Shown here in pieces: positions 1 to 64,000 of a stretch of DNA of 64,000 nt (its first letter is position 1; the number at the start of each line of letters is the position of its first letter). Where the stretch lies: NCBI GenBank assembly GCA_016191845.1, contig JACPVF010000002.1, positions 16,973 through 80,972 of the forward strand. Reading direction: 5' to 3'. The notes beneath the pieces are model-generated. The model was not told the origin of the DNA. It saw only the letters and a program-made list of their open reading frames with translations, and did not search any database. This DNA is from Chloroflexota bacterium (GTDB taxonomy: Bacteria > Chloroflexota > Anaerolineae > Anaerolineales > Villigracilaceae). The position numbers were made by a program, and so were the translations under genes.

Positions 1-1
1 C

Positions 2-340
2 ATGACCAACCTGCTCAATCGCACCCTGCGCGTCTCGGATGTCCCCACGCATTACCATGAGGAGTTCCTTGTGCTGTTGCCCGCCACCGATGAAATCGGC
101 GGACGATCCGTGGCGGAACGCATCCTGGGCCATTACCGCACCACGCAGAGCCTGGCCACGGGTCGGCTCTCGCCCAAGCGAAACGCCTACCTGGGGATCA
201 CCACCCAGAACGGAAGTAATATCCTCTCGTCCCAGCAGCTCATGGCCGAGGCCGCTGTCGCCATGAACGAAGCGCGCCTGCAAAAATCCTATACCTATAT
301 TTCCTTCTCCGATATTTCCGCAACTTTGCCCAAACCTTAG
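2..340 (+). CDS. C-terminal part of a GGDEF-like (diguanylate cyclase-like) domain protein with degenerate motif, truncated by window edge
   Basis: Translation YHEEFLVLLPATDEIGGRSVAERI resembles GGDEFxxLLPxT...A..AERI; signature reads YHEEF. ORF runs to the left edge. Confidence 0.55.
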   Translation: MTNLLNRTLRVSDVPTHYHEEFLVLLPATDEIGGRSVAERILGHYRTTQSLATGRLSPKRNAYLGITTQNGSNILSSQQLMAEAAVAMNEARLQKSYTYISFSDISATLPKP

Positions 341-348
341 AGGTAGCC

Positions 349-1512
349 ATGCCCTTTTATCATAAGCTTGGAGAGGTCCCTCACAAGCGACATGTCCAAT
401 TCCGCAAGAGCGATGGCGGACTGTACCGCGAAGAACTGATGGGACTGGAGGGCTTTTCCAGCCTCCAGTCCATCTTGTATCACCACTTTCTGCCGCCGCG
501 CGTGGCACAGATCGAGGACCTGGGTCCTGCCAAACCCGAACTGGTGGACTTCGGCCCGATCCGCCACCGCGCCTTCAGGACTTCTTCCATCCCGCTCGGG
601 GCAGATCCCGTTTCGGCGCGGATTCCCCTGCTGGCCAACAATGACGTGATCCTCGGTGCGGCGCGCGCCTCGCAAGGCATGGATTATTTCTATCGCAATG
701 CACAGGCCTATGAGACCTGGTACGTCCACGAAGGCACGGGCACGCTCAAGAGCCAATTCGGCAACCTGGACTTTCGCCCTGGGGACTATATCGTCATCCC
801 GTTCGGCACCACCTGGCAGATACAGGTGAACGGCAAGGCGCGTTTCTTCACCATCGAAAATCCCTCGCAGATCGAGCCGCCCAGGCGCTACCGCAACGCC
901 TATGGTCAACTGCTCGAACATGCGCCCTACTGCGAGCGCGACATCCGCGTGCCGTCGGCACTGGAAACACACACGGAGCGGGGCCAGTTCGAGGTCCGCG
1001 TGAAGGTGCGAGATCGCATCACCCGCCACGTGCTGGACCATCATCCCTTCGACGTGGTCGGCTGGGATGGTTATCTCTACCCGTGGATCTTCAACATCGA
1101 AGATTTCGAGCCCATCACGGGCCGTGTCCATCAGCCGCCGCCCGTCCATCAAACCTTCGAGGGACACAATTTTGTGGTGTGTTCCTTTGTGCCCCGTCTG
1201 TTCGACTATCACCCCGAGGCTATCCCTGCGCCGTACAACCACTCCAATGTCAATTCGGACGAGGTCATCTATTATGCCGAGGGCAACTTCATGAGCCGCA
1301 AGGGCATCGACCGCTGCGACATCAGCCTGCATCCCTACGGCCTGCCGCACGGACCTCAGCCTGGCATGACCGAGGCCAGCATCGGTAAAAAGGAAACTGC
1401 CGAATTGGCAGTCATGGTGGATACGTTCTATCCGCTGCATTTGACCAAGCAGGCGCTCGATCTCGAGAAGCCCGAGTACATGGACACCTGGCTTGAAGGG
1501 AACGGAGAATAG
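349..1512 (+). CDS. hmgA: Homogentisate 1,2-dioxygenase
   Basis: MPFYHKLGEVPHKRHVQFRKSDGGLYREELMGLEGFSSLQSILYH and cupin-like HGPQPGMTEASIG C-terminal region match the HGD family. Confidence 0.9.
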   Translation: MPFYHKLGEVPHKRHVQFRKSDGGLYREELMGLEGFSSLQSILYHHFLPPRVAQIEDLGPAKPELVDFGPIRHRAFRTSSIPLGADPVSARIPLLANNDVILGAARASQGMDYFYRNAQAYETWYVHEGTGTLKSQFGNLDFRPGDYIVIPFGTTWQIQVNGKARFFTIENPSQIEPPRRYRNAYGQLLEHAPYCERDIRVPSALETHTERGQFEVRVKVRDRITRHVLDHHPFDVVGWDGYLYPWIFNIEDFEPITGRVHQPPPVHQTFEGHNFVVCSFVPRLFDYHPEAIPAPYNHSNVNSDEVIYYAEGNFMSRKGIDRCDISLHPYGLPHGPQPGMTEASIGKKETAELAVMVDTFYPLHLTKQALDLEKPEYMDTWLEGNGE

Positions 1513-1566
1513 AAACGGAAACCCCGTCCAAGAGACAGACCTTGCATGATCTTCGAGGAGTCAATA

Positions 1567-2118
1567 ATGCCTGACCTGCTCCCCTTCCTCATTCATTTGG
1601 TTGGATTGCGCGATCCACACGCGGAGGGCCATTCCAATCACGTCGGTTCCCTGGCGGTGGCCATCGGCCGAAAAGTGGATTTGACCGCAGCGCAGTTGAA
1701 AACGCTCGAATTTGCCGCCACGATCCATGATATTGGAAAGATTGCGATCAACGATTTCATCATCCACAAGCCAGGCCGTTTCACAGAGGCCGAATATATG
1801 ATGGTTCAACAGCATACGATATTGGGTGCGCGCATCATGGAGAAGCTGGATCTTGACCCACTGATCACGAACACCATCCTGTACCATCACGAAAATTTCA
1901 ATGGCACGGGCTACCCGCATCGCCTGTGTGGAGATCAAATTCCCCTGGAAGCGCGAATTATCCGCATTGCCGACACATACGACGCCTTGACCACCAACCG
2001 TGGTTACCGCCCCGCCTATACTCACAAGCAGGCGTTCGGTATCATGGAAAAAGAGCAGGCGTTCTTCGATCCGCAACTGCTGGAACTTTTCTTCCACATC
2101 AAACCGTCTCATTCCTAG
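1567..2118 (+). CDS. HD-GYP domain phosphohydrolase
   Basis: HDIGKIAI and HHENFNGTGYP motifs; likely start at MPDLLPF (1567) inside ORF 1546-2118. Confidence 0.85.
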   Translation: MPDLLPFLIHLVGLRDPHAEGHSNHVGSLAVAIGRKVDLTAAQLKTLEFAATIHDIGKIAINDFIIHKPGRFTEAEYMMVQQHTILGARIMEKLDLDPLITNTILYHHENFNGTGYPHRLCGDQIPLEARIIRIADTYDALTTNRGYRPAYTHKQAFGIMEKEQAFFDPQLLELFFHIKPSHS

Positions 2119-2124
2119 TGAAGC

Positions 2125-2769
2125 ATGGAAGTCTCCCCTGAAACATTGCCGCATTCATCCGTCTACAAACTGCTGACGGGCGCCATCCTGCCGAGACCCA
2201 TCGGCTGGATTTCATCACTGGATGAGGATGGCCGCCCGAACCTGGCGCCATTCTCGTTCTTCAACGTGGTTTGCTCCAGGCCTGCCACCGTGGTCTTCTG
2301 TCCGCTGGTGCGCGGCACCGACGGCGGCCTCAAAGACACGCTGCGCAATGTGCGCGCCACGGGCGAGTTCGTGGTCAACATCGTGACCGAGGAATTGGTC
2401 GAGGCCATGAATCTGTCCTCGGTGGAGGCGCTGCCCGAGTTGAACGAGTTCGAGTTCTCGGGTGCGGCCACTTCGCCATCTACTGCTGTGCGCCCGCCGC
2501 GGGTGGCGGAGAGTCCGATCCACTTCGAGTGCAGGGTCAGGCAGATCGTCGAGATCAGTGACCAGCCTGGAGGCGGCAGCCTGGTCATCGGCACGGTGGT
2601 CCACATCCACGTGGATGAGCGGGTGCTGATCGGCACAGATAAGATCGACCTGAAGGCGCTCAAACCCATTGGCCGCCTCGCAGGCGGCGGATACGTGCGC
2701 GTGACCGACATCTTCGAGATCGAACGACCCAAATCACAGATCCCCGCACGGGAGGGACCCCCCAAATGA
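2125..2769 (+). CDS. Flavin reductase family protein (FMN-binding split barrel)
   Basis: YKLLTGAILPRPIGWISSLDEDGRPNLAPFSFFNVVCSRPATVVF is the typical flavin reductase-like N-terminus. Confidence 0.85.
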   Translation: MEVSPETLPHSSVYKLLTGAILPRPIGWISSLDEDGRPNLAPFSFFNVVCSRPATVVFCPLVRGTDGGLKDTLRNVRATGEFVVNIVTEELVEAMNLSSVEALPELNEFEFSGAATSPSTAVRPPRVAESPIHFECRVRQIVEISDQPGGGSLVIGTVVHIHVDERVLIGTDKIDLKALKPIGRLAGGGYVRVTDIFEIERPKSQIPAREGPPK

Positions 2770-3545
2770 AACGACTCTTGATCCTCAGCCTGGCCCTGTT
2801 GCTTGGGCTCTCGGCCTGCAACATGCCGACCGAGCCGAGTACGTCCATCGCGCCTGAGTTACAGACCGCCGCCGCACAGACCGTGCAGGCTGTGTTGACC
2901 CCGCTTAATTCACCGACGGCTGTGCCGAGCGCCACGCAAGGCGGCCAACAGCCTGTCGCCTCGCCGACAGGCGCCACATTGACGTCTGCTGCAACGATCA
3001 CATCCACGCCGACCATCACGCCCACCTACTCCGTCCCGATGATCACCTTCAACGAGAGCACCAACTGTCGCATGGGACCCGGGCAAAATTACGAGGTCAT
3101 CTTCACCTTCCTGCCAGGCGGCAAGGCCGAGATCGTCGGCTCGTATCCGCAGGATGGGTATTGGATCGTCCAACTGCCCGACGGCGGCGGAACCTGCTGG
3201 GCCTGGGGCGGATACGCCACCACCACGGGCAGTACCTGGGTATTGACCCCATCCACCCCTCCCGCCACCCGCACGCCCGCCCCGCCCGAAGCGCCAGGCA
3301 TCTCATCCTGGGTCTATGACTGCGGAGCTGGGACCGTAAACATCCAGTGGAGCGACCGCTCGGATGGCGAGGAAGGCTTCCGTGTGGTGCGCGATAACAA
3401 GGTGGTGGCGCAACTGCCGCCCAATACCACCTCGTACACCGATAACATTGCGGGCGTCGGCACAGCCACGGTGACTTATTACGTTGAAGTTTTCCTTGGC
3501 AACATGTCAGCGCGGTCGAAGTCGTTCAGCTTTTCGTGTCAGTAA
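2766..3545 (+). CDS. SH3-like domain lipoprotein
   Basis: Lipobox LLGLSAC, SH3b-like NCRMGPGQNYEVIFTFLPGGKAEIVG, C-terminal FN3-like segment; ATGA overlap with the upstream gene. Confidence 0.75.
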   Translation: MKRLLILSLALLLGLSACNMPTEPSTSIAPELQTAAAQTVQAVLTPLNSPTAVPSATQGGQQPVASPTGATLTSAATITSTPTITPTYSVPMITFNESTNCRMGPGQNYEVIFTFLPGGKAEIVGSYPQDGYWIVQLPDGGGTCWAWGGYATTTGSTWVLTPSTPPATRTPAPPEAPGISSWVYDCGAGTVNIQWSDRSDGEEGFRVVRDNKVVAQLPPNTTSYTDNIAGVGTATVTYYVEVFLGNMSARSKSFSFSCQ

Positions 3546-3557
3546 GCGTCCCAACAA

Positions 3558-3590
3558 AGCGCCCCCGAGACATCTCGGGGGCGCTTTTCT
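3558..3590 (+). terminator. Rho-independent terminator
   Basis: AGCGCCCCCGAGA...TCTCGGGGGCGCT stem followed by TTTT. Confidence 0.8.
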
Positions 3591-3674
3591 TCTTTAAAAC
3601 AATAGTTCCATCATGGGATAGGAACCAGGCAGGCGACATGACATAATGGGAAAAACCCAAAGAGGAGCTGCATT

Positions 3675-4517
3675 ATGAAAGGTCTAAAACCACTATATCT
3701 TGTCCTCATCGTGTTGATGGCAACAGCCCTGGCTTGCAACCTGCCATCGAACGCCCCCACCACTTCCGCGCCGCCAGCCTCTCCAACAGCTGACACGAAT
3801 CAACCCTCCGACACGATCGACATCGATGTCGCGTTGACGATGGCAGTACAAACGCTGGCGGCCGCCACCCAGACCGCCGCCATCCCGACGGAGACCGTCA
3901 CCCCTGGGCCGCCCCCGCCGACGCCCGCAGTGGCGCCCACGATCTCGGTCAACACAGATACCAATTGCCGCACCGGGCCCAGCGTCAACTATGAACTGGT
4001 CATGGTCTTCAAAGTTGGCATGACCGCCAATGTCGTCGGACGATACACACCGGATAATTATTGGATCATTCAATACCCTGGCGGCAATGGCGCGACCTGC
4101 TGGCTATGGGGTGCGTACGCGACTGTCCTGGGAAATGTGGTCGGACTTCCCGAAGGTGTCCCGCCCGCGCTCCCGCCCACAGCGACTCCCGCTCCCCAGG
4201 CTCCCAACCCGCCCAAGGCGATCCACACGGCCTGCACTGCGGTCAACAAATCGCACAAGGTCGGCGACATCTGGATCATCAGCTGGGAATGGACCGTCAA
4301 ACTGAGCTGGAAGGACGAGTCTGACAACGAAAATGGTTTCTCGGTCTATAAAGATGGGAGCTTGTTGGCTACCGTCGGTCCGAACCAAACTTCATACACA
4401 GACGTGTTCAATACCTTCCTGATCATCGATCCCGTGACCTATGTCTACGGCGTACAATCCTTTAATGATTATGGTGCGTCCGTCATCAAGGATATCGAGC
4501 TAAGCACCTGCGATTGA
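3675..4517 (+). CDS. SH3-like domain lipoprotein, paralogue of 2766-3545
   Basis: Lipobox ATALAC, NCRTGPSVNYELVMVFKVGMTANVVG; same architecture as the preceding lipoprotein. Confidence 0.75.
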   Translation: MKGLKPLYLVLIVLMATALACNLPSNAPTTSAPPASPTADTNQPSDTIDIDVALTMAVQTLAAATQTAAIPTETVTPGPPPPTPAVAPTISVNTDTNCRTGPSVNYELVMVFKVGMTANVVGRYTPDNYWIIQYPGGNGATCWLWGAYATVLGNVVGLPEGVPPALPPTATPAPQAPNPPKAIHTACTAVNKSHKVGDIWIISWEWTVKLSWKDESDNENGFSVYKDGSLLATVGPNQTSYTDVFNTFLIIDPVTYVYGVQSFNDYGASVIKDIELSTCD

Positions 4518-4554
4518 CGCAAATATAAAATTTAACGGCAGGAAGCTGAGCTGC

Positions 4555-4596
4555 ATAAAATGCAACAGGCTGGAGAATTCTCCAGCCTGTTGCATT

Positions 4597-4600
<4 letters not shown>
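4555..4600. terminator. Bidirectional terminator, perfect 46-bp palindrome between convergent genes
   Basis: ATAAAATGCAACAGGCTGGAGAA|TTCTCCAGCCTGTTGCATTTTAT read directly; flanked by A/T runs. Confidence 0.8.
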
Positions 4601-6456
<1,856 letters not shown>

Positions 6457-6564
6457 GGGGTCTCGTTATTCGTCAAGCGGATTTGGATGTAGACAATAGA
6501 TCGTGGACGATGAACGGTGACGAACGTCCGCTGTTCATCGTCCAGGGTCTAACACACACAAAAA

Positions 6565-6590
6565 CCCCGACCTGGGTGGCCGAGGCTTTC
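6565..6590 (-). terminator. Putative terminator downstream of 6651-7052
   Basis: On the minus strand CCTCGGCC-acccag-GTCGGGGTTTTT stem with G:U pairs and a U-run. Confidence 0.55.
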
Positions 6591-6650
6591 TCGGTACTTC
6601 ATAAATCGTGCGGGCTGGATTGTATCAGATGGGCTGGGATTAAGGAAGGG

Positions 6651-7052
6651 CTATGCCCGCTCCTCTTCCACTTCGAGGATCGTGCGCACCACGCGCACAC
6701 GCTGGCCCGTCGAAATGGGCCGCTGACTGACGGCGTCCCACACCTCGCCCGTCGACAGGCGCACCTTGCCCTCGGTGTAGACTGTCGACTCGGTCTGGCC
6801 GACAACGCCCACCAGCCTGCGGCTGGGCGTCTGCTCGTGCAGGGGGCTTTCACCCAGATCCTTCATCATACCGCGGTCGATGATGGGAATGATGAGCACC
6901 ACCCCAGGACCCTTCTCGCCGATGTAGCGTCCCAGACGATAGACATCCAGGCGTCGATGCTCGGGCACGATCTTGATGGAATTCGCCAGCATGATCATGC
7001 CGATGACCAGAATAAAAAATAGGAAGAAAAACAAAGTCCCGACCATGCCCAT
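6651..7052 (-). CDS. Short membrane protein combining slipin/SPFH-like N-terminus with NfeD-like OB C-terminus
   Basis: SIKIVPEHRRLDVYRLGRYIGEKGPGVVLIIPIIDR (stomatin-like) followed by LVGVVGQTESTVYTEGKVRLSTGEVWDAVSQRPISTGQRVRVV (NfeD-like). Confidence 0.6.
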   Translation of the reverse strand: MGMVGTLFFFLFFILVIGMIMLANSIKIVPEHRRLDVYRLGRYIGEKGPGVVLIIPIIDRGMMKDLGESPLHEQTPSRRLVGVVGQTESTVYTEGKVRLSTGEVWDAVSQRPISTGQRVRVVRTILEVEEERA

Positions 7053-7077
7053 CGCATTTCTCCTCGGTCAAAAAACG

Positions 7078-7107
7078 AATGGCGCAGACCACATGGTCTG
7101 CGCCATT
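7078..7107 (-). terminator. Terminator of 7119-7634
   Basis: AATGGCGCAGACC-acat-GGTCTGCGCCATT inverted repeat next to an A-run (U-run on the minus strand). Confidence 0.7.
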
Positions 7108-7118
7108 CAAAGTTTGTG

Positions 7119-7634
7119 CTAGTCGAGCAGTTCCTGCGGGATGTTGCCGCCGTTCTCGGCGATCTTCTTGAGGACGGTCTTGTGCAGCCAGACGTTCATC
7201 TTGGCTGAGTCATGCATCAGGTCCTCGGGGCAGCCCAATTCCTTGGCCAGTTCCGTGCGGGCCTCACGGCTACTATCGATCTCGAGCAGCTTGAGCAGGT
7301 CCACGATGGAGACCTTCCAGTCGAGGTTGGTGCCTTCGGCCAGGCCAGCCAACTTCTTGACCACGTCCACCTCGGAGATGGCCTGGACGGCAGGCTTGAC
7401 GGGAGCAGGCGGCGCGGGCGGGGTGACGGGCGCAGAGGGCGCGACCGTTCTGGCCTCTGCAGCCGACTGGACGACGGGCTTGGGCATGGCGGGAGCCGCA
7501 GGTGCAACGTTGTCCTTCTCACCCTTGTCCGAAGCGACGGGCTTGGGGGCGGCAGGCGCCGCGGGCGCAGGCGTGGCGGCGGGCTCTTCCTTCTTGAGCC
7601 CAAGTTTTTGGAGGATCGTGCTGAAGAAACTCAT
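7119..7634 (-). CDS. DUF3597-like domain protein with Ala/Pro-rich linker
   Basis: MSFFSTILQKLGLKKE N-terminus and C-terminal VVKKLAGLAEGTNLDWKVSIVDLLKLLEIDSSREARTELAKELGCP; start chosen inside ORF 7119-7673. Confidence 0.75.
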   Translation of the reverse strand: MSFFSTILQKLGLKKEEPAATPAPAAPAAPKPVASDKGEKDNVAPAAPAMPKPVVQSAAEARTVAPSAPVTPPAPPAPVKPAVQAISEVDVVKKLAGLAEGTNLDWKVSIVDLLKLLEIDSSREARTELAKELGCPEDLMHDSAKMNVWLHKTVLKKIAENGGNIPQELLD

Positions 7635-7777
7635 GATATGTCCTTTCGACGAATGAGATGGAGGCAGGCACAAGTCCCACCGACGATGAGGTCATTATAA
7701 CGGAAGGAACGCAGAGCACAAGGTAAAAAGAGCAACAACCCCACCTTGCCATCCGCGGACCTGCCGCATAATTTTTT

Positions 7778-7810
7778 GGAGGGATGTAAGTTGTCTGCTT
7801 ACATCCCTCC
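7778..7810 (-). terminator. Terminator of 7817-7987
   Basis: GGAGGGATGTAAG...CTTACATCCCTCC followed on the minus strand by a six-base U-run. Confidence 0.75.
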
Positions 7811-7816
7811 AGGGGT

Positions 7817-7987
7817 TTACAAGCCTTCCATCAAGTTGCCTGCCGCCAGGATCAGGAAGCCGATCACAACCAGCCAGAACGCAAAGCCAGACAACACTGG
7901 GATGGACACCAGGCTGGCGATCACGCCAATCGCCGCAACGATGACGGCAATCCAGAAGGTGAGTTGTTTGGGAGCGCTGAGATTCAT
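7817..7987 (-). CDS. Small (56 aa) two-TM membrane protein
   Basis: MNLSAPKQLTFWIAVIVAAIGVIASLVSIPVLSGFAFWLVVIGFLILAAGNLMEGL; clear 3' terminator. Confidence 0.55.
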   Translation of the reverse strand: MNLSAPKQLTFWIAVIVAAIGVIASLVSIPVLSGFAFWLVVIGFLILAAGNLMEGL

Positions 7988-8437
7988 TTGGACCTCCAAG
8001 TTATGAAAAGGAATATTCCGTCCGACAGCCGTCAGGCTATTCGTCGTCTTTCCTGCAACATAAACTTGCATTATCCAGTTCCCCAGGCGCCTCCTTTGTC
8101 GCGGACTCCTGTGCCCGCCAGCCTTTTTATCCTACCATCTTTTCAAGGCAATTGCAAACGGGTCGGTCTGCCGTCATGCAACGGCCGCTCGCGAGTTTTG
8201 TCATGTCAATCTGGTGACTCTTCCGGGCGGGCTTTCATGGTTTAATCAAGGAACCGGCGTAAAAGCAAAGAGACCCCGAAGATCGGGGTCTCAAGTTGTA
8301 GGGTCCCTAACACCTACAAGGAACTGGTCGAACAGCAACGGTTCTATTTTATAAAACCAGCCTTGGAGTGTCCAGCAAAAAAAATTATAATAGACTCAAA
8401 AATATTTTACAGCCCTTTATAAGTAGAAAAAAACACT

Positions 8438-9325
8438 ATGGACAGAAAAGACTTCGGAAAATTGGTCTCCGCCCTTCGTCAGGACATGGAATGGACACAG
8501 TTCAACCTGGCGGAATACGCCGATATCGACCTGGCCGTAATCAGCCAGATCGAGCGTGGCGCAAAGAAGCATTTCGAGCCTGAACTGTTGGTCAAGCTGG
8601 CTAATGTGTTCCACCTGACCACCCTCGAGCGTAAGGAATTCTTCTTTGCCTCTACGGGTGTTCAACCGGGCAAGATTGTACGCCAGCCATCTGCCGCGCT
8701 GGCCACCGACACAGTGGATGCAGACAAGAGCCTCACAAAAATGGCCAACCTGGTCGGGCAATTGCGGGTACCTGCCTTCCTGCTGGATGTATACTCCGAC
8801 GTGCTGGCCATCAACCAGATCGCCGTGGCGTTTTTCCAGATTCCCCAAGCCATGTTTGAGACCGCAGGATCTACTGTGGGCGGCTACAACGCCATCCGCC
8901 TGGTGTTTGGGAAGGACCTGGCAGCCCGTTCGAAGATCACAGAGAGTTGGGACGAGTACGCCCTGCGCACCATGTGCTTCTTCCGTGAGGTCAGCCTTCG
9001 CTATCGCGCCCGACCTTATTTCCAAAGCCTGATGAAGGCGTTTCGCAACCCTGTCGAGTATCCGCTCTTCAATCGCTACTGGAAACTGGTCTCGTCGATC
9101 GAGCAGGATCGCGAAGCCAATGTGGATTTGTTCTCATATACGCACGTTGATTTCGGCCATCTGAGCTACGCCACTGCAACCACAGTGTCCCTGACTCCGT
9201 ATGGAGAATTGCTGTTGAATCAATATCTGCCGCTCGACGATCCAACCAGCCGCGTCTTCGAACAACTAACCGCCCAGTGCGGACAAGGCGCGATCCGTCT
9301 GGCCCCTTGGCCTGTCAAAAAGTGA
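8438..9325 (+). CDS. XRE-family transcriptional regulator with MmyB-like ligand-binding domain
   Basis: HTH MEWTQFNLAEYADIDLAVISQIERG; FLLDVYSDVLAINQIAVAFF resembles the MmyB domain. Confidence 0.75.
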   Translation: MDRKDFGKLVSALRQDMEWTQFNLAEYADIDLAVISQIERGAKKHFEPELLVKLANVFHLTTLERKEFFFASTGVQPGKIVRQPSAALATDTVDADKSLTKMANLVGQLRVPAFLLDVYSDVLAINQIAVAFFQIPQAMFETAGSTVGGYNAIRLVFGKDLAARSKITESWDEYALRTMCFFREVSLRYRARPYFQSLMKAFRNPVEYPLFNRYWKLVSSIEQDREANVDLFSYTHVDFGHLSYATATTVSLTPYGELLLNQYLPLDDPTSRVFEQLTAQCGQGAIRLAPWPVKK

Positions 9326-9349
9326 AAGATTCATAGGATTGGAGGCAAA

Positions 9350-9838
9350 ATGAAGATCGAGACCCTGGTGCAGGATTTCCTGGCCCAAAAGAAGATTGCC
9401 GTCGTGGGCGTCTCCGACAAGCGCGACACGGGCTGCAACCTGAGCTATCGCAAGTTCAAGGAGAATGGCTACACCGTCTATGCGGTCAACCCGCACATCT
9501 CCTCCTTTGAAGGCGACCCCTGCTACCCCGACCTCAAGTCGTTACCCGAGAAGCCCGATGGGGTCTTCATCCTCGCCAACCCCAAGGTAACCGATCAGAT
9601 CGTCCAGCAGTGCGTGGACCTGGGCGTGAAGCGCGTCTGGATGCACTGCATGATGGGAACCAAGCCAGGCCTCGCGCAAGGCATGACCAGCGTCTCGCAG
9701 AGTGCCGTAGATCTATGCAAAACCAACGGCATCACGGTCATCCCAGGTTCCTGTCCTAATCAGTTTCTCAAACCCGACTTCGGCCACGGCATGATGCGCA
9801 GCATGTGGAAGCTGTTCGGGTTCATGAAAGTAGCCTGA
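9350..9838 (+). CDS. CoA-binding (CoA_binding_2) domain protein
   Basis: IAVVGVSDKRDTGCNLSYRKFKENGYTVYAVNP... VWMHCMMG. Confidence 0.8.
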   Translation: MKIETLVQDFLAQKKIAVVGVSDKRDTGCNLSYRKFKENGYTVYAVNPHISSFEGDPCYPDLKSLPEKPDGVFILANPKVTDQIVQQCVDLGVKRVWMHCMMGTKPGLAQGMTSVSQSAVDLCKTNGITVIPGSCPNQFLKPDFGHGMMRSMWKLFGFMKVA

Positions 9839-9865
9839 ACCCATCCTCTTGTCACGGAGAAACCA

Positions 9866-10270
9866 ATGCCTGTCATCAAAGCCATCAACCACGTAGCTGT
9901 CGTCGTTGACGACATGGAAAAGTCCCTGTCCTTCTGGCGCGACGCGCTGGGAATTCCCCTGCACGAGTTGCGCGACGTCCCCGCCGAAAAATCCCAGGTT
10001 GCCTTTCTGCCTCTGGCAGGCGCGGAAGTGGAGTTGGTCCAGCCCACTACCGACGACTCGGGAATAGCCAAATATCTCGCAAAGCGCGGACCTGGCATGC
10101 ATCACTTGTGTCTCGAAGTGGATGACATCGAGGGCATGATGGCCGTCCTGCACGAGAAGAACATCCGCCTGATCAACGAACAGCCGCGTGTCGCCGCGGA
10201 TGGCAAGAAGTACGCTTTCGTCCATCCCGAGTCCACGGGCGGCGTGCTGGTCGAGTTGTACCAACTGTAG
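9866..10270 (+). CDS. mce: Methylmalonyl-CoA epimerase (VOC family)
   Basis: INHVAVVVDDMEKSLSFWRDALGIPL, GPGMHHLCLEVDDIEGMM, VELYQL. Confidence 0.85.
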   Translation: MPVIKAINHVAVVVDDMEKSLSFWRDALGIPLHELRDVPAEKSQVAFLPLAGAEVELVQPTTDDSGIAKYLAKRGPGMHHLCLEVDDIEGMMAVLHEKNIRLINEQPRVAADGKKYAFVHPESTGGVLVELYQL

Positions 10271-10288
10271 TCAAACCTACAGAATCAA

Positions 10289-10319
10289 GATGCGGGATGA
10301 TCTCCCGCATCTTTTTTTA
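10289..10319 (+). terminator. Rho-independent terminator
   Basis: AGATGCGGGA-tgatc-TCCCGCATCT followed by TTTTTTT. Confidence 0.85.
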
Positions 10320-10368
10320 TTCCGATCGTCGATCTGTCTTTTCTTGCTTTTGTGGTTTAATTGGCGTC

Positions 10369-11811
10369 ATGCTGGACAACATGAATGCCATTCTTCGTGA
10401 TCAGTGCAGCCTGGTCAAGGACAGGCCGATCATCGTCGGTGTGTCGGGCGGACCCGACAGCCTGTGCTTGATGGAGTCCATCCGCCAGGCAGGATATTCC
10501 CTGGTAGTGGCTCATTTCAATCACCACCTGCGGCCCGAGTCAGACAATGACGCCACGATGGTCGAACAAACCGCTGTACGTTTGATGATCGCTCCCATTA
10601 TCGATGGCGGAGACGTGCGTGGCTACGCTGAAGAACACGGCATGTCGCTTGAAGAGGCGGCCCGTCACATGCGCTACAGTTTCCTCTTCGAGCAGGCCCG
10701 GCGGGTGGATGCCCAGGCTGTGGCCGTTGGTCACACCGCCGACGACCAGGTGGAAACGATATTGATGCATTTCCTGCGCGGCGCAGGGTTGACGGGGTTG
10801 AAGGGTATGTCTCACCGCAGCCTGTTGCCCGCTTTCGATCCGCAGATCCCCATCGTGCGCCCGCTGCTCGATTTCTGGCGCGAAGAGACGGTCGTGTATT
10901 GTGCGGCCAATGGTCTGCGACCGGCCTACGACCCCAGCAACGACTCATTGAACTTCACGCGCAATCGCCTGCGCAACCTGCTCATCCCCACCCTTGAAAC
11001 CTACAATCCCAAATTTCGAGAGGCCGTCTGGCGTTCGGCCCAAAGCCTTAAAGCCGACCATGCCTTGTTGCGAGAGACCCTGGATACATCCTGGAAGGAA
11101 TGCATTGTCGAAGAAACCCCAGGGATGATTGCCTTCAATGCATCCAAATTGAAAGAGCGTTCCCTTGGCCTCCAGCGGAACCTGATCCGCCGCGCCGTCG
11201 AATCCTTGCGGCCGGGACAGGAGGTCACTTTCGCACTACTCGAACGCGCTGCGAACTTTATCAACAAATCCACCGCCACGCGCACCGACCTGATGGGCGG
11301 CCTGATCCTGTTCCGCGAGGGACACTACTTCTACCTTTCCACGCCCAATGCTGAACTCCCCTTCGACAAATGGCCGCAAATGCCTGTGGACTCCGATCCC
11401 ATCCCTGTCACGATCCCCAGCGGAGTCGAGCTTGCAGGCGGCTGGCGCTTCTCCTGCGAGAATTGGCGGCTCCCTGCCCTTGCACGGGAACAGGCCGAAC
11501 GCAACGAGGATTCCTTCCAGGTCTGGCTCGACGCCGACACCCTGCCCCCTTCCCTGCAATTGCGGATGCGAGGTGCAGGCGACCGTTTCGAGCCGCTCGG
11601 CATGGAGGGACATTCCCTGAAACTATCCGACTTCCTGGTCAATGAGAAGATGCCGCGTCGCGCCCGTGACCGCTGGCCGCTCCTTTGTTCGAATGACACG
11701 GTGGTGTGGATCCCAGGCTACCGTCTGGCCGAGCCGTTCAAACTGACCCCCTCCTCGCGCAGGGTTGCTTACTTCTCGTTGGTCAGGCCACCCGACAAAT
11801 CCTCCGCCTGA
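10369..11811 (+). CDS. tilS: tRNA(Ile)-lysidine synthase
   Basis: PIIVGVSGGPDSLCLME (PP-loop SGGxDS), AHFNHHLRPESD, GHTADDQVETILMHFLRGAGLTGLKGM; start uncertain within ORF 10297-11811. Confidence 0.9.
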   Translation: MLDNMNAILRDQCSLVKDRPIIVGVSGGPDSLCLMESIRQAGYSLVVAHFNHHLRPESDNDATMVEQTAVRLMIAPIIDGGDVRGYAEEHGMSLEEAARHMRYSFLFEQARRVDAQAVAVGHTADDQVETILMHFLRGAGLTGLKGMSHRSLLPAFDPQIPIVRPLLDFWREETVVYCAANGLRPAYDPSNDSLNFTRNRLRNLLIPTLETYNPKFREAVWRSAQSLKADHALLRETLDTSWKECIVEETPGMIAFNASKLKERSLGLQRNLIRRAVESLRPGQEVTFALLERAANFINKSTATRTDLMGGLILFREGHYFYLSTPNAELPFDKWPQMPVDSDPIPVTIPSGVELAGGWRFSCENWRLPALAREQAERNEDSFQVWLDADTLPPSLQLRMRGAGDRFEPLGMEGHSLKLSDFLVNEKMPRRARDRWPLLCSNDTVVWIPGYRLAEPFKLTPSSRRVAYFSLVRPPDKSSA

Positions 11812-11870
11812 TTCGCGGAATCGATGCAACTTTTTCCCAGCCTCCTCATCCAATGACACGGAGGCTGATT

Positions 11871-12116
11871 ATGGACAACCAACCCCGTGTGATCGTTTTT
11901 TCCACCCCAACCTGTTCTTTCTGCAGCATGGCGAAGAAATACTTTCGCGAGCGCGGGATTCGCTTCAAAGATGTGGATGTCAGTCGCGACCCCGCCGCCG
12001 CACGCGATATGCTGCGCCGCTCGGGTCAGTCGGGTGTGCCCGTGATCGATATCAACGGAAAGATCGTGGTTGGCTTCGACCGCCCCAAGATCGACAAATA
12101 TCTTGGATTGAAATAA
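11871..12116 (+). CDS. Glutaredoxin-like protein
   Basis: VIVFSTPTCSFCSMAKKYFRERGIRFKDVDVSRD...GVPVIDINGKIVVGFD; CSFC active-site motif. Confidence 0.88.
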   Translation: MDNQPRVIVFSTPTCSFCSMAKKYFRERGIRFKDVDVSRDPAAARDMLRRSGQSGVPVIDINGKIVVGFDRPKIDKYLGLK

Positions 12117-12136
12117 AACTTTTTGGAGGTACTCCC

Positions 12137-12412
12137 ATGAGCAAAAAAACCAAGATCGAACCCCTGGGAAGCCGCGTGCTGATCCAGGCCCTCGAACAGG
12201 AAAGCAAAACCGCCTCTGGTTTGCTCCTGCCCGAAACGGCCAAGGAAAAACCCCAGACGGGCGAAGTGATTGCCGTCGGCACCGACGAGGACATCAAGCT
12301 GAAGGTCGGCGACAAGGTGTTGTTCGCCAAGTACACAGGCACCGAATTCAAGCTAGATGGGGTCGAGTATCTGCTGATGGATGTCAATGACATTCTGGCG
12401 CGCTTGAACTAG
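12137..12412 (+). CDS. groES: Co-chaperonin GroES
   Basis: IEPLGSRVLIQALEQESKTASGLLLPETAKEKPQTGEVIAVG...VLFAKYTGTEFKLDGVEYLLMDVNDILA. Confidence 0.93.
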   Translation: MSKKTKIEPLGSRVLIQALEQESKTASGLLLPETAKEKPQTGEVIAVGTDEDIKLKVGDKVLFAKYTGTEFKLDGVEYLLMDVNDILARLN

Positions 12413-12428
12413 GATTCCCCATCAAGAA

Positions 12429-12460
12429 ACAGGCCAGCCTTTCACGGCTGGCCTGTTTGT
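12429..12460. terminator. Terminator between convergent genes
   Basis: ACAGGCCAGCC-tttcac-GGCTGGCCTGT followed by TTGTTT. Confidence 0.7.
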
Positions 12461-13363
12461 TTACTTGACCTCGTTATTCAACTGACGGAGCTTGAGGTTG
12501 ATCTCGCGCCACTGAATCTTCGACACTCCGATCTTCTGACGGATCTTGTCCATTTCCATGCCCGATTGGTAATCGCGCAAGGCACAGGTCCAGCGGCACA
12601 TGTCGAAGGAGAGGTGCTTCTTGCCAAGGCCCGCCTCCTCGCCGATGTCTTCGAGCAGATACTCGAGGCGGCGCGGGGACCACGGGAAGAGTTGGTCCAC
12701 GATCGGGTACTGGCTGAGGTATTCCTTATAGGCGGGCACCCAATCGTCGGCCAGGGCCAATTTGCGCTCTTTGTAACGATTGGCAGGGCTGGCGTAGCGG
12801 ATGAAGACCAACGGTCCCGAGGGCGCTTCCAGGTCCACATGGTTGAGGTGGATGCCGAGGCACTCACTCTTCTTGATGCCCGTCGTCAACAGGAGATACA
12901 GCAACGTGTACGGACGCGCGTCGGGCTTGCGCTCGCGGCGATGGCGGTCAGCAGCCAGCAGCACAGCCTGGACCTCGTCCTCGGTCAGCACCTGCGGCAG
13001 CGGGCTGATGGCCGAACGCTGGAGCACCTTTTCCGCGGGATCGATCAGGATGGCTCCGTGCTGGTGAAGCCAGCGGAAGAAGGACTTGGTCGAGGTGATG
13101 CGGCGGGCCAGGGTCTTGGGGCTGCACGGGATGGCACGCTGCTTCTCCATCCACTCGAAGAAGCGGTTGAGGTCATTGGTGCTGATTGCACCAATGGTGG
13201 CATCGGGCGCGAGGAATTCCGTCAACAGGCGCACATCCGACAGGAAAGCTTTGACGGTGTTGGGCGACCGACCCTGGTCGTTGAGGAACATCTCCCACCC
13301 TTTCAAAGCAGGTGCAAGGGTGGTCTGGGAATTGATATGGGCAAAATCATTTGATGGGCTCAC
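12461..13363 (-). CDS. Tyrosine recombinase (XerC/D-fold) protein, probably catalytically inactive
   Basis: SAM-like N-domain (FLNDQGRSPNTVKAFLSDVRLLTEFL) and TTGIKKSECLGIHLNHVDL; catalytic boxes appear substituted (see findings). Confidence 0.75.
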   Translation of the reverse strand: MSPSNDFAHINSQTTLAPALKGWEMFLNDQGRSPNTVKAFLSDVRLLTEFLAPDATIGAISTNDLNRFFEWMEKQRAIPCSPKTLARRITSTKSFFRWLHQHGAILIDPAEKVLQRSAISPLPQVLTEDEVQAVLLAADRHRRERKPDARPYTLLYLLLTTGIKKSECLGIHLNHVDLEAPSGPLVFIRYASPANRYKERKLALADDWVPAYKEYLSQYPIVDQLFPWSPRRLEYLLEDIGEEAGLGKKHLSFDMCRWTCALRDYQSGMEMDKIRQKIGVSKIQWREINLKLRQLNNEVK

Positions 13364-13480
13364 GGAGCCTCCTTACACGATAGCGCATAATCTTTGCGTA
13401 TAGTTTAGCAAATAATGGGGGTTTATGTCAACCTGTCAGCGGAACCTGTAACAGGTCAAATTTCGCGCCTCAAAGCTGGT

Positions 13481-15007
13481 TCAATGCGACAAATCCTCGG
13501 GGCGGAAACAGGAGTCGTAGTCGTAGCCCAAGATCAGGCGATATGGTACGGGGCTGTTCGGATCAGGCATGGACAGTTGATTGGCGGTTTCAGATAGTCC
13601 CAACGCGTTCAGGATGATGAAGCGCTCGTTGGGATCCTGTGCCGTCGTATAATCCACCAGCACCGAGGTGGCATAGTTACGGTTATCCGCAGCAGAAGTG
13701 GAAGTCTCGTAGCCCATGTAATTCAGGTTCGAGGCAGCCAGCACATCCTGGTTATCGACCGTGGTCCCGTTCTGCACGTCGATCTTGATGGTCTCGCGCG
13801 CAACCGCTACCTGGGACAGCGTGGTGGCCTCCGTCAACATTTGCTGAAGTTCAACGTCATTTGGCAGCAGCACAGACGCCCCACCCGGGGTGATCCACGA
13901 GGAGACATATGGCGGACGGATGTAGTAGCCGCGGATGTTCGCGTTGGTCAGATGCGGGGCGTATGGGGCTAGTTTAAGCAAGTCCCCCAACCCAAGGTCG
14001 GTGACAATCACACTGGAGAAGTCATTGTAGAGTTGAGGGATTTTGCTGAGCGTATCGGTACGCAGGGCCTGCCCAAAGATGGAACGCAATACTTCCTGCT
14101 GACGACGTCCACGATCGAAGTCGTTGGACTTGGAGCGCGAACGGGCATACCACAGGGCCAGGTCCCCATCCATGTGGACGTAGCCAGGGCCGACCGTGTA
14201 CAGCCACCAGTTGTTCTCATTGTATGGGTCATAAGAAGGGTCGATCAGTCGCCAGTCAGTATATGCACAGCCGACGGGTACGTCCACGCCACCAAGGGTA
14301 TCCACGATGCGGCGGAAACCGTCGAACTCGACCATGGCAGTGTGGTCGATACGAATCCTTAGGTTATACGAAATTGTGTCTCGGAGCAGGCCTGGTCCCC
14401 CACCTGGATAGCCCGTCAGCTCGCCGCTCTGGTAAGCAGTGTTGATGCGCTGCATCCCGACCGTGGGGATGTAGATCCACAGGTCGCGCGGGATGGAGAT
14501 GAGCGAGACCTGTCCTTCCCTCGGCCACAGGATGGCAATCACCAGCGTATCGGTGCGATACGAAGAACCTGGACGCTTGTCCGAGCCGATAAGCAGGAAG
14601 TTGACCGTCTCGTTGTCAGTGAGCGGCGGCAAAGCCGTCGGCTGGAGGTTGGGGTCGGCGGCAGGCGGCGGGGCAACCGAGGTCGGGAAGAGCTGGCTCA
14701 GATCCACGGTGGGCGTGACTTCGGGCGGCGGGATTGGCGTCGACGAAGAGGTGGCCGTCGGCAGAGGCTGAAATGCCTCATAGGGAGTAGGCGTATATGG
14801 CGAGGGCTGAAACGGGGTGGGCGTGGGAGAGGCGTTAGGCGCAACCGTCACCAGCACGAACGGCAGGGACTGTTCGGCGGAGGGAGCGGGGGGCGCAGAA
14901 CAACCCGTCTGGCTGGCAACGAGCACCAACACAGCCAGCAGGCTGAGGGTCAAATGAAGAGGGTGGGATGAACGCATACGAGTAAGGGGATACTTCCCCC
15001 AAACCAC
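13481..15007 (-). CDS. LytR-CpsA-Psr (LCP) family protein with C-terminal LytR_C-like domain
   Basis: NFLLIGSDKRPGSSYRTDTLVIAI...SLISIPRDLWIYIPTVGMQRINTAY, VEFDGFRRIVDTLGGVDV. Confidence 0.9.
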   Translation of the reverse strand: MVWGKYPLTRMRSSHPLHLTLSLLAVLVLVASQTGCSAPPAPSAEQSLPFVLVTVAPNASPTPTPFQPSPYTPTPYEAFQPLPTATSSSTPIPPPEVTPTVDLSQLFPTSVAPPPAADPNLQPTALPPLTDNETVNFLLIGSDKRPGSSYRTDTLVIAILWPREGQVSLISIPRDLWIYIPTVGMQRINTAYQSGELTGYPGGGPGLLRDTISYNLRIRIDHTAMVEFDGFRRIVDTLGGVDVPVGCAYTDWRLIDPSYDPYNENNWWLYTVGPGYVHMDGDLALWYARSRSKSNDFDRGRRQQEVLRSIFGQALRTDTLSKIPQLYNDFSSVIVTDLGLGDLLKLAPYAPHLTNANIRGYYIRPPYVSSWITPGGASVLLPNDVELQQMLTEATTLSQVAVARETIKIDVQNGTTVDNQDVLAASNLNYMGYETSTSAADNRNYATSVLVDYTTAQDPNERFIILNALGLSETANQLSMPDPNSPVPYRLILGYDYDSCFRPEDLSH

Positions 15008-15010
15008 AAA

Positions 15011-15799
15011 TTAGGGCGGGAAAGGGGTCAGCGTGGGTGAGGCAGGCGGCGGCTCGGTGGGAGCGGTGGTGCCGGTCGGTGCAGAGGTATCCGTAGGCGG
15101 AGGCGGGGTCTCGGTCAACGGTTCGGTGGGCGGGACTTCGGTCGAGGTCGGTGTCGAGAAATCGGGAACGAGCGTCACGCCTGGGGTATTGCTCGGGATG
15201 GGCGTCCGCGGCGGTACGTTCGGCACCCAAAGCAACTGTCCCGCACGAATGGCGGTGGAGTTGCCAAGACAGTTGGCTTGTTGAATCAGACTGACAGTGG
15301 TGCCATACATTGTGGCGATACGGTAGAGCGTGTCGCCCGGCTGGACGGCATAACGCACCCACCCGAACGGAGGTCCACAGGGAATCGGTGTGTTGTTAAC
15401 GAGAATAGGCGGAACAAAGAGCGTGGTCCCAGGTACGAGGGTTTCGCTCAACAGACAGTTGGCCTGGCTAAGTTGCGCAGGCGTGGTGTTATAACGGACG
15501 GCCATGCCTGCCAGCGTGTCACCGGGTTGGACAGTGACCGCCATCCAGCCCGAGGGCGGGATGCAGGCGGGCGGCGGGAGCGGCGTGTTGGTGAGGGTGG
15601 GCAGCTCCGTGGGCGGAAGCGTGGCGGCGGGGGTAAGGGTGGCTGTCAGAAAGACGGGCGCGGTCGGCAGGTTCTCGGTTGGCGTGGAAAGAGGCTGGGT
15701 GAAACTCTCAGAGAGGGCCAGCGAAAATCCCCCGACCACCAGGCCGAGGGAAATGATCCCAACTACGATTGCCATGCCAAACTGGCGCAGACCCTGCAT
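15011..15799 (-). CDS. LysM-domain protein (two LysM repeats, membrane anchored)
   Basis: VTVQPGDTLAGMAVRYNTTPAQLSQANCL and YAVQPGDTLYRIATMYGTTVSLIQQANCL; Pro/Thr-rich tail. Confidence 0.85.
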   Translation of the reverse strand: MQGLRQFGMAIVVGIISLGLVVGGFSLALSESFTQPLSTPTENLPTAPVFLTATLTPAATLPPTELPTLTNTPLPPPACIPPSGWMAVTVQPGDTLAGMAVRYNTTPAQLSQANCLLSETLVPGTTLFVPPILVNNTPIPCGPPFGWVRYAVQPGDTLYRIATMYGTTVSLIQQANCLGNSTAIRAGQLLWVPNVPPRTPIPSNTPGVTLVPDFSTPTSTEVPPTEPLTETPPPPTDTSAPTGTTAPTEPPPASPTLTPFPP

Positions 15800-18195
15800 T
15801 ACTTGGTCCCTTTGTCAACCACGGGTCGCTCGAAGTGGTCCTCCTGCGAGATGGGCAGGAGCACGCTGAAGGTGGCGCCGACCCCGGGTTCGCTCTCCAC
15901 CCAGATGCGACCATGCTGGGCCTCGGTCAACGTGCGCGCAATGGACAGGCCCACGCCCGTATCCCCCACCCCCTGGATGAGGACGTTGTCGGCGCGATAC
16001 AGGCGGGTGAAGACACGACCCAGATCCTCGGCGGCGATTCCACCACCCGTATCACTGACCTGGATCAGGACAAAGTCCTGGTCCTCTTCACTCTTCAATT
16101 CGACCTTGAGTCTGACCGTGCCTTCGACGGGCGTTGCCGCCCCTGCATTTTGCAGCAGGTGCACGAGGATCTGTTGCAGCGCCTCACGGTCCGCGTAAAT
16201 GGGCGGAAGACGTTTTGGCAGTTCGAGGTGAATGGAGATGTTCTTCTCACGCACCTGATTGCTGGTGTAACTCATGGCATTATCGATGACCGTGTTCAGG
16301 TCGGCGGGCTCGAGTTTGAGGTCAGCCAGGCCCGTCTCCAGCGTATTGAGCTGGATCATGTCATCGATCAAATTATTGATGCGCTCGATGGAGGTCTTGA
16401 TGCGCTCGACGAATTTCCGCTGGAGCGACCCGAGGATGCCGACCGACTCACCCAGCAAAAGGTCTGTGTATCCGATGATGGATGACATCGGCTGGCGCAA
16501 TTCCTGCGAGATGGAGGCAATCACCTCGGCCTGCTCGGTGGAACGGGTGGCGTGATGTCCCTTCTCCAATTCCAGCAGGCGCATATTGGCTTCGGCCAGT
16601 TGGTTCTGCAGGCGGGCCGTCTGCTCGAGCGTGGCACGCAACTCCTTCTCCATCTGGCTGACCTCGACACCCTGGTTGGCCTTCAGGCGTGCACGCAGGT
16701 CGAGGTTTTCCTGCTGCAACTGTTCCACGATGCGCTGGGATTCTTCCTGGGCGGCGCGCAGGGCGGCCACATCGGGCCCCTTGGGTTGCGACTTGCGGGA
16801 CTCCAGTTCCTTGAGCAGCTCGGCCACGCGCGTTTCCAGTTCCGCAACGCGTTTGTTCGCCACATCCAACGCCTGACGGGTATGTTCGCCCTGCTGCTCG
16901 ATGCGGTTGACGGTCTGCGTGCGCTGGATGATGGGCACCACCGAGACGGCGATATTTCCAAGGAATGCCTGATCCTCGGCGCTCCATAGGCGATTGGAAT
17001 ACGGAGAGAGCAGCATCACACCGCCGAGCACGTCTTTCTCGGGTGTGACGATGGGAACGCTGATCAGGTGTCCGGGGCTGGGCAGGCCGAGCATGTCGCC
17101 CAGGCCGCGGATGTCGGCCGAGGTGCTGCTGGCGGGCATACGCAACGGACGTCCGCGCTGAATGGCGTTGGCCAGCATGGGGATCATGTTCTTGTTGAGG
17201 CTGCCACCTTCCAGAATCTCTTCACGGATCAGGTCGTAGCCGCTGGCCACGATCAATTGATTTTTGTTATCAGTCAGGTAGATGAGGAAGCACAGGTCTG
17301 CCAGCATGGTCTGCGCGATGGCGCGGGTCAGGGTCTGGCTGATCTTGCTGGGGTTGGTCTCAGCCGCCAGTGCAAGCATGGCATGGAAGGTCTTGGGGTC
17401 AGTGCTGTAACGTCGGCGCTCGGGGCGCGGACCGCTGGTCTCGGACCTTTCCTCGCGTTCGGCGGCAGAAGTCCGCGCGACAGCCGCAGCAGGCTTGCGC
17501 GGCTGGTTCATGGCAGGCATGGGGAAGCGCTGCGGCAGGGTCAGTAACAGCGGAAAGGCCGCCATGTACGCCAAACGCAGAATACCCGAGTAATTGCTAT
17601 TGGACGGGGCGATCAGGTGAGCTGCATGCCCCGCAAAGAGCATGGCCATTATCACCAGGCCGTTCCAAAACCCGTTCGGGCGGCGCACAACCAGGATCAT
17701 CGCACCCGACAACAGGAAGACCAGTGAAGCGATCTGCCAGATCCATTCATCCATCGTCAGGTTGTACATCATGCTGGAGGCTTGTCCGCTCCAGGTCTGC
17801 AAGCCGATGAAAGTCGCCACCACCAGGGCAATGACCACCAGAACGGTGGCAAAATCTGCAATCGAGCTGGGTTCGGGGAAACTCCACAGCCAGATGACCA
17901 TGATGATGCTGAAGAGGGTGAACGCCCGGTCGAGCGGCGGCAGACTGGCCGTGGGATTGATGAGTCCCCACCATCCCAGCAGGCTGAACCCGAACATCAG
18001 GAACTGGGCCAGTAACAACAACCCCAGGCCGAGCATGGTCCGCTTGACCTGGGGAAATTCGCTGGAGCGCCAGTTATTGAAGGAGGCGTATAACGCAAAG
18101 CCAATCGAAAAAACCAACGCGTAATGATAGAACACATCGCCATTGGGATTGGCTAGGAATGTGAAGATTTGATCCAATAACGCGTTCATGCGCAT
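15799..18195 (-). CDS. Membrane sensor histidine kinase with GAF-like region and coiled coil
   Basis: ASISQELRQPMSSIIGYTDLLLGES (HisKA), LVHLLQNAGAATP, VSDTGGGI, GVGDTGVGLSIA (HATPase). Confidence 0.85.
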   Translation of the reverse strand: MRMNALLDQIFTFLANPNGDVFYHYALVFSIGFALYASFNNWRSSEFPQVKRTMLGLGLLLLAQFLMFGFSLLGWWGLINPTASLPPLDRAFTLFSIIMVIWLWSFPEPSSIADFATVLVVIALVVATFIGLQTWSGQASSMMYNLTMDEWIWQIASLVFLLSGAMILVVRRPNGFWNGLVIMAMLFAGHAAHLIAPSNSNYSGILRLAYMAAFPLLLTLPQRFPMPAMNQPRKPAAAVARTSAAEREERSETSGPRPERRRYSTDPKTFHAMLALAAETNPSKISQTLTRAIAQTMLADLCFLIYLTDNKNQLIVASGYDLIREEILEGGSLNKNMIPMLANAIQRGRPLRMPASSTSADIRGLGDMLGLPSPGHLISVPIVTPEKDVLGGVMLLSPYSNRLWSAEDQAFLGNIAVSVVPIIQRTQTVNRIEQQGEHTRQALDVANKRVAELETRVAELLKELESRKSQPKGPDVAALRAAQEESQRIVEQLQQENLDLRARLKANQGVEVSQMEKELRATLEQTARLQNQLAEANMRLLELEKGHHATRSTEQAEVIASISQELRQPMSSIIGYTDLLLGESVGILGSLQRKFVERIKTSIERINNLIDDMIQLNTLETGLADLKLEPADLNTVIDNAMSYTSNQVREKNISIHLELPKRLPPIYADREALQQILVHLLQNAGAATPVEGTVRLKVELKSEEDQDFVLIQVSDTGGGIAAEDLGRVFTRLYRADNVLIQGVGDTGVGLSIARTLTEAQHGRIWVESEPGVGATFSVLLPISQEDHFERPVVDKGTK

Positions 18196-18250
18196 TGAAT
18201 TATACTGCCAGTCGCATATTTTGGGCGCGCAGGGCGGCTATAATTGCAAC

Positions 18251-19639
18251 ATGCAACGAAATTCTCATGTTTCGCAGGTGGTCCTGCTGCTCGCACTGGC
18301 GCTGCTCATCGTGGGGCCGTTCCTTGCCAGTGGGTGGAATGCCCTGCGCCAGGCCGAATCCGCAACGGAGCCTACTCGCGCAGCGCAACTCTATGAGACG
18401 GCGGCGCAGCGTCTATTCTGGCGGGACGATCTGTGGGAGCGGGCGGGCCTGGCGGCCGCACAAGCGAACCAGCCAGAAATGGTGATTCGCCTGCTGGAGC
18501 GCGCTCCACGCCTTTCTGCACAGGGCTGGCTGACGCTTGGACAGGCTTATTTGCAAACAAACCAACCCAACCCAGCCCTGCAGGCGTTTCAATCCTCCGT
18601 TCAAATCCACGCCATGCCACAGGCTTACGCGGGCCTGGCGCGGATCCAGTATGATCGTGGAGATATCGAGGCAGAACGCGCAGCATTGGAAAATCAACTG
18701 TTGCTCGCACCCGAGGACGCCGCCGCGCAGTATCGCCTGGGCCTCCTGCTCTCGTTGCTGGACATCAACACTGCGGTGACTCACCTCCAGACCGCCTCAC
18801 AACTGGACCCCGAGTATGGTCCCGTTTTCGAGACGCTGCGTTCCACCCTGACCCTGGCCGAACTCGACCCCACCGAGGCGGGACGCCTCGTCACCCTTGG
18901 GCGCGGACTGGCGCTGGTGGACGAATGGGCCCTGGCGGCGCGAGCCTTCCAGTCCGCCGTGGATGCGGACGCGAGTCAGGCTGAGGCATGGGCCTGGCTT
19001 GGGGAGGCGAACCAACACCTCGGTCAGGACGGGCGCGCGGCATTGGACCAGGCCCTGGCATTGAATCCCAACTCGGTCGTCGTGCGTGGGCTGCGCGGCC
19101 TGTACTGGAAGCGCATCGGCGACAACCGTCAGGCGCTGGCCGAATATCAATCCGCTGCTGCGCTCGAACCCGAAAACCCCGCCTGGAAGGCGTCACTCGG
19201 CGAGACCTATGCACGCCTGGGCGACCTGGTGCTGGCACTGGAAAACTTCCAACGCGCCACGGAATTGGCCCCCAACGACCCGACCTATTGGCGCATCCTG
19301 GCCGTGTTCAGCGTGGAAAACGGCGTGCAGATCGAAGATGTGGGTCTGCCCGCCGCGCAAAAGGCCGTCGAGTTGACGCCTGAAGACCCCGTGATGCTCG
19401 ACACGCTCGGCTGGGCGCAAATGGCTTCAGGTCGTTATTACACCGCTGAACAGACCCTGCTGTCTGCCTTGAAGTTCTCACCTGATTTTGCCGAGGCGCA
19501 TCTGCACCTGGGCATGGTCTACCTGCAGACAGGCAACCGCAACGGCGCATATGACCAACTCCGCCGCGCCGCGGATCTCGACCCCAATGGCGGCACGGGC
19601 CAGCAGGCGAATTTGTTGCTGAAACAAAATTTTCCGTAA
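18251..19639 (+). CDS. TPR repeat protein with N-terminal TM anchor
   Basis: Repeated AWAWLGEANQHLGQDGRAALDQALALNPNS / AEAHLHLGMVYLQTGNRNGAYDQLRRAADLDPN. Confidence 0.8.
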   Translation: MQRNSHVSQVVLLLALALLIVGPFLASGWNALRQAESATEPTRAAQLYETAAQRLFWRDDLWERAGLAAAQANQPEMVIRLLERAPRLSAQGWLTLGQAYLQTNQPNPALQAFQSSVQIHAMPQAYAGLARIQYDRGDIEAERAALENQLLLAPEDAAAQYRLGLLLSLLDINTAVTHLQTASQLDPEYGPVFETLRSTLTLAELDPTEAGRLVTLGRGLALVDEWALAARAFQSAVDADASQAEAWAWLGEANQHLGQDGRAALDQALALNPNSVVVRGLRGLYWKRIGDNRQALAEYQSAAALEPENPAWKASLGETYARLGDLVLALENFQRATELAPNDPTYWRILAVFSVENGVQIEDVGLPAAQKAVELTPEDPVMLDTLGWAQMASGRYYTAEQTLLSALKFSPDFAEAHLHLGMVYLQTGNRNGAYDQLRRAADLDPNGGTGQQANLLLKQNFP

Positions 19640-19689
19640 AGCGTACCCCTTCCAGTCTGTAAAAAATCTTCGCGTGATAAAATTTTCCC

Positions 19690-20361
19690 ATGGACAAACG
19701 TCGTTCTTTCCTCTTGATGTCTTTATTCCTTTTGGTTGCCCTGGCCTGCCAGGTGCCCGCCACTGCCTCTCCGACTCGTCCCGTCCCTGAGGTAGCCACT
19801 ACCCTGCCCTCGGGTGCGTTGATCTTCGAGGACAATTTCTCCGATGCCGCCTCAGGCTGGGATCGCCGTGCCGCCGCCGAGGGTGTCATGGACTACAGCC
19901 TGGAGGGATTCCGCATCCTGGTCAACGCGCCGCAGACCAACTTCTGGTCCTCGACTCCGCGTGACTTGAAAAATGTCCGCGTGGAGGTGGACGAGGGAAA
20001 GTTGAACGGTCCCGACGAGAACCGCGCGGGCTTGATTTGTCGCTATGCCAAAAATAGCTATTATTTCTTCATCGCCACCCATGACGGCTTCTACGCCATC
20101 GGCCTGTTCTTCGACGGAAAGACCAGCCTGCTCAGCGGGACGGAGATGCAGGCCAGCCCGCTCATCAACCGTGGCATGAGCGTCAACCACCTGCGCGCCG
20201 ACTGCGTGGATAACGTCCTGACCTTCTACGTCAACGGCCAGCAACTCGCCCAGGTCAAGGATGACACCCTGACGCATGGCGCAGCCGGCGTCCTGGCTGG
20301 GAGTTTCTCCGAGCCTGGCGTGGATGTGCTGTTCGATAATTTCGTGGCGATCCAGCCCTGA
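19690..20361 (+). CDS. Lipoprotein with concanavalin/LamG-like domain
   Basis: Lipobox LLVALAC; FEDNFSDAASGWDRR...AGLICRYAKNSYYFF...LTFYVNGQQLAQVKDDTL...VLFDNFVA. Confidence 0.65.
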   Translation: MDKRRSFLLMSLFLLVALACQVPATASPTRPVPEVATTLPSGALIFEDNFSDAASGWDRRAAAEGVMDYSLEGFRILVNAPQTNFWSSTPRDLKNVRVEVDEGKLNGPDENRAGLICRYAKNSYYFFIATHDGFYAIGLFFDGKTSLLSGTEMQASPLINRGMSVNHLRADCVDNVLTFYVNGQQLAQVKDDTLTHGAAGVLAGSFSEPGVDVLFDNFVAIQP

Positions 20362-20379
20362 GGTCATCCGCTCTCGCTC

Positions 20380-21660
20380 ATGAAGATCTTCCTCGACACC
20401 ATCGGCTGCCGATTGAATCAGGCAGAGATCGAATCCATGGCGCTGCAATTTCGTGCGGCGGGACACGAGATCGCTGCGTCCGCCGAAGGGGCGGACCTGG
20501 CCGTGGTCAACACCTGCGCCGTCACCACAGATGCCGCCGCTGATTCGCGCCGCAAGATCCGTCACCTGGCAAATACGGGCGTGGAGGAGATCGTTGCCAC
20601 GGGCTGCTGGACCACGCTCCAGCCTGAGCAGGCGGCTGCGTTGCCGCACGTCAGGCGGGTCATTCCCAACTCACACAAGGATACGCTGGTTGCCGAAACC
20701 CTGGAGCTTCCACCATCCACTATCCAGCCTTTCGACCTCGAACCCATCGTCCGCGCTCCCCTGCCAGGCCTGCATCACCGCACGCGCGCCTTCATCAAAG
20801 TGCAGGATGGCTGTGACAATCACTGCACCTTCTGCATTACCACTGTGGCGCGCGGCGAGTCGCGCTCGCGTCCGCTGGCTGAAGTGCTGCGCGATATTCA
20901 ACCCGCGCTGTTAGGCGGCACCAAGGAGATCGTGCTGACGGGCGTCCATCTCGGCTCATGGGGACAGGACCTTGGTTTCCATCTGCGTGACCTGGTGGCG
21001 GCCATCCTGCACGAGACGGATGTTCCGCGCCTGCGGCTGTCTTCACTCGAGCCGTGGGATCTGGATGAGGAGTTCTTCTCGCTGTGGGCCGACCCGCGAC
21101 TCCAGCCACACCTGCACCTGCCTCTGCAAAGCGGATGTGACTCCACGCTCAGGCGCATGGCCCGCAAGACCAACACGACCTCGTTCCGTGAGCTGGTTGC
21201 CGCCGCCCGCCGCCTCATCCCCGACGTAGCCGTCACCACCGACCTCATCGCGGGCTTCCCGGGCGAAACCGCGGACGAGTTCGCCGCCACCCTGGATTTC
21301 GTCCGCGAGATGGAATTCGCGGGCGGACACGTCTTCACCTACTCTCCCCGCCCGGGGACGGGTGCCGCGCGCCTCGGAGGCCAGGTCAGGCCCGAGGTCC
21401 GCAAGGAGCGGAATCACATCCTGCGGACTGTGCTCAACGAGGCGGAGACATCCTTCCGCCAGCGCTTCCTCGGGCGGACCCTGCCCGTGCTGTGGGAATC
21501 GGTTTCCGAGTTGGGCGAATGGGGCTGGCAGATGGAGGGTCTGACGGGCAACTACTTGCGCGTGTCGGCGGCAGCCTCGTCACCGAGGTGGAACGAAGTC
21601 GATGCCGTAGAATTGACCGAGGTCCATGCGGGCGGGATGAAAGGCGTGATCCATTTTTGA
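20380..21660 (+). CDS. mtaB: tRNA t6A37 methylthiotransferase MtaB
   Basis: DTIGCRLNQAEIESMA, VVNTCAVTTDAAADSRRKIRHLA, radical SAM CDNHCTFCI, LPLQSGCDSTLRRMAR. Confidence 0.9.
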   Translation: MKIFLDTIGCRLNQAEIESMALQFRAAGHEIAASAEGADLAVVNTCAVTTDAAADSRRKIRHLANTGVEEIVATGCWTTLQPEQAAALPHVRRVIPNSHKDTLVAETLELPPSTIQPFDLEPIVRAPLPGLHHRTRAFIKVQDGCDNHCTFCITTVARGESRSRPLAEVLRDIQPALLGGTKEIVLTGVHLGSWGQDLGFHLRDLVAAILHETDVPRLRLSSLEPWDLDEEFFSLWADPRLQPHLHLPLQSGCDSTLRRMARKTNTTSFRELVAAARRLIPDVAVTTDLIAGFPGETADEFAATLDFVREMEFAGGHVFTYSPRPGTGAARLGGQVRPEVRKERNHILRTVLNEAETSFRQRFLGRTLPVLWESVSELGEWGWQMEGLTGNYLRVSAAASSPRWNEVDAVELTEVHAGGMKGVIHF

Positions 21661-21742
21661 AACAGGATGACTGTCACTTATGCGGGCGGGGAAACTGATT
21701 GTATAATTTTCGTGCATGCAAACACAAAAATAAGGAGCAACC

Positions 21743-22621
21743 ATGACGGCTCAACTGATCGACGGAAAAGCGATTGCCCAGAAGGTGCGCGAGGAAGTGG
21801 CGGCAGAGGTCGCCAAGCGGACAGCGGAGGGCAAGCCTCAGCCCGTGCTGGCCACCGTGCTGGTCGGAGATCGTCCCGACTCGGCAGCGTACGTGGCCTC
21901 AAAGGGCAAGGCCTGCCAGGAGTTGGGCATGGGCTCCATCAGCGAGCATCTGCCCGCCGACGCCACCCAGGAACAGGTCGAGGAGTTGGTCAAGCGCCTG
22001 AACGCCGACCCAAAGGTCAACGGCATCCTGGTGCAGTTACCGATGCCATCGCACATCGACGAGGAGCGCGTGCTCTCGCTGATCAACATCGAAAAGGATG
22101 TGGATGGCTTCTCCCCGCTCAACATCGGCCGCCTGGCCCAGAAGGGACGCGAGCCGCTCTTCGTGCCGTGCACGCCGTATGGCTGCATCTACCTGCTCGA
22201 GCAGGCGGGCGTCAAGATCGAAGGCGCAAACGCGGTGGTGCTCGGCCGCTCGAACATCGTGGGCATGCCCGCCGCGCTGTTGCTGGTCGGCAAGAATGCC
22301 ACGGTGACGGTCTGCCATTCGCGCACCAAGGACATCGCCGCCGTCGTGCGCCAGGCCGACATCCTGATCGCGGCCATCGGCAAGACCGAGTTCGTGCGCG
22401 GCGACTGGATCAAGCCGGGTGCGGCCATCATCGACGTGGGCATCAACTCGATACCCGATGCCACCAAGAAAAGCGGGCACCGCCTGGTGGGCGACGTCAA
22501 CTTCAGCGAGGCCAAGGAAGTGGCGGGCTTCATCACCCCCGTCCCAGGCGGCGTCGGCCCGATGACCATCGCCATGTTGATGCAGAATACCCTGCGCGCC
22601 TCGCAGATCCAGAATCCGTAA
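21743..22621 (+). CDS. folD: Bifunctional methylenetetrahydrofolate dehydrogenase/cyclohydrolase FolD
   Basis: DGILVQLP-type motif (VNGILVQLPMPSHI), KDVDGFSPLNIGRL, VVLGRSNIVGMPAALLL, PVPGGVGPMTIAMLMQNT. Confidence 0.95.
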   Translation: MTAQLIDGKAIAQKVREEVAAEVAKRTAEGKPQPVLATVLVGDRPDSAAYVASKGKACQELGMGSISEHLPADATQEQVEELVKRLNADPKVNGILVQLPMPSHIDEERVLSLINIEKDVDGFSPLNIGRLAQKGREPLFVPCTPYGCIYLLEQAGVKIEGANAVVLGRSNIVGMPAALLLVGKNATVTVCHSRTKDIAAVVRQADILIAAIGKTEFVRGDWIKPGAAIIDVGINSIPDATKKSGHRLVGDVNFSEAKEVAGFITPVPGGVGPMTIAMLMQNTLRASQIQNP

Positions 22622-22741
22622 CTTGAAATCCACGGTTCTGTCAGCGGCTCAAACTGCTGGCAGAATTGGAATGATCCCCTGGCAATCACAGTCCCGTCGC
22701 AAGGCGGGACTGATCGAATCAAAATGTGGTGAGGTGAAAGA

Positions 22742-23728
22742 ATGAAGAAGGTTTTGAAATGGGTGGGAATCGGGCTGACGGGGCTGATCGGTCTCCTGGC
22801 CGTCGGGCTGGGGGTGGTTTATTTCAAGACCGAGGCCCGCTTGAACAAAATCTATGAACTCCCAAAAGAGACGATCGTCATCCCGACCGATGCAGATTCC
22901 ATTGCGCGCGGCAAACACATCTATCAATTTCGCGGATGCCAGGCCTGTCACGGTGGCACAGACGAATACAACCCGATCCTGCTCCAGTCCCAGGCCGACG
23001 GCAGTCTGCCGCACGACATCCAGAGCATCGACCGCCTGCAGGGCAACGTCTACATGGACGATCCCGCCGTGGGGAAAGTCATCGCCTCGAACCTGACCTC
23101 GGGCCAGGGCGGTGTGGCCGACCAATACACCGACGAGACCTGGGTGCACGCCATCCGCCACGGGGTCCGCTACAATGGCAAGCCGCTGCTCTTCATGCCA
23201 TCCACTGAGTTCTATTACCTGAACGACGGAGATCTGGGCGCGGTCATCGCCTACGTTAAGAGCGTCCCGCCCGTGGACAACATCCTGCCTGCCAGCCAGG
23301 TCTCGATGACGGGCCGCATCCTCATGACCCTCGTCCCCACCCTCACTTTCATGCCTGCCGAGATGATCTCCAACAACGCGCCGCGCCCCGTCACGCCCGA
23401 GGCAGCGGCCACGCCCGAGTACGGCGAATACCTGACCCAGTCCTGCAAGGTCTGCCATGGCCTGACCATGTCGGGCGGCAGGATCCCCGCCTTCCCATCC
23501 AGTTGGCCCGCAGCACCCAACCTTACCTGGGGCAGCGGTTCCGCCCTGCCCCGCTGGAGCGAAGCGGAATTCATCACCGCCATGCGCACGGGCAAACGTC
23601 CGCAAGGACAGCCCATCAACTCGACCTACATGCCCTGGACCTCCTTCCGCTACATGGACGATCTGGAGCTAAAGGCGGTCTGGGTCTATCTGAAGAACCT
23701 ACCTAAAAAGGACCTCGGCAACCGCTGA
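22742..23728 (+). CDS. Diheme c-type cytochrome
   Basis: Two CxxCH motifs (CQACHGG, CKVCHG) and an N-terminal TM anchor. Confidence 0.85.
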   Translation: MKKVLKWVGIGLTGLIGLLAVGLGVVYFKTEARLNKIYELPKETIVIPTDADSIARGKHIYQFRGCQACHGGTDEYNPILLQSQADGSLPHDIQSIDRLQGNVYMDDPAVGKVIASNLTSGQGGVADQYTDETWVHAIRHGVRYNGKPLLFMPSTEFYYLNDGDLGAVIAYVKSVPPVDNILPASQVSMTGRILMTLVPTLTFMPAEMISNNAPRPVTPEAAATPEYGEYLTQSCKVCHGLTMSGGRIPAFPSSWPAAPNLTWGSGSALPRWSEAEFITAMRTGKRPQGQPINSTYMPWTSFRYMDDLELKAVWVYLKNLPKKDLGNR

Positions 23729-23812
23729 CCTGACGCTTGCTCCCGTTTTCGAGCCAAATCGCATCTGCCCATTTTTCCCGTTCATGCGGACGGGGAAAAT
23801 GTATTTAAAGCC

Positions 23813-23841
23813 TTGACGTAGTATCAATTTTATACTATTAT
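23813..23841 (+). promoter_or_regulatory. Predicted promoter with embedded PadR-type operator
   Basis: TTGACG (23813-23818), 17-bp spacer, TATTAT (23836-23841); inverted repeat TAGTAT-N7-ATACTA at 23819-23837 fills the spacer. Confidence 0.6.
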
Positions 23842-23887
23842 GAATTTATTAGTAGTAACAAATTGAAAGTATAGAGAAAGGAATACT

Positions 23888-24244
23888 ATGAGCGATATCG
23901 GCGCTACTACCAAGAAATTTCAAAAAGAACTCAATGCAGGCACCTCCTCCCTGGTCCTGCTGGGCGTGTTGAGCCGCAGCCCTGAGCCGATGTACGGATA
24001 CCAGATCGCCAAGATGCTCGAAGAAAGCGGACCCGACATTCCCATGATGAAGCAGGGTACGCTCTACCCCGTCTTGCGCTCCCTGGAGGAAAATCGCCTG
24101 CTGGAAAGCATGGTCGAACCGTCCGTCTCTGGTCCGCCGCGCAGGTATTACAAGATCACCGAAGACGGCCGCGCTGCACTGGCTGAATGGCTCGAGATCT
24201 GGAAACAAACGAAGAAATTCGTGGACGCTACTTTAAAAGGATGA
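23888..24244 (+). CDS. PadR-family transcriptional regulator
   Basis: LLGVLSRSPEPMYGYQIAKMLEESG...GTLYPVLRSLEENRLLES...RRYYKITEDGRAALAEW. Confidence 0.9.
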   Translation: MSDIGATTKKFQKELNAGTSSLVLLGVLSRSPEPMYGYQIAKMLEESGPDIPMMKQGTLYPVLRSLEENRLLESMVEPSVSGPPRRYYKITEDGRAALAEWLEIWKQTKKFVDATLKG

Positions 24245-24248
24245 CATC

Positions 24249-25136
24249 ATGTTCAAATCAATCGAAGAATATCTGGACGCCTTGAAAAATGCGATGAGGG
24301 ATGCCGACCCCGCGCTGATTCAGGACGCGCAGGCCGACGCCCGCGAGCACTTGACCAATGCGCTGGAAGTCGTCCGCGAAAAGACGCCCGAGGTCAGTGA
24401 GACCGACACGCTGGGAAGAATCATCGAGGAATACGGTTCACCCGAAGAGACCGCCTCCGCCTACCGTGAAGTGGAACGCCGCACCTCGCCCATCCTCAAG
24501 CAGACCGTCAAGCCGCAGTCGGCACTGGGCCGCTTCTTCGGCGTCTATCTCGACCCGCGCGCCTGGGGTGCCCTGCTCTATATGTTCATCGCCTTCATCA
24601 CAGGCATCTTTTATTTCACCTGGGCGGTGACGGGCGTATCGCTCTCGGTCTCGCTGTTGATCCTCATCTTTGGCCTGCCGCTGGCCCTGCTCTTCCTGCT
24701 CTCCGTACGCGGACTGGCCCTACTCGAAGGCCGCCTGGTGGAAGCATTGCTGGGCGTCCGCATGCCGCGCCGTCCGCTGTTCTCGCACCAGGGTATGAAG
24801 TGGATGGATCGTCTCAAAGCGCTTCTCACCGATAAAGCCACCTGGCTGATGCTGGTGTACATGGTCGTTCAGTTTGTACTGGGCACCATTTATTTCGTGG
24901 TCATCGTGACGGTGTTGAGTTTCTCGCTGGCATTCATGGCCATCCCGTTCCTCCAGGCCCTCGTTCCTGGTGTACAGATCATGTACTACAACGGGACCTC
25001 GCACTACTTCCCGACCTGGTCCTATCCGCTGTGCGTACTGGGCGGCTTCCTCCTGTGGACCACCTTCATGAATATCGCGCGCGGCGTCGGCCAGTTGCAC
25101 GGACGTTTCGCCAAGTGGATGCTGGTCAGCGAATAA
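24249..25136 (+). CDS. PadR-associated HAAS/sensor-domain membrane protein
   Basis: N-terminal helical EEYLDALKNAMRDADPALIQDAQADAREHL followed by paired TM segments; immediately downstream of padR. Confidence 0.7.
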   Translation: MFKSIEEYLDALKNAMRDADPALIQDAQADAREHLTNALEVVREKTPEVSETDTLGRIIEEYGSPEETASAYREVERRTSPILKQTVKPQSALGRFFGVYLDPRAWGALLYMFIAFITGIFYFTWAVTGVSLSVSLLILIFGLPLALLFLLSVRGLALLEGRLVEALLGVRMPRRPLFSHQGMKWMDRLKALLTDKATWLMLVYMVVQFVLGTIYFVVIVTVLSFSLAFMAIPFLQALVPGVQIMYYNGTSHYFPTWSYPLCVLGGFLLWTTFMNIARGVGQLHGRFAKWMLVSE

Positions 25137-25137
25137 C

Positions 25138-26004
25138 ATGAAATCTACAGTGACTCGACCCTCAAATTGGGTCCAGAAGTTCGTGCAATTCCCCGTTACC
25201 CGCATCTTCCTGGGACTAGGCGTCCTGTTCGCCGCGATCCTGTTGATGCAATCCGCCCTGCGCCTGATCCCTGGCATCCATCAAGGCGTTCTCGATGTGC
25301 TGGGCGCAGTCGCAGTGGCGCTGACAGCTCTCTTTGCCTATGTCGGATTTGTCCGCCTGGTGGAAAAGCGTACAGTCACGGAGCTATCCACGGCAGGCGC
25401 GGCTCTCGAGCTCGGAAAGGGCGCGCTCCTCGGCGGATTGCTCTTCGCTGCCACCATCGGTCTGATCGCCCTCTTCGGCTTTTATCATGTCTCGGGCTTC
25501 AACCCCTGGACCGTGCTCCTGCCCGCCCTCAGCCTGTCCATCGTCTCGGGCGTGGTCGAGGAGGTGCTGGTACGCGGCATCCTGTTCCGCATCATGGAAG
25601 AGTCGCTGGGCACCTGGCTGGCGCTGGCTATCTCCGCGCTGCTTTTTGGACTGATGCACATCTCAAATCCGAACGCCACACTATGGAGCGCATTGGCCAT
25701 CGCCATCGAGGCGGGCATCATGCTGGCAGCGGCCTTCGTCTTCACCCGCCGATTGTGGCTGGCCATCGGCATCCACTTTGCGTGGAACTTCGTCCAGGGC
25801 GGGATCTTTGGGGTGGCGGTATCAGGCAACGGGGTCCAGGGGCTGTTGCAATCCACGCTCGACGGTCCGCCCCTGCTCTCGGGTGGCGCGTTCGGCGCGG
25901 AAGCGTCCATCTTCGCGGTGATCGTCTGTCTGGCCGCGGGTATCTATTTGACCTGGTCCGCATGGAAAAAAGGGAACTTTATCCAGCCCTTCTGGACCAA
26001 ATAG
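25138..26004 (+). CDS. CPBP-family intramembrane metalloprotease
   Basis: EEVLVRG (EExxxR), FGLMH, HFAWN motifs. Confidence 0.85.
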   Translation: MKSTVTRPSNWVQKFVQFPVTRIFLGLGVLFAAILLMQSALRLIPGIHQGVLDVLGAVAVALTALFAYVGFVRLVEKRTVTELSTAGAALELGKGALLGGLLFAATIGLIALFGFYHVSGFNPWTVLLPALSLSIVSGVVEEVLVRGILFRIMEESLGTWLALAISALLFGLMHISNPNATLWSALAIAIEAGIMLAAAFVFTRRLWLAIGIHFAWNFVQGGIFGVAVSGNGVQGLLQSTLDGPPLLSGGAFGAEASIFAVIVCLAAGIYLTWSAWKKGNFIQPFWTK

Positions 26005-26020
26005 CCAGGATTGCTCTCAC

Positions 26021-26046
26021 AGCCCCGCTGCTTGCGGGGCTTTTTC
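26021..26046 (+). terminator. Rho-independent terminator
   Basis: AGCCCCGC-tgctt-GCGGGGCT then TTTTT. Confidence 0.8.
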
Positions 26047-26100
26047 ATCTTCGGCTTCGGGTACAATCCTGGGATATCCATTTCTGGAGGCGACAGCATC

Positions 26101-27006
26101 ATGGAATACCTTGAAATCGCGCGGACAGGAAAGAATGACTGGTGGCGATATCTGATTTCCTTCCCAGGCATCCTTATCGTATGGATCTTTGGAGGAGTTC
26201 TGCTTACCCTGCCCTTTGTGTTTTGGGTGCTGGGCGACGGCAATCCTGCCACCACCTACGACTCGACGGGTTTCATCGGCATCCCCGTGGTGGGGAATTT
26301 CATCCTCGTGATGATCACCTTCTTCCCCTTCATCATCGCTACTCCACTGGCGGTGCGCTTCATCCATGCGCGCCCCGTGCAGACCTTGATCACAGCTGCG
26401 CCGCGGGTCCGCTGGGGCAGGATACTGGCGGGGGCGGCGGTCTGGTTCGTTCTGGCCGCGATCATCTCGGTCGTCGAGTCGGCTTTATATCCAGGCCGTT
26501 ACGTGCTGACCCTCCAGCCGCGGGCGCTGCTTGTGTACGCCGTCTTTGCGTTGCTGCTCATCCCAATCCAAACCACGGCCGAAGAGTTCTTCTTCCGCGG
26601 CTATCTGCTGCAATGGATGGGATTGATCCTGAAGAACAAATGGCTGTTGGCACTGCTCAACGGTGTGTTGTTCCTCCTGCCGCACCTCGCCAACCCTGAA
26701 ATGTCGGTTTCCTCCAACGCGCTTCTGATGGCATTGGGTTATTTCGCCTTCGGCTTCTTCGCCGCACTCATCACTGTCCAGGACAATGGCATGGAACTGG
26801 CCCTCGGTCTGCACGCGGCTAACAACCTGATGGTGCTGTTCGTCAATTATCCCGTCAGCGCCCTGCCCAGCCCCTCCGTGTTCACCATCCAGACGCTGGA
26901 CGCGACCTATGGCCTGATCTCGACCGTCGCGGCCATGGATATTTTCTACTTCGTCTTTTTTGGCCTGCCCAAACGGGCAAAAACCTCTACGGAGCTTGCT
27001 GAATAG
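26101..27006 (+). CDS. CPBP-family intramembrane metalloprotease
   Basis: AEEFFFRGYLLQW, LFLLPHLAN, LHAANN motifs. Confidence 0.85.
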   Translation: MEYLEIARTGKNDWWRYLISFPGILIVWIFGGVLLTLPFVFWVLGDGNPATTYDSTGFIGIPVVGNFILVMITFFPFIIATPLAVRFIHARPVQTLITAAPRVRWGRILAGAAVWFVLAAIISVVESALYPGRYVLTLQPRALLVYAVFALLLIPIQTTAEEFFFRGYLLQWMGLILKNKWLLALLNGVLFLLPHLANPEMSVSSNALLMALGYFAFGFFAALITVQDNGMELALGLHAANNLMVLFVNYPVSALPSPSVFTIQTLDATYGLISTVAAMDIFYFVFFGLPKRAKTSTELAE

Positions 27007-27165
27007 TTTTCAGTTTTGATAAGCGCAAATGCGCCAGATGGTGCTATCATCGGACGCGTGGGCAACGTAGAAGCTAACATCGCATCCGCCCACGTATTCC
27101 AGCCTGCTCTCACCATCAAAGCTTCATCGTTGCCGAGGGCGGCTGGAATTCATTTCTACCCAACA

Positions 27166-27193
27166 AAAAGTCCCGCTGTAAGGCGGGACTTTT
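27166..27193. terminator. Terminator between convergent transcription units
   Basis: AAAAGTCCCGC-tgtaag-GCGGGACTTTT. Confidence 0.75.
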
Positions 27194-27202
27194 GCTTTCA
27201 AC

Positions 27203-28399
27203 TTATTCGTATCGAAATCTCCAGACGCCCACGGTAAAGAAGACCGCCGCGAAGCCGACCAGTACCCCCGCCTCGGGCAGGATATCCAACAGACCACGCC
27301 CGCGCAGGACCAGGTCCAACATGCCCTGCATGGCCCAGGTGGTCGGCAGGATCTTGACGATCTGCTGCACCAGGGGCGGGAACAACTCCAGCGGATACCA
27401 GCAGCCGCCCAACAATGCCATGACCATGCCGAACATGGTACTCAACCCGCTGGCCTGTCCCTCCGATTTGACAAAGGTCCCCATCGTCGTGCCGATGGCT
27501 GCCGCCGCCAGGGCTGAGGTCAGCATCACGATAAATAGCGCCAGCGGTTCGCGCCCCCAGTCCAGTTTCATCACAAAGATGCCGAACAACACCAGGATCG
27601 TCATCTGGATCAACGCCATGAATACCTGCCCCGCAATCGTTCCGAACAGGTAGGTGGCTTTCGTGGTCGGCGTGGTCAGGACGCGGCGCAGGGTGCCGAT
27701 CTGGCGCTCGTAGGAGAACAGGCCTGAAATGCCGAACAGCGGGATGAACACCCAGGTGATCAACTGTCCCGCCGACTGATTGGCGCGCGGATCATACTCC
27801 ACCTCGTCAGGTGTGGACCCCTCGACCACGGTCACGCGCTCGGGCGACTCCGCCTGGGCAGCCTGAGCCAGTTTCAGGGCATCGTTGAAATAAGCCTGGC
27901 GGTCGGTCTCCGACTCGAAGGTCCCATTGGATTCAGCCTCCTGCACGGCCATGGTAGCCGCATTGACCGCGCTGCTCACCCGTCGGATCGCGGTCTGCAC
28001 GGCGCGTGCCGCCACGGTTGCGTTGAGATTATTGGGCTGCTCACGCAGGTCCACCTGGGCGGTGCCGTCCTGAATGGTCTGCAGGTCCAACCCCGTGGGC
28101 AGGATCAGCACCACCGAAGCGCGCCGCGCGTCGAACTGGCTTTGCGCCTCATCAAGCGTCAACACCTCGGGCCGCACCGCCGTGGACTTTTCCAATTCAG
28201 TCAGGATGCCCTGCGACACGGACGTATTGGCCTGGTCCACGACCACCAGACGGATGCGGGCATCCCCATCGCCCGAGGGCGTGCCGCCCGCCATGATCAG
28301 CGTGAAAACCACGGGCAGGATAATGAAGAACAGCAATTCCGCCGCGCTCGAGAAGCGGATGATCGCGTCCTTCCATGCAATTGCAAAAAGTTTTTTCAT
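27203..28399 (-). CDS. ABC-2 type transporter permease
   Basis: N-terminal TM, large extracytoplasmic domain, GISGLFSYERQIGTLRRVLTTPTTK. Confidence 0.85.
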   Translation of the reverse strand: MKKLFAIAWKDAIIRFSSAAELLFFIILPVVFTLIMAGGTPSGDGDARIRLVVVDQANTSVSQGILTELEKSTAVRPEVLTLDEAQSQFDARRASVVLILPTGLDLQTIQDGTAQVDLREQPNNLNATVAARAVQTAIRRVSSAVNAATMAVQEAESNGTFESETDRQAYFNDALKLAQAAQAESPERVTVVEGSTPDEVEYDPRANQSAGQLITWVFIPLFGISGLFSYERQIGTLRRVLTTPTTKATYLFGTIAGQVFMALIQMTILVLFGIFVMKLDWGREPLALFIVMLTSALAAAAIGTTMGTFVKSEGQASGLSTMFGMVMALLGGCWYPLELFPPLVQQIVKILPTTWAMQGMLDLVLRGRGLLDILPEAGVLVGFAAVFFTVGVWRFRYE

Positions 28400-28459
28400 G
28401 CAAGCCTCATACGCCCTGAGCGGAGCCGCGATTTTTGGCGGCGCAGTCGAAGGGCGAAA

Positions 28460-29734
28460 TTATTTCTGCGCCAGATCTTTCTTCCCAAACAGCACCACCG
28501 AGACGGCGAACAAGACCGTTCCCATGATCAGCAGCGCCGCAATCGGCTGGACCAGGTCGATCAAGGTGCCGCCCAGCCCAAGGGTGGTGAATCCGTCCAG
28601 GGCCCAGGCATTGGGCGTGATCTTGCTAATCATCTGCACGGGGAGCGGCATCTGCTCCAGACTGATGAAGCTGCCACCCAACGCACCGAAGATCAACATG
28701 ACCGCCGAACCCGTGTTCGCCACCTGCGCCGTGGTACGCGCCGTGGCCGTGATGAGCATGCCCCAGCCCGTGGCCGCAAAGACCGCCGCCAGCACCAGAA
28801 TCAGCACACCCAGCGAATCGCCCCATTTCAATTGAAAGATCAGCGACGAGGCTACGATCAGGATCAGCATCTGCGCAACGCCCGTCAGGAAGATGCCGAA
28901 GACCTTGCCGCCCAGAATCTGCGCCGAAGAAGTCGGCGAGACCAGCAGGCGCGGCAGCGTACCTTGCGAACGCTCCGCCAGGATCGATCGTCCGCCATAG
29001 CTGACGGTGTACATCAGGAACATCAAGGCCATGCCAGGCGCGATGTACGCCAGGGCATCGAACTGCACCGCCTCATCGCCCTGCGTGGATGAATTGATCT
29101 GGATGGCAAGCGTGTCGCTGGCAGGCTGGTCTTGCAGCCGTTGTCCCATCGCAGTTCCCGCCGCCTCGGCCTGTTGCGCCGTGATGCGTCCGCTGGCGAG
29201 CATCTGCAAAATGGAGACCTCGCCACCCAGCCGCCCCTCTTCCACGCGACTGAGGAACTCATCCACAATGGCCTTGATCACGCCCGCGCTGGTCGGTCGC
29301 TGCGGATTGGCATACACCTCGATCTGTACTGCTTCAGGCGCGGAACCCGTCGCCGTGTAATCCGATTGCTGCGGGATGATGGAGCGCGTAAAGCCTGCGG
29401 GGATGATGATCGCTGCCGCAGCCTTGTCCTCGTCGATGAAACGGCGGGCCGCCTCAGGGTCAGACCCGAGGGTGGGCTCCACCAAATCAGCCAGGTCCGC
29501 CGACTGGAAGGTATCCACCAAAGCCTGGCCGATCTGTCCATCGTCCAGGTTGACGATCACCACAGGGATGTCGGAGAGACCGCTGCCGCCGTTGCCGCTG
29601 AAGCGACCCGTGACCAGGCCCAGGCCCAGCGTCAACACGAAGGGCGCAGCCAGCATGAAGATCAAGGCTGCGCGGTCGCGAAACGCCAGGCGGACGTCTT
29701 TAAGGCCGATGAGAAAAGTCTTGAGCATGGTCAA
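28460..29734 (-). CDS. ABC-2 type transporter permease
   Basis: FRDRAALIFMLAAPFVLTLGLG, ERSQGTLPRLLVSPTSSAQILGGK. Confidence 0.85.
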   Translation of the reverse strand: MTMLKTFLIGLKDVRLAFRDRAALIFMLAAPFVLTLGLGLVTGRFSGNGGSGLSDIPVVIVNLDDGQIGQALVDTFQSADLADLVEPTLGSDPEAARRFIDEDKAAAAIIIPAGFTRSIIPQQSDYTATGSAPEAVQIEVYANPQRPTSAGVIKAIVDEFLSRVEEGRLGGEVSILQMLASGRITAQQAEAAGTAMGQRLQDQPASDTLAIQINSSTQGDEAVQFDALAYIAPGMALMFLMYTVSYGGRSILAERSQGTLPRLLVSPTSSAQILGGKVFGIFLTGVAQMLILIVASSLIFQLKWGDSLGVLILVLAAVFAATGWGMLITATARTTAQVANTGSAVMLIFGALGGSFISLEQMPLPVQMISKITPNAWALDGFTTLGLGGTLIDLVQPIAALLIMGTVLFAVSVVLFGKKDLAQK

Positions 29735-30675
29735 TCGCGCAGCGCGCGTCCCGTCAGATGAAGGAAGACCGCTTCGAGATTTGGCTCGCGGATATCAATG
29801 GAGCGGATCTTGATGCCCCGTTCATTGGCCTTGGTGACCACGCCCGCCAGCACATCTTCAGCCTCGGGGCAGATGACCGAGACTTCGTGGTCGGTGGCCT
29901 CAGCCTTGATGACGCCCGCCACGCCGCCCAGTGCAGACGCCAGCGCCTCGGAGTCATCGTTCTCACCGACGTGCAGCACCAGGGTCTCGCTCTCGCCCAC
30001 CTGGCGGGTAAGTTCCTTCTGTGTACCGATGGCAATCAATTCGCCGTGATCGATGATGCCGACGCGGTCCGAGAGTTCCTCGGCCTCCTCCATATAGTGC
30101 GTGGTGTACAACACGGTCATGCCTTGCTTGTTGAGGTCTTTGACCGTGTCGAGGATGGCGCGGCGCGACTGCGGGTCGATGCCCACGGTCGGCTCGTCCA
30201 TGAAGAGCAGCTTGGGCTTGTGCAGCAGCCCCACACCGATGTTGACGCGCCGCTTCATGCCGCCCGAATAAGTCTTGACGCGGTTGCCTGCCTTGTCGGT
30301 CAGGCCGATCTGCGAAAGGACTTCGTCCACGCGGGCAGCCAGGGCCTTTCCGCTCAAGCCGTACATCTGCCCCCAGAAGACCAAATTTTCACGGGCGGTC
30401 AGGTCTTCGTAGAGTGCCAGGTCTTGCGGCACCACACCGATCACCCCGCGGACGGCCATCGGGGCCTTGGTGACGGAGTGCCCGTCAATGGTGGCATCTC
30501 CCGAAGTGGGTGTATACAACGTGGAGAGCATCGAAATGGTCGTGGTCTTGCCCGCACCGTTCGGCCCGAGCAGACTGAAGATTTCGCCTTCCGCGATGCC
30601 GAACGACACCCCCTTCACCGCTTGAAAATCGCCATAATGCTTGACGAGATCCTTGACCTCCAGAATATGGGTCAT
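29731..30675 (-). CDS. ABC transporter ATP-binding protein (DrrA-like)
   Basis: Walker A GPNGAGKTTT, signature YSGGMKRRVNIGVGLLHKPKLLFMDEPTVGIDP. Confidence 0.93.
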   Translation of the reverse strand: MTHILEVKDLVKHYGDFQAVKGVSFGIAEGEIFSLLGPNGAGKTTTISMLSTLYTPTSGDATIDGHSVTKAPMAVRGVIGVVPQDLALYEDLTARENLVFWGQMYGLSGKALAARVDEVLSQIGLTDKAGNRVKTYSGGMKRRVNIGVGLLHKPKLLFMDEPTVGIDPQSRRAILDTVKDLNKQGMTVLYTTHYMEEAEELSDRVGIIDHGELIAIGTQKELTRQVGESETLVLHVGENDDSEALASALGGVAGVIKAEATDHEVSVICPEAEDVLAGVVTKANERGIKIRSIDIREPNLEAVFLHLTGRALRD

Positions 30676-30774
30676 GCCAGCCTCCTGAAATAAGAACTAC
30701 AAAATATACGAAATGCGTCCGATCTTGTTGTATCAAATCGCACAGACGCCAAAGCGACCACCCGCCCCTATGGA

Positions 30775-31839
30775 TTATCTGCCGTATTTGCGTAACAATT
30801 CCTTCAACCGATCATGCGGAAGCGCCTTGACCGTGATGCCGTCTCTGCCTGTCATGGTCTTGGCGGCGATCATCGCGTTCAGAATGGCCTCCTCGGTGGC
30901 GTAGGCGGAAGCCGCAAACAGCGGGTCGATTCTGTCGTTGGAGAGGGCGCGGAGCGTGGCCAAGCCTTCCTCGCCGCCGTGCGCTGCGCCCGGGTTGGCC
31001 GTGGAAAAAGCCAGGAAGATGTCGCCGCTGCCGTTGCCGCCCAGGCTGCCCGTGCGGGCCATGCCGAGCGTGGCGCGTTTGGCAATGCGCCGCAACTGAT
31101 GCGGGAGCAACGGCGCGTCCGTGGCAAGGACCACGATCAGCGAACCCTGCTCGGCCAGCGGATTCTCGCCGTTGGTGAAGGGAGCGTCCTCGGTCAGGTG
31201 CTGGCCCACGGGCACGCCCGCCACCGTCAGCTGGTAACGGCGGCCGAAATTGGCTTGCACGAAGGCCCCGACCGTCCAGCCGCCCAGCCGCTCGGGCAAT
31301 TTCCGCGAGGACGTTCCCGTACCGCCCTTGAACTCGTAACAGATCATACCCGTCCCGCCGCCGACGTTGCCTTCGGGCAACGATCCGCCCTGTGCGGAAT
31401 CGAGCGCCGCCAGCACATGCTCGGGCTCGACGTGGAATTGGTTCATGTCGTTCAACCAGCCGTCGGCGGTCTCCGCCACCACGGGACAGGACCATTTCTG
31501 GAAGAAGGCGTCCTGGCTGGCCTGCCACTGGATGATGGTATCGCGCACGATACCCACGCTGTGGGTATTGGTCAGGCCGATGGGACCCTCAAGCAGGCCG
31601 CCCTCGTCCACCCAGGCGGCGCCCGTCATCTCGCCGTTGCCGTTGAAGGCAAAGGTCCCTGCAAAGACGGGATCGTGATTCGCCCCTCCGCGCGGGTGGA
31701 TGACGGTGACGCCCGTTCGGGCCGAGTCACCTTTGATGACGGTGGCAAACCCCACGGTCAGGCCGGGGATATCGGTGATGGCGTTGAGCGGGCCAGGCGT
31801 CCCCTCCAATGGAATCCCCAGGTCACGAGCACGAGTCAT
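30775..31839 (-). CDS. P1 family peptidase (DmpA-like aminopeptidase)
   Basis: GPLNAITDIPGLTVG, GLTNTHSVGIVRD, nucleophile region SLGGNGSGDIFLAFS; start MTRARDLG at 31839. Confidence 0.88.
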   Translation of the reverse strand: MTRARDLGIPLEGTPGPLNAITDIPGLTVGFATVIKGDSARTGVTVIHPRGGANHDPVFAGTFAFNGNGEMTGAAWVDEGGLLEGPIGLTNTHSVGIVRDTIIQWQASQDAFFQKWSCPVVAETADGWLNDMNQFHVEPEHVLAALDSAQGGSLPEGNVGGGTGMICYEFKGGTGTSSRKLPERLGGWTVGAFVQANFGRRYQLTVAGVPVGQHLTEDAPFTNGENPLAEQGSLIVVLATDAPLLPHQLRRIAKRATLGMARTGSLGGNGSGDIFLAFSTANPGAAHGGEEGLATLRALSNDRIDPLFAASAYATEEAILNAMIAAKTMTGRDGITVKALPHDRLKELLRKYGR

Positions 31840-31917
31840 AAAATCTCCTCTAAAATGAAATGCGGACTGTAGTCCGCAATCAAGGATTGAATGGAGGGCA
31901 ACATCCACACTCCAAAA

Positions 31918-32811
31918 CTAGGCCAGCTTCACCAACCGCTCGGCAATCTGCTGCATGACCTCATCGGGCACGCCATCGGCGGCGCGAGATTGGATGCGGG
32001 TGTCGATGCCATCGTTGACGTAGTCCACCGCCACGAACTCCTCGGCCAGGGCGATCTCGGTCGAGAACCAGTCGAGTTTGCAAATGGCGGCGATGCGCTT
32101 CGTCAGGTCGCGCAGGGGAGCCAGGCCATAACGGGACTCGTCCTCCGCAGTGACCACCGAGTAGACGTGTGTTTCGGGATGCCACCAGCACGGAAAGGCC
32201 TCACCTGCCGCGTAGAAACAACGGAACCAGGCCACCCGCCCGTCGAGCAGGCGCGGCTGGACATTGGCCTGGATCAGATACTTGTGTGTGGGGAATTCGG
32301 TGCGCGCACGCAGGACCTGTTCGAGCGACTCCGCGCCGAGGATGACACCCTCTCCCCCGCCCCCGTTGGACGGCTTGATGACGAAACGCTCTCCCAGCGG
32401 GGAGAGGTCGAAGGGCGGGACGACGGGCTGCTCGACGAAGGGCGCCAGCAGGATCGTGTACGGCGTGTTCAGCCCTGCCTCGATCAATTCGAGGTGCATG
32501 GTAGCTTTATCCTCAGACCAGAGCGAAAGCTCGGTGGGATTGATACGCCGCGCACCGTACTCCCTGGCCCAGCGGTTGATCGGTTCGAAGCGGATGTCGC
32601 CCTGGGCGCGGTCGAGCAGGGTGCGGAAGTTAACCTCGCCCTTGTATAGCGCGGTGACGGCTTCCAATAAGTTGGTGGGAGTCACCTGCCAGAGTGTCTT
32701 GCCCTGACGAACGCAGGCACGCTCGATCAGCCCAACGAAGGCATCGTCGTATTCCCAATACCAGGGCAGACATAGGTCATACAGGATCATCAAGGCCATT
32801 ATAATGGGCAA
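31918..32811 (-). CDS. ATP-grasp fold protein of unknown substrate
   Basis: RFVIKPSNGGGGEGVILGAESLEQVL plus FVAVDYVNDGIDTR; ligase-like organisation. Confidence 0.65.
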   Translation of the reverse strand: MPIIMALMILYDLCLPWYWEYDDAFVGLIERACVRQGKTLWQVTPTNLLEAVTALYKGEVNFRTLLDRAQGDIRFEPINRWAREYGARRINPTELSLWSEDKATMHLELIEAGLNTPYTILLAPFVEQPVVPPFDLSPLGERFVIKPSNGGGGEGVILGAESLEQVLRARTEFPTHKYLIQANVQPRLLDGRVAWFRCFYAAGEAFPCWWHPETHVYSVVTAEDESRYGLAPLRDLTKRIAAICKLDWFSTEIALAEEFVAVDYVNDGIDTRIQSRAADGVPDEVMQQIAERLVKLA

Positions 32812-32999
32812 AACAGTTCAATAACAGTCATATCCTTGCGACGGCCTGAGAAACCATGTCGTCGAGAGGATGCCAGCTCAATTTTTTCGTCTGGACAAAG
32901 TAGGGAATCCCCCCATATTCCCCCAGCCAAGAATACGTGAAAATGTATGGTAGGAGCGTTTTAATTACCCATGCAACCCGTTTTTCTGGAGAGCCGACG

Positions 33000-35900
33000 A
33001 TGAGCAAAAACATCACCAAGGCCGAGTTGATCGAACAGTTAAGAGTCGCTGAGAAGCGGATCTCTGAACTCGAACTCGCCCTAAAACAACCATCCCTATC
33101 GACAAGCACGGGGCAGGAAAAGGAGAAGCTCACCCGTTTACTTGAAGTCCTCCCAGTGGGCGTTTCGATTTTGGACACAGACCGAAAGGTCGTTTACGAA
33201 AACCCGGCCCTTCAACGGATATTGGGCCTTTCAGCGGAAGATTTACACACCGGCGCCTACAAGAATCGGAAGTATCTTTCTGCGGATGGAAGCCCGATGC
33301 CATCTGACGGCTTCGCGAGCATCCAGGCTCGGAACAGCGGCAGGCCGGTTTACAACGTGGAAACGGGGGTCGTCAAGGAAAATGGGGAAACGATTTGGAC
33401 AAGCGCTTCCGCCGTGCCAATGGACTTCCCCGATTGGAAGACCGTGATCGTCACTTCGGACATCACCGAACGTAAACTACTGGAATCAAACCTGCGTGAC
33501 AGCGAACAAAGGTATACCCTTCTATTCCAGAAATCGACCATCCCTGTGTTTCTGGTAAAGTTGCCTGAGGTGACCATCGCCGATGCCAATGAGGCTGCTG
33601 AAAAGCTGACCGGGTATACCCGCGAGGAAATGGTCGGCAGGAATGCGGCTGAACTTGGCCTGATCAGCCATGCACGGCGAACGGAGACGATTAAACAATT
33701 TGAGAAAGAGGGGGAACTGGCTGAAAATGAGATGCGAATTGTCACCAGGTCGGGTGAAGAGCGTATCATCATCATCATCAACACCAATCCGCTCGAAATC
33801 GGCGGACAGGCCTACGCGATCACTTCGATGCAGGATATCACCGAGCGCAAACAGGCGGAGTCCCAAAGGGAGGCCGTGCTCGAGAAACTTCGTGAAAGCG
33901 AGGTTCGTTTCCATATTGCTCTCAAGAACTCGCCCATCGTTGTCTTCAATCAGGATCAAGACCTGCACTATCGCTGGGTCTACAACCCGCAGCTGGGATT
34001 CGACGAAGCGGCGGTACTCGGTAAAACCGACGCCGAATTACTCCCCGTGGATGACGCCGCGCGCCTGACCGAGATCAAGCGCCGAGTCCTGGAAACCGGC
34101 GTTGCAGCCCGCGAGGAAGTCAAGACCACGGTGGACGGGCGGGCTTTTTTCAACGATCTCACCGTTGAACCCTTGCGCGATCAGAGGGGAAGCATCATCG
34201 GCGTAACCTGCGTGTCGGTGGATATCACCGAACGCAAACAGGCCGAGGAGAAATTACGCGAGAACGAGCGTCGATTGCTTGAGGCTCAACGCATTGCCCA
34301 TATTGCGAACTGGGAGTGGGACTTGCGCACTGGGGAGACGCGCTGGTCAGAGGAGAACTACGTCATTCATGGGCTCGACCCAAACGCGCCGACGCTGACC
34401 CCCGATGCTCTCCTGAATCTCACTCACCCCGATGATCAGGAACGGGTCAGTGCGGCCATCTCCCGGGCAATCTCCGAAGGCAAACCAGCCAACCTTGAAT
34501 ATCGTGTGTATCGCCCCGATGGTTCGCTGCGGGTGATCCATGCCATGGGAGAGGTGACGAAATTCGATGCCGAAGGAAGACCCGCCTTGATGTTGGGTAC
34601 CAACCAGGATATCACTGAGCGCAAACAGGCGGAGGAAAAACTGCGCGAGAGCGAGGAATTTCTTCGCCTGGCGTATGAAGCTGCCAATCTGGGTGTGTGG
34701 AAAAACGACCTTGTGACCGGGGCGGTTTATTTTGATGACCGTGCACGGGAGCATTATGGCTTTAGTCAAAATGAAACCACGCTGGCAGAGTTGACGAATC
34801 GCATTCACCCTGATGACTTGCCCAGGGTGGGCGCGGAGATCGCCGCTGCCACTGCACCCACAGGCAGCGGGAAGTTTGCCACCGAATACCGGGTGATCCA
34901 CCCCGATGGCAGCATCCATTGGCTGGATATTGGGGTGCGGGTCACCTTCGAAGGCGAGGGGGAACAGCGGCATTCAGTAGTGGGATATGGCACATCGTTG
35001 GATATCACCGAGCGTAAACGCGCGGATGAGGTCATACACCAATCTCAAGAGAATTTCTACAGGGCTTTCAACTCCAACCCGGCGGCTTTGGCGATTACCC
35101 GGCTTGGGGATGGCAAATTCCTCATTATCAACGAAGCATATACAACCATTATGGGATACAAACCAGATGAGGTCCTGGGTCGCACGACGGCAGAACTGAA
35201 TATTTATGTCCAGCCGGAGGAACGAGAGCAATTGCTCAACCAGCTTCATGAGCAGGGTAATGTACGAAATTATGAACTACTGGCCCGGCAAAAGTCAGGC
35301 GAAACCGGAAACTTGATGATCTCGATGGAGCCGATCACGTATAACAATGAGCCGTGCATCCTGTCCACGTTCCTGGATATTACTGAACGTAAACGGATGG
35401 AGCACAAGTTGGAGGAGAATGAACGCAATTATCGCGAACTGGTACAGAATACCAACAGTGCCATCATCCGCTGGCGGAGCGACGGCACTATTACCTTCTT
35501 CAACGAATACGCCCAGTCCTTCCTTGGCTACAGCGCGGACGAAGTCATCGGGAAACACGTGAACATTCTCCTGCCCCAGACGGAATCCAGCGGCGGTGAC
35601 TTGTCGGGGCTGGTGAAAGAGATCGTCGTTCATCCTGAGCAATTCATCAACACTGTCAACGAGAATATCTGTAAGGATGGGCGCCGGGTTTGGATGATCT
35701 GGACCAATAAACCGGTCTACGACGAAAACGGCCTGCTAAAGGAGATCCTGGCGGTCGGTTCCGATATCACCGAACGCAAACACATTGAGGAGGAACTGCG
35801 CCGCTCCAATGCTGAGTTGGAACAGTTTGCCTATATTGCTTCACACGACCTGCAGGAACCCCTGCGCGCCGTGGCCGGCATGGTGCAATTACTGCAAAAA

Positions 35901-36479
35901 CGCTACCAGGGGCAGCTCGATGCACGCGCTGACGAATATATCGGCCACGCAGTGGAGGCCTCCGCGCGCATGCAAAGCCTGATCCAGGACCTGCTGGAGT
36001 ACTCGCGCGTCGACCGTCGCGGGCATCCCATTGAGATGGTGAATGCAGAGACCTGTCTGAAGGCTGCCCTGAAGAACCTGGGGGCAGCCATTCAGGAAAG
36101 TCATGCCGAGGTCGTGTCGGACTCCCTGCCCGCCGTCCACGCGGACTCGACTCAACTGACGCAGCTCTTCCAGAACCTGGTCGGCAACAGCATCAAATTC
36201 CGACGGGATGAGGATCCACGTGTGTCGATCAGCGCAACGCGGGTGAACAATGCATGGCAATTTTCGATCCGCGACAATGGGATCGGCATCGAGCCTCAAT
36301 ATTACGAACGCATCTTCCTCGTCTTCCAGCGGCTGCATACGCGCCGTGAATATCAGGGAACCGGCATCGGGCTTGCCCTGTGCAAAAAGATCGTCGAACG
36401 GCATGGCGGCTCCATCTGGGTCGAATCACAGCCCGGAGAAGGTTCCACGTTCTATTTCACCCTTCCAATCAAGGAGTAA
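33000..36479 (+). CDS. Multi-PAS sensor histidine kinase (about 7 PAS domains)
   Basis: Seven DITERK-type PAC ends; HisKA FAYIASHDLQEPLRAVAGM; HATPase NSIKFRR...IRDNGIGI...GTGIGLALCKKI. Start assigned at MSKN. Confidence 0.9.
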   Translation: MSKNITKAELIEQLRVAEKRISELELALKQPSLSTSTGQEKEKLTRLLEVLPVGVSILDTDRKVVYENPALQRILGLSAEDLHTGAYKNRKYLSADGSPMPSDGFASIQARNSGRPVYNVETGVVKENGETIWTSASAVPMDFPDWKTVIVTSDITERKLLESNLRDSEQRYTLLFQKSTIPVFLVKLPEVTIADANEAAEKLTGYTREEMVGRNAAELGLISHARRTETIKQFEKEGELAENEMRIVTRSGEERIIIIINTNPLEIGGQAYAITSMQDITERKQAESQREAVLEKLRESEVRFHIALKNSPIVVFNQDQDLHYRWVYNPQLGFDEAAVLGKTDAELLPVDDAARLTEIKRRVLETGVAAREEVKTTVDGRAFFNDLTVEPLRDQRGSIIGVTCVSVDITERKQAEEKLRENERRLLEAQRIAHIANWEWDLRTGETRWSEENYVIHGLDPNAPTLTPDALLNLTHPDDQERVSAAISRAISEGKPANLEYRVYRPDGSLRVIHAMGEVTKFDAEGRPALMLGTNQDITERKQAEEKLRESEEFLRLAYEAANLGVWKNDLVTGAVYFDDRAREHYGFSQNETTLAELTNRIHPDDLPRVGAEIAAATAPTGSGKFATEYRVIHPDGSIHWLDIGVRVTFEGEGEQRHSVVGYGTSLDITERKRADEVIHQSQENFYRAFNSNPAALAITRLGDGKFLIINEAYTTIMGYKPDEVLGRTTAELNIYVQPEEREQLLNQLHEQGNVRNYELLARQKSGETGNLMISMEPITYNNEPCILSTFLDITERKRMEHKLEENERNYRELVQNTNSAIIRWRSDGTITFFNEYAQSFLGYSADEVIGKHVNILLPQTESSGGDLSGLVKEIVVHPEQFINTVNENICKDGRRVWMIWTNKPVYDENGLLKEILAVGSDITERKHIEEELRRSNAELEQFAYIASHDLQEPLRAVAGMVQLLQKRYQGQLDARADEYIGHAVEASARMQSLIQDLLEYSRVDRRGHPIEMVNAETCLKAALKNLGAAIQESHAEVVSDSLPAVHADSTQLTQLFQNLVGNSIKFRRDEDPRVSISATRVNNAWQFSIRDNGIGIEPQYYERIFLVFQRLHTRREYQGTGIGLALCKKIVERHGGSIWVESQPGEGSTFYFTLPIKE

Positions 36480-36484
36480 ATCTC

Positions 36485-36937
36485 ATGACCCCCACCCTGC
36501 ATCACATCGAAATCCTCCTGGTGGAGGACAGTCCCGCAGACATCTTGATCGCCCGCGAGGCGCTGTCCGAAGCCAAGTTGATCAACACGATCCATGTCGC
36601 TGAAGATGGCGTGGAGGCCATGGACTTTCTTCACAAGCACGGGAAATTTGCCTCCGCTCCCACTCCTGACCTGATCCTGCTGGACCTCAACCTGCCCCGC
36701 AAGAATGGGCGCGAGGTGCTGACAGAGATCAAAGCCGACGAAAATTTAAAGCAAATCCCCGTGGTGGTGCTGACCACCTCCAGCGCGGAAGAAGATATTT
36801 TGAAGTCATATAACCTGCACGCCAACTGCTACGTCATCAAGCCTGTGGAGTTCGAAAGCTTCGTGAAAGCCGTTCAATCCATTCAGCATTTTTGGTTCAG
36901 CGTGGTGACTCTGCCCCCTGGAAAGGAATCAGCATGA
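36485..36937 (+). CDS. Response regulator (single REC, Rcp1-like)
   Basis: ILLVEDSPADILIAREAL...PDLILLDLNLPRKNGREVL...PVVVLTTSSAEEDI. Confidence 0.9.
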   Translation: MTPTLHHIEILLVEDSPADILIAREALSEAKLINTIHVAEDGVEAMDFLHKHGKFASAPTPDLILLDLNLPRKNGREVLTEIKADENLKQIPVVVLTTSSAEEDILKSYNLHANCYVIKPVEFESFVKAVQSIQHFWFSVVTLPPGKESA

Positions 36938-39900
36938 ATCACGAATCCTCCCTGAATGTCCTGTTGGTCGAAGACAATCCCACCGACGTGCTGCTCCTGC
37001 AAAACGCATTGGAGACAGATCACCTTTCGGAATTTGCCCTGACTCATGTGGAGCGCCTCGAGGACGGGCTGCGCCTGCTGGCACAGGCGCAATTCGATAT
37101 TGTCCTGGTGGACCTTGGTCTGCCGGATAGTTCCGGGTTGGAAACCTTTGTGAAATTACATGCACAGGCTCCCGGCCTGCCGGTGGTGGTTTTTTCAGGG
37201 AACGAGGATGAAGAGCAGGCAGTTCGTGCGGTGGAAGCAGGCGCACAGGACTATCTGGTCAAAGGCATGAGCGGGTTCGAGATGGCGCCGCGCGCCATCC
37301 GCTATGCCATCGAACGTCAAAAACAGTCAAGCGCCCTGCAAAGAAGCGAACAACGTTTTTCCGTTGCCTTTCATGCCAGCCCAACGGCGCAGGCCATCAC
37401 ATCCGCGACGAATCAACAACTCGTGATGGTCAATGATTCCTATTGCAACCTCACGGGATATCGTCGGGGCGAATTGATCGGTCGCACCACAGCCGAAATG
37501 AATTTCTGGGTGGACCTCGGCGATCAAAAACGCATGATCGAGCAATGGCAATCGATGGGGCATATCAAGAATACAGAAATGCTGTTCAGGCATCGATCCG
37601 GCGGAGTGCTTACCCTATTGGTATCCCTGGAACCGATTGAACTTGATGGCATGCCCTGCATCATCTCCACCGTAATGGACATTACCGAGCGCAAACTGGC
37701 CGAAAAAGAACTAAAAGAAAGCGAAGAACGGTTTTCCACAGCCTTCTTCACCAGCCCGGTCGCCCAATCCATCATCGACCCCGCAAAAGGCGAGATCCTA
37801 GCGGTTAATGATAGCTGTTGTTCCCTGTTTGAATACAGTCGCAGGGAATTGATCGGTGCCAATCCTGAAAAGTTGATGCTATGGGCGAATTCCGCCGAAA
37901 GATTGGCCGCCACGGAGGAATTACAAAGGACCGATCATTTACCCCCAAGGGAAACAAAAATTCGGACGAAGTCAGGCGAAATCCGTACGGTTATCGCCGC
38001 CATTGAACCGATCCAGTGGGGCGGGACTTCCTGTTTCATCTCGTCGGTCTTAGACATCACCGAACGCAAACAGGCGGAGGAACGGGTTCGCATCAGCGAA
38101 GGGCAGTTAGAGGCCCTGGTGACCTCCCTTGACGATATCGTCTTCGAAGTGGACGAAAATGGAACCTACCTCAATGTGTGGACATCCAATGAGGCCATGC
38201 TTTTCAAGCCGCGCGAGCAGGTGATCGGCAAACGCTTCGACGAGATCTTTGGCAAAGAAGTCGGCCGCCCATTCTTCGAATATCTGGCACGCACGCTGGA
38301 TGGAGGCACTCCACAAACGCTTGAATATCCTGTGGACATTGCCGGCTCCCAACATTGGTTCGCCGCCCGTTTTAGCCCAATCCATTCAAAGGTGGGGGAA
38401 CGGAAGGCTGTGTCCATTCTTGTGCGCGACATCACCGAACGTATACAAAGCGAAAAAATGGTGAAGCAATGGGCGGATGCGTTTGAAAACTGTGCGCATG
38501 GAATTGCGATTGGGTTGCCGACCACAAACCTTATACTGACATGCAATTCGGCTTTTGCACGCCTGCAGGACCGCACAGTTGAGGAAATTTCGAGCATGCC
38601 CATCTTAAGCATGTATGTGCCACAGGACCACGAGTTTGTAAGAGATTCAATTGCAAAGGCAGACCAGGTCGGCCATGTGAGCTATGAAGCACACATGCTA
38701 AGAAAGGATGGCAGCATCTATCCAGTACAGATGGATGTTGTCAGCGTAAAGGATGAAAACGGTGATGTCCTGTATCGGGTTGCCAGCCAACAGGACATCA
38801 CCGATCGTAAACAGGCGGAACTGATAATCTGGGAAAAATTAAAACTACAGGAACAACTGGAAAAGACCGCCGCCATCGTGCCGGGCATGATTCACATTTT
38901 CAAGCGGGATGCTGATGGAAAATTCAGCATGCCCTATGCCAGCCCGGCCTTTCGGGATGTGTACGGGCTGGAAGCGGCGGAGGTGGCAAACGACATGTCG
39001 CCAGCCTTCACCCGCATCGACCCCCGGGATGTTCCGCACATTCAGGCGACCATTGCCGAATCGGCCCGCAGCATGAATCCCTGGCGCGACGAGTTCCGCT
39101 ATCACCACCCACAGAAGGGACTGCGCTGGCTGGAGGGCCACTCCACGCCGGTAATGGAATCGGATGGCAGCATTCTGTGGTATGGCATCATCGAGGATTT
39201 CACCGAGCGCAAACGGGTGGAGGAAAAGGTCCACCAGAGCGAGGAAAGGCTGCGCCTGACCCTGGAAACCACCTCGGACGGATTCTGGATCGTCGATGCC
39301 AACCGCCGGTTTATGGACGTCAACGAAGCCTATTGCTCGATGTCCGGGTACACCCGCGCGGAATTCCTGCAATTATCCATTTCGGATGTCGAAGTGCTCG
39401 AATCCCTCGAGAATACTCAGAACCACGTCAAAAAGATCATCGAGACTGGCGCAGACCGCTTCGAAACCCGCCATCGCCGCAAAGACGGCGATATCTTCGA
39501 TGTCGAGGTCAGCGTCAACCTGCTGGATCGGGAACAGGGGCTCATGATCTGTTTCTGCCGCGATATTACCGAACGCAAACGCAGCGAGGCCTTGATCTAC
39601 GCCCAACGTGACCTTGCAGGCGCCCTCGGCAAGCTTGATACAACTGAGGATGGTTTCCGCATCTTCCTGGAATCCATCCTCAACCTGACCGGGCTGGACA
39701 GCGGCGGTATCTACCTTTTCGATGAAAACTTCGGCAGCCTTGACCTCATTTATCACCAGGGATTGAGCGACTCGTTCATCCAACAGGTGGCTCACTTCAC
39801 GCCGGATTCGCCGAACGTGCAGATGCTTCTGCCCGGCAGGCCCCATTACTTCCCCTCCAGCGATCCGGTGGTCCAAAACCCTATGCACAAGCGGGAGGGG

Positions 39901-42900
39901 CTGACAGCGCTGGCGGTGGTGCCCTTCCTTTACCAGGAACGCGTGGTTGGATGCCTGAACCTTGCCTCGCACACCCTAAGCGAGGTGACGGAATACGCCC
40001 GGCACGTGCTCGAAACCCTCTCGGCGGAGATCGGCAACTTTGCCATGCACCTGCGCGCCCGGGAGGCCCTGCGTGAAAGCGAGGAGAAATATCGTACGCT
40101 GATCACTTCCACCATGGATGGGGTGTTCGTAGCGCAGGACGAGAAATTTATTTTTGCCAATCCGGCCTTGCCGGCCAGCCTTGGATATGACATGGAGGAA
40201 TTCGAGAATATTCCCTTCGAGAAGGTGCTTGCTCCCGAATATCTGGGGCTATTTACCAGACGCTTCCACCAGCGTGTTGCGGGGGAAAGCCCCGTCTTCA
40301 ATTACCAGGTCCAATTCATGAACAAGACATGGACCAACAAGGTCTGGTTTGAACTGCGCGCCAATTTGACCACCTATCAAGGCCGTCCGGCGGTGTTGGG
40401 GATTGCCCGCGATATCACCGAACGCAAACAGTCCGAGGAAGCCCTTCGCGAAAGTGAAGAACGCTATCGGCAGGCTATTACAGCTGCGGATGCCATCCCC
40501 TACGCATTGGATTACACCACCGACCGCTACGCATTTGTGGGCGAGGGCATCGAGAAATTGACTGGCATCTCCGCCAGCGAGTTCAGCCCGGGGATGTTCG
40601 CCGAGATGCATCTCGAGTCCATCATGCAAGGGAATCTGAAGGGCATGCACGTCGTGGAAGCCATTCAGCTGGTACGGCAGGGCAAGGCCGGACCTCTGTG
40701 GCAATGCGACCACCGCATCCGCACGCGCTCCGGGACAATACGGTGGTATTCTGATTCCGCCATCCAGATCCTGGGCGAGGATGGAATTCCCAGGAGTTCC
40801 ATCGGCATCATCCAGGATATCACCGAACGCAAACAGGCAGAGGACAAATTACGTCAGCGACTGACCGAGCTGGAAGTTTTGTACACCAGCGGCTTGATTC
40901 TCAACCGCCTTTCCAGCCCGCAAGAGATCGGCAAAAAGGTCATTGAACTGCTCGAGCAGAAAATGCACTGGCACCACAGCGTCATCCGCCTGCACAATCC
41001 TGAAGAGCGGTCGCTTAGTCTGCTTGCGTTCAGCCAACCTACCCTGGCTGATGAACAGGAATACCAGAAGGTTAAAGACCTCTTAGAGAAAAGCATAATG
41101 GGATCTGGTGAAGGGCTGAGTGGCTGGGCGGTGCAAAACAATCAAGCCATTCGCGTCAACAACATCAGCGAGGACCCCCGCTACCGCGAATCATATACAG
41201 GCATGCACTCAGGGTTATATGTGCCGATCAGCCTGGGCGAGAACGTGATCGGGGTGATCAGCATCGAGAGTGAAAAGCCGGATGGCTTCAGCGAATCTGA
41301 TGAGCGCTTCGTCGCTACGTTATCGAATCAAGCGGCAATTGCCATCGAGAATGCGCGCCTGAACAACGACCTCGAACGGCGGGTGCGCGAACGCACCGCC
41401 GAGGTACAGGACCTGTACGACAACGCTCCCACGGGTTATCACTCTCTCGATTCCAACGGCCGATTTGTCCGAGTCAACCGGACCGAATTGAACTGGCTTG
41501 GCTATTCCCAGGAGGAATTACTGGGGCGTCCCGTGGCGGAATTTTTAACCGAACGTAGTGTTGCCCGCTTCCGGGAAAATTTCCCTGTCTTCAAAAAGAA
41601 TGGCTCGCTGCGTGACCTGGAATTGGAGTTTATCCGCAAGGATGGCTCGACCATGCCCAGTCTGATCAATGCAATTGCCATCTACGACACACAGGGGAAT
41701 TACATGATGAGCCATTCCACTGTGTTTGATAACACTGAAAGAAAGAAGGCTGAAGTTTCCCTGCGAGAAAGCCAGGAAAACCTGCAGTATTTCTTCGACA
41801 CTGCCAGTGAACTGATCCAAAGCATGGATGAAAATGGGAACTACCAGTATGTGAATAATGCCTGGAGCAGAACATTGGGATACAGCTCCAGGGAGGCCCT
41901 CCAGATGACGATGGCAGACGTCATCGACCCGTCCTATCAGGAACATTGTCAGGAGCTATTGAGTTCCCTGATTGCAGACCAGCATCTGCGACAGATGGAG
42001 GTGGTCTTCAGGAATAAAGCCGGCGAACCCGTGATTGTGGATGGCAGTGTCAGCAGCCGCAAGGATAAAAGCGGTCACATCGTCACCAATGGCATCTTCC
42101 GCAACATCACCGAACGTAAGAAGGCCGAAGACGCCCTGCGCGCCTCCGAAGCCCGTCTGAATTTCCTGCTTTCCAAAACCCCTGCCATGATCTTCTCGGC
42201 CAATCTGACCTATCCCCTCCCGATCACTTTCATGAGCGATTCGGCGCGTGAGATCGTCGGCTATGAACCGCAACAGTATTACGAAGACCCGGGCTTCTGG
42301 CTAAATCTCGTCCACCCCGATGACGTGGATACGGGCATGCTGGCCATGCAGGGGTTGATCGAAAAAGGCCATGTCGTGTGGGAAAGCCGTATCCTCCGCC
42401 CGGATGGGAACTACCAGTGGATGTCCACGGGGGCGAGTCTGCTGCTCGGCGAAAAAGGTCAGCCACGCGAGATCATCGGTTTTACGGTCAACATCGACGA
42501 CCGTAAACAGGCTGAGGAGGCCCTGCGCGAGAGCGAGGAACAGAACCGTCTGCTGTTCGAGGAGGCTCCCGAGTCCGTCGTGCTGCTCGATGATCACGGC
42601 CGCATCCTCCGCATGAACCGCGCCTTCGAAACCCTCACCGGCCACCCTCGCGAGATCCTCCTCGGCCGCAGGGCCGAACAGACCGACCTCCTCCCCCCTC
42701 AGGAGATGCAGTCCCTCCTCCAGTCCATCGAGGAGAATGTCCGCTCCGGCGCCGAGTTCACCTCCTCGAACTTCAAACTCATCCGCGCAGACGGCACCCC
42801 CCGCGACGTGCGGGTCAATGTCTTCCCCCTCCGCATCCAGGGCAGGATCCACTACCTCTCCACCATGCACGATGTCACCGCCGAGAAACAAGCCGAGGAG

Positions 42901-44088
42901 ACCCTCCGCCTGGCCAACAGCGAACTCGAACGCGCCCTGCGCCTCAAGGATGAGTTCCTCGCCAACATGAGCCACGAGCTCCGCACTCCCCTCAACGCCA
43001 TCCTCGGCATCTCCGAGAGCCTCATGGAGCAGGTCGCCGGTCCCCTCAACGACAAACAACTCAAGTACACCCAGACCGTCCACGAGAGCGGCCAGCACCT
43101 CCTTGCCCTCATCAACGATGTCCTCGATCTCGCCAAGATCAACGCTGGCAAGGTCGAACTCGAGATGTCCAGGGTCGAGGCCGCCGCCATTGCACAGTCC
43201 TGCCTGCGTCTCGTCCGCGAACTCGCACAAAAGAAGAGCCTCGAGCTCTCCCTCGACCTCGATCCCGCCGTCTCCCTCTTCCTCGCAGACGAGCGCCGCC
43301 TCAAGCAGATGATCGTCAACCTGCTCTCCAATGCCGTCAAGTTCACTCCCTCCGGCGGACGCGTCGGCCTTCAGATCCGCGGCGATGCTCACAACCGCAT
43401 CCTCCACTTCTCCGTCTGGGATACCGGCATCGGCATCCCTCCCGACGAGATCCAGTATCTCTTCCAGCCCTTCGTCCAGCTCGATGCCGGCCTCGCCCGC
43501 GACGCCCAGGGCACCGGCCTCGGCCTCGTCCTCGTCAGCCAGATGGCGCGCCTGCATGGTGGCTCCGTCCGTGTCGAGAGCCAGCCCGGCCAGGGGTCCC
43601 GTTTCACCATCTCCATCCCCTGGCGCGCCGCCGCTCAGACCGGTTCCCTCCGACGGGCTGCGCAGCCCAATCGCAACTCCGCTCCCGCGCCAGAGGGCAA
43701 TCAACGTCCCACCATCCTGCTGGTCGAGGATACCGAGGCGGTCTCCATGCTCATCCACGATTATCTCGAGAGCCACGGCTACCAGGTCTTCGTGGCTCGC
43801 AACGGTTTCGAGGGCATCACCCAGGCGCAGCAGCTCCGCCCGAAGCTCATCCTCATGGATGTGATGATGCCTGAGATGGACGGGCTCGAGACCACCCGCC
43901 GTCTGCGTTCCCTGCCCCGTTTCGAGCACACGCCCATCGTCGCTCTCACCGCCCTTGCCATGCCCGGCGACCGCGACCGCTGTCTCGCCGCCGGTATGAA
44001 CGACTATCTCTCCAAACCCGTTAAATTGTCCGAGGTGTTGGAGATCATCGAACAGTACATCACACGAGATGACAAAGGAAAAACATGA
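36934..44088 (+). CDS. Giant hybrid sensor: REC - about 12 PAS with 2 GAF - HisKA - HATPase - REC
   Basis: N-terminal VLLVEDNPTDVLLL; repeated [D/N]ITERK PAC ends; GAF-like GIYLFDENFGSLDL and HSVIRLHNPEERSL; LANMSHELRTPLNAILG; C-terminal ILLVEDTEAVSMLI...LILMDVMMPEMDGLE. Start MNHESS overlaps the upstream stop (ATGA). Confidence 0.92.
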   Translation: MNHESSLNVLLVEDNPTDVLLLQNALETDHLSEFALTHVERLEDGLRLLAQAQFDIVLVDLGLPDSSGLETFVKLHAQAPGLPVVVFSGNEDEEQAVRAVEAGAQDYLVKGMSGFEMAPRAIRYAIERQKQSSALQRSEQRFSVAFHASPTAQAITSATNQQLVMVNDSYCNLTGYRRGELIGRTTAEMNFWVDLGDQKRMIEQWQSMGHIKNTEMLFRHRSGGVLTLLVSLEPIELDGMPCIISTVMDITERKLAEKELKESEERFSTAFFTSPVAQSIIDPAKGEILAVNDSCCSLFEYSRRELIGANPEKLMLWANSAERLAATEELQRTDHLPPRETKIRTKSGEIRTVIAAIEPIQWGGTSCFISSVLDITERKQAEERVRISEGQLEALVTSLDDIVFEVDENGTYLNVWTSNEAMLFKPREQVIGKRFDEIFGKEVGRPFFEYLARTLDGGTPQTLEYPVDIAGSQHWFAARFSPIHSKVGERKAVSILVRDITERIQSEKMVKQWADAFENCAHGIAIGLPTTNLILTCNSAFARLQDRTVEEISSMPILSMYVPQDHEFVRDSIAKADQVGHVSYEAHMLRKDGSIYPVQMDVVSVKDENGDVLYRVASQQDITDRKQAELIIWEKLKLQEQLEKTAAIVPGMIHIFKRDADGKFSMPYASPAFRDVYGLEAAEVANDMSPAFTRIDPRDVPHIQATIAESARSMNPWRDEFRYHHPQKGLRWLEGHSTPVMESDGSILWYGIIEDFTERKRVEEKVHQSEERLRLTLETTSDGFWIVDANRRFMDVNEAYCSMSGYTRAEFLQLSISDVEVLESLENTQNHVKKIIETGADRFETRHRRKDGDIFDVEVSVNLLDREQGLMICFCRDITERKRSEALIYAQRDLAGALGKLDTTEDGFRIFLESILNLTGLDSGGIYLFDENFGSLDLIYHQGLSDSFIQQVAHFTPDSPNVQMLLPGRPHYFPSSDPVVQNPMHKREGLTALAVVPFLYQERVVGCLNLASHTLSEVTEYARHVLETLSAEIGNFAMHLRAREALRESEEKYRTLITSTMDGVFVAQDEKFIFANPALPASLGYDMEEFENIPFEKVLAPEYLGLFTRRFHQRVAGESPVFNYQVQFMNKTWTNKVWFELRANLTTYQGRPAVLGIARDITERKQSEEALRESEERYRQAITAADAIPYALDYTTDRYAFVGEGIEKLTGISASEFSPGMFAEMHLESIMQGNLKGMHVVEAIQLVRQGKAGPLWQCDHRIRTRSGTIRWYSDSAIQILGEDGIPRSSIGIIQDITERKQAEDKLRQRLTELEVLYTSGLILNRLSSPQEIGKKVIELLEQKMHWHHSVIRLHNPEERSLSLLAFSQPTLADEQEYQKVKDLLEKSIMGSGEGLSGWAVQNNQAIRVNNISEDPRYRESYTGMHSGLYVPISLGENVIGVISIESEKPDGFSESDERFVATLSNQAAIAIENARLNNDLERRVRERTAEVQDLYDNAPTGYHSLDSNGRFVRVNRTELNWLGYSQEELLGRPVAEFLTERSVARFRENFPVFKKNGSLRDLELEFIRKDGSTMPSLINAIAIYDTQGNYMMSHSTVFDNTERKKAEVSLRESQENLQYFFDTASELIQSMDENGNYQYVNNAWSRTLGYSSREALQMTMADVIDPSYQEHCQELLSSLIADQHLRQMEVVFRNKAGEPVIVDGSVSSRKDKSGHIVTNGIFRNITERKKAEDALRASEARLNFLLSKTPAMIFSANLTYPLPITFMSDSAREIVGYEPQQYYEDPGFWLNLVHPDDVDTGMLAMQGLIEKGHVVWESRILRPDGNYQWMSTGASLLLGEKGQPREIIGFTVNIDDRKQAEEALRESEEQNRLLFEEAPESVVLLDDHGRILRMNRAFETLTGHPREILLGRRAEQTDLLPPQEMQSLLQSIEENVRSGAEFTSSNFKLIRADGTPRDVRVNVFPLRIQGRIHYLSTMHDVTAEKQAEETLRLANSELERALRLKDEFLANMSHELRTPLNAILGISESLMEQVAGPLNDKQLKYTQTVHESGQHLLALINDVLDLAKINAGKVELEMSRVEAAAIAQSCLRLVRELAQKKSLELSLDLDPAVSLFLADERRLKQMIVNLLSNAVKFTPSGGRVGLQIRGDAHNRILHFSVWDTGIGIPPDEIQYLFQPFVQLDAGLARDAQGTGLGLVLVSQMARLHGGSVRVESQPGQGSRFTISIPWRAAAQTGSLRRAAQPNRNSAPAPEGNQRPTILLVEDTEAVSMLIHDYLESHGYQVFVARNGFEGITQAQQLRPKLILMDVMMPEMDGLETTRRLRSLPRFEHTPIVALTALAMPGDRDRCLAAGMNDYLSKPVKLSEVLEIIEQYITRDDKGKT

Positions 44089-45134
44089 ACAGCATCATTC
44101 TGATCGTGGATGACGACCCGTCCAGCCGCTTCACCCTTGAGTCGATCCTGGAAGGCCAGGATTACTCCCTGTACGTAGCGGAAGATGGAAAAAGGGCCCT
44201 CGAACAGGCAGAGGCCCTGAAACCCGATTTAATCTTGATGGATGTGATGATGCCTGGCATGGACGGGTTTGAGGTCTGTCGGCGCATCCGCGCCACGCCC
44301 GCTCTTGCCGAGGCCCCCATCCTGCTCCTCACCGCGCTCGATGACAATGCCTCGCGCCTGAGAGGCATCGAGGCTGGGGCCGATGATTTCCTCACCAAAC
44401 CCATCGACCGCCAGGAACTGCGCGCGCGCGTCCGCACCATCACGCGTCTCAACCGCTATCGCACCCTGCTCGAACAACGTGAAAGCCTGCGCGAAATGGC
44501 CCAGAAACTGGTCACCGCACAGGAATTGGAACGTCAACGCATTTCGCGCGAGTTGCACGATGAACTGGGGCAGGCCCTGACGGCGCACTTGATCGGCCTG
44601 CGGCTGCTGCAAACTGATTTCTCAAGCCAGGACTCGGCCTTGCATGAACGGCTCGAACCGCTTATTCTGGATACTGTGGACATCCTCAATCGCATGCGCC
44701 AGCTCGCACAGGACCTTCGTCCGCCCGCGGTGGATACGCTCGACCTGCCCTCCGCCCTGGACTCTTTCTGCCAGGAATACAGCAGGCGCCTGCATCTGCC
44801 AATCTTGTTCGAAGCGGAACCCTTACCATCCGTTTCAGATGTAATTGCGATCACCCTGTATCGCTTTCTTCAGGAGGCATTGACCAACGTAGCCCGCCAT
44901 GCCCAGGCTACTCGCGTCTGGGTGGATTTGTCCACCGAAGATCAATCCGTCTCCCTGACCGTGCAGGACAACGGTCAGGGCTTCCAGGAAAACTCCCACA
45001 TGAGCGGAATCGGGATTCAAGGGATGCGCGAACGCCTGACCATCGCCGGGGGAAGCCTGACCCTTCGATCTGCACCCGGGCGTGGCACCGTTATCACCGC
45101 ATCGCTCCCAATCTCAGCCACGGAGGCAAAATGA
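44085..45134 (+). CDS. REC domain fused to NarL-type (HisKA_3) histidine kinase
   Basis: LIVDDDPSSRFTLESIL...LMDVMMPGMDGFE; ELERQRISRELHDELGQALTAHLIGLRLL; ATGA overlap with upstream gene. Confidence 0.9.
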   Translation: MNSIILIVDDDPSSRFTLESILEGQDYSLYVAEDGKRALEQAEALKPDLILMDVMMPGMDGFEVCRRIRATPALAEAPILLLTALDDNASRLRGIEAGADDFLTKPIDRQELRARVRTITRLNRYRTLLEQRESLREMAQKLVTAQELERQRISRELHDELGQALTAHLIGLRLLQTDFSSQDSALHERLEPLILDTVDILNRMRQLAQDLRPPAVDTLDLPSALDSFCQEYSRRLHLPILFEAEPLPSVSDVIAITLYRFLQEALTNVARHAQATRVWVDLSTEDQSVSLTVQDNGQGFQENSHMSGIGIQGMRERLTIAGGSLTLRSAPGRGTVITASLPISATEAK

Positions 45135-45787
45135 TCAAACTCCTGATCGCAGAAGACCATCAAATGGTAAGAGCGGGGCTGCGCGCCCTGCTCGAAAAGG
45201 CGGGGGATATCGAGGTCGTCGGCGAAGCCTCCAACGGCCAGGAAGCGGTCCTCCTGACCCAGAAACTTGCCCCGCACGTACTGGTCATGGACATCCGCAT
45301 GCCCATTCTGAACGGCATCCAGGCCGCTGAACGCATCCGTGGCCTGAAGCTTCCCGTCAACATCGTGTTGCTCTCCATGTTCTCCGACGAAGGGCTCGTT
45401 CACCAGGCGCTGAAGAGTGGCGCGAAAGGGTACGTGCTCAAATCAGCGGCCAGCGAGGAATTGCTCTGGGCGGTGCGAGCTGCTCACCGCGGCGAGACCT
45501 TCCTCAGCGGCCCAGTCTCGGCCATCGTCGTCGACCAGGCCCTGAATCCACGAATGACTGGCACCTCGCCTGACCCGTTCGATAACTTATCGCCGCGTGA
45601 AAAGGAAATCCTTCAATTAATCGCCGAGGAACACACCAGCAGTGAGATCGGCAGCATGTTGGCCGTCAGTGAAAAGACCGTGGAAAAGCATCGCGCTCAT
45701 TTAATGGAAAAGCTGGGCGCAAAGAACCTGGCCGGGCTGGTGCGGCTGGCAGTCAAATATGGCCTGGTAGACCGTGAGACGCCGTAG
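45131..45787 (+). CDS. LuxR/NarL-family response regulator
   Basis: LLIAEDHQMVRAGLRALL...; HTH LSPREKEILQLIAEEHTSSEIGSMLAVSEKTVEKHR; ATGA overlap with upstream gene. Confidence 0.93.
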   Translation: MIKLLIAEDHQMVRAGLRALLEKAGDIEVVGEASNGQEAVLLTQKLAPHVLVMDIRMPILNGIQAAERIRGLKLPVNIVLLSMFSDEGLVHQALKSGAKGYVLKSAASEELLWAVRAAHRGETFLSGPVSAIVVDQALNPRMTGTSPDPFDNLSPREKEILQLIAEEHTSSEIGSMLAVSEKTVEKHRAHLMEKLGAKNLAGLVRLAVKYGLVDRETP

Positions 45788-45820
45788 GGGATTCCGTTGC
45801 TTCGGTGGGGAATCCCCTAC
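45784..45820. repeat. Intergenic palindrome GTAGGGGATTCC...GGAATCCCCTAC (REP-like)
   Basis: 12-bp perfect arms, no U-run. Confidence 0.5.
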
Positions 45821-45884
45821 TAGACAAATTCGTCCAGTCGATTAAAAATGAGACTGGAACTTTGTATCATAAGGAAGGAAAACT

Positions 45885-46874
45885 ATGACAGGCACTGTGT
45901 TGATCGTGGACGATGAAAGCGCCGGGCGCGATACGGTGGAGTCCATCCTGGACGGGGAAGGATATGTATTGTTAATGGCAACCAATGGCGCCCAGGCCAT
46001 TGAAATGGCGCGCACTAAACAGCCCGATATCATCCTCATGGATGTGATGATGCCCGGCATGACCGGGTTCGAAGCCTGTCGCCACATCCGAAGCGACTCG
46101 GACCTGGCCGAGATTCCCATTATCCTGCTGACGGCCCTGGATGATCGCAAGTCCTTGTTGACCGGGCTCGATGCAGGCGCTGACGACTTCATTACCAAAC
46201 CGTTCGACCGTTACGAGTTGCGCGCCCGTCTGGCGGGTATCATGCGCCTCAACCGATTCCGCAAGCTGGTGCAGGAGCGCAACAATGTCGAGGAAGAACA
46301 CAAAAAATTACAACTGGCCTATGATGCCACCATCGAAGGCTGGTCCCATGCCATGGACCTGCGCGACAAGGAAACCGAGGGACACACCCAGCGCGTCACC
46401 GAACTGACCCTCAAGATGGCCAATGCCCTGCACATTGGCGAGGAAAATCTGGCACATATCCGTCGCGGCGCACTGCTACACGACATTGGAAAGTTGGGCG
46501 TCCCCGATGCGATCTTACTCAAGGAGGGAAAACTGACCGACGAAGAATGGGTGATCATGCGTAAGCACCCTATCTATGCCCACGAGATGCTTTCCCAGAT
46601 TGAATACTTGCGCCCAGCATTGGATATCCCTTATTGCCACCACGAAAAATGGGACGGGACAGGTTATCCGCGCGGACTGAAAGGCGAGGAAATTCCGCTG
46701 GTCGCCCGCATGTTCGCTATCGTGGATGTATGGGATGCCGTCACTTCCGACCGCCCCTATCGCGCCGCCTGGAGCAAGGAGCAAGCCTTGGCTTACATCA
46801 TCGAACATTCAGGCACGCAATTCGACCCTGAAATCGTGCAAGTCTTCCTGAAGGTTATCAAGAAGGAAATGTGA
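45885..46874 (+). CDS. Response regulator with HD-GYP output domain
   Basis: VLIVDDESAGRDTVESIL, LLHDIGKLGVPDAIL, HHEKWDGTGYPRGLKGEEIP. Confidence 0.93.
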   Translation: MTGTVLIVDDESAGRDTVESILDGEGYVLLMATNGAQAIEMARTKQPDIILMDVMMPGMTGFEACRHIRSDSDLAEIPIILLTALDDRKSLLTGLDAGADDFITKPFDRYELRARLAGIMRLNRFRKLVQERNNVEEEHKKLQLAYDATIEGWSHAMDLRDKETEGHTQRVTELTLKMANALHIGEENLAHIRRGALLHDIGKLGVPDAILLKEGKLTDEEWVIMRKHPIYAHEMLSQIEYLRPALDIPYCHHEKWDGTGYPRGLKGEEIPLVARMFAIVDVWDAVTSDRPYRAAWSKEQALAYIIEHSGTQFDPEIVQVFLKVIKKEM

Positions 46875-46888
46875 TCCTTCTGGAAATG

Positions 46889-46924
46889 ACACAGCCGCCG
46901 AGTATATCGGCGGCTGTGTTTTTT
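46889..46924 (+). terminator. Rho-independent terminator
   Basis: ACACAGCCGCCGA-gtata-TCGGCGGCTGTGT then TTTTT. Confidence 0.8.
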
Positions 46925-46935
46925 GTACCCAGGTT

Positions 46936-47622
46936 CTATCCCTTACCGAGGGCGGGGGCGGACCTGTGGAAGGATTCCGCCAACCGCTCCCAGCGGACGA
47001 AAAGCGCCGTACCGAAAAGAATCAACGTCATCCCGGTCAGCGTCATGGACGTGTTGAAGGCATCGGCATAGTTGACCCCGCCCCAGGTATGGGTGGAGGC
47101 CATCGTGTATTGAATGGTCAGCGTCATGATGCCAAGCAGAATCGCCGCCGCGCCACCTGCGGGTTTGTTGGCCTTCACATTCCCTTTGTTGAAGTCCACG
47201 CCCTGCCAGATGGCGGGGATGCGGAAGAGCAGGAAAACAATCAGCGTGAGAAGCGTGGTGTACACGACCGCATCCACGGGCATGGATTTGCCGCGCAGGG
47301 CGCGCGAGACTGCAATGTGAATGAAGCCGATCACCACGCCCGCAACAAGCGCGATCAGCGCGTCACGATAGGATTTGTCCGAACCCTTGATAAGCAGCAC
47401 CGTGGCGCGGATGCCCATTATGCCGAGGGCGATGCCTGTCAGCACGAAGAGGATATACAGCCACTGGAAGGGGGCCAATGCGGCCATCGACCCGAAATTG
47501 GTCGGGAAGAGCGCGGCACAGGTGGTGCCGATCCCGCCCAGCAGGGTGAAACCGCCCGTCAGCGCCATCAGCAGGATGCCGAGGAAGCGCAGGAACTTTG
47601 CGAAGAAACTGTTTGCAGACAT
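46936..47622 (-). CDS. Polytopic membrane protein of unknown function
   Basis: 228 aa, about 6 hydrophobic segments; last gene of the minus-strand membrane cluster. Confidence 0.6.
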   Translation of the reverse strand: MSANSFFAKFLRFLGILLMALTGGFTLLGGIGTTCAALFPTNFGSMAALAPFQWLYILFVLTGIALGIMGIRATVLLIKGSDKSYRDALIALVAGVVIGFIHIAVSRALRGKSMPVDAVVYTTLLTLIVFLLFRIPAIWQGVDFNKGNVKANKPAGGAAAILLGIMTLTIQYTMASTHTWGGVNYADAFNTSMTLTGMTLILFGTALFVRWERLAESFHRSAPALGKG

Positions 47623-47648
47623 GGTGTCTCCTTTCGGGAATTAAAAGG

Positions 47649-48131
47649 TCACACCTGGGGCGTGACCTTTAGAGTCTTATTCTGGATGAAACCGTATTGC
47701 AATTTCAATTGTCGGACCCTCAGTCCGATCCCGCCCAGCCGCCCGAACATGATGCCAAGGATGGCGGACATGATGAAATCCGCTTCGGGGGTGAAGAACG
47801 GGACGCGTCCGAGGATCAGTTTTGCGATGACCAGGAACCAGATCAGGAAGAGATAGACGCGGTCCAGAGAGAGGGTCACCGCCCCGAGGGCCTCATCCGC
47901 TTTCATGGGGACGATCAGGCTGAGCAGGGCCCCAACCGGGATAAAGCCCGCGAATACCATGGCCACACCCTTCCAACTGAAATATCCGTGGCCAATATCG
48001 CGGAAGAAATACAAGCAGAACAGGGCCGAGAATTGCGCCAGCAGGAAGGCTCGCAGCCAGATCTTGAAACGGCTTTTCTTCATCTCGCCGCGCAAGGATC
48101 GGAGAAACGCAAGGATTCGCGCCCTATCCAT
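47649..48131 (-). CDS. Small membrane protein of unknown function (160 aa)
   Basis: Several hydrophobic segments; overlaps upstream ORF end. Confidence 0.6.
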   Translation of the reverse strand: MDRARILAFLRSLRGEMKKSRFKIWLRAFLLAQFSALFCLYFFRDIGHGYFSWKGVAMVFAGFIPVGALLSLIVPMKADEALGAVTLSLDRVYLFLIWFLVIAKLILGRVPFFTPEADFIMSAILGIMFGRLGGIGLRVRQLKLQYGFIQNKTLKVTPQV

Positions 48132-48729
48132 ACTTGAAGCCTGCCACGAAACAGATTGTCATCAATAGCAGCAGCCCAGGCAGGACCCTGAAGATGGTCT
48201 CGCGCGAAAGAATGGGTCGGCCCGCTTTGAGGAAGGAGAGCAACAATCCGCCCAGGCCGATCAACGCGCCCCCCAGGCCAACCAGCGCAAAGGCGGGACG
48301 GGCAGCTCCCTGCACAGCGATCACGATGGGCAACAGGAAGATGGTCAGACCTGCGATGCCGTGCACGACGGCAATCGCCACTGTGGGCAGTTTGTTCTGC
48401 ATGGGGATCGTGCGGGTCAACACCACAGCCAAGAAACCCAGAATGGCGAAGATCAGGTACGGGGTCCGAAAGGCGGACAGATGTTCCCAAACCAGACCAA
48501 GAGAGAGGGCCAACGGGATGACCGTCGAGACGATGACCACCACAGGCGCATCGAGCACGTCGAAGCCGAGGATGATGAGCAGTAATCCCGCTACGAGCAG
48601 CACGCCAAAGGCGATGGTGTAGGCGATGATCGGGGCCGTGGAGAGGTCGTTGATGCCCACCACGATCTGGTAGGCGGCCAGCAGGCCCGTGGCGAGCAAC
48701 AGGGTGCGGTCGAGCATGGACATTTTCAT
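48124..48729 (-). CDS. Small membrane protein, paralogue of 52171-52770
   Basis: Shared LLATGLLAAY, GVLLVAGLLLIILG, HGIAGLTIFLLP, GGALIGLGGLLLSF blocks. Confidence 0.65.
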   Translation of the reverse strand: MKMSMLDRTLLLATGLLAAYQIVVGINDLSTAPIIAYTIAFGVLLVAGLLLIILGFDVLDAPVVVIVSTVIPLALSLGLVWEHLSAFRTPYLIFAILGFLAVVLTRTIPMQNKLPTVAIAVVHGIAGLTIFLLPIVIAVQGAARPAFALVGLGGALIGLGGLLLSFLKAGRPILSRETIFRVLPGLLLLMTICFVAGFKYG

Positions 48730-48739
48730 GGTGAACTCC

Positions 48740-48767
48740 GTAGGGGCGAAAGGCTTTTCGCCCTTAC
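48740..48767. repeat. REP-like intergenic palindrome GTAGGGGCGAAAGGCTTTTCGCCCTTAC
   Basis: Near-identical core to 52136-52157. Confidence 0.55.
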
Positions 48768-49627
48768 TAGAACGCCTTCATCGCCAGGATGATCATCGAA
48801 GAAAGCATGTACAGTGATGCGTATTTGAACAGCCCGAAATTGACACGCTCAGACTGCACGCGGAAGGTGGCAAAGGCCAGCAGCAGCAAGCCTGCCGTCA
48901 ACACGGCGATCAAGCGCAGGTAGCCTGCACTGACGCCGATCAGCACGCTGGCCCAGCCGATGGCGACCGCCGCCAGTGCCGACGAGATCGCGATGGTCGC
49001 GCGGGTAAAGGTCTCGCCGTAGGTCGAGGGGAAGGTCGGCACGCCTGCGTTGGCGTAGTCTTCGCGGAACTTGATCGAGAAGGTCAACGTGTGGGTGGGG
49101 ATCCAGAACAGGATGGCCAGTGCCAGCAGGATACCCACCAGGTCGATCTGTCCCGTAGCCAGGGCCCGCCCCGAAAGGATCGGCATGGCACCCGAGATGC
49201 CGCCCCACACGATGCTCCAGCAGGTGCGGCGTTTGAGCCACAGGGTATACACCACCACATCGAAGAACCAGCCTGCGAACACCACCGCCCCATACAGCGG
49301 AGCGATGAGCAGCGCCCCGCCCACGCCCAGGATGGAAATGACCATGCCCACCCAGAACACCTCCACGCGGCTCAGGATGCCCGCTGCAGCGGGACGCTTG
49401 TGCGTGCGCTTCATCTTGGCATCAATGTCGTGGTCGTACCACATGTTCAGAATGGTCGAGCCGCTGATGGCCAGGAAGAGCGTCAAGGAAACGCCCAGCA
49501 ACGTAGGCAGCCCGATGGGCGTGCCAGCGCTGAGGTATCCCGCGATGCCCGTGGCGAGTAATAGGCCCGTCTGGGTGGATTTGATGAGCGGCCAATAGAG
49601 GCGGATCTTGTTCACAAGAGCAGACAT
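48767..49627 (-). CDS. ctaB: UbiA-family prenyltransferase, protoheme IX farnesyltransferase-like
   Basis: NMWYDHDIDAKMKRTHKRPAAAG and FWIPTHTLTFSIKFREDYANAGVPTFPSTYG match heme O synthase motifs. Confidence 0.88.
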   Translation of the reverse strand: MSALVNKIRLYWPLIKSTQTGLLLATGIAGYLSAGTPIGLPTLLGVSLTLFLAISGSTILNMWYDHDIDAKMKRTHKRPAAAGILSRVEVFWVGMVISILGVGGALLIAPLYGAVVFAGWFFDVVVYTLWLKRRTCWSIVWGGISGAMPILSGRALATGQIDLVGILLALAILFWIPTHTLTFSIKFREDYANAGVPTFPSTYGETFTRATIAISSALAAVAIGWASVLIGVSAGYLRLIAVLTAGLLLLAFATFRVQSERVNFGLFKYASLYMLSSMIILAMKAF

Positions 49628-49707
49628 GGTTACTCCTAAAGCGATATTCGAGTTTCGACCGACGAGACTCGTCTGAGGCGTGATTCTAATCCAATATCGC
49701 CTTCGCG

Positions 49708-50643
49708 TTATCGTACACAGCGGAAGCCGACGCCCGGGCTGAAGTAGGTGGGGGTGGCGTTGTTACGAACCCACACGCGCAGGTCCATGTCGTAGGTATC
49801 CTTCGAGCCGCCGCGCATGAAGCGGTAGTGCATACCCTCGTACACGTCGCCCGTCCACTGCCAGACGTTGCCTGCCATATCGTACAGGCCGTACGGCGAG
49901 GCCGAATCGAGTGTCACGTAGCCCTCATAGGTCCTGCCGTTGTAGAAGCCGACGGGGCTGGTGCGCGAACCAAAGGTCTGCATGTTCTCGAATGGGTCGC
50001 GCGAGGAATAGAAGTTGGCATTGTTGCGCTGGATATCGTCGCCCCACGGGAAGGGACGCCCGTCGGTGCCGCGTGCGGCCTTCTCCCATTCGACCTCGGT
50101 CGGGAGACGTCCGCCGTTGTATTTGCAGTAGCCCCAGGCGCCGAACCAGGTGACCATCGTCATGGGGTGATTCTCATATCCCGCCTGGACCGTGAAGCGG
50201 GTCCCGTCAAATTGGATTCTCTGCGACGGGTCATTCAACGGCAGGAAGAGCCAGTCCCCCGCCTTGATCTCCTCCTCGTGCTTCACGCCGCGGAAGAAAT
50301 CCCCAGGGTAATAACCAACAACCTTGTCGCCATCCATCTTGATGGAGCCATCTGCCAGAGCCGCGTTGAGGAAGTCCGCATACTGGGCGGTTGTCACATC
50401 TGTGACCATGATCTCGTAGGCCCCGGTGGATTGGATCTCCTCGTGCTGACCGAACTCGAATTCGCCCGCAGGGACTTGCGCCCAGGCGTTCGGGTCCACG
50501 CCCGTGTCGAAGGCAGGCATCGGAGCGTTCAGGTCCGCAGGGGCGCAGGCTGCAAGCAATGTCATTGCGAGGAGCGCAGCGACAAAGCAATCCCATCGGA
50601 GGAGGCGATTCGCTTGCAGCAGCGTCGAAGATAGGAATTTCAT
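49708..50643 (-). CDS. SUMF1/FGE-fold lipoprotein (non-catalytic)
   Basis: Lipobox LLAACA; VPAGEFEFGQHEE...GGRLPTEVEWEKAARGTDGRPFPWGDD...YGLYDMAGNVWQWTGD...FMRGGS...VGFRCVR. Confidence 0.85.
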   Translation of the reverse strand: MKFLSSTLLQANRLLRWDCFVAALLAMTLLAACAPADLNAPMPAFDTGVDPNAWAQVPAGEFEFGQHEEIQSTGAYEIMVTDVTTAQYADFLNAALADGSIKMDGDKVVGYYPGDFFRGVKHEEEIKAGDWLFLPLNDPSQRIQFDGTRFTVQAGYENHPMTMVTWFGAWGYCKYNGGRLPTEVEWEKAARGTDGRPFPWGDDIQRNNANFYSSRDPFENMQTFGSRTSPVGFYNGRTYEGYVTLDSASPYGLYDMAGNVWQWTGDVYEGMHYRFMRGGSKDTYDMDLRVWVRNNATPTYFSPGVGFRCVR

Positions 50644-52115
50644 TTCATCACCTCCTGCGAGAGTTCCTGGTCCTTTTCCTCGCTCCAGCGGCCTTTGCCC
50701 TTGAACAGGTCGGTCAGCCGCCAAACCATCACAACGGCCAGCAGCACCAGCAACATACCCAGGCCGAAGTCGATGGCGTACATCAGGCCGTTGACCAACG
50801 GCTGCTGTTCAGCTTCCGTAATGAACAGGCGCTTCATCTCGAAAACAGTCACCGCCGCCAGGGCGATGTCCGAGAGGATCAGGATGGCCCAACCATACAA
50901 CTGGCGGACCTTGCCCTTCAGGCCGATCATGTCGCCATAATAGAACAGGATGATGGTGGCAATGATGGCGGAAAGGGCGTGCCAGTGTCCCGTCAACTCG
51001 ATGCGTTCCTCGCGGGCGGGCCACACGCGGAAGATTTCCTCCAGTTTGACGGCCATAAAGATGCCGATGCCGCTGGTGGTGAAATTCATGAACAGCATCT
51101 GCCAGGTGGGACCGAACTTAAGTGGATCCCGCACTAAAGCGCCCAACTTCTGCAGGAAGGTCGGCTTTGCAAGATGGGCCGTGCCGTCCTTGATGAGCTT
51201 GTTCCAGCTCCAGATCAGCAGCAATAGCGCCGCGAACATTGAGGGCGTCGCGCCGACATAGATGATCATGTGTGCCACGGGTTCAAGCGGCGTGACCACA
51301 CCCCACACGCCCAGGTTGAGCACAATGGTGCCGAGGATCATCAACGGCATGGCGAACTTGTGCAGGATGCCCTTGAAGTTCAGCCAGCGCCCGATGATGA
51401 GCGTGATCATCACGGCGATCAGGGCCAGCATGATGTGCAGGTGGCCGATGATCGAGTATTCCATCACGGATTTTTCGGGATAGCGGATGACGTTCTCGGC
51501 CAGGAAGGTCTCGAAGCCGTGACCATAGTACGAACCAGGCACCGCGCCGAACAGAGCCGAAAGAACCGTAGTCACGGCGGTGGCAAAGAAGGCCGCGCGC
51601 TCCAGGTCGAAGCCGCTGCGGGTGTGGGCGTACTCCTTGTCCGTGACGTAATATTCCTTGTTCCACGGCCAGAGCGCCACGCACAACAAGACCCCCGCAA
51701 AAAAGATCAGCGACAGGCCCGTGATGTACAGCCCGTGGAAGGCCCAGTTATGACCGAAGTAGGCGAAGCCCATACCGAAGATCATGGTCAACAGGTAGCC
51801 GACCGTGATGAGCACGTTGATGGCCGTCTTGAAGAAGGGCTTCATCTTCAGCAGGCCCGTGATCATATAGGTCTCGATGGCCACCACCGCCATGGCGATG
51901 GAGTGATACAGGATGATGATGCGCCCTTCGCGCTCGGCCTGCACGATATCCATGTGCAGGAGCTTGATCACCACCTCGCGCACGCCCATCTCAGCCATCG
52001 GCCCCGAGAGCATGCCCCACACTGCCGTGACCATGCCGATCATGGCGATCGCCACCAGGATCAAACCCTTGGTGGCGCCGAACAGGTAATTGAAGCGGGT
52101 CTTGATAAATTGCAT
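50640..52115 (-). CDS. Large His-rich polytopic membrane protein, possibly heme-copper-oxidase-like
   Basis: 491 aa, about 12 hydrophobic segments; YHSIAMAVVAIE, GHLHIMLALIAVM, GHWHALSAIIATI; ATGA overlap with 49708-50643. Confidence 0.6.
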   Translation of the reverse strand: MQFIKTRFNYLFGATKGLILVAIAMIGMVTAVWGMLSGPMAEMGVREVVIKLLHMDIVQAEREGRIIILYHSIAMAVVAIETYMITGLLKMKPFFKTAINVLITVGYLLTMIFGMGFAYFGHNWAFHGLYITGLSLIFFAGVLLCVALWPWNKEYYVTDKEYAHTRSGFDLERAAFFATAVTTVLSALFGAVPGSYYGHGFETFLAENVIRYPEKSVMEYSIIGHLHIMLALIAVMITLIIGRWLNFKGILHKFAMPLMILGTIVLNLGVWGVVTPLEPVAHMIIYVGATPSMFAALLLLIWSWNKLIKDGTAHLAKPTFLQKLGALVRDPLKFGPTWQMLFMNFTTSGIGIFMAVKLEEIFRVWPAREERIELTGHWHALSAIIATIILFYYGDMIGLKGKVRQLYGWAILILSDIALAAVTVFEMKRLFITEAEQQPLVNGLMYAIDFGLGMLLVLLAVVMVWRLTDLFKGKGRWSEEKDQELSQEVMK

Positions 52116-52135
52116 GTGGATGCCTCCAACAAATT

Positions 52136-52157
52136 GGGGCGAAGGGCTCTTCGCCCC
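52136..52157. repeat. REP-like intergenic palindrome GGGGCGAAGGGCTCTTCGCCCC
   Basis: 8-bp perfect arms; core shared with 48740-48767. Confidence 0.55.
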
Positions 52158-52170
52158 TGCATACCAGATT

Positions 52171-52770
52171 TTATCCCTTGCGGGTGAAACCGATGGCGAA
52201 CGCGCCCGTCATCAGGAAGAGCAGCGGGGTCAGGATCAGCATGACGAATGCGGGGCTGAAGAACAGCAACTGCGCGCCGACGGAAATGAAAGCCAGCGCA
52301 ATGCCGCCCAGGCCGATCAACAATCCGCCGATGCCGACCCAGTAGAAACCTTTAGGCGCACCCTTGGCGAAGAACGGTCCGAGGAAGATCACCAGCCCCG
52401 CCACGCCGTGGAAGAGCGGTACCGAGATCTTCTTGAGGATATCCAGGCCGCCGATGCTCGATACTGCGATGGCCACAAAGCCGACCGCCGCAAACCATTT
52501 AAAATAGGTCTTCCAGGCGGGGAAATATTCCTCTGCCAGACCCATCGAAATACCCAACGGGATCAGGCTGGCAACGGTCAGTACTAAGGGTTTAGCCAAA
52601 ATTCCCAGGCCGAGGAAGATCAGCAGCAACCCCGAAACCAGCAGCACAGCAAAACCCATCAGGTAGTACAGGTTGTGCAGCGCCTTGTGCAGCGTATAGC
52701 GCTGGTAGAAGTACCAGCACAAGTACGCGGCCAGCAGGCCGGTGAGCAGAAGGAAGATGATATCTTTCAT
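52171..52770 (-). CDS. Small membrane protein, paralogue of 48124-48729
   Basis: TGLLAAYLCW, GFAVLLVSGLLLIFLGLGIL, HGVAGLVIFLGP, GGLLIGLGGIAL. Confidence 0.65.
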   Translation of the reverse strand: MKDIIFLLLTGLLAAYLCWYFYQRYTLHKALHNLYYLMGFAVLLVSGLLLIFLGLGILAKPLVLTVASLIPLGISMGLAEEYFPAWKTYFKWFAAVGFVAIAVSSIGGLDILKKISVPLFHGVAGLVIFLGPFFAKGAPKGFYWVGIGGLLIGLGGIALAFISVGAQLLFFSPAFVMLILTPLLFLMTGAFAIGFTRKG

Positions 52771-52810
52771 GGCGCATTCTCCTTACAAGCAGGATTCGGC
52801 AAATGCCGTA

Positions 52811-52826
52811 TGTGAATTATGGCACA
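52811..52826. promoter_or_regulatory. CRP/FNR-family-like site TGTGA-ATTATG-GCACA
   Basis: Near-consensus CRP half-sites; upstream of 52171-52770. Confidence 0.5.
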
Positions 52827-52842
52827 AGCCAAATTGCTTTTC

Positions 52843-52858
52843 TGTGACATAAATCACA
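52843..52858. promoter_or_regulatory. CRP-like site TGTGA-CATAAA-TCACA (perfect dyad)
   Basis: Exact TGTGA-N6-TCACA, 73 bp upstream of 52770 start codon. Confidence 0.65.
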
Positions 52859-52900
52859 CCCGCGCCTGGACCCTTCCCTGCTTCCATTTTCGAGCGTCGT

Positions 52901-53698
52901 CTACGCTGTGGCGTTCCACGCTTCGAGCATTCGGCGCGTGGACGGGAGCGCCAGGTAGATGACCAGCCCTGTCCCCAACAGCGGCGCAGGCAGGAACATC
53001 GAGAAGCGATGCACCTCGAAGATGGCGTTGTGCAGCCCGAGCGGATAGCCCGCCAGCATCGACATCGTCCCCGCGAAGATGCCCAGCGGAAGCGCCCAGG
53101 ACTTCTTTTGCAGCACTGCAAAGATGAAGACCGCCCAGGCGGCCGCGCCCCACCAGCTAACCTGCTGGCTCATCACGTACATACCGTTCCAGAAGGGATC
53201 GTTCTGCGAGGTGGTGTACTTGGCGATCGGCGCCACCCCGTCGATGAAGGTCAACACATAAGCCAGGCCCGCGACAAAGGTCAGGGTGATGATCTTCTTG
53301 TCCACGCCGCCGATGAAGAGCATCCCAAACCAGAGGATGGCGCCCAGAGCAAAGATCGAAAGGGTTGGCACAGGCAGGTGGCTGTCCATGGCGGGGATGG
53401 CGGGGAAGAATCCCACCAGGAGTTGAATCGTCGCAGCTACTGTGCCCCAGAACCAGGCCCACTTTTCCTTGTGGAAGAATCCGTAAAGCACGGCCGCCCA
53501 GATCGCCCCCGCCGTGATGCCGATCCAACCGAGGACGGCGTAGGTGAAGCGGACCGAGGTGGCTTCGTCGAGACGACCCGCCAGGGTCTTCGCGTTGATC
53601 AATAGGTTGTATTGTTGGGTGATCAAATAGAAGGTCAGCAGGCCTGTCAGGATGCCAAGGATGGCAAGGGCAAATCCAAGTGTGCGATTGTTTTTCAT
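52901..53698 (-). CDS. Polytopic membrane protein of unknown function (265 aa)
   Basis: About 7-8 hydrophobic segments; first gene of the minus-strand cluster, divergent from the crp-like gene. Confidence 0.6.
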   Translation of the reverse strand: MKNNRTLGFALAILGILTGLLTFYLITQQYNLLINAKTLAGRLDEATSVRFTYAVLGWIGITAGAIWAAVLYGFFHKEKWAWFWGTVAATIQLLVGFFPAIPAMDSHLPVPTLSIFALGAILWFGMLFIGGVDKKIITLTFVAGLAYVLTFIDGVAPIAKYTTSQNDPFWNGMYVMSQQVSWWGAAAWAVFIFAVLQKKSWALPLGIFAGTMSMLAGYPLGLHNAIFEVHRFSMFLPAPLLGTGLVIYLALPSTRRMLEAWNATA

Positions 53699-53745
53699 TT
53701 TGCTCTCCGTTTTTTATAGCCAGTCTCCTGGCGGGTATAATTCTC

Positions 53746-53761
53746 TGTGAAACATATCACG
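53746..53761. promoter_or_regulatory. CRP-like site TGTGA-AACATA-TCACG in divergent intergenic region
   Basis: Located between 52901-53698 (-) and the Crp/Fnr gene (+). Confidence 0.6.
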
Positions 53762-53821
53762 AAGGCAGCAGAAAGTCTTTGACTTAAGGCAAATCCCAAC
53801 AGGCTCGATAGGCAGGTCCCC

Positions 53822-54493
53822 ATGCAAACTCTTGAAAATCTCCTCCTCGCCAACACGGTATTTGCATCCCTCACTCCATCTGACCTGAAAGAATTGGCGC
53901 GATTGGCTTCGATGCGCACGTACCAAAAAGAGGAAAAGGTGATTCTGCACGGAGAGGTCTGGCCGTATCTCTTCCTGGTCGGCGAGGGCAGCATGGATGC
54001 TGTCAAGGAATCAGCCGAGGGGCGCAACCTTCTGGTTACCACCTTTCCTGCGGGACAGATCTTCTGGGGATTGGCCTTCTTTCAAGTAGATGCACCCATG
54101 CCCGTCACGCTGCAGACACACGAGTCGAGCCGTCTGTACCTCTGGCAGCGTGATGCCGTCATGCCAATCCTGGTTCGCAACGGGCAGGCCGCCTGGGAAC
54201 TCTGCCGCTTGATGGCCGTACGAATGCAGTATGCCAGTGGGATTCTCGAAGGGCTGGCTTTCCAATCCGTGGCAGGACGCCTGGCACGGCTGCTGCTCGA
54301 CCATTTCGAAACGGCAGGGGAATCGTCCATTTCACGTCATCTGACCCTTGATGAAATGGCTGCACGCGTGGGGTCCACGCGCGAGATGGTCTGCCGTGCG
54401 CTCTACAGTTTCTCTGATAGGAATCTGATCGAAGTCACTCGCACCGAGTTCGTGCTGAGAGACAGGGATGGGTTGACCAAAATGGTCGGGTAA
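53822..54493 (+). CDS. Crp/Fnr-family transcriptional regulator
   Basis: cNMP-binding-like KEEKVILHGEVWPYLFLVGEGSMDAVKES; HTH LTLDEMAARVGSTREMVCRALYSFSDRNLIEV (RExxxR recognition helix). Confidence 0.9.
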   Translation: MQTLENLLLANTVFASLTPSDLKELARLASMRTYQKEEKVILHGEVWPYLFLVGEGSMDAVKESAEGRNLLVTTFPAGQIFWGLAFFQVDAPMPVTLQTHESSRLYLWQRDAVMPILVRNGQAAWELCRLMAVRMQYASGILEGLAFQSVAGRLARLLLDHFETAGESSISRHLTLDEMAARVGSTREMVCRALYSFSDRNLIEVTRTEFVLRDRDGLTKMVG

Positions 54494-54593
54494 CGGCCGC
54501 CGTCTGATGGGGGCATTAAAATCTTTAAACTTTGCGCCGCACATTCACAGAAGATGCACGTATAATCAATCCGTTCCCTCACCAAAGCGTGAC

Positions 54594-57500
54594 ATGTTGG
54601 ATTTCTTGACAGCCGCCTCGTCCTCAGACCCCACGGAAGCACAAGACCTTGCCGAGTGGCGCGAACGCGTCCTCGAGTGGGTGTTGCGCGGCATTCTGGC
54701 GTTCTGGGCCCTGGCTTTGATCGGGGGCATCTACAACGTGATCAAGACCTACCGTCGGGAGGTGTTGACTGCGGAAAATGCGCTGGGCGAGGCGATCCTC
54801 ATTGTCAGCCTGTACATGGTCCTCACTGCCCTGTTCGTGTTCATCACCTTCCATCGCGGATTGAGATACGAACTGCGAGCGGTCACATTGTTGTTTTTGT
54901 TGTACTCGGTCGGGGCAATGGGCCTGGCATTGAGCGCCCTCAGCGGTGATGGGCGCATCTTCCTCTTTGCGCTGGTGGTGCTGACTGCCATCCTGTTCGA
55001 CCTGCGGGCCAGTCTGGCAGCATTCCTTGTCAGTCTGTTGACCATGCTCGTGATCGGCTATCTGGAAGTGCATGGCAAATTGACCGTACCCATCGAGCGC
55101 CAGATCAACTCGGGTGACGGCGGAGCCTGGTTCAGCGGGACAGCCGTCTTCATCGTCCTCAGTGTAGCGGCGCTCATTTCCATCAATTATCTCCTGCGCG
55201 CCTACGAACGCAGCCTGCACGCTGCCCGCGAGAGTCTCAGCCGCGAACAGCGCATCACACGGACATTGCGGACGCTGTCCAATGTGAATCAAATCATCGT
55301 TCGTGAACAGGACGAGAAGCGCCTGCTCAAACGGGTCTGTGACGAGTTGCTCTCCAGCCACGGTTATTCCTTCGTCTGGATCGGCCTGATCGAACCCAAT
55401 GGCGCAACCCTGAAATTGGCGGCCTCGGCGGGGAAATCGCTCGATCCTGACCTATTCACCACCCACCTTGACCAAAACGAGGGCCTGGCTTGCGCCATCT
55501 TGACCCTTCAAAAACGCTCTCCTGTGGAAGTGATGGCCCAGGGAGAAGGGGAGCTCTGTCTCAATTGTCCGCGCCGTGCTGAACATCCCAACCGCGCAGC
55601 CGCCGCCTTCCCGCTTGTCCGCGAGGATCATAGGCTGGGCGTATTGGTGGTGGATCACGCTGAGCCACAAGACACGTTCGACCCCGAGGAAATTCAACTG
55701 CTCTCCGAACTGGCCGAGGATGTGGGGTATGCGCTCGAAAAGATGCGGGCCGACAAGCGCCTGCAGCAAAATGCCCGCCACCAGACCCTGCTGACCAGTC
55801 TGATTCGTGTCTCGCTCGAAACCTCCGCTCCTTCCCATATGCTGACCTCCATGATGGAGCATTTGCGCGAAGCCTATGCTGCAGATGGCTGTTACATGGT
55901 CATGTGCGATCCACACGGGAAAGGTCCCCAGCCTGCCGCAGCGGCGGGAGATCATGCCGAAGTATTCATGCAGATCGAGCAGGGTGAGACCGCGTTGGGA
56001 CAACTCACGCGCGAGATGAGCCAGTTGCTGGTCGTGGAGGACGCACCCAAGGATCCCCGCATCAGGCCCGAGGTCCAGAGCCAGCTTGCAATTGGTGCAT
56101 TGCTGGCCGCGCCCCTTGCCGCAGACAAGATCCCACTCGGGGGAATCTTCCTGGTCTTCCATGAGCCGCGCTCTTTTTCCTCCGAGGAAATGACCGTGTT
56201 GAACCAGGTCGCCAATCAGGTGGCTCTGGCCGTGTCCAAATCGAGGCTGGACGCACAGATCCAGGCGCGAGCCATCGAGTTGGAAAAGCTGTACGCGTCA
56301 GCACAGGATATGGTCGCCAGCCTGCTCGATCCTTCAGCTCTGCTGGAAAAACTGGCCCGCCACGTAGCCGAGGCACTGGACACCACCAGCACCTTCGTGA
56401 TGAGTGTGGACTCCACCCGCGAGGTCTTCATCGAACTGGCCGAGCACTGGACCAACCAAGCCCGTCCCGCCGAACAAAAGCCCGAGGTCGGGGCACATTT
56501 CGCGATGCAAAACTATACGTCGGTGATGAACGCCATCCTGGCAGGCGAGACATTGACCCTCCATCGCGATGATGAGGGGCTGAGCGAGACCGAACGAAAT
56601 CAATTCTTCGAGTACGATGTGCAAAGCATGTTGTTCGTTCCGCTCATGGCGCGCGGACGATTGCTCGGCGACCTGGAAATCTGGGAGAGCCGCCGACGGC
56701 GCGAGTTCAGCGAGGCCGAAGTGCAGCTGGCCCAGGCCATCGCTGCGCATGCTGCGGCCATCATCGAGAATGCCAGCCTGTACAAACAGATGGAGGAGAG
56801 TGAGGCTTATTTCCGTGCCCTCTCGGAGAATTCGGCCGAGGGTGTCGCCATCGTGGACACGAAAGGGAAGCTCACCTACGTGGCACGCACCGAGGAGAGG
56901 ATCCTCGGCTACAATCCCGCCGAAGTGATAGGGCGTTACGCCTTCGAGATCGTCCACCCCGATGACCTATCGGCCGTACAAGCCGCCTTCAGGGAGTGCC
57001 TTCGGGAGGCGGACAGGCTGGTGCGCATGGAGTACCGCGCCAGGCACGTGGATGGGTTGTGGCGGCAGCTCGAGGTGACGATCAAGAATCTGCTGGGCGA
57101 ACCCGCCGTGCGGGGAGTGGTGGCCAACTTCCGTGACATCACCGAGCGCAAGCAGGCCGTGGAGGCGCTCTCGCAGCGTGAGGCTTATTTCCGCGCCCTG
57201 ATCGAGAACTCAGCCGAGGGGATCGTCATCCTCGACGAACAGGGCATGATGCGCTATGTGGCGCCTGCCGAGGAAAGACTGACGGGCTACAACCCCGAGC
57301 AGGCCGTCGGCCAGAGCGTGTTCAGCAACATCCATCCCGAGGACCTGCCGAATGTGGTTGCAGCCGTCCAGGAAGGCATTGCCCACCCAGGCATCACCAG
57401 GGTGGTGGAATATCGCTTCAAACGCATGGATGGCGAATGGCGGTACTTCGAGGCCACGGGCCACAGCCTGCTCAACGACCCGCACATCTCGGGGCTGGTC

Positions 57501-58133
57501 ATCAACTATCGCGACATCACCGAGCGCAAACTGGCCGAACAGGCCATTGCCAAGCACGCCGAGGACCTGGCCCAGGCCTACGACAGTACTCTGGCGGGTT
57601 GGGCGCGCGCCCTCGAACTTCGCGACGAACTGACCGAGGGCCACACCCGCCGTGTCACGGATCTGACCCTCGAACTGGCCCGTGCGCTGGATATCACCGA
57701 GGACGAGCTGGCGCATATCCGCCGTGGCGCGCTGCTGCACGACATCGGCAAGATGGGCATCCCCGACTCGATCCTGCACAAGCCAGGTCCGCTTACTGCG
57801 CACGAATCGCGCATCATGCAGATGCACCCGCAGTACGCCTACGAACTGCTGTCGCTCATCCCCTTCCTCCAGCCCGCCATCGATATCCCGTATTGCCATC
57901 ACGAACGCTGGGACGGCACAGGCTATCCGCGCGGATTGAGGGGGAAGGAAATCCCCCTCGCGGCGCGCATCTTTTCCGTGGTGGACGTGTGGGATGCGCT
58001 GACCACCGACCGCCCGTATCGTGCGGCCTGGTCCAGGGTGCGGGCCCGCGAATACATCCTGGCTGAGTCAGGTTGTTATTTCGACCCGGAGATCGTGCAG
58101 AAATTTCTCAAGCTGCTTGATTCGCATTCATAA
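54594..58133 (+). CDS. Membrane GAF/PAS sensor with HD-GYP output domain
   Basis: N-terminal TM block, GAF regions, two PAS with DITERK ends, LLHDIGKMGIPDSIL, HHERWDGTGYPRGLRGKEIP. Start assigned at MLDFLTAAS. Confidence 0.9.
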   Translation: MLDFLTAASSSDPTEAQDLAEWRERVLEWVLRGILAFWALALIGGIYNVIKTYRREVLTAENALGEAILIVSLYMVLTALFVFITFHRGLRYELRAVTLLFLLYSVGAMGLALSALSGDGRIFLFALVVLTAILFDLRASLAAFLVSLLTMLVIGYLEVHGKLTVPIERQINSGDGGAWFSGTAVFIVLSVAALISINYLLRAYERSLHAARESLSREQRITRTLRTLSNVNQIIVREQDEKRLLKRVCDELLSSHGYSFVWIGLIEPNGATLKLAASAGKSLDPDLFTTHLDQNEGLACAILTLQKRSPVEVMAQGEGELCLNCPRRAEHPNRAAAAFPLVREDHRLGVLVVDHAEPQDTFDPEEIQLLSELAEDVGYALEKMRADKRLQQNARHQTLLTSLIRVSLETSAPSHMLTSMMEHLREAYAADGCYMVMCDPHGKGPQPAAAAGDHAEVFMQIEQGETALGQLTREMSQLLVVEDAPKDPRIRPEVQSQLAIGALLAAPLAADKIPLGGIFLVFHEPRSFSSEEMTVLNQVANQVALAVSKSRLDAQIQARAIELEKLYASAQDMVASLLDPSALLEKLARHVAEALDTTSTFVMSVDSTREVFIELAEHWTNQARPAEQKPEVGAHFAMQNYTSVMNAILAGETLTLHRDDEGLSETERNQFFEYDVQSMLFVPLMARGRLLGDLEIWESRRRREFSEAEVQLAQAIAAHAAAIIENASLYKQMEESEAYFRALSENSAEGVAIVDTKGKLTYVARTEERILGYNPAEVIGRYAFEIVHPDDLSAVQAAFRECLREADRLVRMEYRARHVDGLWRQLEVTIKNLLGEPAVRGVVANFRDITERKQAVEALSQREAYFRALIENSAEGIVILDEQGMMRYVAPAEERLTGYNPEQAVGQSVFSNIHPEDLPNVVAAVQEGIAHPGITRVVEYRFKRMDGEWRYFEATGHSLLNDPHISGLVINYRDITERKLAEQAIAKHAEDLAQAYDSTLAGWARALELRDELTEGHTRRVTDLTLELARALDITEDELAHIRRGALLHDIGKMGIPDSILHKPGPLTAHESRIMQMHPQYAYELLSLIPFLQPAIDIPYCHHERWDGTGYPRGLRGKEIPLAARIFSVVDVWDALTTDRPYRAAWSRVRAREYILAESGCYFDPEIVQKFLKLLDSHS

Positions 58134-59429
58134 CCCCACATCGCGCGACAACAAATCGAACAGAGTCTCGCGGCGCTGGATGAGCCTGGCCTGTCCATTC
58201 TCCAGCCACAACACGGCAGGCCGCCGCGCCCCGTTGTAATTGCTGGACATGCTCAACTGGTACGCGCCGCTCATCGGTACGGCCACCCATTCCCCCGCCT
58301 CGATTCCTGGCATCATCAATCCCTTGAGGATGACATCTCCCGACTCGCAATACGGCCCCGCCAGGTGGACCCGCTCGACCCATTCCCGCCCCAGGCCTGT
58401 CACCGTCAAAGCGGAATATCTCGCCCCGTACAGCGCGAAGCGCGGATTGTCCGCCAGGCCGCCGTCGGTCAGCAGCCAGGTGTGGTCGCCGCGCAGCTTG
58501 CGTCCGCCCACGCGATAGAGTGCCACCCCCGCCCGTGCGATCAGGGTGCGGCCAGGTTCCAAATGCAGGTGCGGCAGGTTCAGCCCGCGCTGACGACATC
58601 CCTCGATCACCGCTTCAGCCACGCCGCGCACGTAGTCGGCGATGGGCGGGTTGGGCAGCTCGTCTTCATGATAGGCCATGCCCCAGCCGCCGCCTGGACA
58701 GAAATGCCAGTCGCCCGTCAGGCCGACCTCCACTGCCAGGTCCAGGGCCAGCTCGATCGCAGGCAGGAGCGGCTCGGGGTCACGGAAGTTCGACCCCTGA
58801 TGGAAATGGACGCCCGTCAACGGAAGTCCGTGCGCCTTGCAAAAGGCGGCCGCCTCCAGCCATTCCTCGCGGGTCATGCCAAACTTGCTGTCATATTGAC
58901 CCGTCTGCGTGTGGGCGTGATGCGTGTCCACGGCGATGCCAGGCTGGAAGCGCAGCCACAACGCGGGCAGCGACTCGAAGCGCGGGGCCAGCGCGGCGAT
59001 CTGCTCCAACTCGGAGAGGTGGTCCACCACCAGCGTGCCCGCCTGCCGCAGCGCGGACTCCAGATCGGCGGCCGATTTGTTCACGCCATGCACGAGGATG
59101 GACGGCTTTTCGACGCGAGCAGCGGCGGCAATGGCAATCTCGCCCTCCCCCGTACAATCCACCCATAACCCGCTTTGACGCGCCCACTGGGCCACCGCCA
59201 GGTTGAGAAAGGCCTTGCCCGCATAGGTCACCCCCCAGGGCGCAGGGTAATGCGCCGAGAGGGCATCCATGTAGGCGGCCACGGCGTTGTCCATCGTGAC
59301 GCGGTCGTAGAGGTAGAGCGGTGTACCGTACTCGCGCGCCAGGTCGGCGAGTTGCAGTCCAGCCAGGGTCAGGTGATCGTCCTGGATCGAAATGGTGTCG
59401 GGGAAAAGGGAGAGTCGCTTCATAAACAA
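58128..59429 (-). CDS. lysA: Diaminopimelate decarboxylase-like PLP enzyme
   Basis: YGTPLYLYDRVTMDNAV, YAGKAFLN (PLP Lys), GVHFHQGSNF, LHLEPGRTLIA, GPYCESGDVILKG. Confidence 0.9.
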   Translation of the reverse strand: MFMKRLSLFPDTISIQDDHLTLAGLQLADLAREYGTPLYLYDRVTMDNAVAAYMDALSAHYPAPWGVTYAGKAFLNLAVAQWARQSGLWVDCTGEGEIAIAAAARVEKPSILVHGVNKSAADLESALRQAGTLVVDHLSELEQIAALAPRFESLPALWLRFQPGIAVDTHHAHTQTGQYDSKFGMTREEWLEAAAFCKAHGLPLTGVHFHQGSNFRDPEPLLPAIELALDLAVEVGLTGDWHFCPGGGWGMAYHEDELPNPPIADYVRGVAEAVIEGCRQRGLNLPHLHLEPGRTLIARAGVALYRVGGRKLRGDHTWLLTDGGLADNPRFALYGARYSALTVTGLGREWVERVHLAGPYCESGDVILKGLMMPGIEAGEWVAVPMSGAYQLSMSSNYNGARRPAVLWLENGQARLIQRRETLFDLLSRDVGL

Positions 59430-59449
59430 AGAACAGGATTGCTCCTGTT

Positions 59450-59824
59450 CTACTCACTGAAGAATAAGTTCCACCAGGCCTGCCAGTTTGGCATGGGCGT
59501 GGGCGGCGGGGGCGGCTCGACGGTCACGACGGGGTCGCTGCCAGGCACGCCCAACGGGACCACGGCCTGGTCGCCTTCCTGGGCCTGGCCCGCATTCCGC
59601 GCCCATTCTTCGACCGCCTCGGTCGAGGCCGCAAAGGCCACCTCGGTCTGCAGCGCGATCTGGGTCTGCGCGCCCTGGGTGGCCTCGACGCGGTTGATCT
59701 GGGCCTGCTTTTCGAGCGTGTTGAGCGTCTCCAGGCGGCGGTTCAGGTCCACCACCATCAGGATCAGGATGAGGACACCCGCGGCAATCAGCACACGGCG
59801 GAAGTTGATGGGCAGGGAAGGCAT
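59450..59824 (-). CDS. Septum formation initiator (FtsL/DivIC-like) protein
   Basis: Single TM, short coiled coil, STEAVEEWARNAGQAQEGDQAVVPLG motif, Pro-rich tail. Confidence 0.7.
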   Translation of the reverse strand: MPSLPINFRRVLIAAGVLILILMVVDLNRRLETLNTLEKQAQINRVEATQGAQTQIALQTEVAFAASTEAVEEWARNAGQAQEGDQAVVPLGVPGSDPVVTVEPPPPPTPMPNWQAWWNLFFSE

Positions 59825-60005
59825 GACCGTATCTTACCCGCAATCGGGCGGCTTGACAAGAAAGCCGCAATTGTCGTCCACCTAAATAATCCCAGGTGAA
59901 AATTGCACTTTCCACCCTCAAAAAAGCACAATTTTCACCCGAGTGCGGTATAGTTTAGTGCTTTGCCGAGCGCGGGGACTGGCAAAATTCTTTTGGGAGC
60001 GCACC

Positions 60006-61292
60006 ATGTCTGCCTTCGTCATGAAACATCCCCTCATTCAAACCCTGTTCGAGTTGAAGGGCAATCCACGCATCTCGGTGTGGACCGAGATCATGTTCGG
60101 CCTGCCGTACAACCTGTTCGCGCCGTTCGCTTCGGTGTACATGCTGGCCTTCGGGGTGACCGACCAGCAGATCGGCGCACTGGCCAGCCTGGGGCTGGTG
60201 GTGCAAATCTTCTCGGCGCTGGTGAGCGGCGCCATCGTGGACAAGTTCGGCCGCCGCCTGACGTTGTTCGTCAGCGACCTGTTATGCTGGAGCGTGCCCT
60301 GCGCGATCTGGGCCGTTGCGCAGGACTTCCGCTTCTTCGTGGCTGCGGCCGCGATGAACGGCCTGTGGCGCCTCTCGAACACCGCCTGGACCTGCCTGAC
60401 GGTCGAGGATGCCGAGGAGCGTCACCTCGTCCACATCTGGACCTGGATCTCGATCTTTGCCTTTTGCACGGCGCTGGTCACTCCCCTGGGCGGCTGGTTC
60501 GTGGGGCGTTTCGGGCTGGTACCCGCCGTGCGCGGACTGTACGCCTTCGGTTTCGTCATGCTGGCCGTCAAGGCCGTGGTCCTCTATATCTACTCGCACG
60601 AGACGGCGCGCGGCGTACAGCGCAGGGAAGAGACCCGTCACCGCTCGCTGGTCAGTCTGCTGGGTGAATACGGCAGCGTCTTCGGCCAGGTGCTGCGCTC
60701 CAGGCCTCTGCTGGCGGCGCTTTCGCTGATGATCATCTTCAACATCTACACCACCGTCAGCGGCAGTTTCTGGGGCGTGCTGTTCACCAGGAAGCTCGGC
60801 TTCGATGAAGGGTTGATCGCGGTGTACGTGGCCATCCGCTCGTTCGTGATGACGGTCAGTTTCTTCGCCCTCGGGCCGCGCCTGACCAACCTGCGCCGCT
60901 TCCGTTTGCCGCTGTGGACGGGCTTCAGCATCTTCATCGTCAGCCAGTTATTGCTGGTGACCATGCCGCCGCAGGCCGCCGCGCTGCTGGTGATCAGCGT
61001 GGCGCTGGAGGGGGTGGGCTCAGCCCTGGTCAGCCCGATGACCGAATCACTCCTGGCGTTGTCACTCGAATCAAAGGAGCGCGCCCGTGTCAGCGCGATG
61101 GTGTACGTGGCCCTGCTGGTGGTGATCTCCCCCTTCGGCTGGATCGCGGGCCAGCTCTCGGCCCTCGACCGCGCCCTGCCCTTTGCGCTGAACCTGGGCC
61201 TGTTCGCCCTTGGCCTGCTGGTGGTATGGATCATCGGCCGCCCAGGCATCTTTCCCCCCGCGCCGCAGCCTGAACCTGTCCAAGCAGAATGA
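60006..61292 (+). CDS. MFS transporter
   Basis: 12-TM hydrophobicity; GAIVDKFGRRLTLFVSDLL MFS loop motif. Start assigned at MSAFVM. Confidence 0.88.
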   Translation: MSAFVMKHPLIQTLFELKGNPRISVWTEIMFGLPYNLFAPFASVYMLAFGVTDQQIGALASLGLVVQIFSALVSGAIVDKFGRRLTLFVSDLLCWSVPCAIWAVAQDFRFFVAAAAMNGLWRLSNTAWTCLTVEDAEERHLVHIWTWISIFAFCTALVTPLGGWFVGRFGLVPAVRGLYAFGFVMLAVKAVVLYIYSHETARGVQRREETRHRSLVSLLGEYGSVFGQVLRSRPLLAALSLMIIFNIYTTVSGSFWGVLFTRKLGFDEGLIAVYVAIRSFVMTVSFFALGPRLTNLRRFRLPLWTGFSIFIVSQLLLVTMPPQAAALLVISVALEGVGSALVSPMTESLLALSLESKERARVSAMVYVALLVVISPFGWIAGQLSALDRALPFALNLGLFALGLLVVWIIGRPGIFPPAPQPEPVQAE

Positions 61293-61301
61293 GAGAAGCA
61301 A

Positions 61302-61333
61302 CATCCCCCTCCAGGCTGGAGGGGGACGTTTTT
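61302..61333 (+). terminator. Rho-independent terminator
   Basis: TCCCCCTCCA-ggc-TGGAGGGGGA-cg-TTTTT. Confidence 0.8.
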
Positions 61334-61436
61334 CCAGTGATTGAGTATTTGCCCATTGTTGGGTAAAATCGAACCAACAGTTTAGGACACACAACGGCAT
61401 TCTAAACACTGGTTGGGTATTCAGCAGGAAGGTGTT

Positions 61437-61982
61437 ATGAAAACGAAACTGATTAAACCGCTAAAAGAGAATATTCTCTTATTGACGGGCTGGCTTTTGT
61501 TCTTTGCACTCCTTAAAGTGTTTGAATTCTCGTGGAAATCTTGGGGTAAAAACTCAATGTGGCATGTATGGGTTTCATATTTAGGGGTGTCTGATGCGCG
61601 CCTTTCTGTTTCTCTAAGTTTTATTGTGATCGTAGTCGGTGTTGGATATCTCGCCTTTGCGCTTTCCTGGCAATTGATTGTATTTCCAACCCTGCGACGG
61701 GGAAATTTGATTAATGCCAGTGTAAGTTATCTGCGCATTCTGGATTGGTGGCTCACCTATTGCTGGTACTACCTTCTCTACTCCCTGCCAATCGTGTTCA
61801 TTATTCTATTCTTACCAGTTCTATTCTTATCAGTTTTAAATCCCATAGCAGAGAACACCCAAGATGTGATTATCTTCATATTACAAACCGCGCTCAGCCT
61901 GTGGCTCTATCGGAAGACAACCTTATCCTGCTTGTCAGAATTATCACCTGTAAAGACAGAGCCACAACCAAATCCATCTTAA
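61437..61982 (+). CDS. Hypothetical membrane protein (first AT-rich accessory ORF)
   Basis: Several TM segments; AT-rich composition relative to preceding genes; start codon 19 bp after a GTTGGGT heptamer. Confidence 0.6.
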   Translation: MKTKLIKPLKENILLLTGWLLFFALLKVFEFSWKSWGKNSMWHVWVSYLGVSDARLSVSLSFIVIVVGVGYLAFALSWQLIVFPTLRRGNLINASVSYLRILDWWLTYCWYYLLYSLPIVFIILFLPVLFLSVLNPIAENTQDVIIFILQTALSLWLYRKTTLSCLSELSPVKTEPQPNPS

Positions 61983-61998
61983 TGAAGTCTTCTCAGAA

Positions 61999-62098
61999 CA
62001 TTTCGCGAAGCGTGGCGCCGAGTTTAGAGTCCACGCCCGCCTACACACAGGTATCCCACTCGCTCCGCTCGGGGGCAATGCCGCAAACCGTTGGGTGC
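61999..62098 (+). repeat. Cassette-associated repeat copy A (5'-truncated, attC-like 3' end GTTGGGT)
   Basis: Shares CATTTCGCGAA with copy C and CCACGCCCG..CTACAC.CAGGTATCCCACTCGCTCC.CTCGGGG.CAAT..CGCAAACCGTTGGG with copy B. Confidence 0.7.
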
Positions 62099-62114
62099 AC
62101 AACAAGGAGGTAAT

Positions 62115-62627
62115 ATGCTGAGTGACCTTTACCGCGAGATAGCTAATGGAATATATTTTGTTTCATCACAGGTTCAACAGTATGAAGCGAGAAACAATAA
62201 TGTCAAAGTCTTGGCTGCTGGTGCGACAAAGGCAAGAAAATTTGATCACGACGAAGATGTGAAAAGTGGGGCGGGTTGGATTATCTCCAGGCGCGCCGTG
62301 CTTTTACTCACAACTGAAAAACTTGTTTGTGGATCTTGGGAAATTCCAATCGAAAGTATCAAGGAAGCACATTTATTACGTGTGAAAAGTATGTTTGCAA
62401 AGGCGTATGTTCTGAAGGTAACTACGGAAAGTGGGCATTATCAATTTGGTTTACAGTATGACCCAGCATGGGAAAAACAAACTGCACTAAAGTTAATTGT
62501 TGAGGATGGAAAAATAAAACGCTCAGTAATAATGAGTATGGTCAGAATACTGGTTTGGCTATATTTAATCGGCTTATGTGTCTTTAGCGTTTGGATAAGC
62601 TTCAAAGATATAGCTTTTGGTAATTAG
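62115..62627 (+). CDS. Hypothetical protein with PH/GRAM-like domain and C-terminal TM
   Basis: AGWIISRRAVLLLTTEKLVCGSWEIPIESIKEAHLL...VLKVTTESGHYQFGL; ATG 18 bp after repeat A heptamer. Confidence 0.6.
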   Translation: MLSDLYREIANGIYFVSSQVQQYEARNNNVKVLAAGATKARKFDHDEDVKSGAGWIISRRAVLLLTTEKLVCGSWEIPIESIKEAHLLRVKSMFAKAYVLKVTTESGHYQFGLQYDPAWEKQTALKLIVEDGKIKRSVIMSMVRILVWLYLIGLCVFSVWISFKDIAFGN

Positions 62628-62650
62628 TATAGGCGATTGAAGGTGAAAGT

Positions 62651-62819
62651 GCGCCTAACAAAGCGTACACCCCCGTTTCGCTTCGCTCACGGGACGAGCA
62701 GCCTGACGTGTGGTTTCCATACTTCGAGTTTTTCCTACTCCCAAGCAGAGTCCACGCCCGTCTACACGCAGGTATCCCACTCGCTCCACTCGGGGACAAT
62801 ATCGCAAACCGTTGGGCGC
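62651..62819 (+). repeat. Cassette-associated repeat copy B (attC-like: GCGCCTAAC ... GTTGGGCGC)
   Basis: Terminal heptamers GCCTAAC (62653-62659) and GTTGGGC (62811-62817) fit RYYYAAC/GTTRRRY and are mutually complementary with one mismatch. Confidence 0.7.
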
Positions 62820-62850
62820 TGGCCCATGAAAGGGATTAAATTTGCAAAGA

Positions 62851-63525
62851 ATGACTTTCTTGGCTATTGTAATTTCAAGTCTTTTGATTAGTTGTGCTTC
62901 CCAAAAAACAACCATTTACCCCACTGCCACACTAACTGGCATTCAACCAATTGAACTTACTCAATTGACAAAACCAATTTCGACTCCCAATATCAGTAAC
63001 ATACCAAGAGAAGCGCATGATTTCCTGCCCAACCCGACAGCAACACCAGATTTAGAGCGAAGAAAAGCTGAAGAAATTGCAATTTATTCAGCTTTTCTAA
63101 AAGAAACTTGCACGACTCAAGATAAGTCTTCAATTACTTTTTTGGTTTTAGAGGAGACAGTTTATGAAGAAGGTTATTATAAAGATACAGACCTCTTGCA
63201 AGAAGAACCGTCCTTATCCGTACAAACTTTACAGGACTATCGAAGAAATAATAAGGCGCAGAGGTTACCTCCTGAGATCCTTCCCGAAAATGGCCCTTGT
63301 AAATTCATTAGTCCAGACGAAGTAGCAGCCCAAAAAGAAAACTGGGATTATAAAAATTGGCTCATATATTTTTCATCAATTGGATTTAATGAAAAATATA
63401 ACCAAGCAATATTATTTAGTGGGTATTACTGTGGAAAATTATGTGCAGGCGAAGAGTTATATATCTTGCTTCGTAATAACGGAAAATGGGATGTCAAACG
63501 ATGGTTTCCACTATGGATATCTTAG
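62851..63525 (+). CDS. Hypothetical lipoprotein
   Basis: MTFLAIVISSLLISCASQ with lipobox; start could be upstream TTG 62842; ends just before repeat C. Confidence 0.6.
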   Translation: MTFLAIVISSLLISCASQKTTIYPTATLTGIQPIELTQLTKPISTPNISNIPREAHDFLPNPTATPDLERRKAEEIAIYSAFLKETCTTQDKSSITFLVLEETVYEEGYYKDTDLLQEEPSLSVQTLQDYRRNNKAQRLPPEILPENGPCKFISPDEVAAQKENWDYKNWLIYFSSIGFNEKYNQAILFSGYYCGKLCAGEELYILLRNNGKWDVKRWFPLWIS

Positions 63526-63538
63526 TTGATAATACAAT

Positions 63539-63768
63539 GCGTCCAACAAAGCGCGCACCCCGCTTCGCTTCGCTCACAGGGCGGGTGGCCTGGCGCGCGG
63601 GAGTCTGCGCAATTTACAAGCATTTCGCGAAACGCGGCTTCTAGCTTTCCCTGTTCCCAAGCAGAATCCACGCCCACCCTGGTTGTCGCGGTCGCAGGGA
63701 GTGTCGAGACACACACGCAGGTATCCCGTTCGCTCCGCTCGGGGACGATGCCGCAAACCATTGAGCGG
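63539..63768 (+). repeat. Cassette-associated repeat copy C (GCGTCCAAC ... ATTGAGCGG, with internal extra segments)
   Basis: 5' heptamer GTCCAAC fits RYYYAAC; shares CCCAAGCAGA.TCCACGCCC and CACGCAGGTATCCC.TTCGCTCCGCTCGGGGAC.ATGCCGCAAACC with A/B; 3' heptamer degenerate. Confidence 0.65.
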
Positions 63769-63906
63769 TTCTTTGCAGAACAAAAAGAAACAAAAATGAG
63801 TATATCGGAATGGAAATGTCATTGCCATGATAGCCTTTGCAAGTCCTTGATAGCAGCCCGGCTTTATCTTTGCAGAAATCTGTGACGAAAAGGAGCAAAG
63901 AATAAA

Positions 63907-64000
63907 ATGAATAAGGCAATTCGAGTTTCATCTTGGCTGGGCGTTCTTTTATTTGTCGGGGCTGTAGTCTGCCTGATCGCGTTTAACATGATTGGATCAG
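63907..64000 (+). CDS. Partial CDS at right edge (membrane protein N-terminus)
   Basis: AAGGAGCAAAG RBS-like sequence then ATG; MNKAIRVSSWLGVLLFVGAVVCLIAFNMIGS runs off the window. Confidence 0.5.
   Translation, partial: MNKAIRVSSWLGVLLFVGAVVCLIAFNMIGS

Follow-up and report, generated by a model that had tools for sequence, protein, structure and literature searches.

Integrons of the Chloroflexota are already on record (PMC2426708, PMC8618304, PMC9668308), and the array described here adds another member. Clusters of attC sites lacking an integron integrase form a named category (CALIN), and the origins proposed for them include loss of intI or its action in trans (PMC8618304). The superintegron of Vibrio cholerae (IntIA, VCR attC sites) resembles the present system in its IntI subfamily, in one-ORF cassettes of a single orientation, in long attC sites that are homogeneous within the genome, in an attI beside intI, in a crossover at G|TTRRRY and in orphan cargo. 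It differs in that here several arrays lie on different contigs and two IntI belong to different subclades, while the array under study has no intI of its own and carries damaged sites. The attC sequence is also of an Anaerolineales type and not VCR-like. As in CALIN, the cassettes are bounded by attC sites and no intI is found on the contig; unlike CALIN, the array opens with an attI-like relic, which points to the loss of a former intI and not to off-target insertion.

The whole stretch of DNA analysed (the window, 64,000 nt) corresponds to C1:16973-80972 of a genome of 18 contigs and 4.63 Mb, from an uncultured Chloroflexota bacterium of Anaerolineales type. Its final base is the end of contig C1 (80,972 bases), so the contig stops inside the array. 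The window almost certainly contains the left part of a cassette array that belongs to a sedentary chromosomal integron system, and this array is probably one without an integrase of its own (a CALIN). An earlier, sequence-only reading had proposed an integron-like cassette array, either of a sedentary or unusual integron or of a functionally similar system. The claim of an array is borne out by two IntI in the genome, attC-model matches, covariation in the stem, the breakpoints of attI sites and the pairing of boxes with the previous R' (see below); the sedentary option was the right one, and a functionally similar system need not be invoked. The chromosomal flank, outside the array, is an MFS gene with its terminator (nt 59943-61330, plus strand; MFS_1 match in Pfam; terminator at nt 61300-61330). 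Past this terminator the shift to AT-rich DNA is as first described, with 37-41% G+C in the cassette ORFs compared to 59% across the preceding 61.3 kb, and the three plus-strand ORFs, with a G+C-rich repeat behind each (A, B and C), were found at the places originally given.

Cassette ORF 1 (nt 61437-61982, plus strand, 181 aa) encodes a putative membrane protein with no match in Pfam or NCBIfam and no relative among 300 genomes of the order. ORF 2 (nt 62115-62627, plus strand, 170 aa), initially called 'PH-like', specifies a protein with a hydrophobic C-terminal stretch and one C-terminal membrane helix; it has no Pfam match above cut-off and no NCBIfam family, and no relative was found among the same 300 genomes or in viral contigs. 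ORF 3 (nt 62851-63525, plus strand) is a putative lipoprotein, with a signal peptide carrying a LISC box, and has weak relatives (29-35% identity) in its own genome and in three others. The start of a fourth cassette ORF follows site C (ATG at nt 63907) and is cut by the contig end (nt 63907-64000, plus strand). The cargo had been judged to be without evident role, and the three ORFs indeed belong to no known family and have almost no relatives; they are orphan genes, as is usual for chromosomal cassettes. Elsewhere in the genome, a cassette ORF of C15 (L044:8919-9471) shares 73% amino-acid identity with one in an array of HGW-Chloroflexi-3 (L161:4614-5156), the attC sites on the two sides being unrelated. 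No shared cassette from the window was found in this comparison.

The repeats had been bounded at nt 61999-62098 (A), 62651-62819 (B) and 63539-63768 (C). Over the final 73 nt, A is 90% identical to B and 70% identical to C. Site B (nt 62653-62817, plus strand) is a complete attC of a long subtype, with R'' GCCTAAC at nt 62653-62659, R' GTTGGGC at nt 62811-62817, and the layout GCCTAAC AAA GCGT...CGC AAACC GTTGGGC; its start and end boxes are exactly those read at first. Site A (nt 61999-62098, plus strand) consists of the middle and right arm only (R' GTTGGGT, nt 62090-62096), the R''/L'' left arm being missing between the stop codon of ORF 1 and A, and is not matched by the attC model described below. 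Site C (nt 63541-63766, plus strand) is full length and of the long subtype (R'' GTCCAAC, nt 63541-63547), but its R' has mutated to ATTGAGC (nt 63760-63766), and with this change the crossover point G|TT loses its G. The assignment of the repeats as attC sites therefore stands for B, which is intact in both R boxes, and needs qualifying for A, a half-site, and for C with its altered R'; within the window, the pattern of an ORF followed by a complete attC is seen at B. Pairing of each R'' with the previous R' is likewise blurred, with two mismatches for B against A and one for C against B, unlike most arrays elsewhere, where exact pairs are kept. Folding had been suggested as a check, and in this respect the repeats disappoint: the DNA folds of A, B and C as whole sites do not exceed those of shuffles in stability (z-scores near zero or positive), and whole-sequence folding energy is consequently not evidence here. 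An Rfam scan of the window gave no match and no attC-type family.

A blast search of the genome with repeat B gave about 50 matches, most of them in arrays on other contigs. The clusters lie on C1, C3, C7 and C17, at C13:472-474k and C8:489-496k, and at four places on C15 (0-1k, 82k, 170k and 287-293k). Copies scattered in random orientation would have spoken against attC sites; instead, most stand in arrays of ORFs and repeats that keep a single orientation, and in the arrays of other contigs each attC goes with one ORF. On C13, for example, three attC sites of exactly 130 nt each alternate with ORFs on one strand. A covariance model of 130 positions, trained solely on attC sites of the sister genome G001, was searched against all 64 kb of the window on both strands and gave two matches only. 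Site B was matched over model positions 1-130 (22.6 bits, E 0.0022) and site C in its core (18.3 bits, E 0.025), an outcome in favour of the integron. Across the whole genome there were 19 matches with E < 0.01, located within the repeat clusters or next to them; one of the 19 lies at the opposite end of C1, outside the window (C1:1688-1810, 45.5 bits).

RNAalifold, applied to ten G001 sites, found the expected R and L arms unprompted; the stem shows 22 cells with compensatory changes on both sides, compared to 8.1 in shuffles, and is 92% paired, compared to 30-40% when the partner is slid. At the genome level, then, R''/R' and L''/L' are able to pair, as judged from the consensus fold and the compensatory changes. 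The long subtype (B, C and other sites) has one extra segment per arm (CGTTTCGCTTCGCTCACGGG on the left, CCCACTCGCTCCGCTCGGGGACGATG on the right). When up to three mismatches are allowed, each segment occurs 20 times in the genome, almost always in the attC arm and orientation predicted for it; a reversed control pattern gave no match. Sites of 61 nt were also noted, at L041 (C7):3395-3455 and 235-295 (minus strand) and at L040 (C3):2283-2343, and these look like deletions between the two extra segments. A generic scan for R''/R' boxes and arm complementarity, in which canonical 130-nt sites score 32-37, was too noisy in the G+C-rich core genome below a score of 30. The end of C13 (L045:9774-9908) and the start of C15 (L043:1-134) have the same 135 bases in common: the left arm of an attC (GCCCAACAAAGCGTGCAG) and, after it, about 120 bases that belong to one element. 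It seems that copies of a single insertion element sit at the corresponding position of two different attC sites. The end of this element reads FLTILNAMMRDKTPFRQMAA*, which is reminiscent of IS110-family transposases. Joining C13 to C15 via these identical ends would be wrong, as both enter the same 120-base element in the same direction.

Two integron integrases are encoded in the genome, one at C15:1859-2800 (446 bits to TIGR02249, for which the curated cut-off is 265 bits) and the other, IntI2, on the minus strand at C13:474113-475051 (409 bits). Both were also recovered by an NCBIfam scan, both keep the catalytic R, HxxR, H and Y residues, and the closest solved relative of both is the Vibrio IntI 2a3v, to which they align over their full length, through the IntI-specific insert. 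They represent different subclades, and the C13 enzyme is closest to those of L156 and L149 (66%). IntI above the curated cut-off occur in 23 of 41 related genomes. An IntI-type recombinase had been sought within tens of kilobases of the array: the genome supplies two with the specific insert, but none was found on the 80,972 bases of C1.

The attI sites of C15, C13, G001 and L098 share homology as far as G|TT, beyond which come unrelated cassettes. The homology ends in ...CGTAG|TTRRRY or ...CATAG|TTGGGC; an attI beside intI with G|TTRRRY is thus present, the C15 box (GTTGGCT) being one position off the consensus. Comparison of cassette boundaries, one of the checks envisaged at the outset, places the break in attI homology exactly at G|TTRRRY, both between platforms and between species. 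In a cassette circle, R'' pairs with the TTRRRY at the start of its own cassette, which in an array is the box of the previous site. This relationship was examined in 50 neighbouring attC pairs from the present and related genomes, not all of them independent. Exact reverse complementarity of R'' to the previous R' was seen in 41 pairs, and to its own R' in 18, while permutations gave a mean of 10.8 and a maximum of 23 (31 when made within loci). Even the unusual boxes GTTGGCT and GTTGTGC obey the rule. Cutting of cassettes at that point is the sole reading that predicts such pairing, and the comparison shows the cassettes of this genome to be mobile units, with G|TTRRRY as their point of cutting and joining.

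The array starts with a site that was absent from the first list of features. It lies directly behind the MFS terminator (nt 61378-61418, plus strand; CAGTTTAGGACACACAACGGCATTCTAAACACTGGTTGGGT), ends in GTTGGGT (nt 61412-61418), and matches the last 40 nt of a site found twice on C7 and also on C3. Local alignment to the array-start site of C7 scores 49; the second-best place in the window scores 31, and shuffles reach no more than 26. On C7, a site of this type opens an array immediately behind a chromosomal gene and has no attC left arm, and in L149 it is the attI adjoining an intI. Given these matches, and the closeness of the C13 IntI to those of L156 and L149, the site at nt 61378-61418 is read as the relic of a second attI class ('attI2').

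The same hybrid site of about 260 nt, in which the left arm of an attC is fused to a right end of attI2 type, closes a cassette at L040 (C3):1136-1394 and another at L041 (C7):2197-1938 (minus strand). The R''/R' boxes of the two copies change together (GCCTAAC/GTTAGGC and GCCCAAC/GTTGGGC). They are like the delta-attI cassettes, which are resistance cassettes of mobile integrons tested with IntI1, in that an attI piece replaces the normal attC arm, and unlike them in being chromosomal, outside the window and known from sequence alone (PMC12901181). Around IntI2 (L045:8078-9780; C13:474077-475779), the integrase gene ends 28 nt past an attC R' box, and the ORF divergent from it is followed by another attC start, whose R'' (GCCCAAC) is the exact complement of the previous R' (GTTGGGC). 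No attI was found in the 60 bases between IntI2 and the divergent ORF. IntI2 seems to lie inside a cassette on C13; the pairing of the boxes adds little to this, since GCCCAAC is the commonest box. The array start on C13 carries a truncated intI of the C15 type with an adjoining attI (L045:4469-4636). That parts of integrons move as cassettes, as IntI2 in its apparent cassette, the attI2 arms at cassette ends and the attI2-like array start might indicate, is a speculative proposal that we regard as rather unlikely.

The sister species was represented by G001 (JACRBN01, groundwater Chloroflexi MAG NC_groundwater_1621). Its MFS ortholog is 81% identical, homology to the window stops at about nt 61325, and an unrelated toxin-antitoxin-like pair follows; no cassette array was found after the ortholog in this one comparison, made at species distance. 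The locus varies between these relatives, with an array in the window and none at this place in G001. Elsewhere, G001 has an intI followed by ten 130-nt attC sites, and this integron is similar to that of the present genome in its IntI (up to 85% identical to the C15 IntI), in the same 130-nt attC type and in a homologous attI. It is dissimilar in that the attC sites by its intI are plain 130-nt sites, without the two extra segments, and in having no array behind the MFS gene.

Three other explanations deserve consideration. The repeats hold small GC-rich inverted motifs (GCTTCGCTTCGC, CTCGCTCCGCTC), as do REP-type repeats, and copies occur on many contigs, as would be the case for dispersed palindromic sequences that lie downstream of genes and are no recombination sites. 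Such repeats would not be expected to fall mostly into arrays of one orientation, with the extra segments nearly confined to attC sites, nor do they predict R and L arms with extrahelical positions, the presence of IntI, the break of attI at G|TTRRRY or the pairing of R'' with the previous R', and this explanation is extremely improbable. A different objection is that the array may be the near or the far end of a complete integron with intI just past the contig end, and so no CALIN. C1 does end within the array, and C3 and C17 open with array pieces oriented so that they could follow it; yet the MFS gene and an attI-like relic, with no intI, close off the left boundary where intI would usually lie, and the genome's two intI genes map to contigs other than C1, making a complete integron unlikely.

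With the CALIN reading retained, the nature of its first site can still be argued. Since attI2-type right arms are fused to attC left arms within the C3 and C7 arrays, the motif can travel, and the copy at nt 61378-61418 has a short self-complementary left arm of its own. It might then be a short or attI-derived cassette-end site, of delta-attI or attC type, that arrived with a cassette. Against this stand the C7 array, which such a site opens right behind a chromosomal gene and with no attC left arm, and L149, where the site is a normal attI next to intI; we hold the cassette-end reading as a doubtful but tenable alternative to the attI2 relic.

In the mechanism proposed, IntI would fold and cut the bottom strand of attC, and cassettes would be excised as circles bounded at G|TTRRRY and inserted at attI or attC sites. 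Within this genome's lineage, the array in the window probably arose at a site of attI type downstream of the MFS gene. The integrase responsible would either have been lost since (a former intI2 here) or have acted in trans. Drift would have followed: among the three attC sites, B alone retains the full set of arms and R boxes. Because the sites have drifted, the local cassettes are probably close to fixed, and site B may remain a substrate of the IntI that other contigs encode. With A and C damaged, no integrase on the contig and no array in the sister species, the local array is taken to be a decaying CALIN, served in trans if at all.

This Chloroflexota lineage is integron-rich; it has many arrays, which are partly worn and full of orphan genes. 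Pairing of R'' with the previous R' (41/50) is a simple mark of cassette movement that can be read from sequence only, and it may help to rank arrays by age, as arrays with an intI preserve it intact and the array in the window shows it blurred. Cassette ends derived from attI, and an integrase apparently carried in a cassette, provide leads on the origin of attC sites and of new arrays. If parts of integrons do move as cassettes, mobile attI and intI pieces could seed arrays and form new attC sites.
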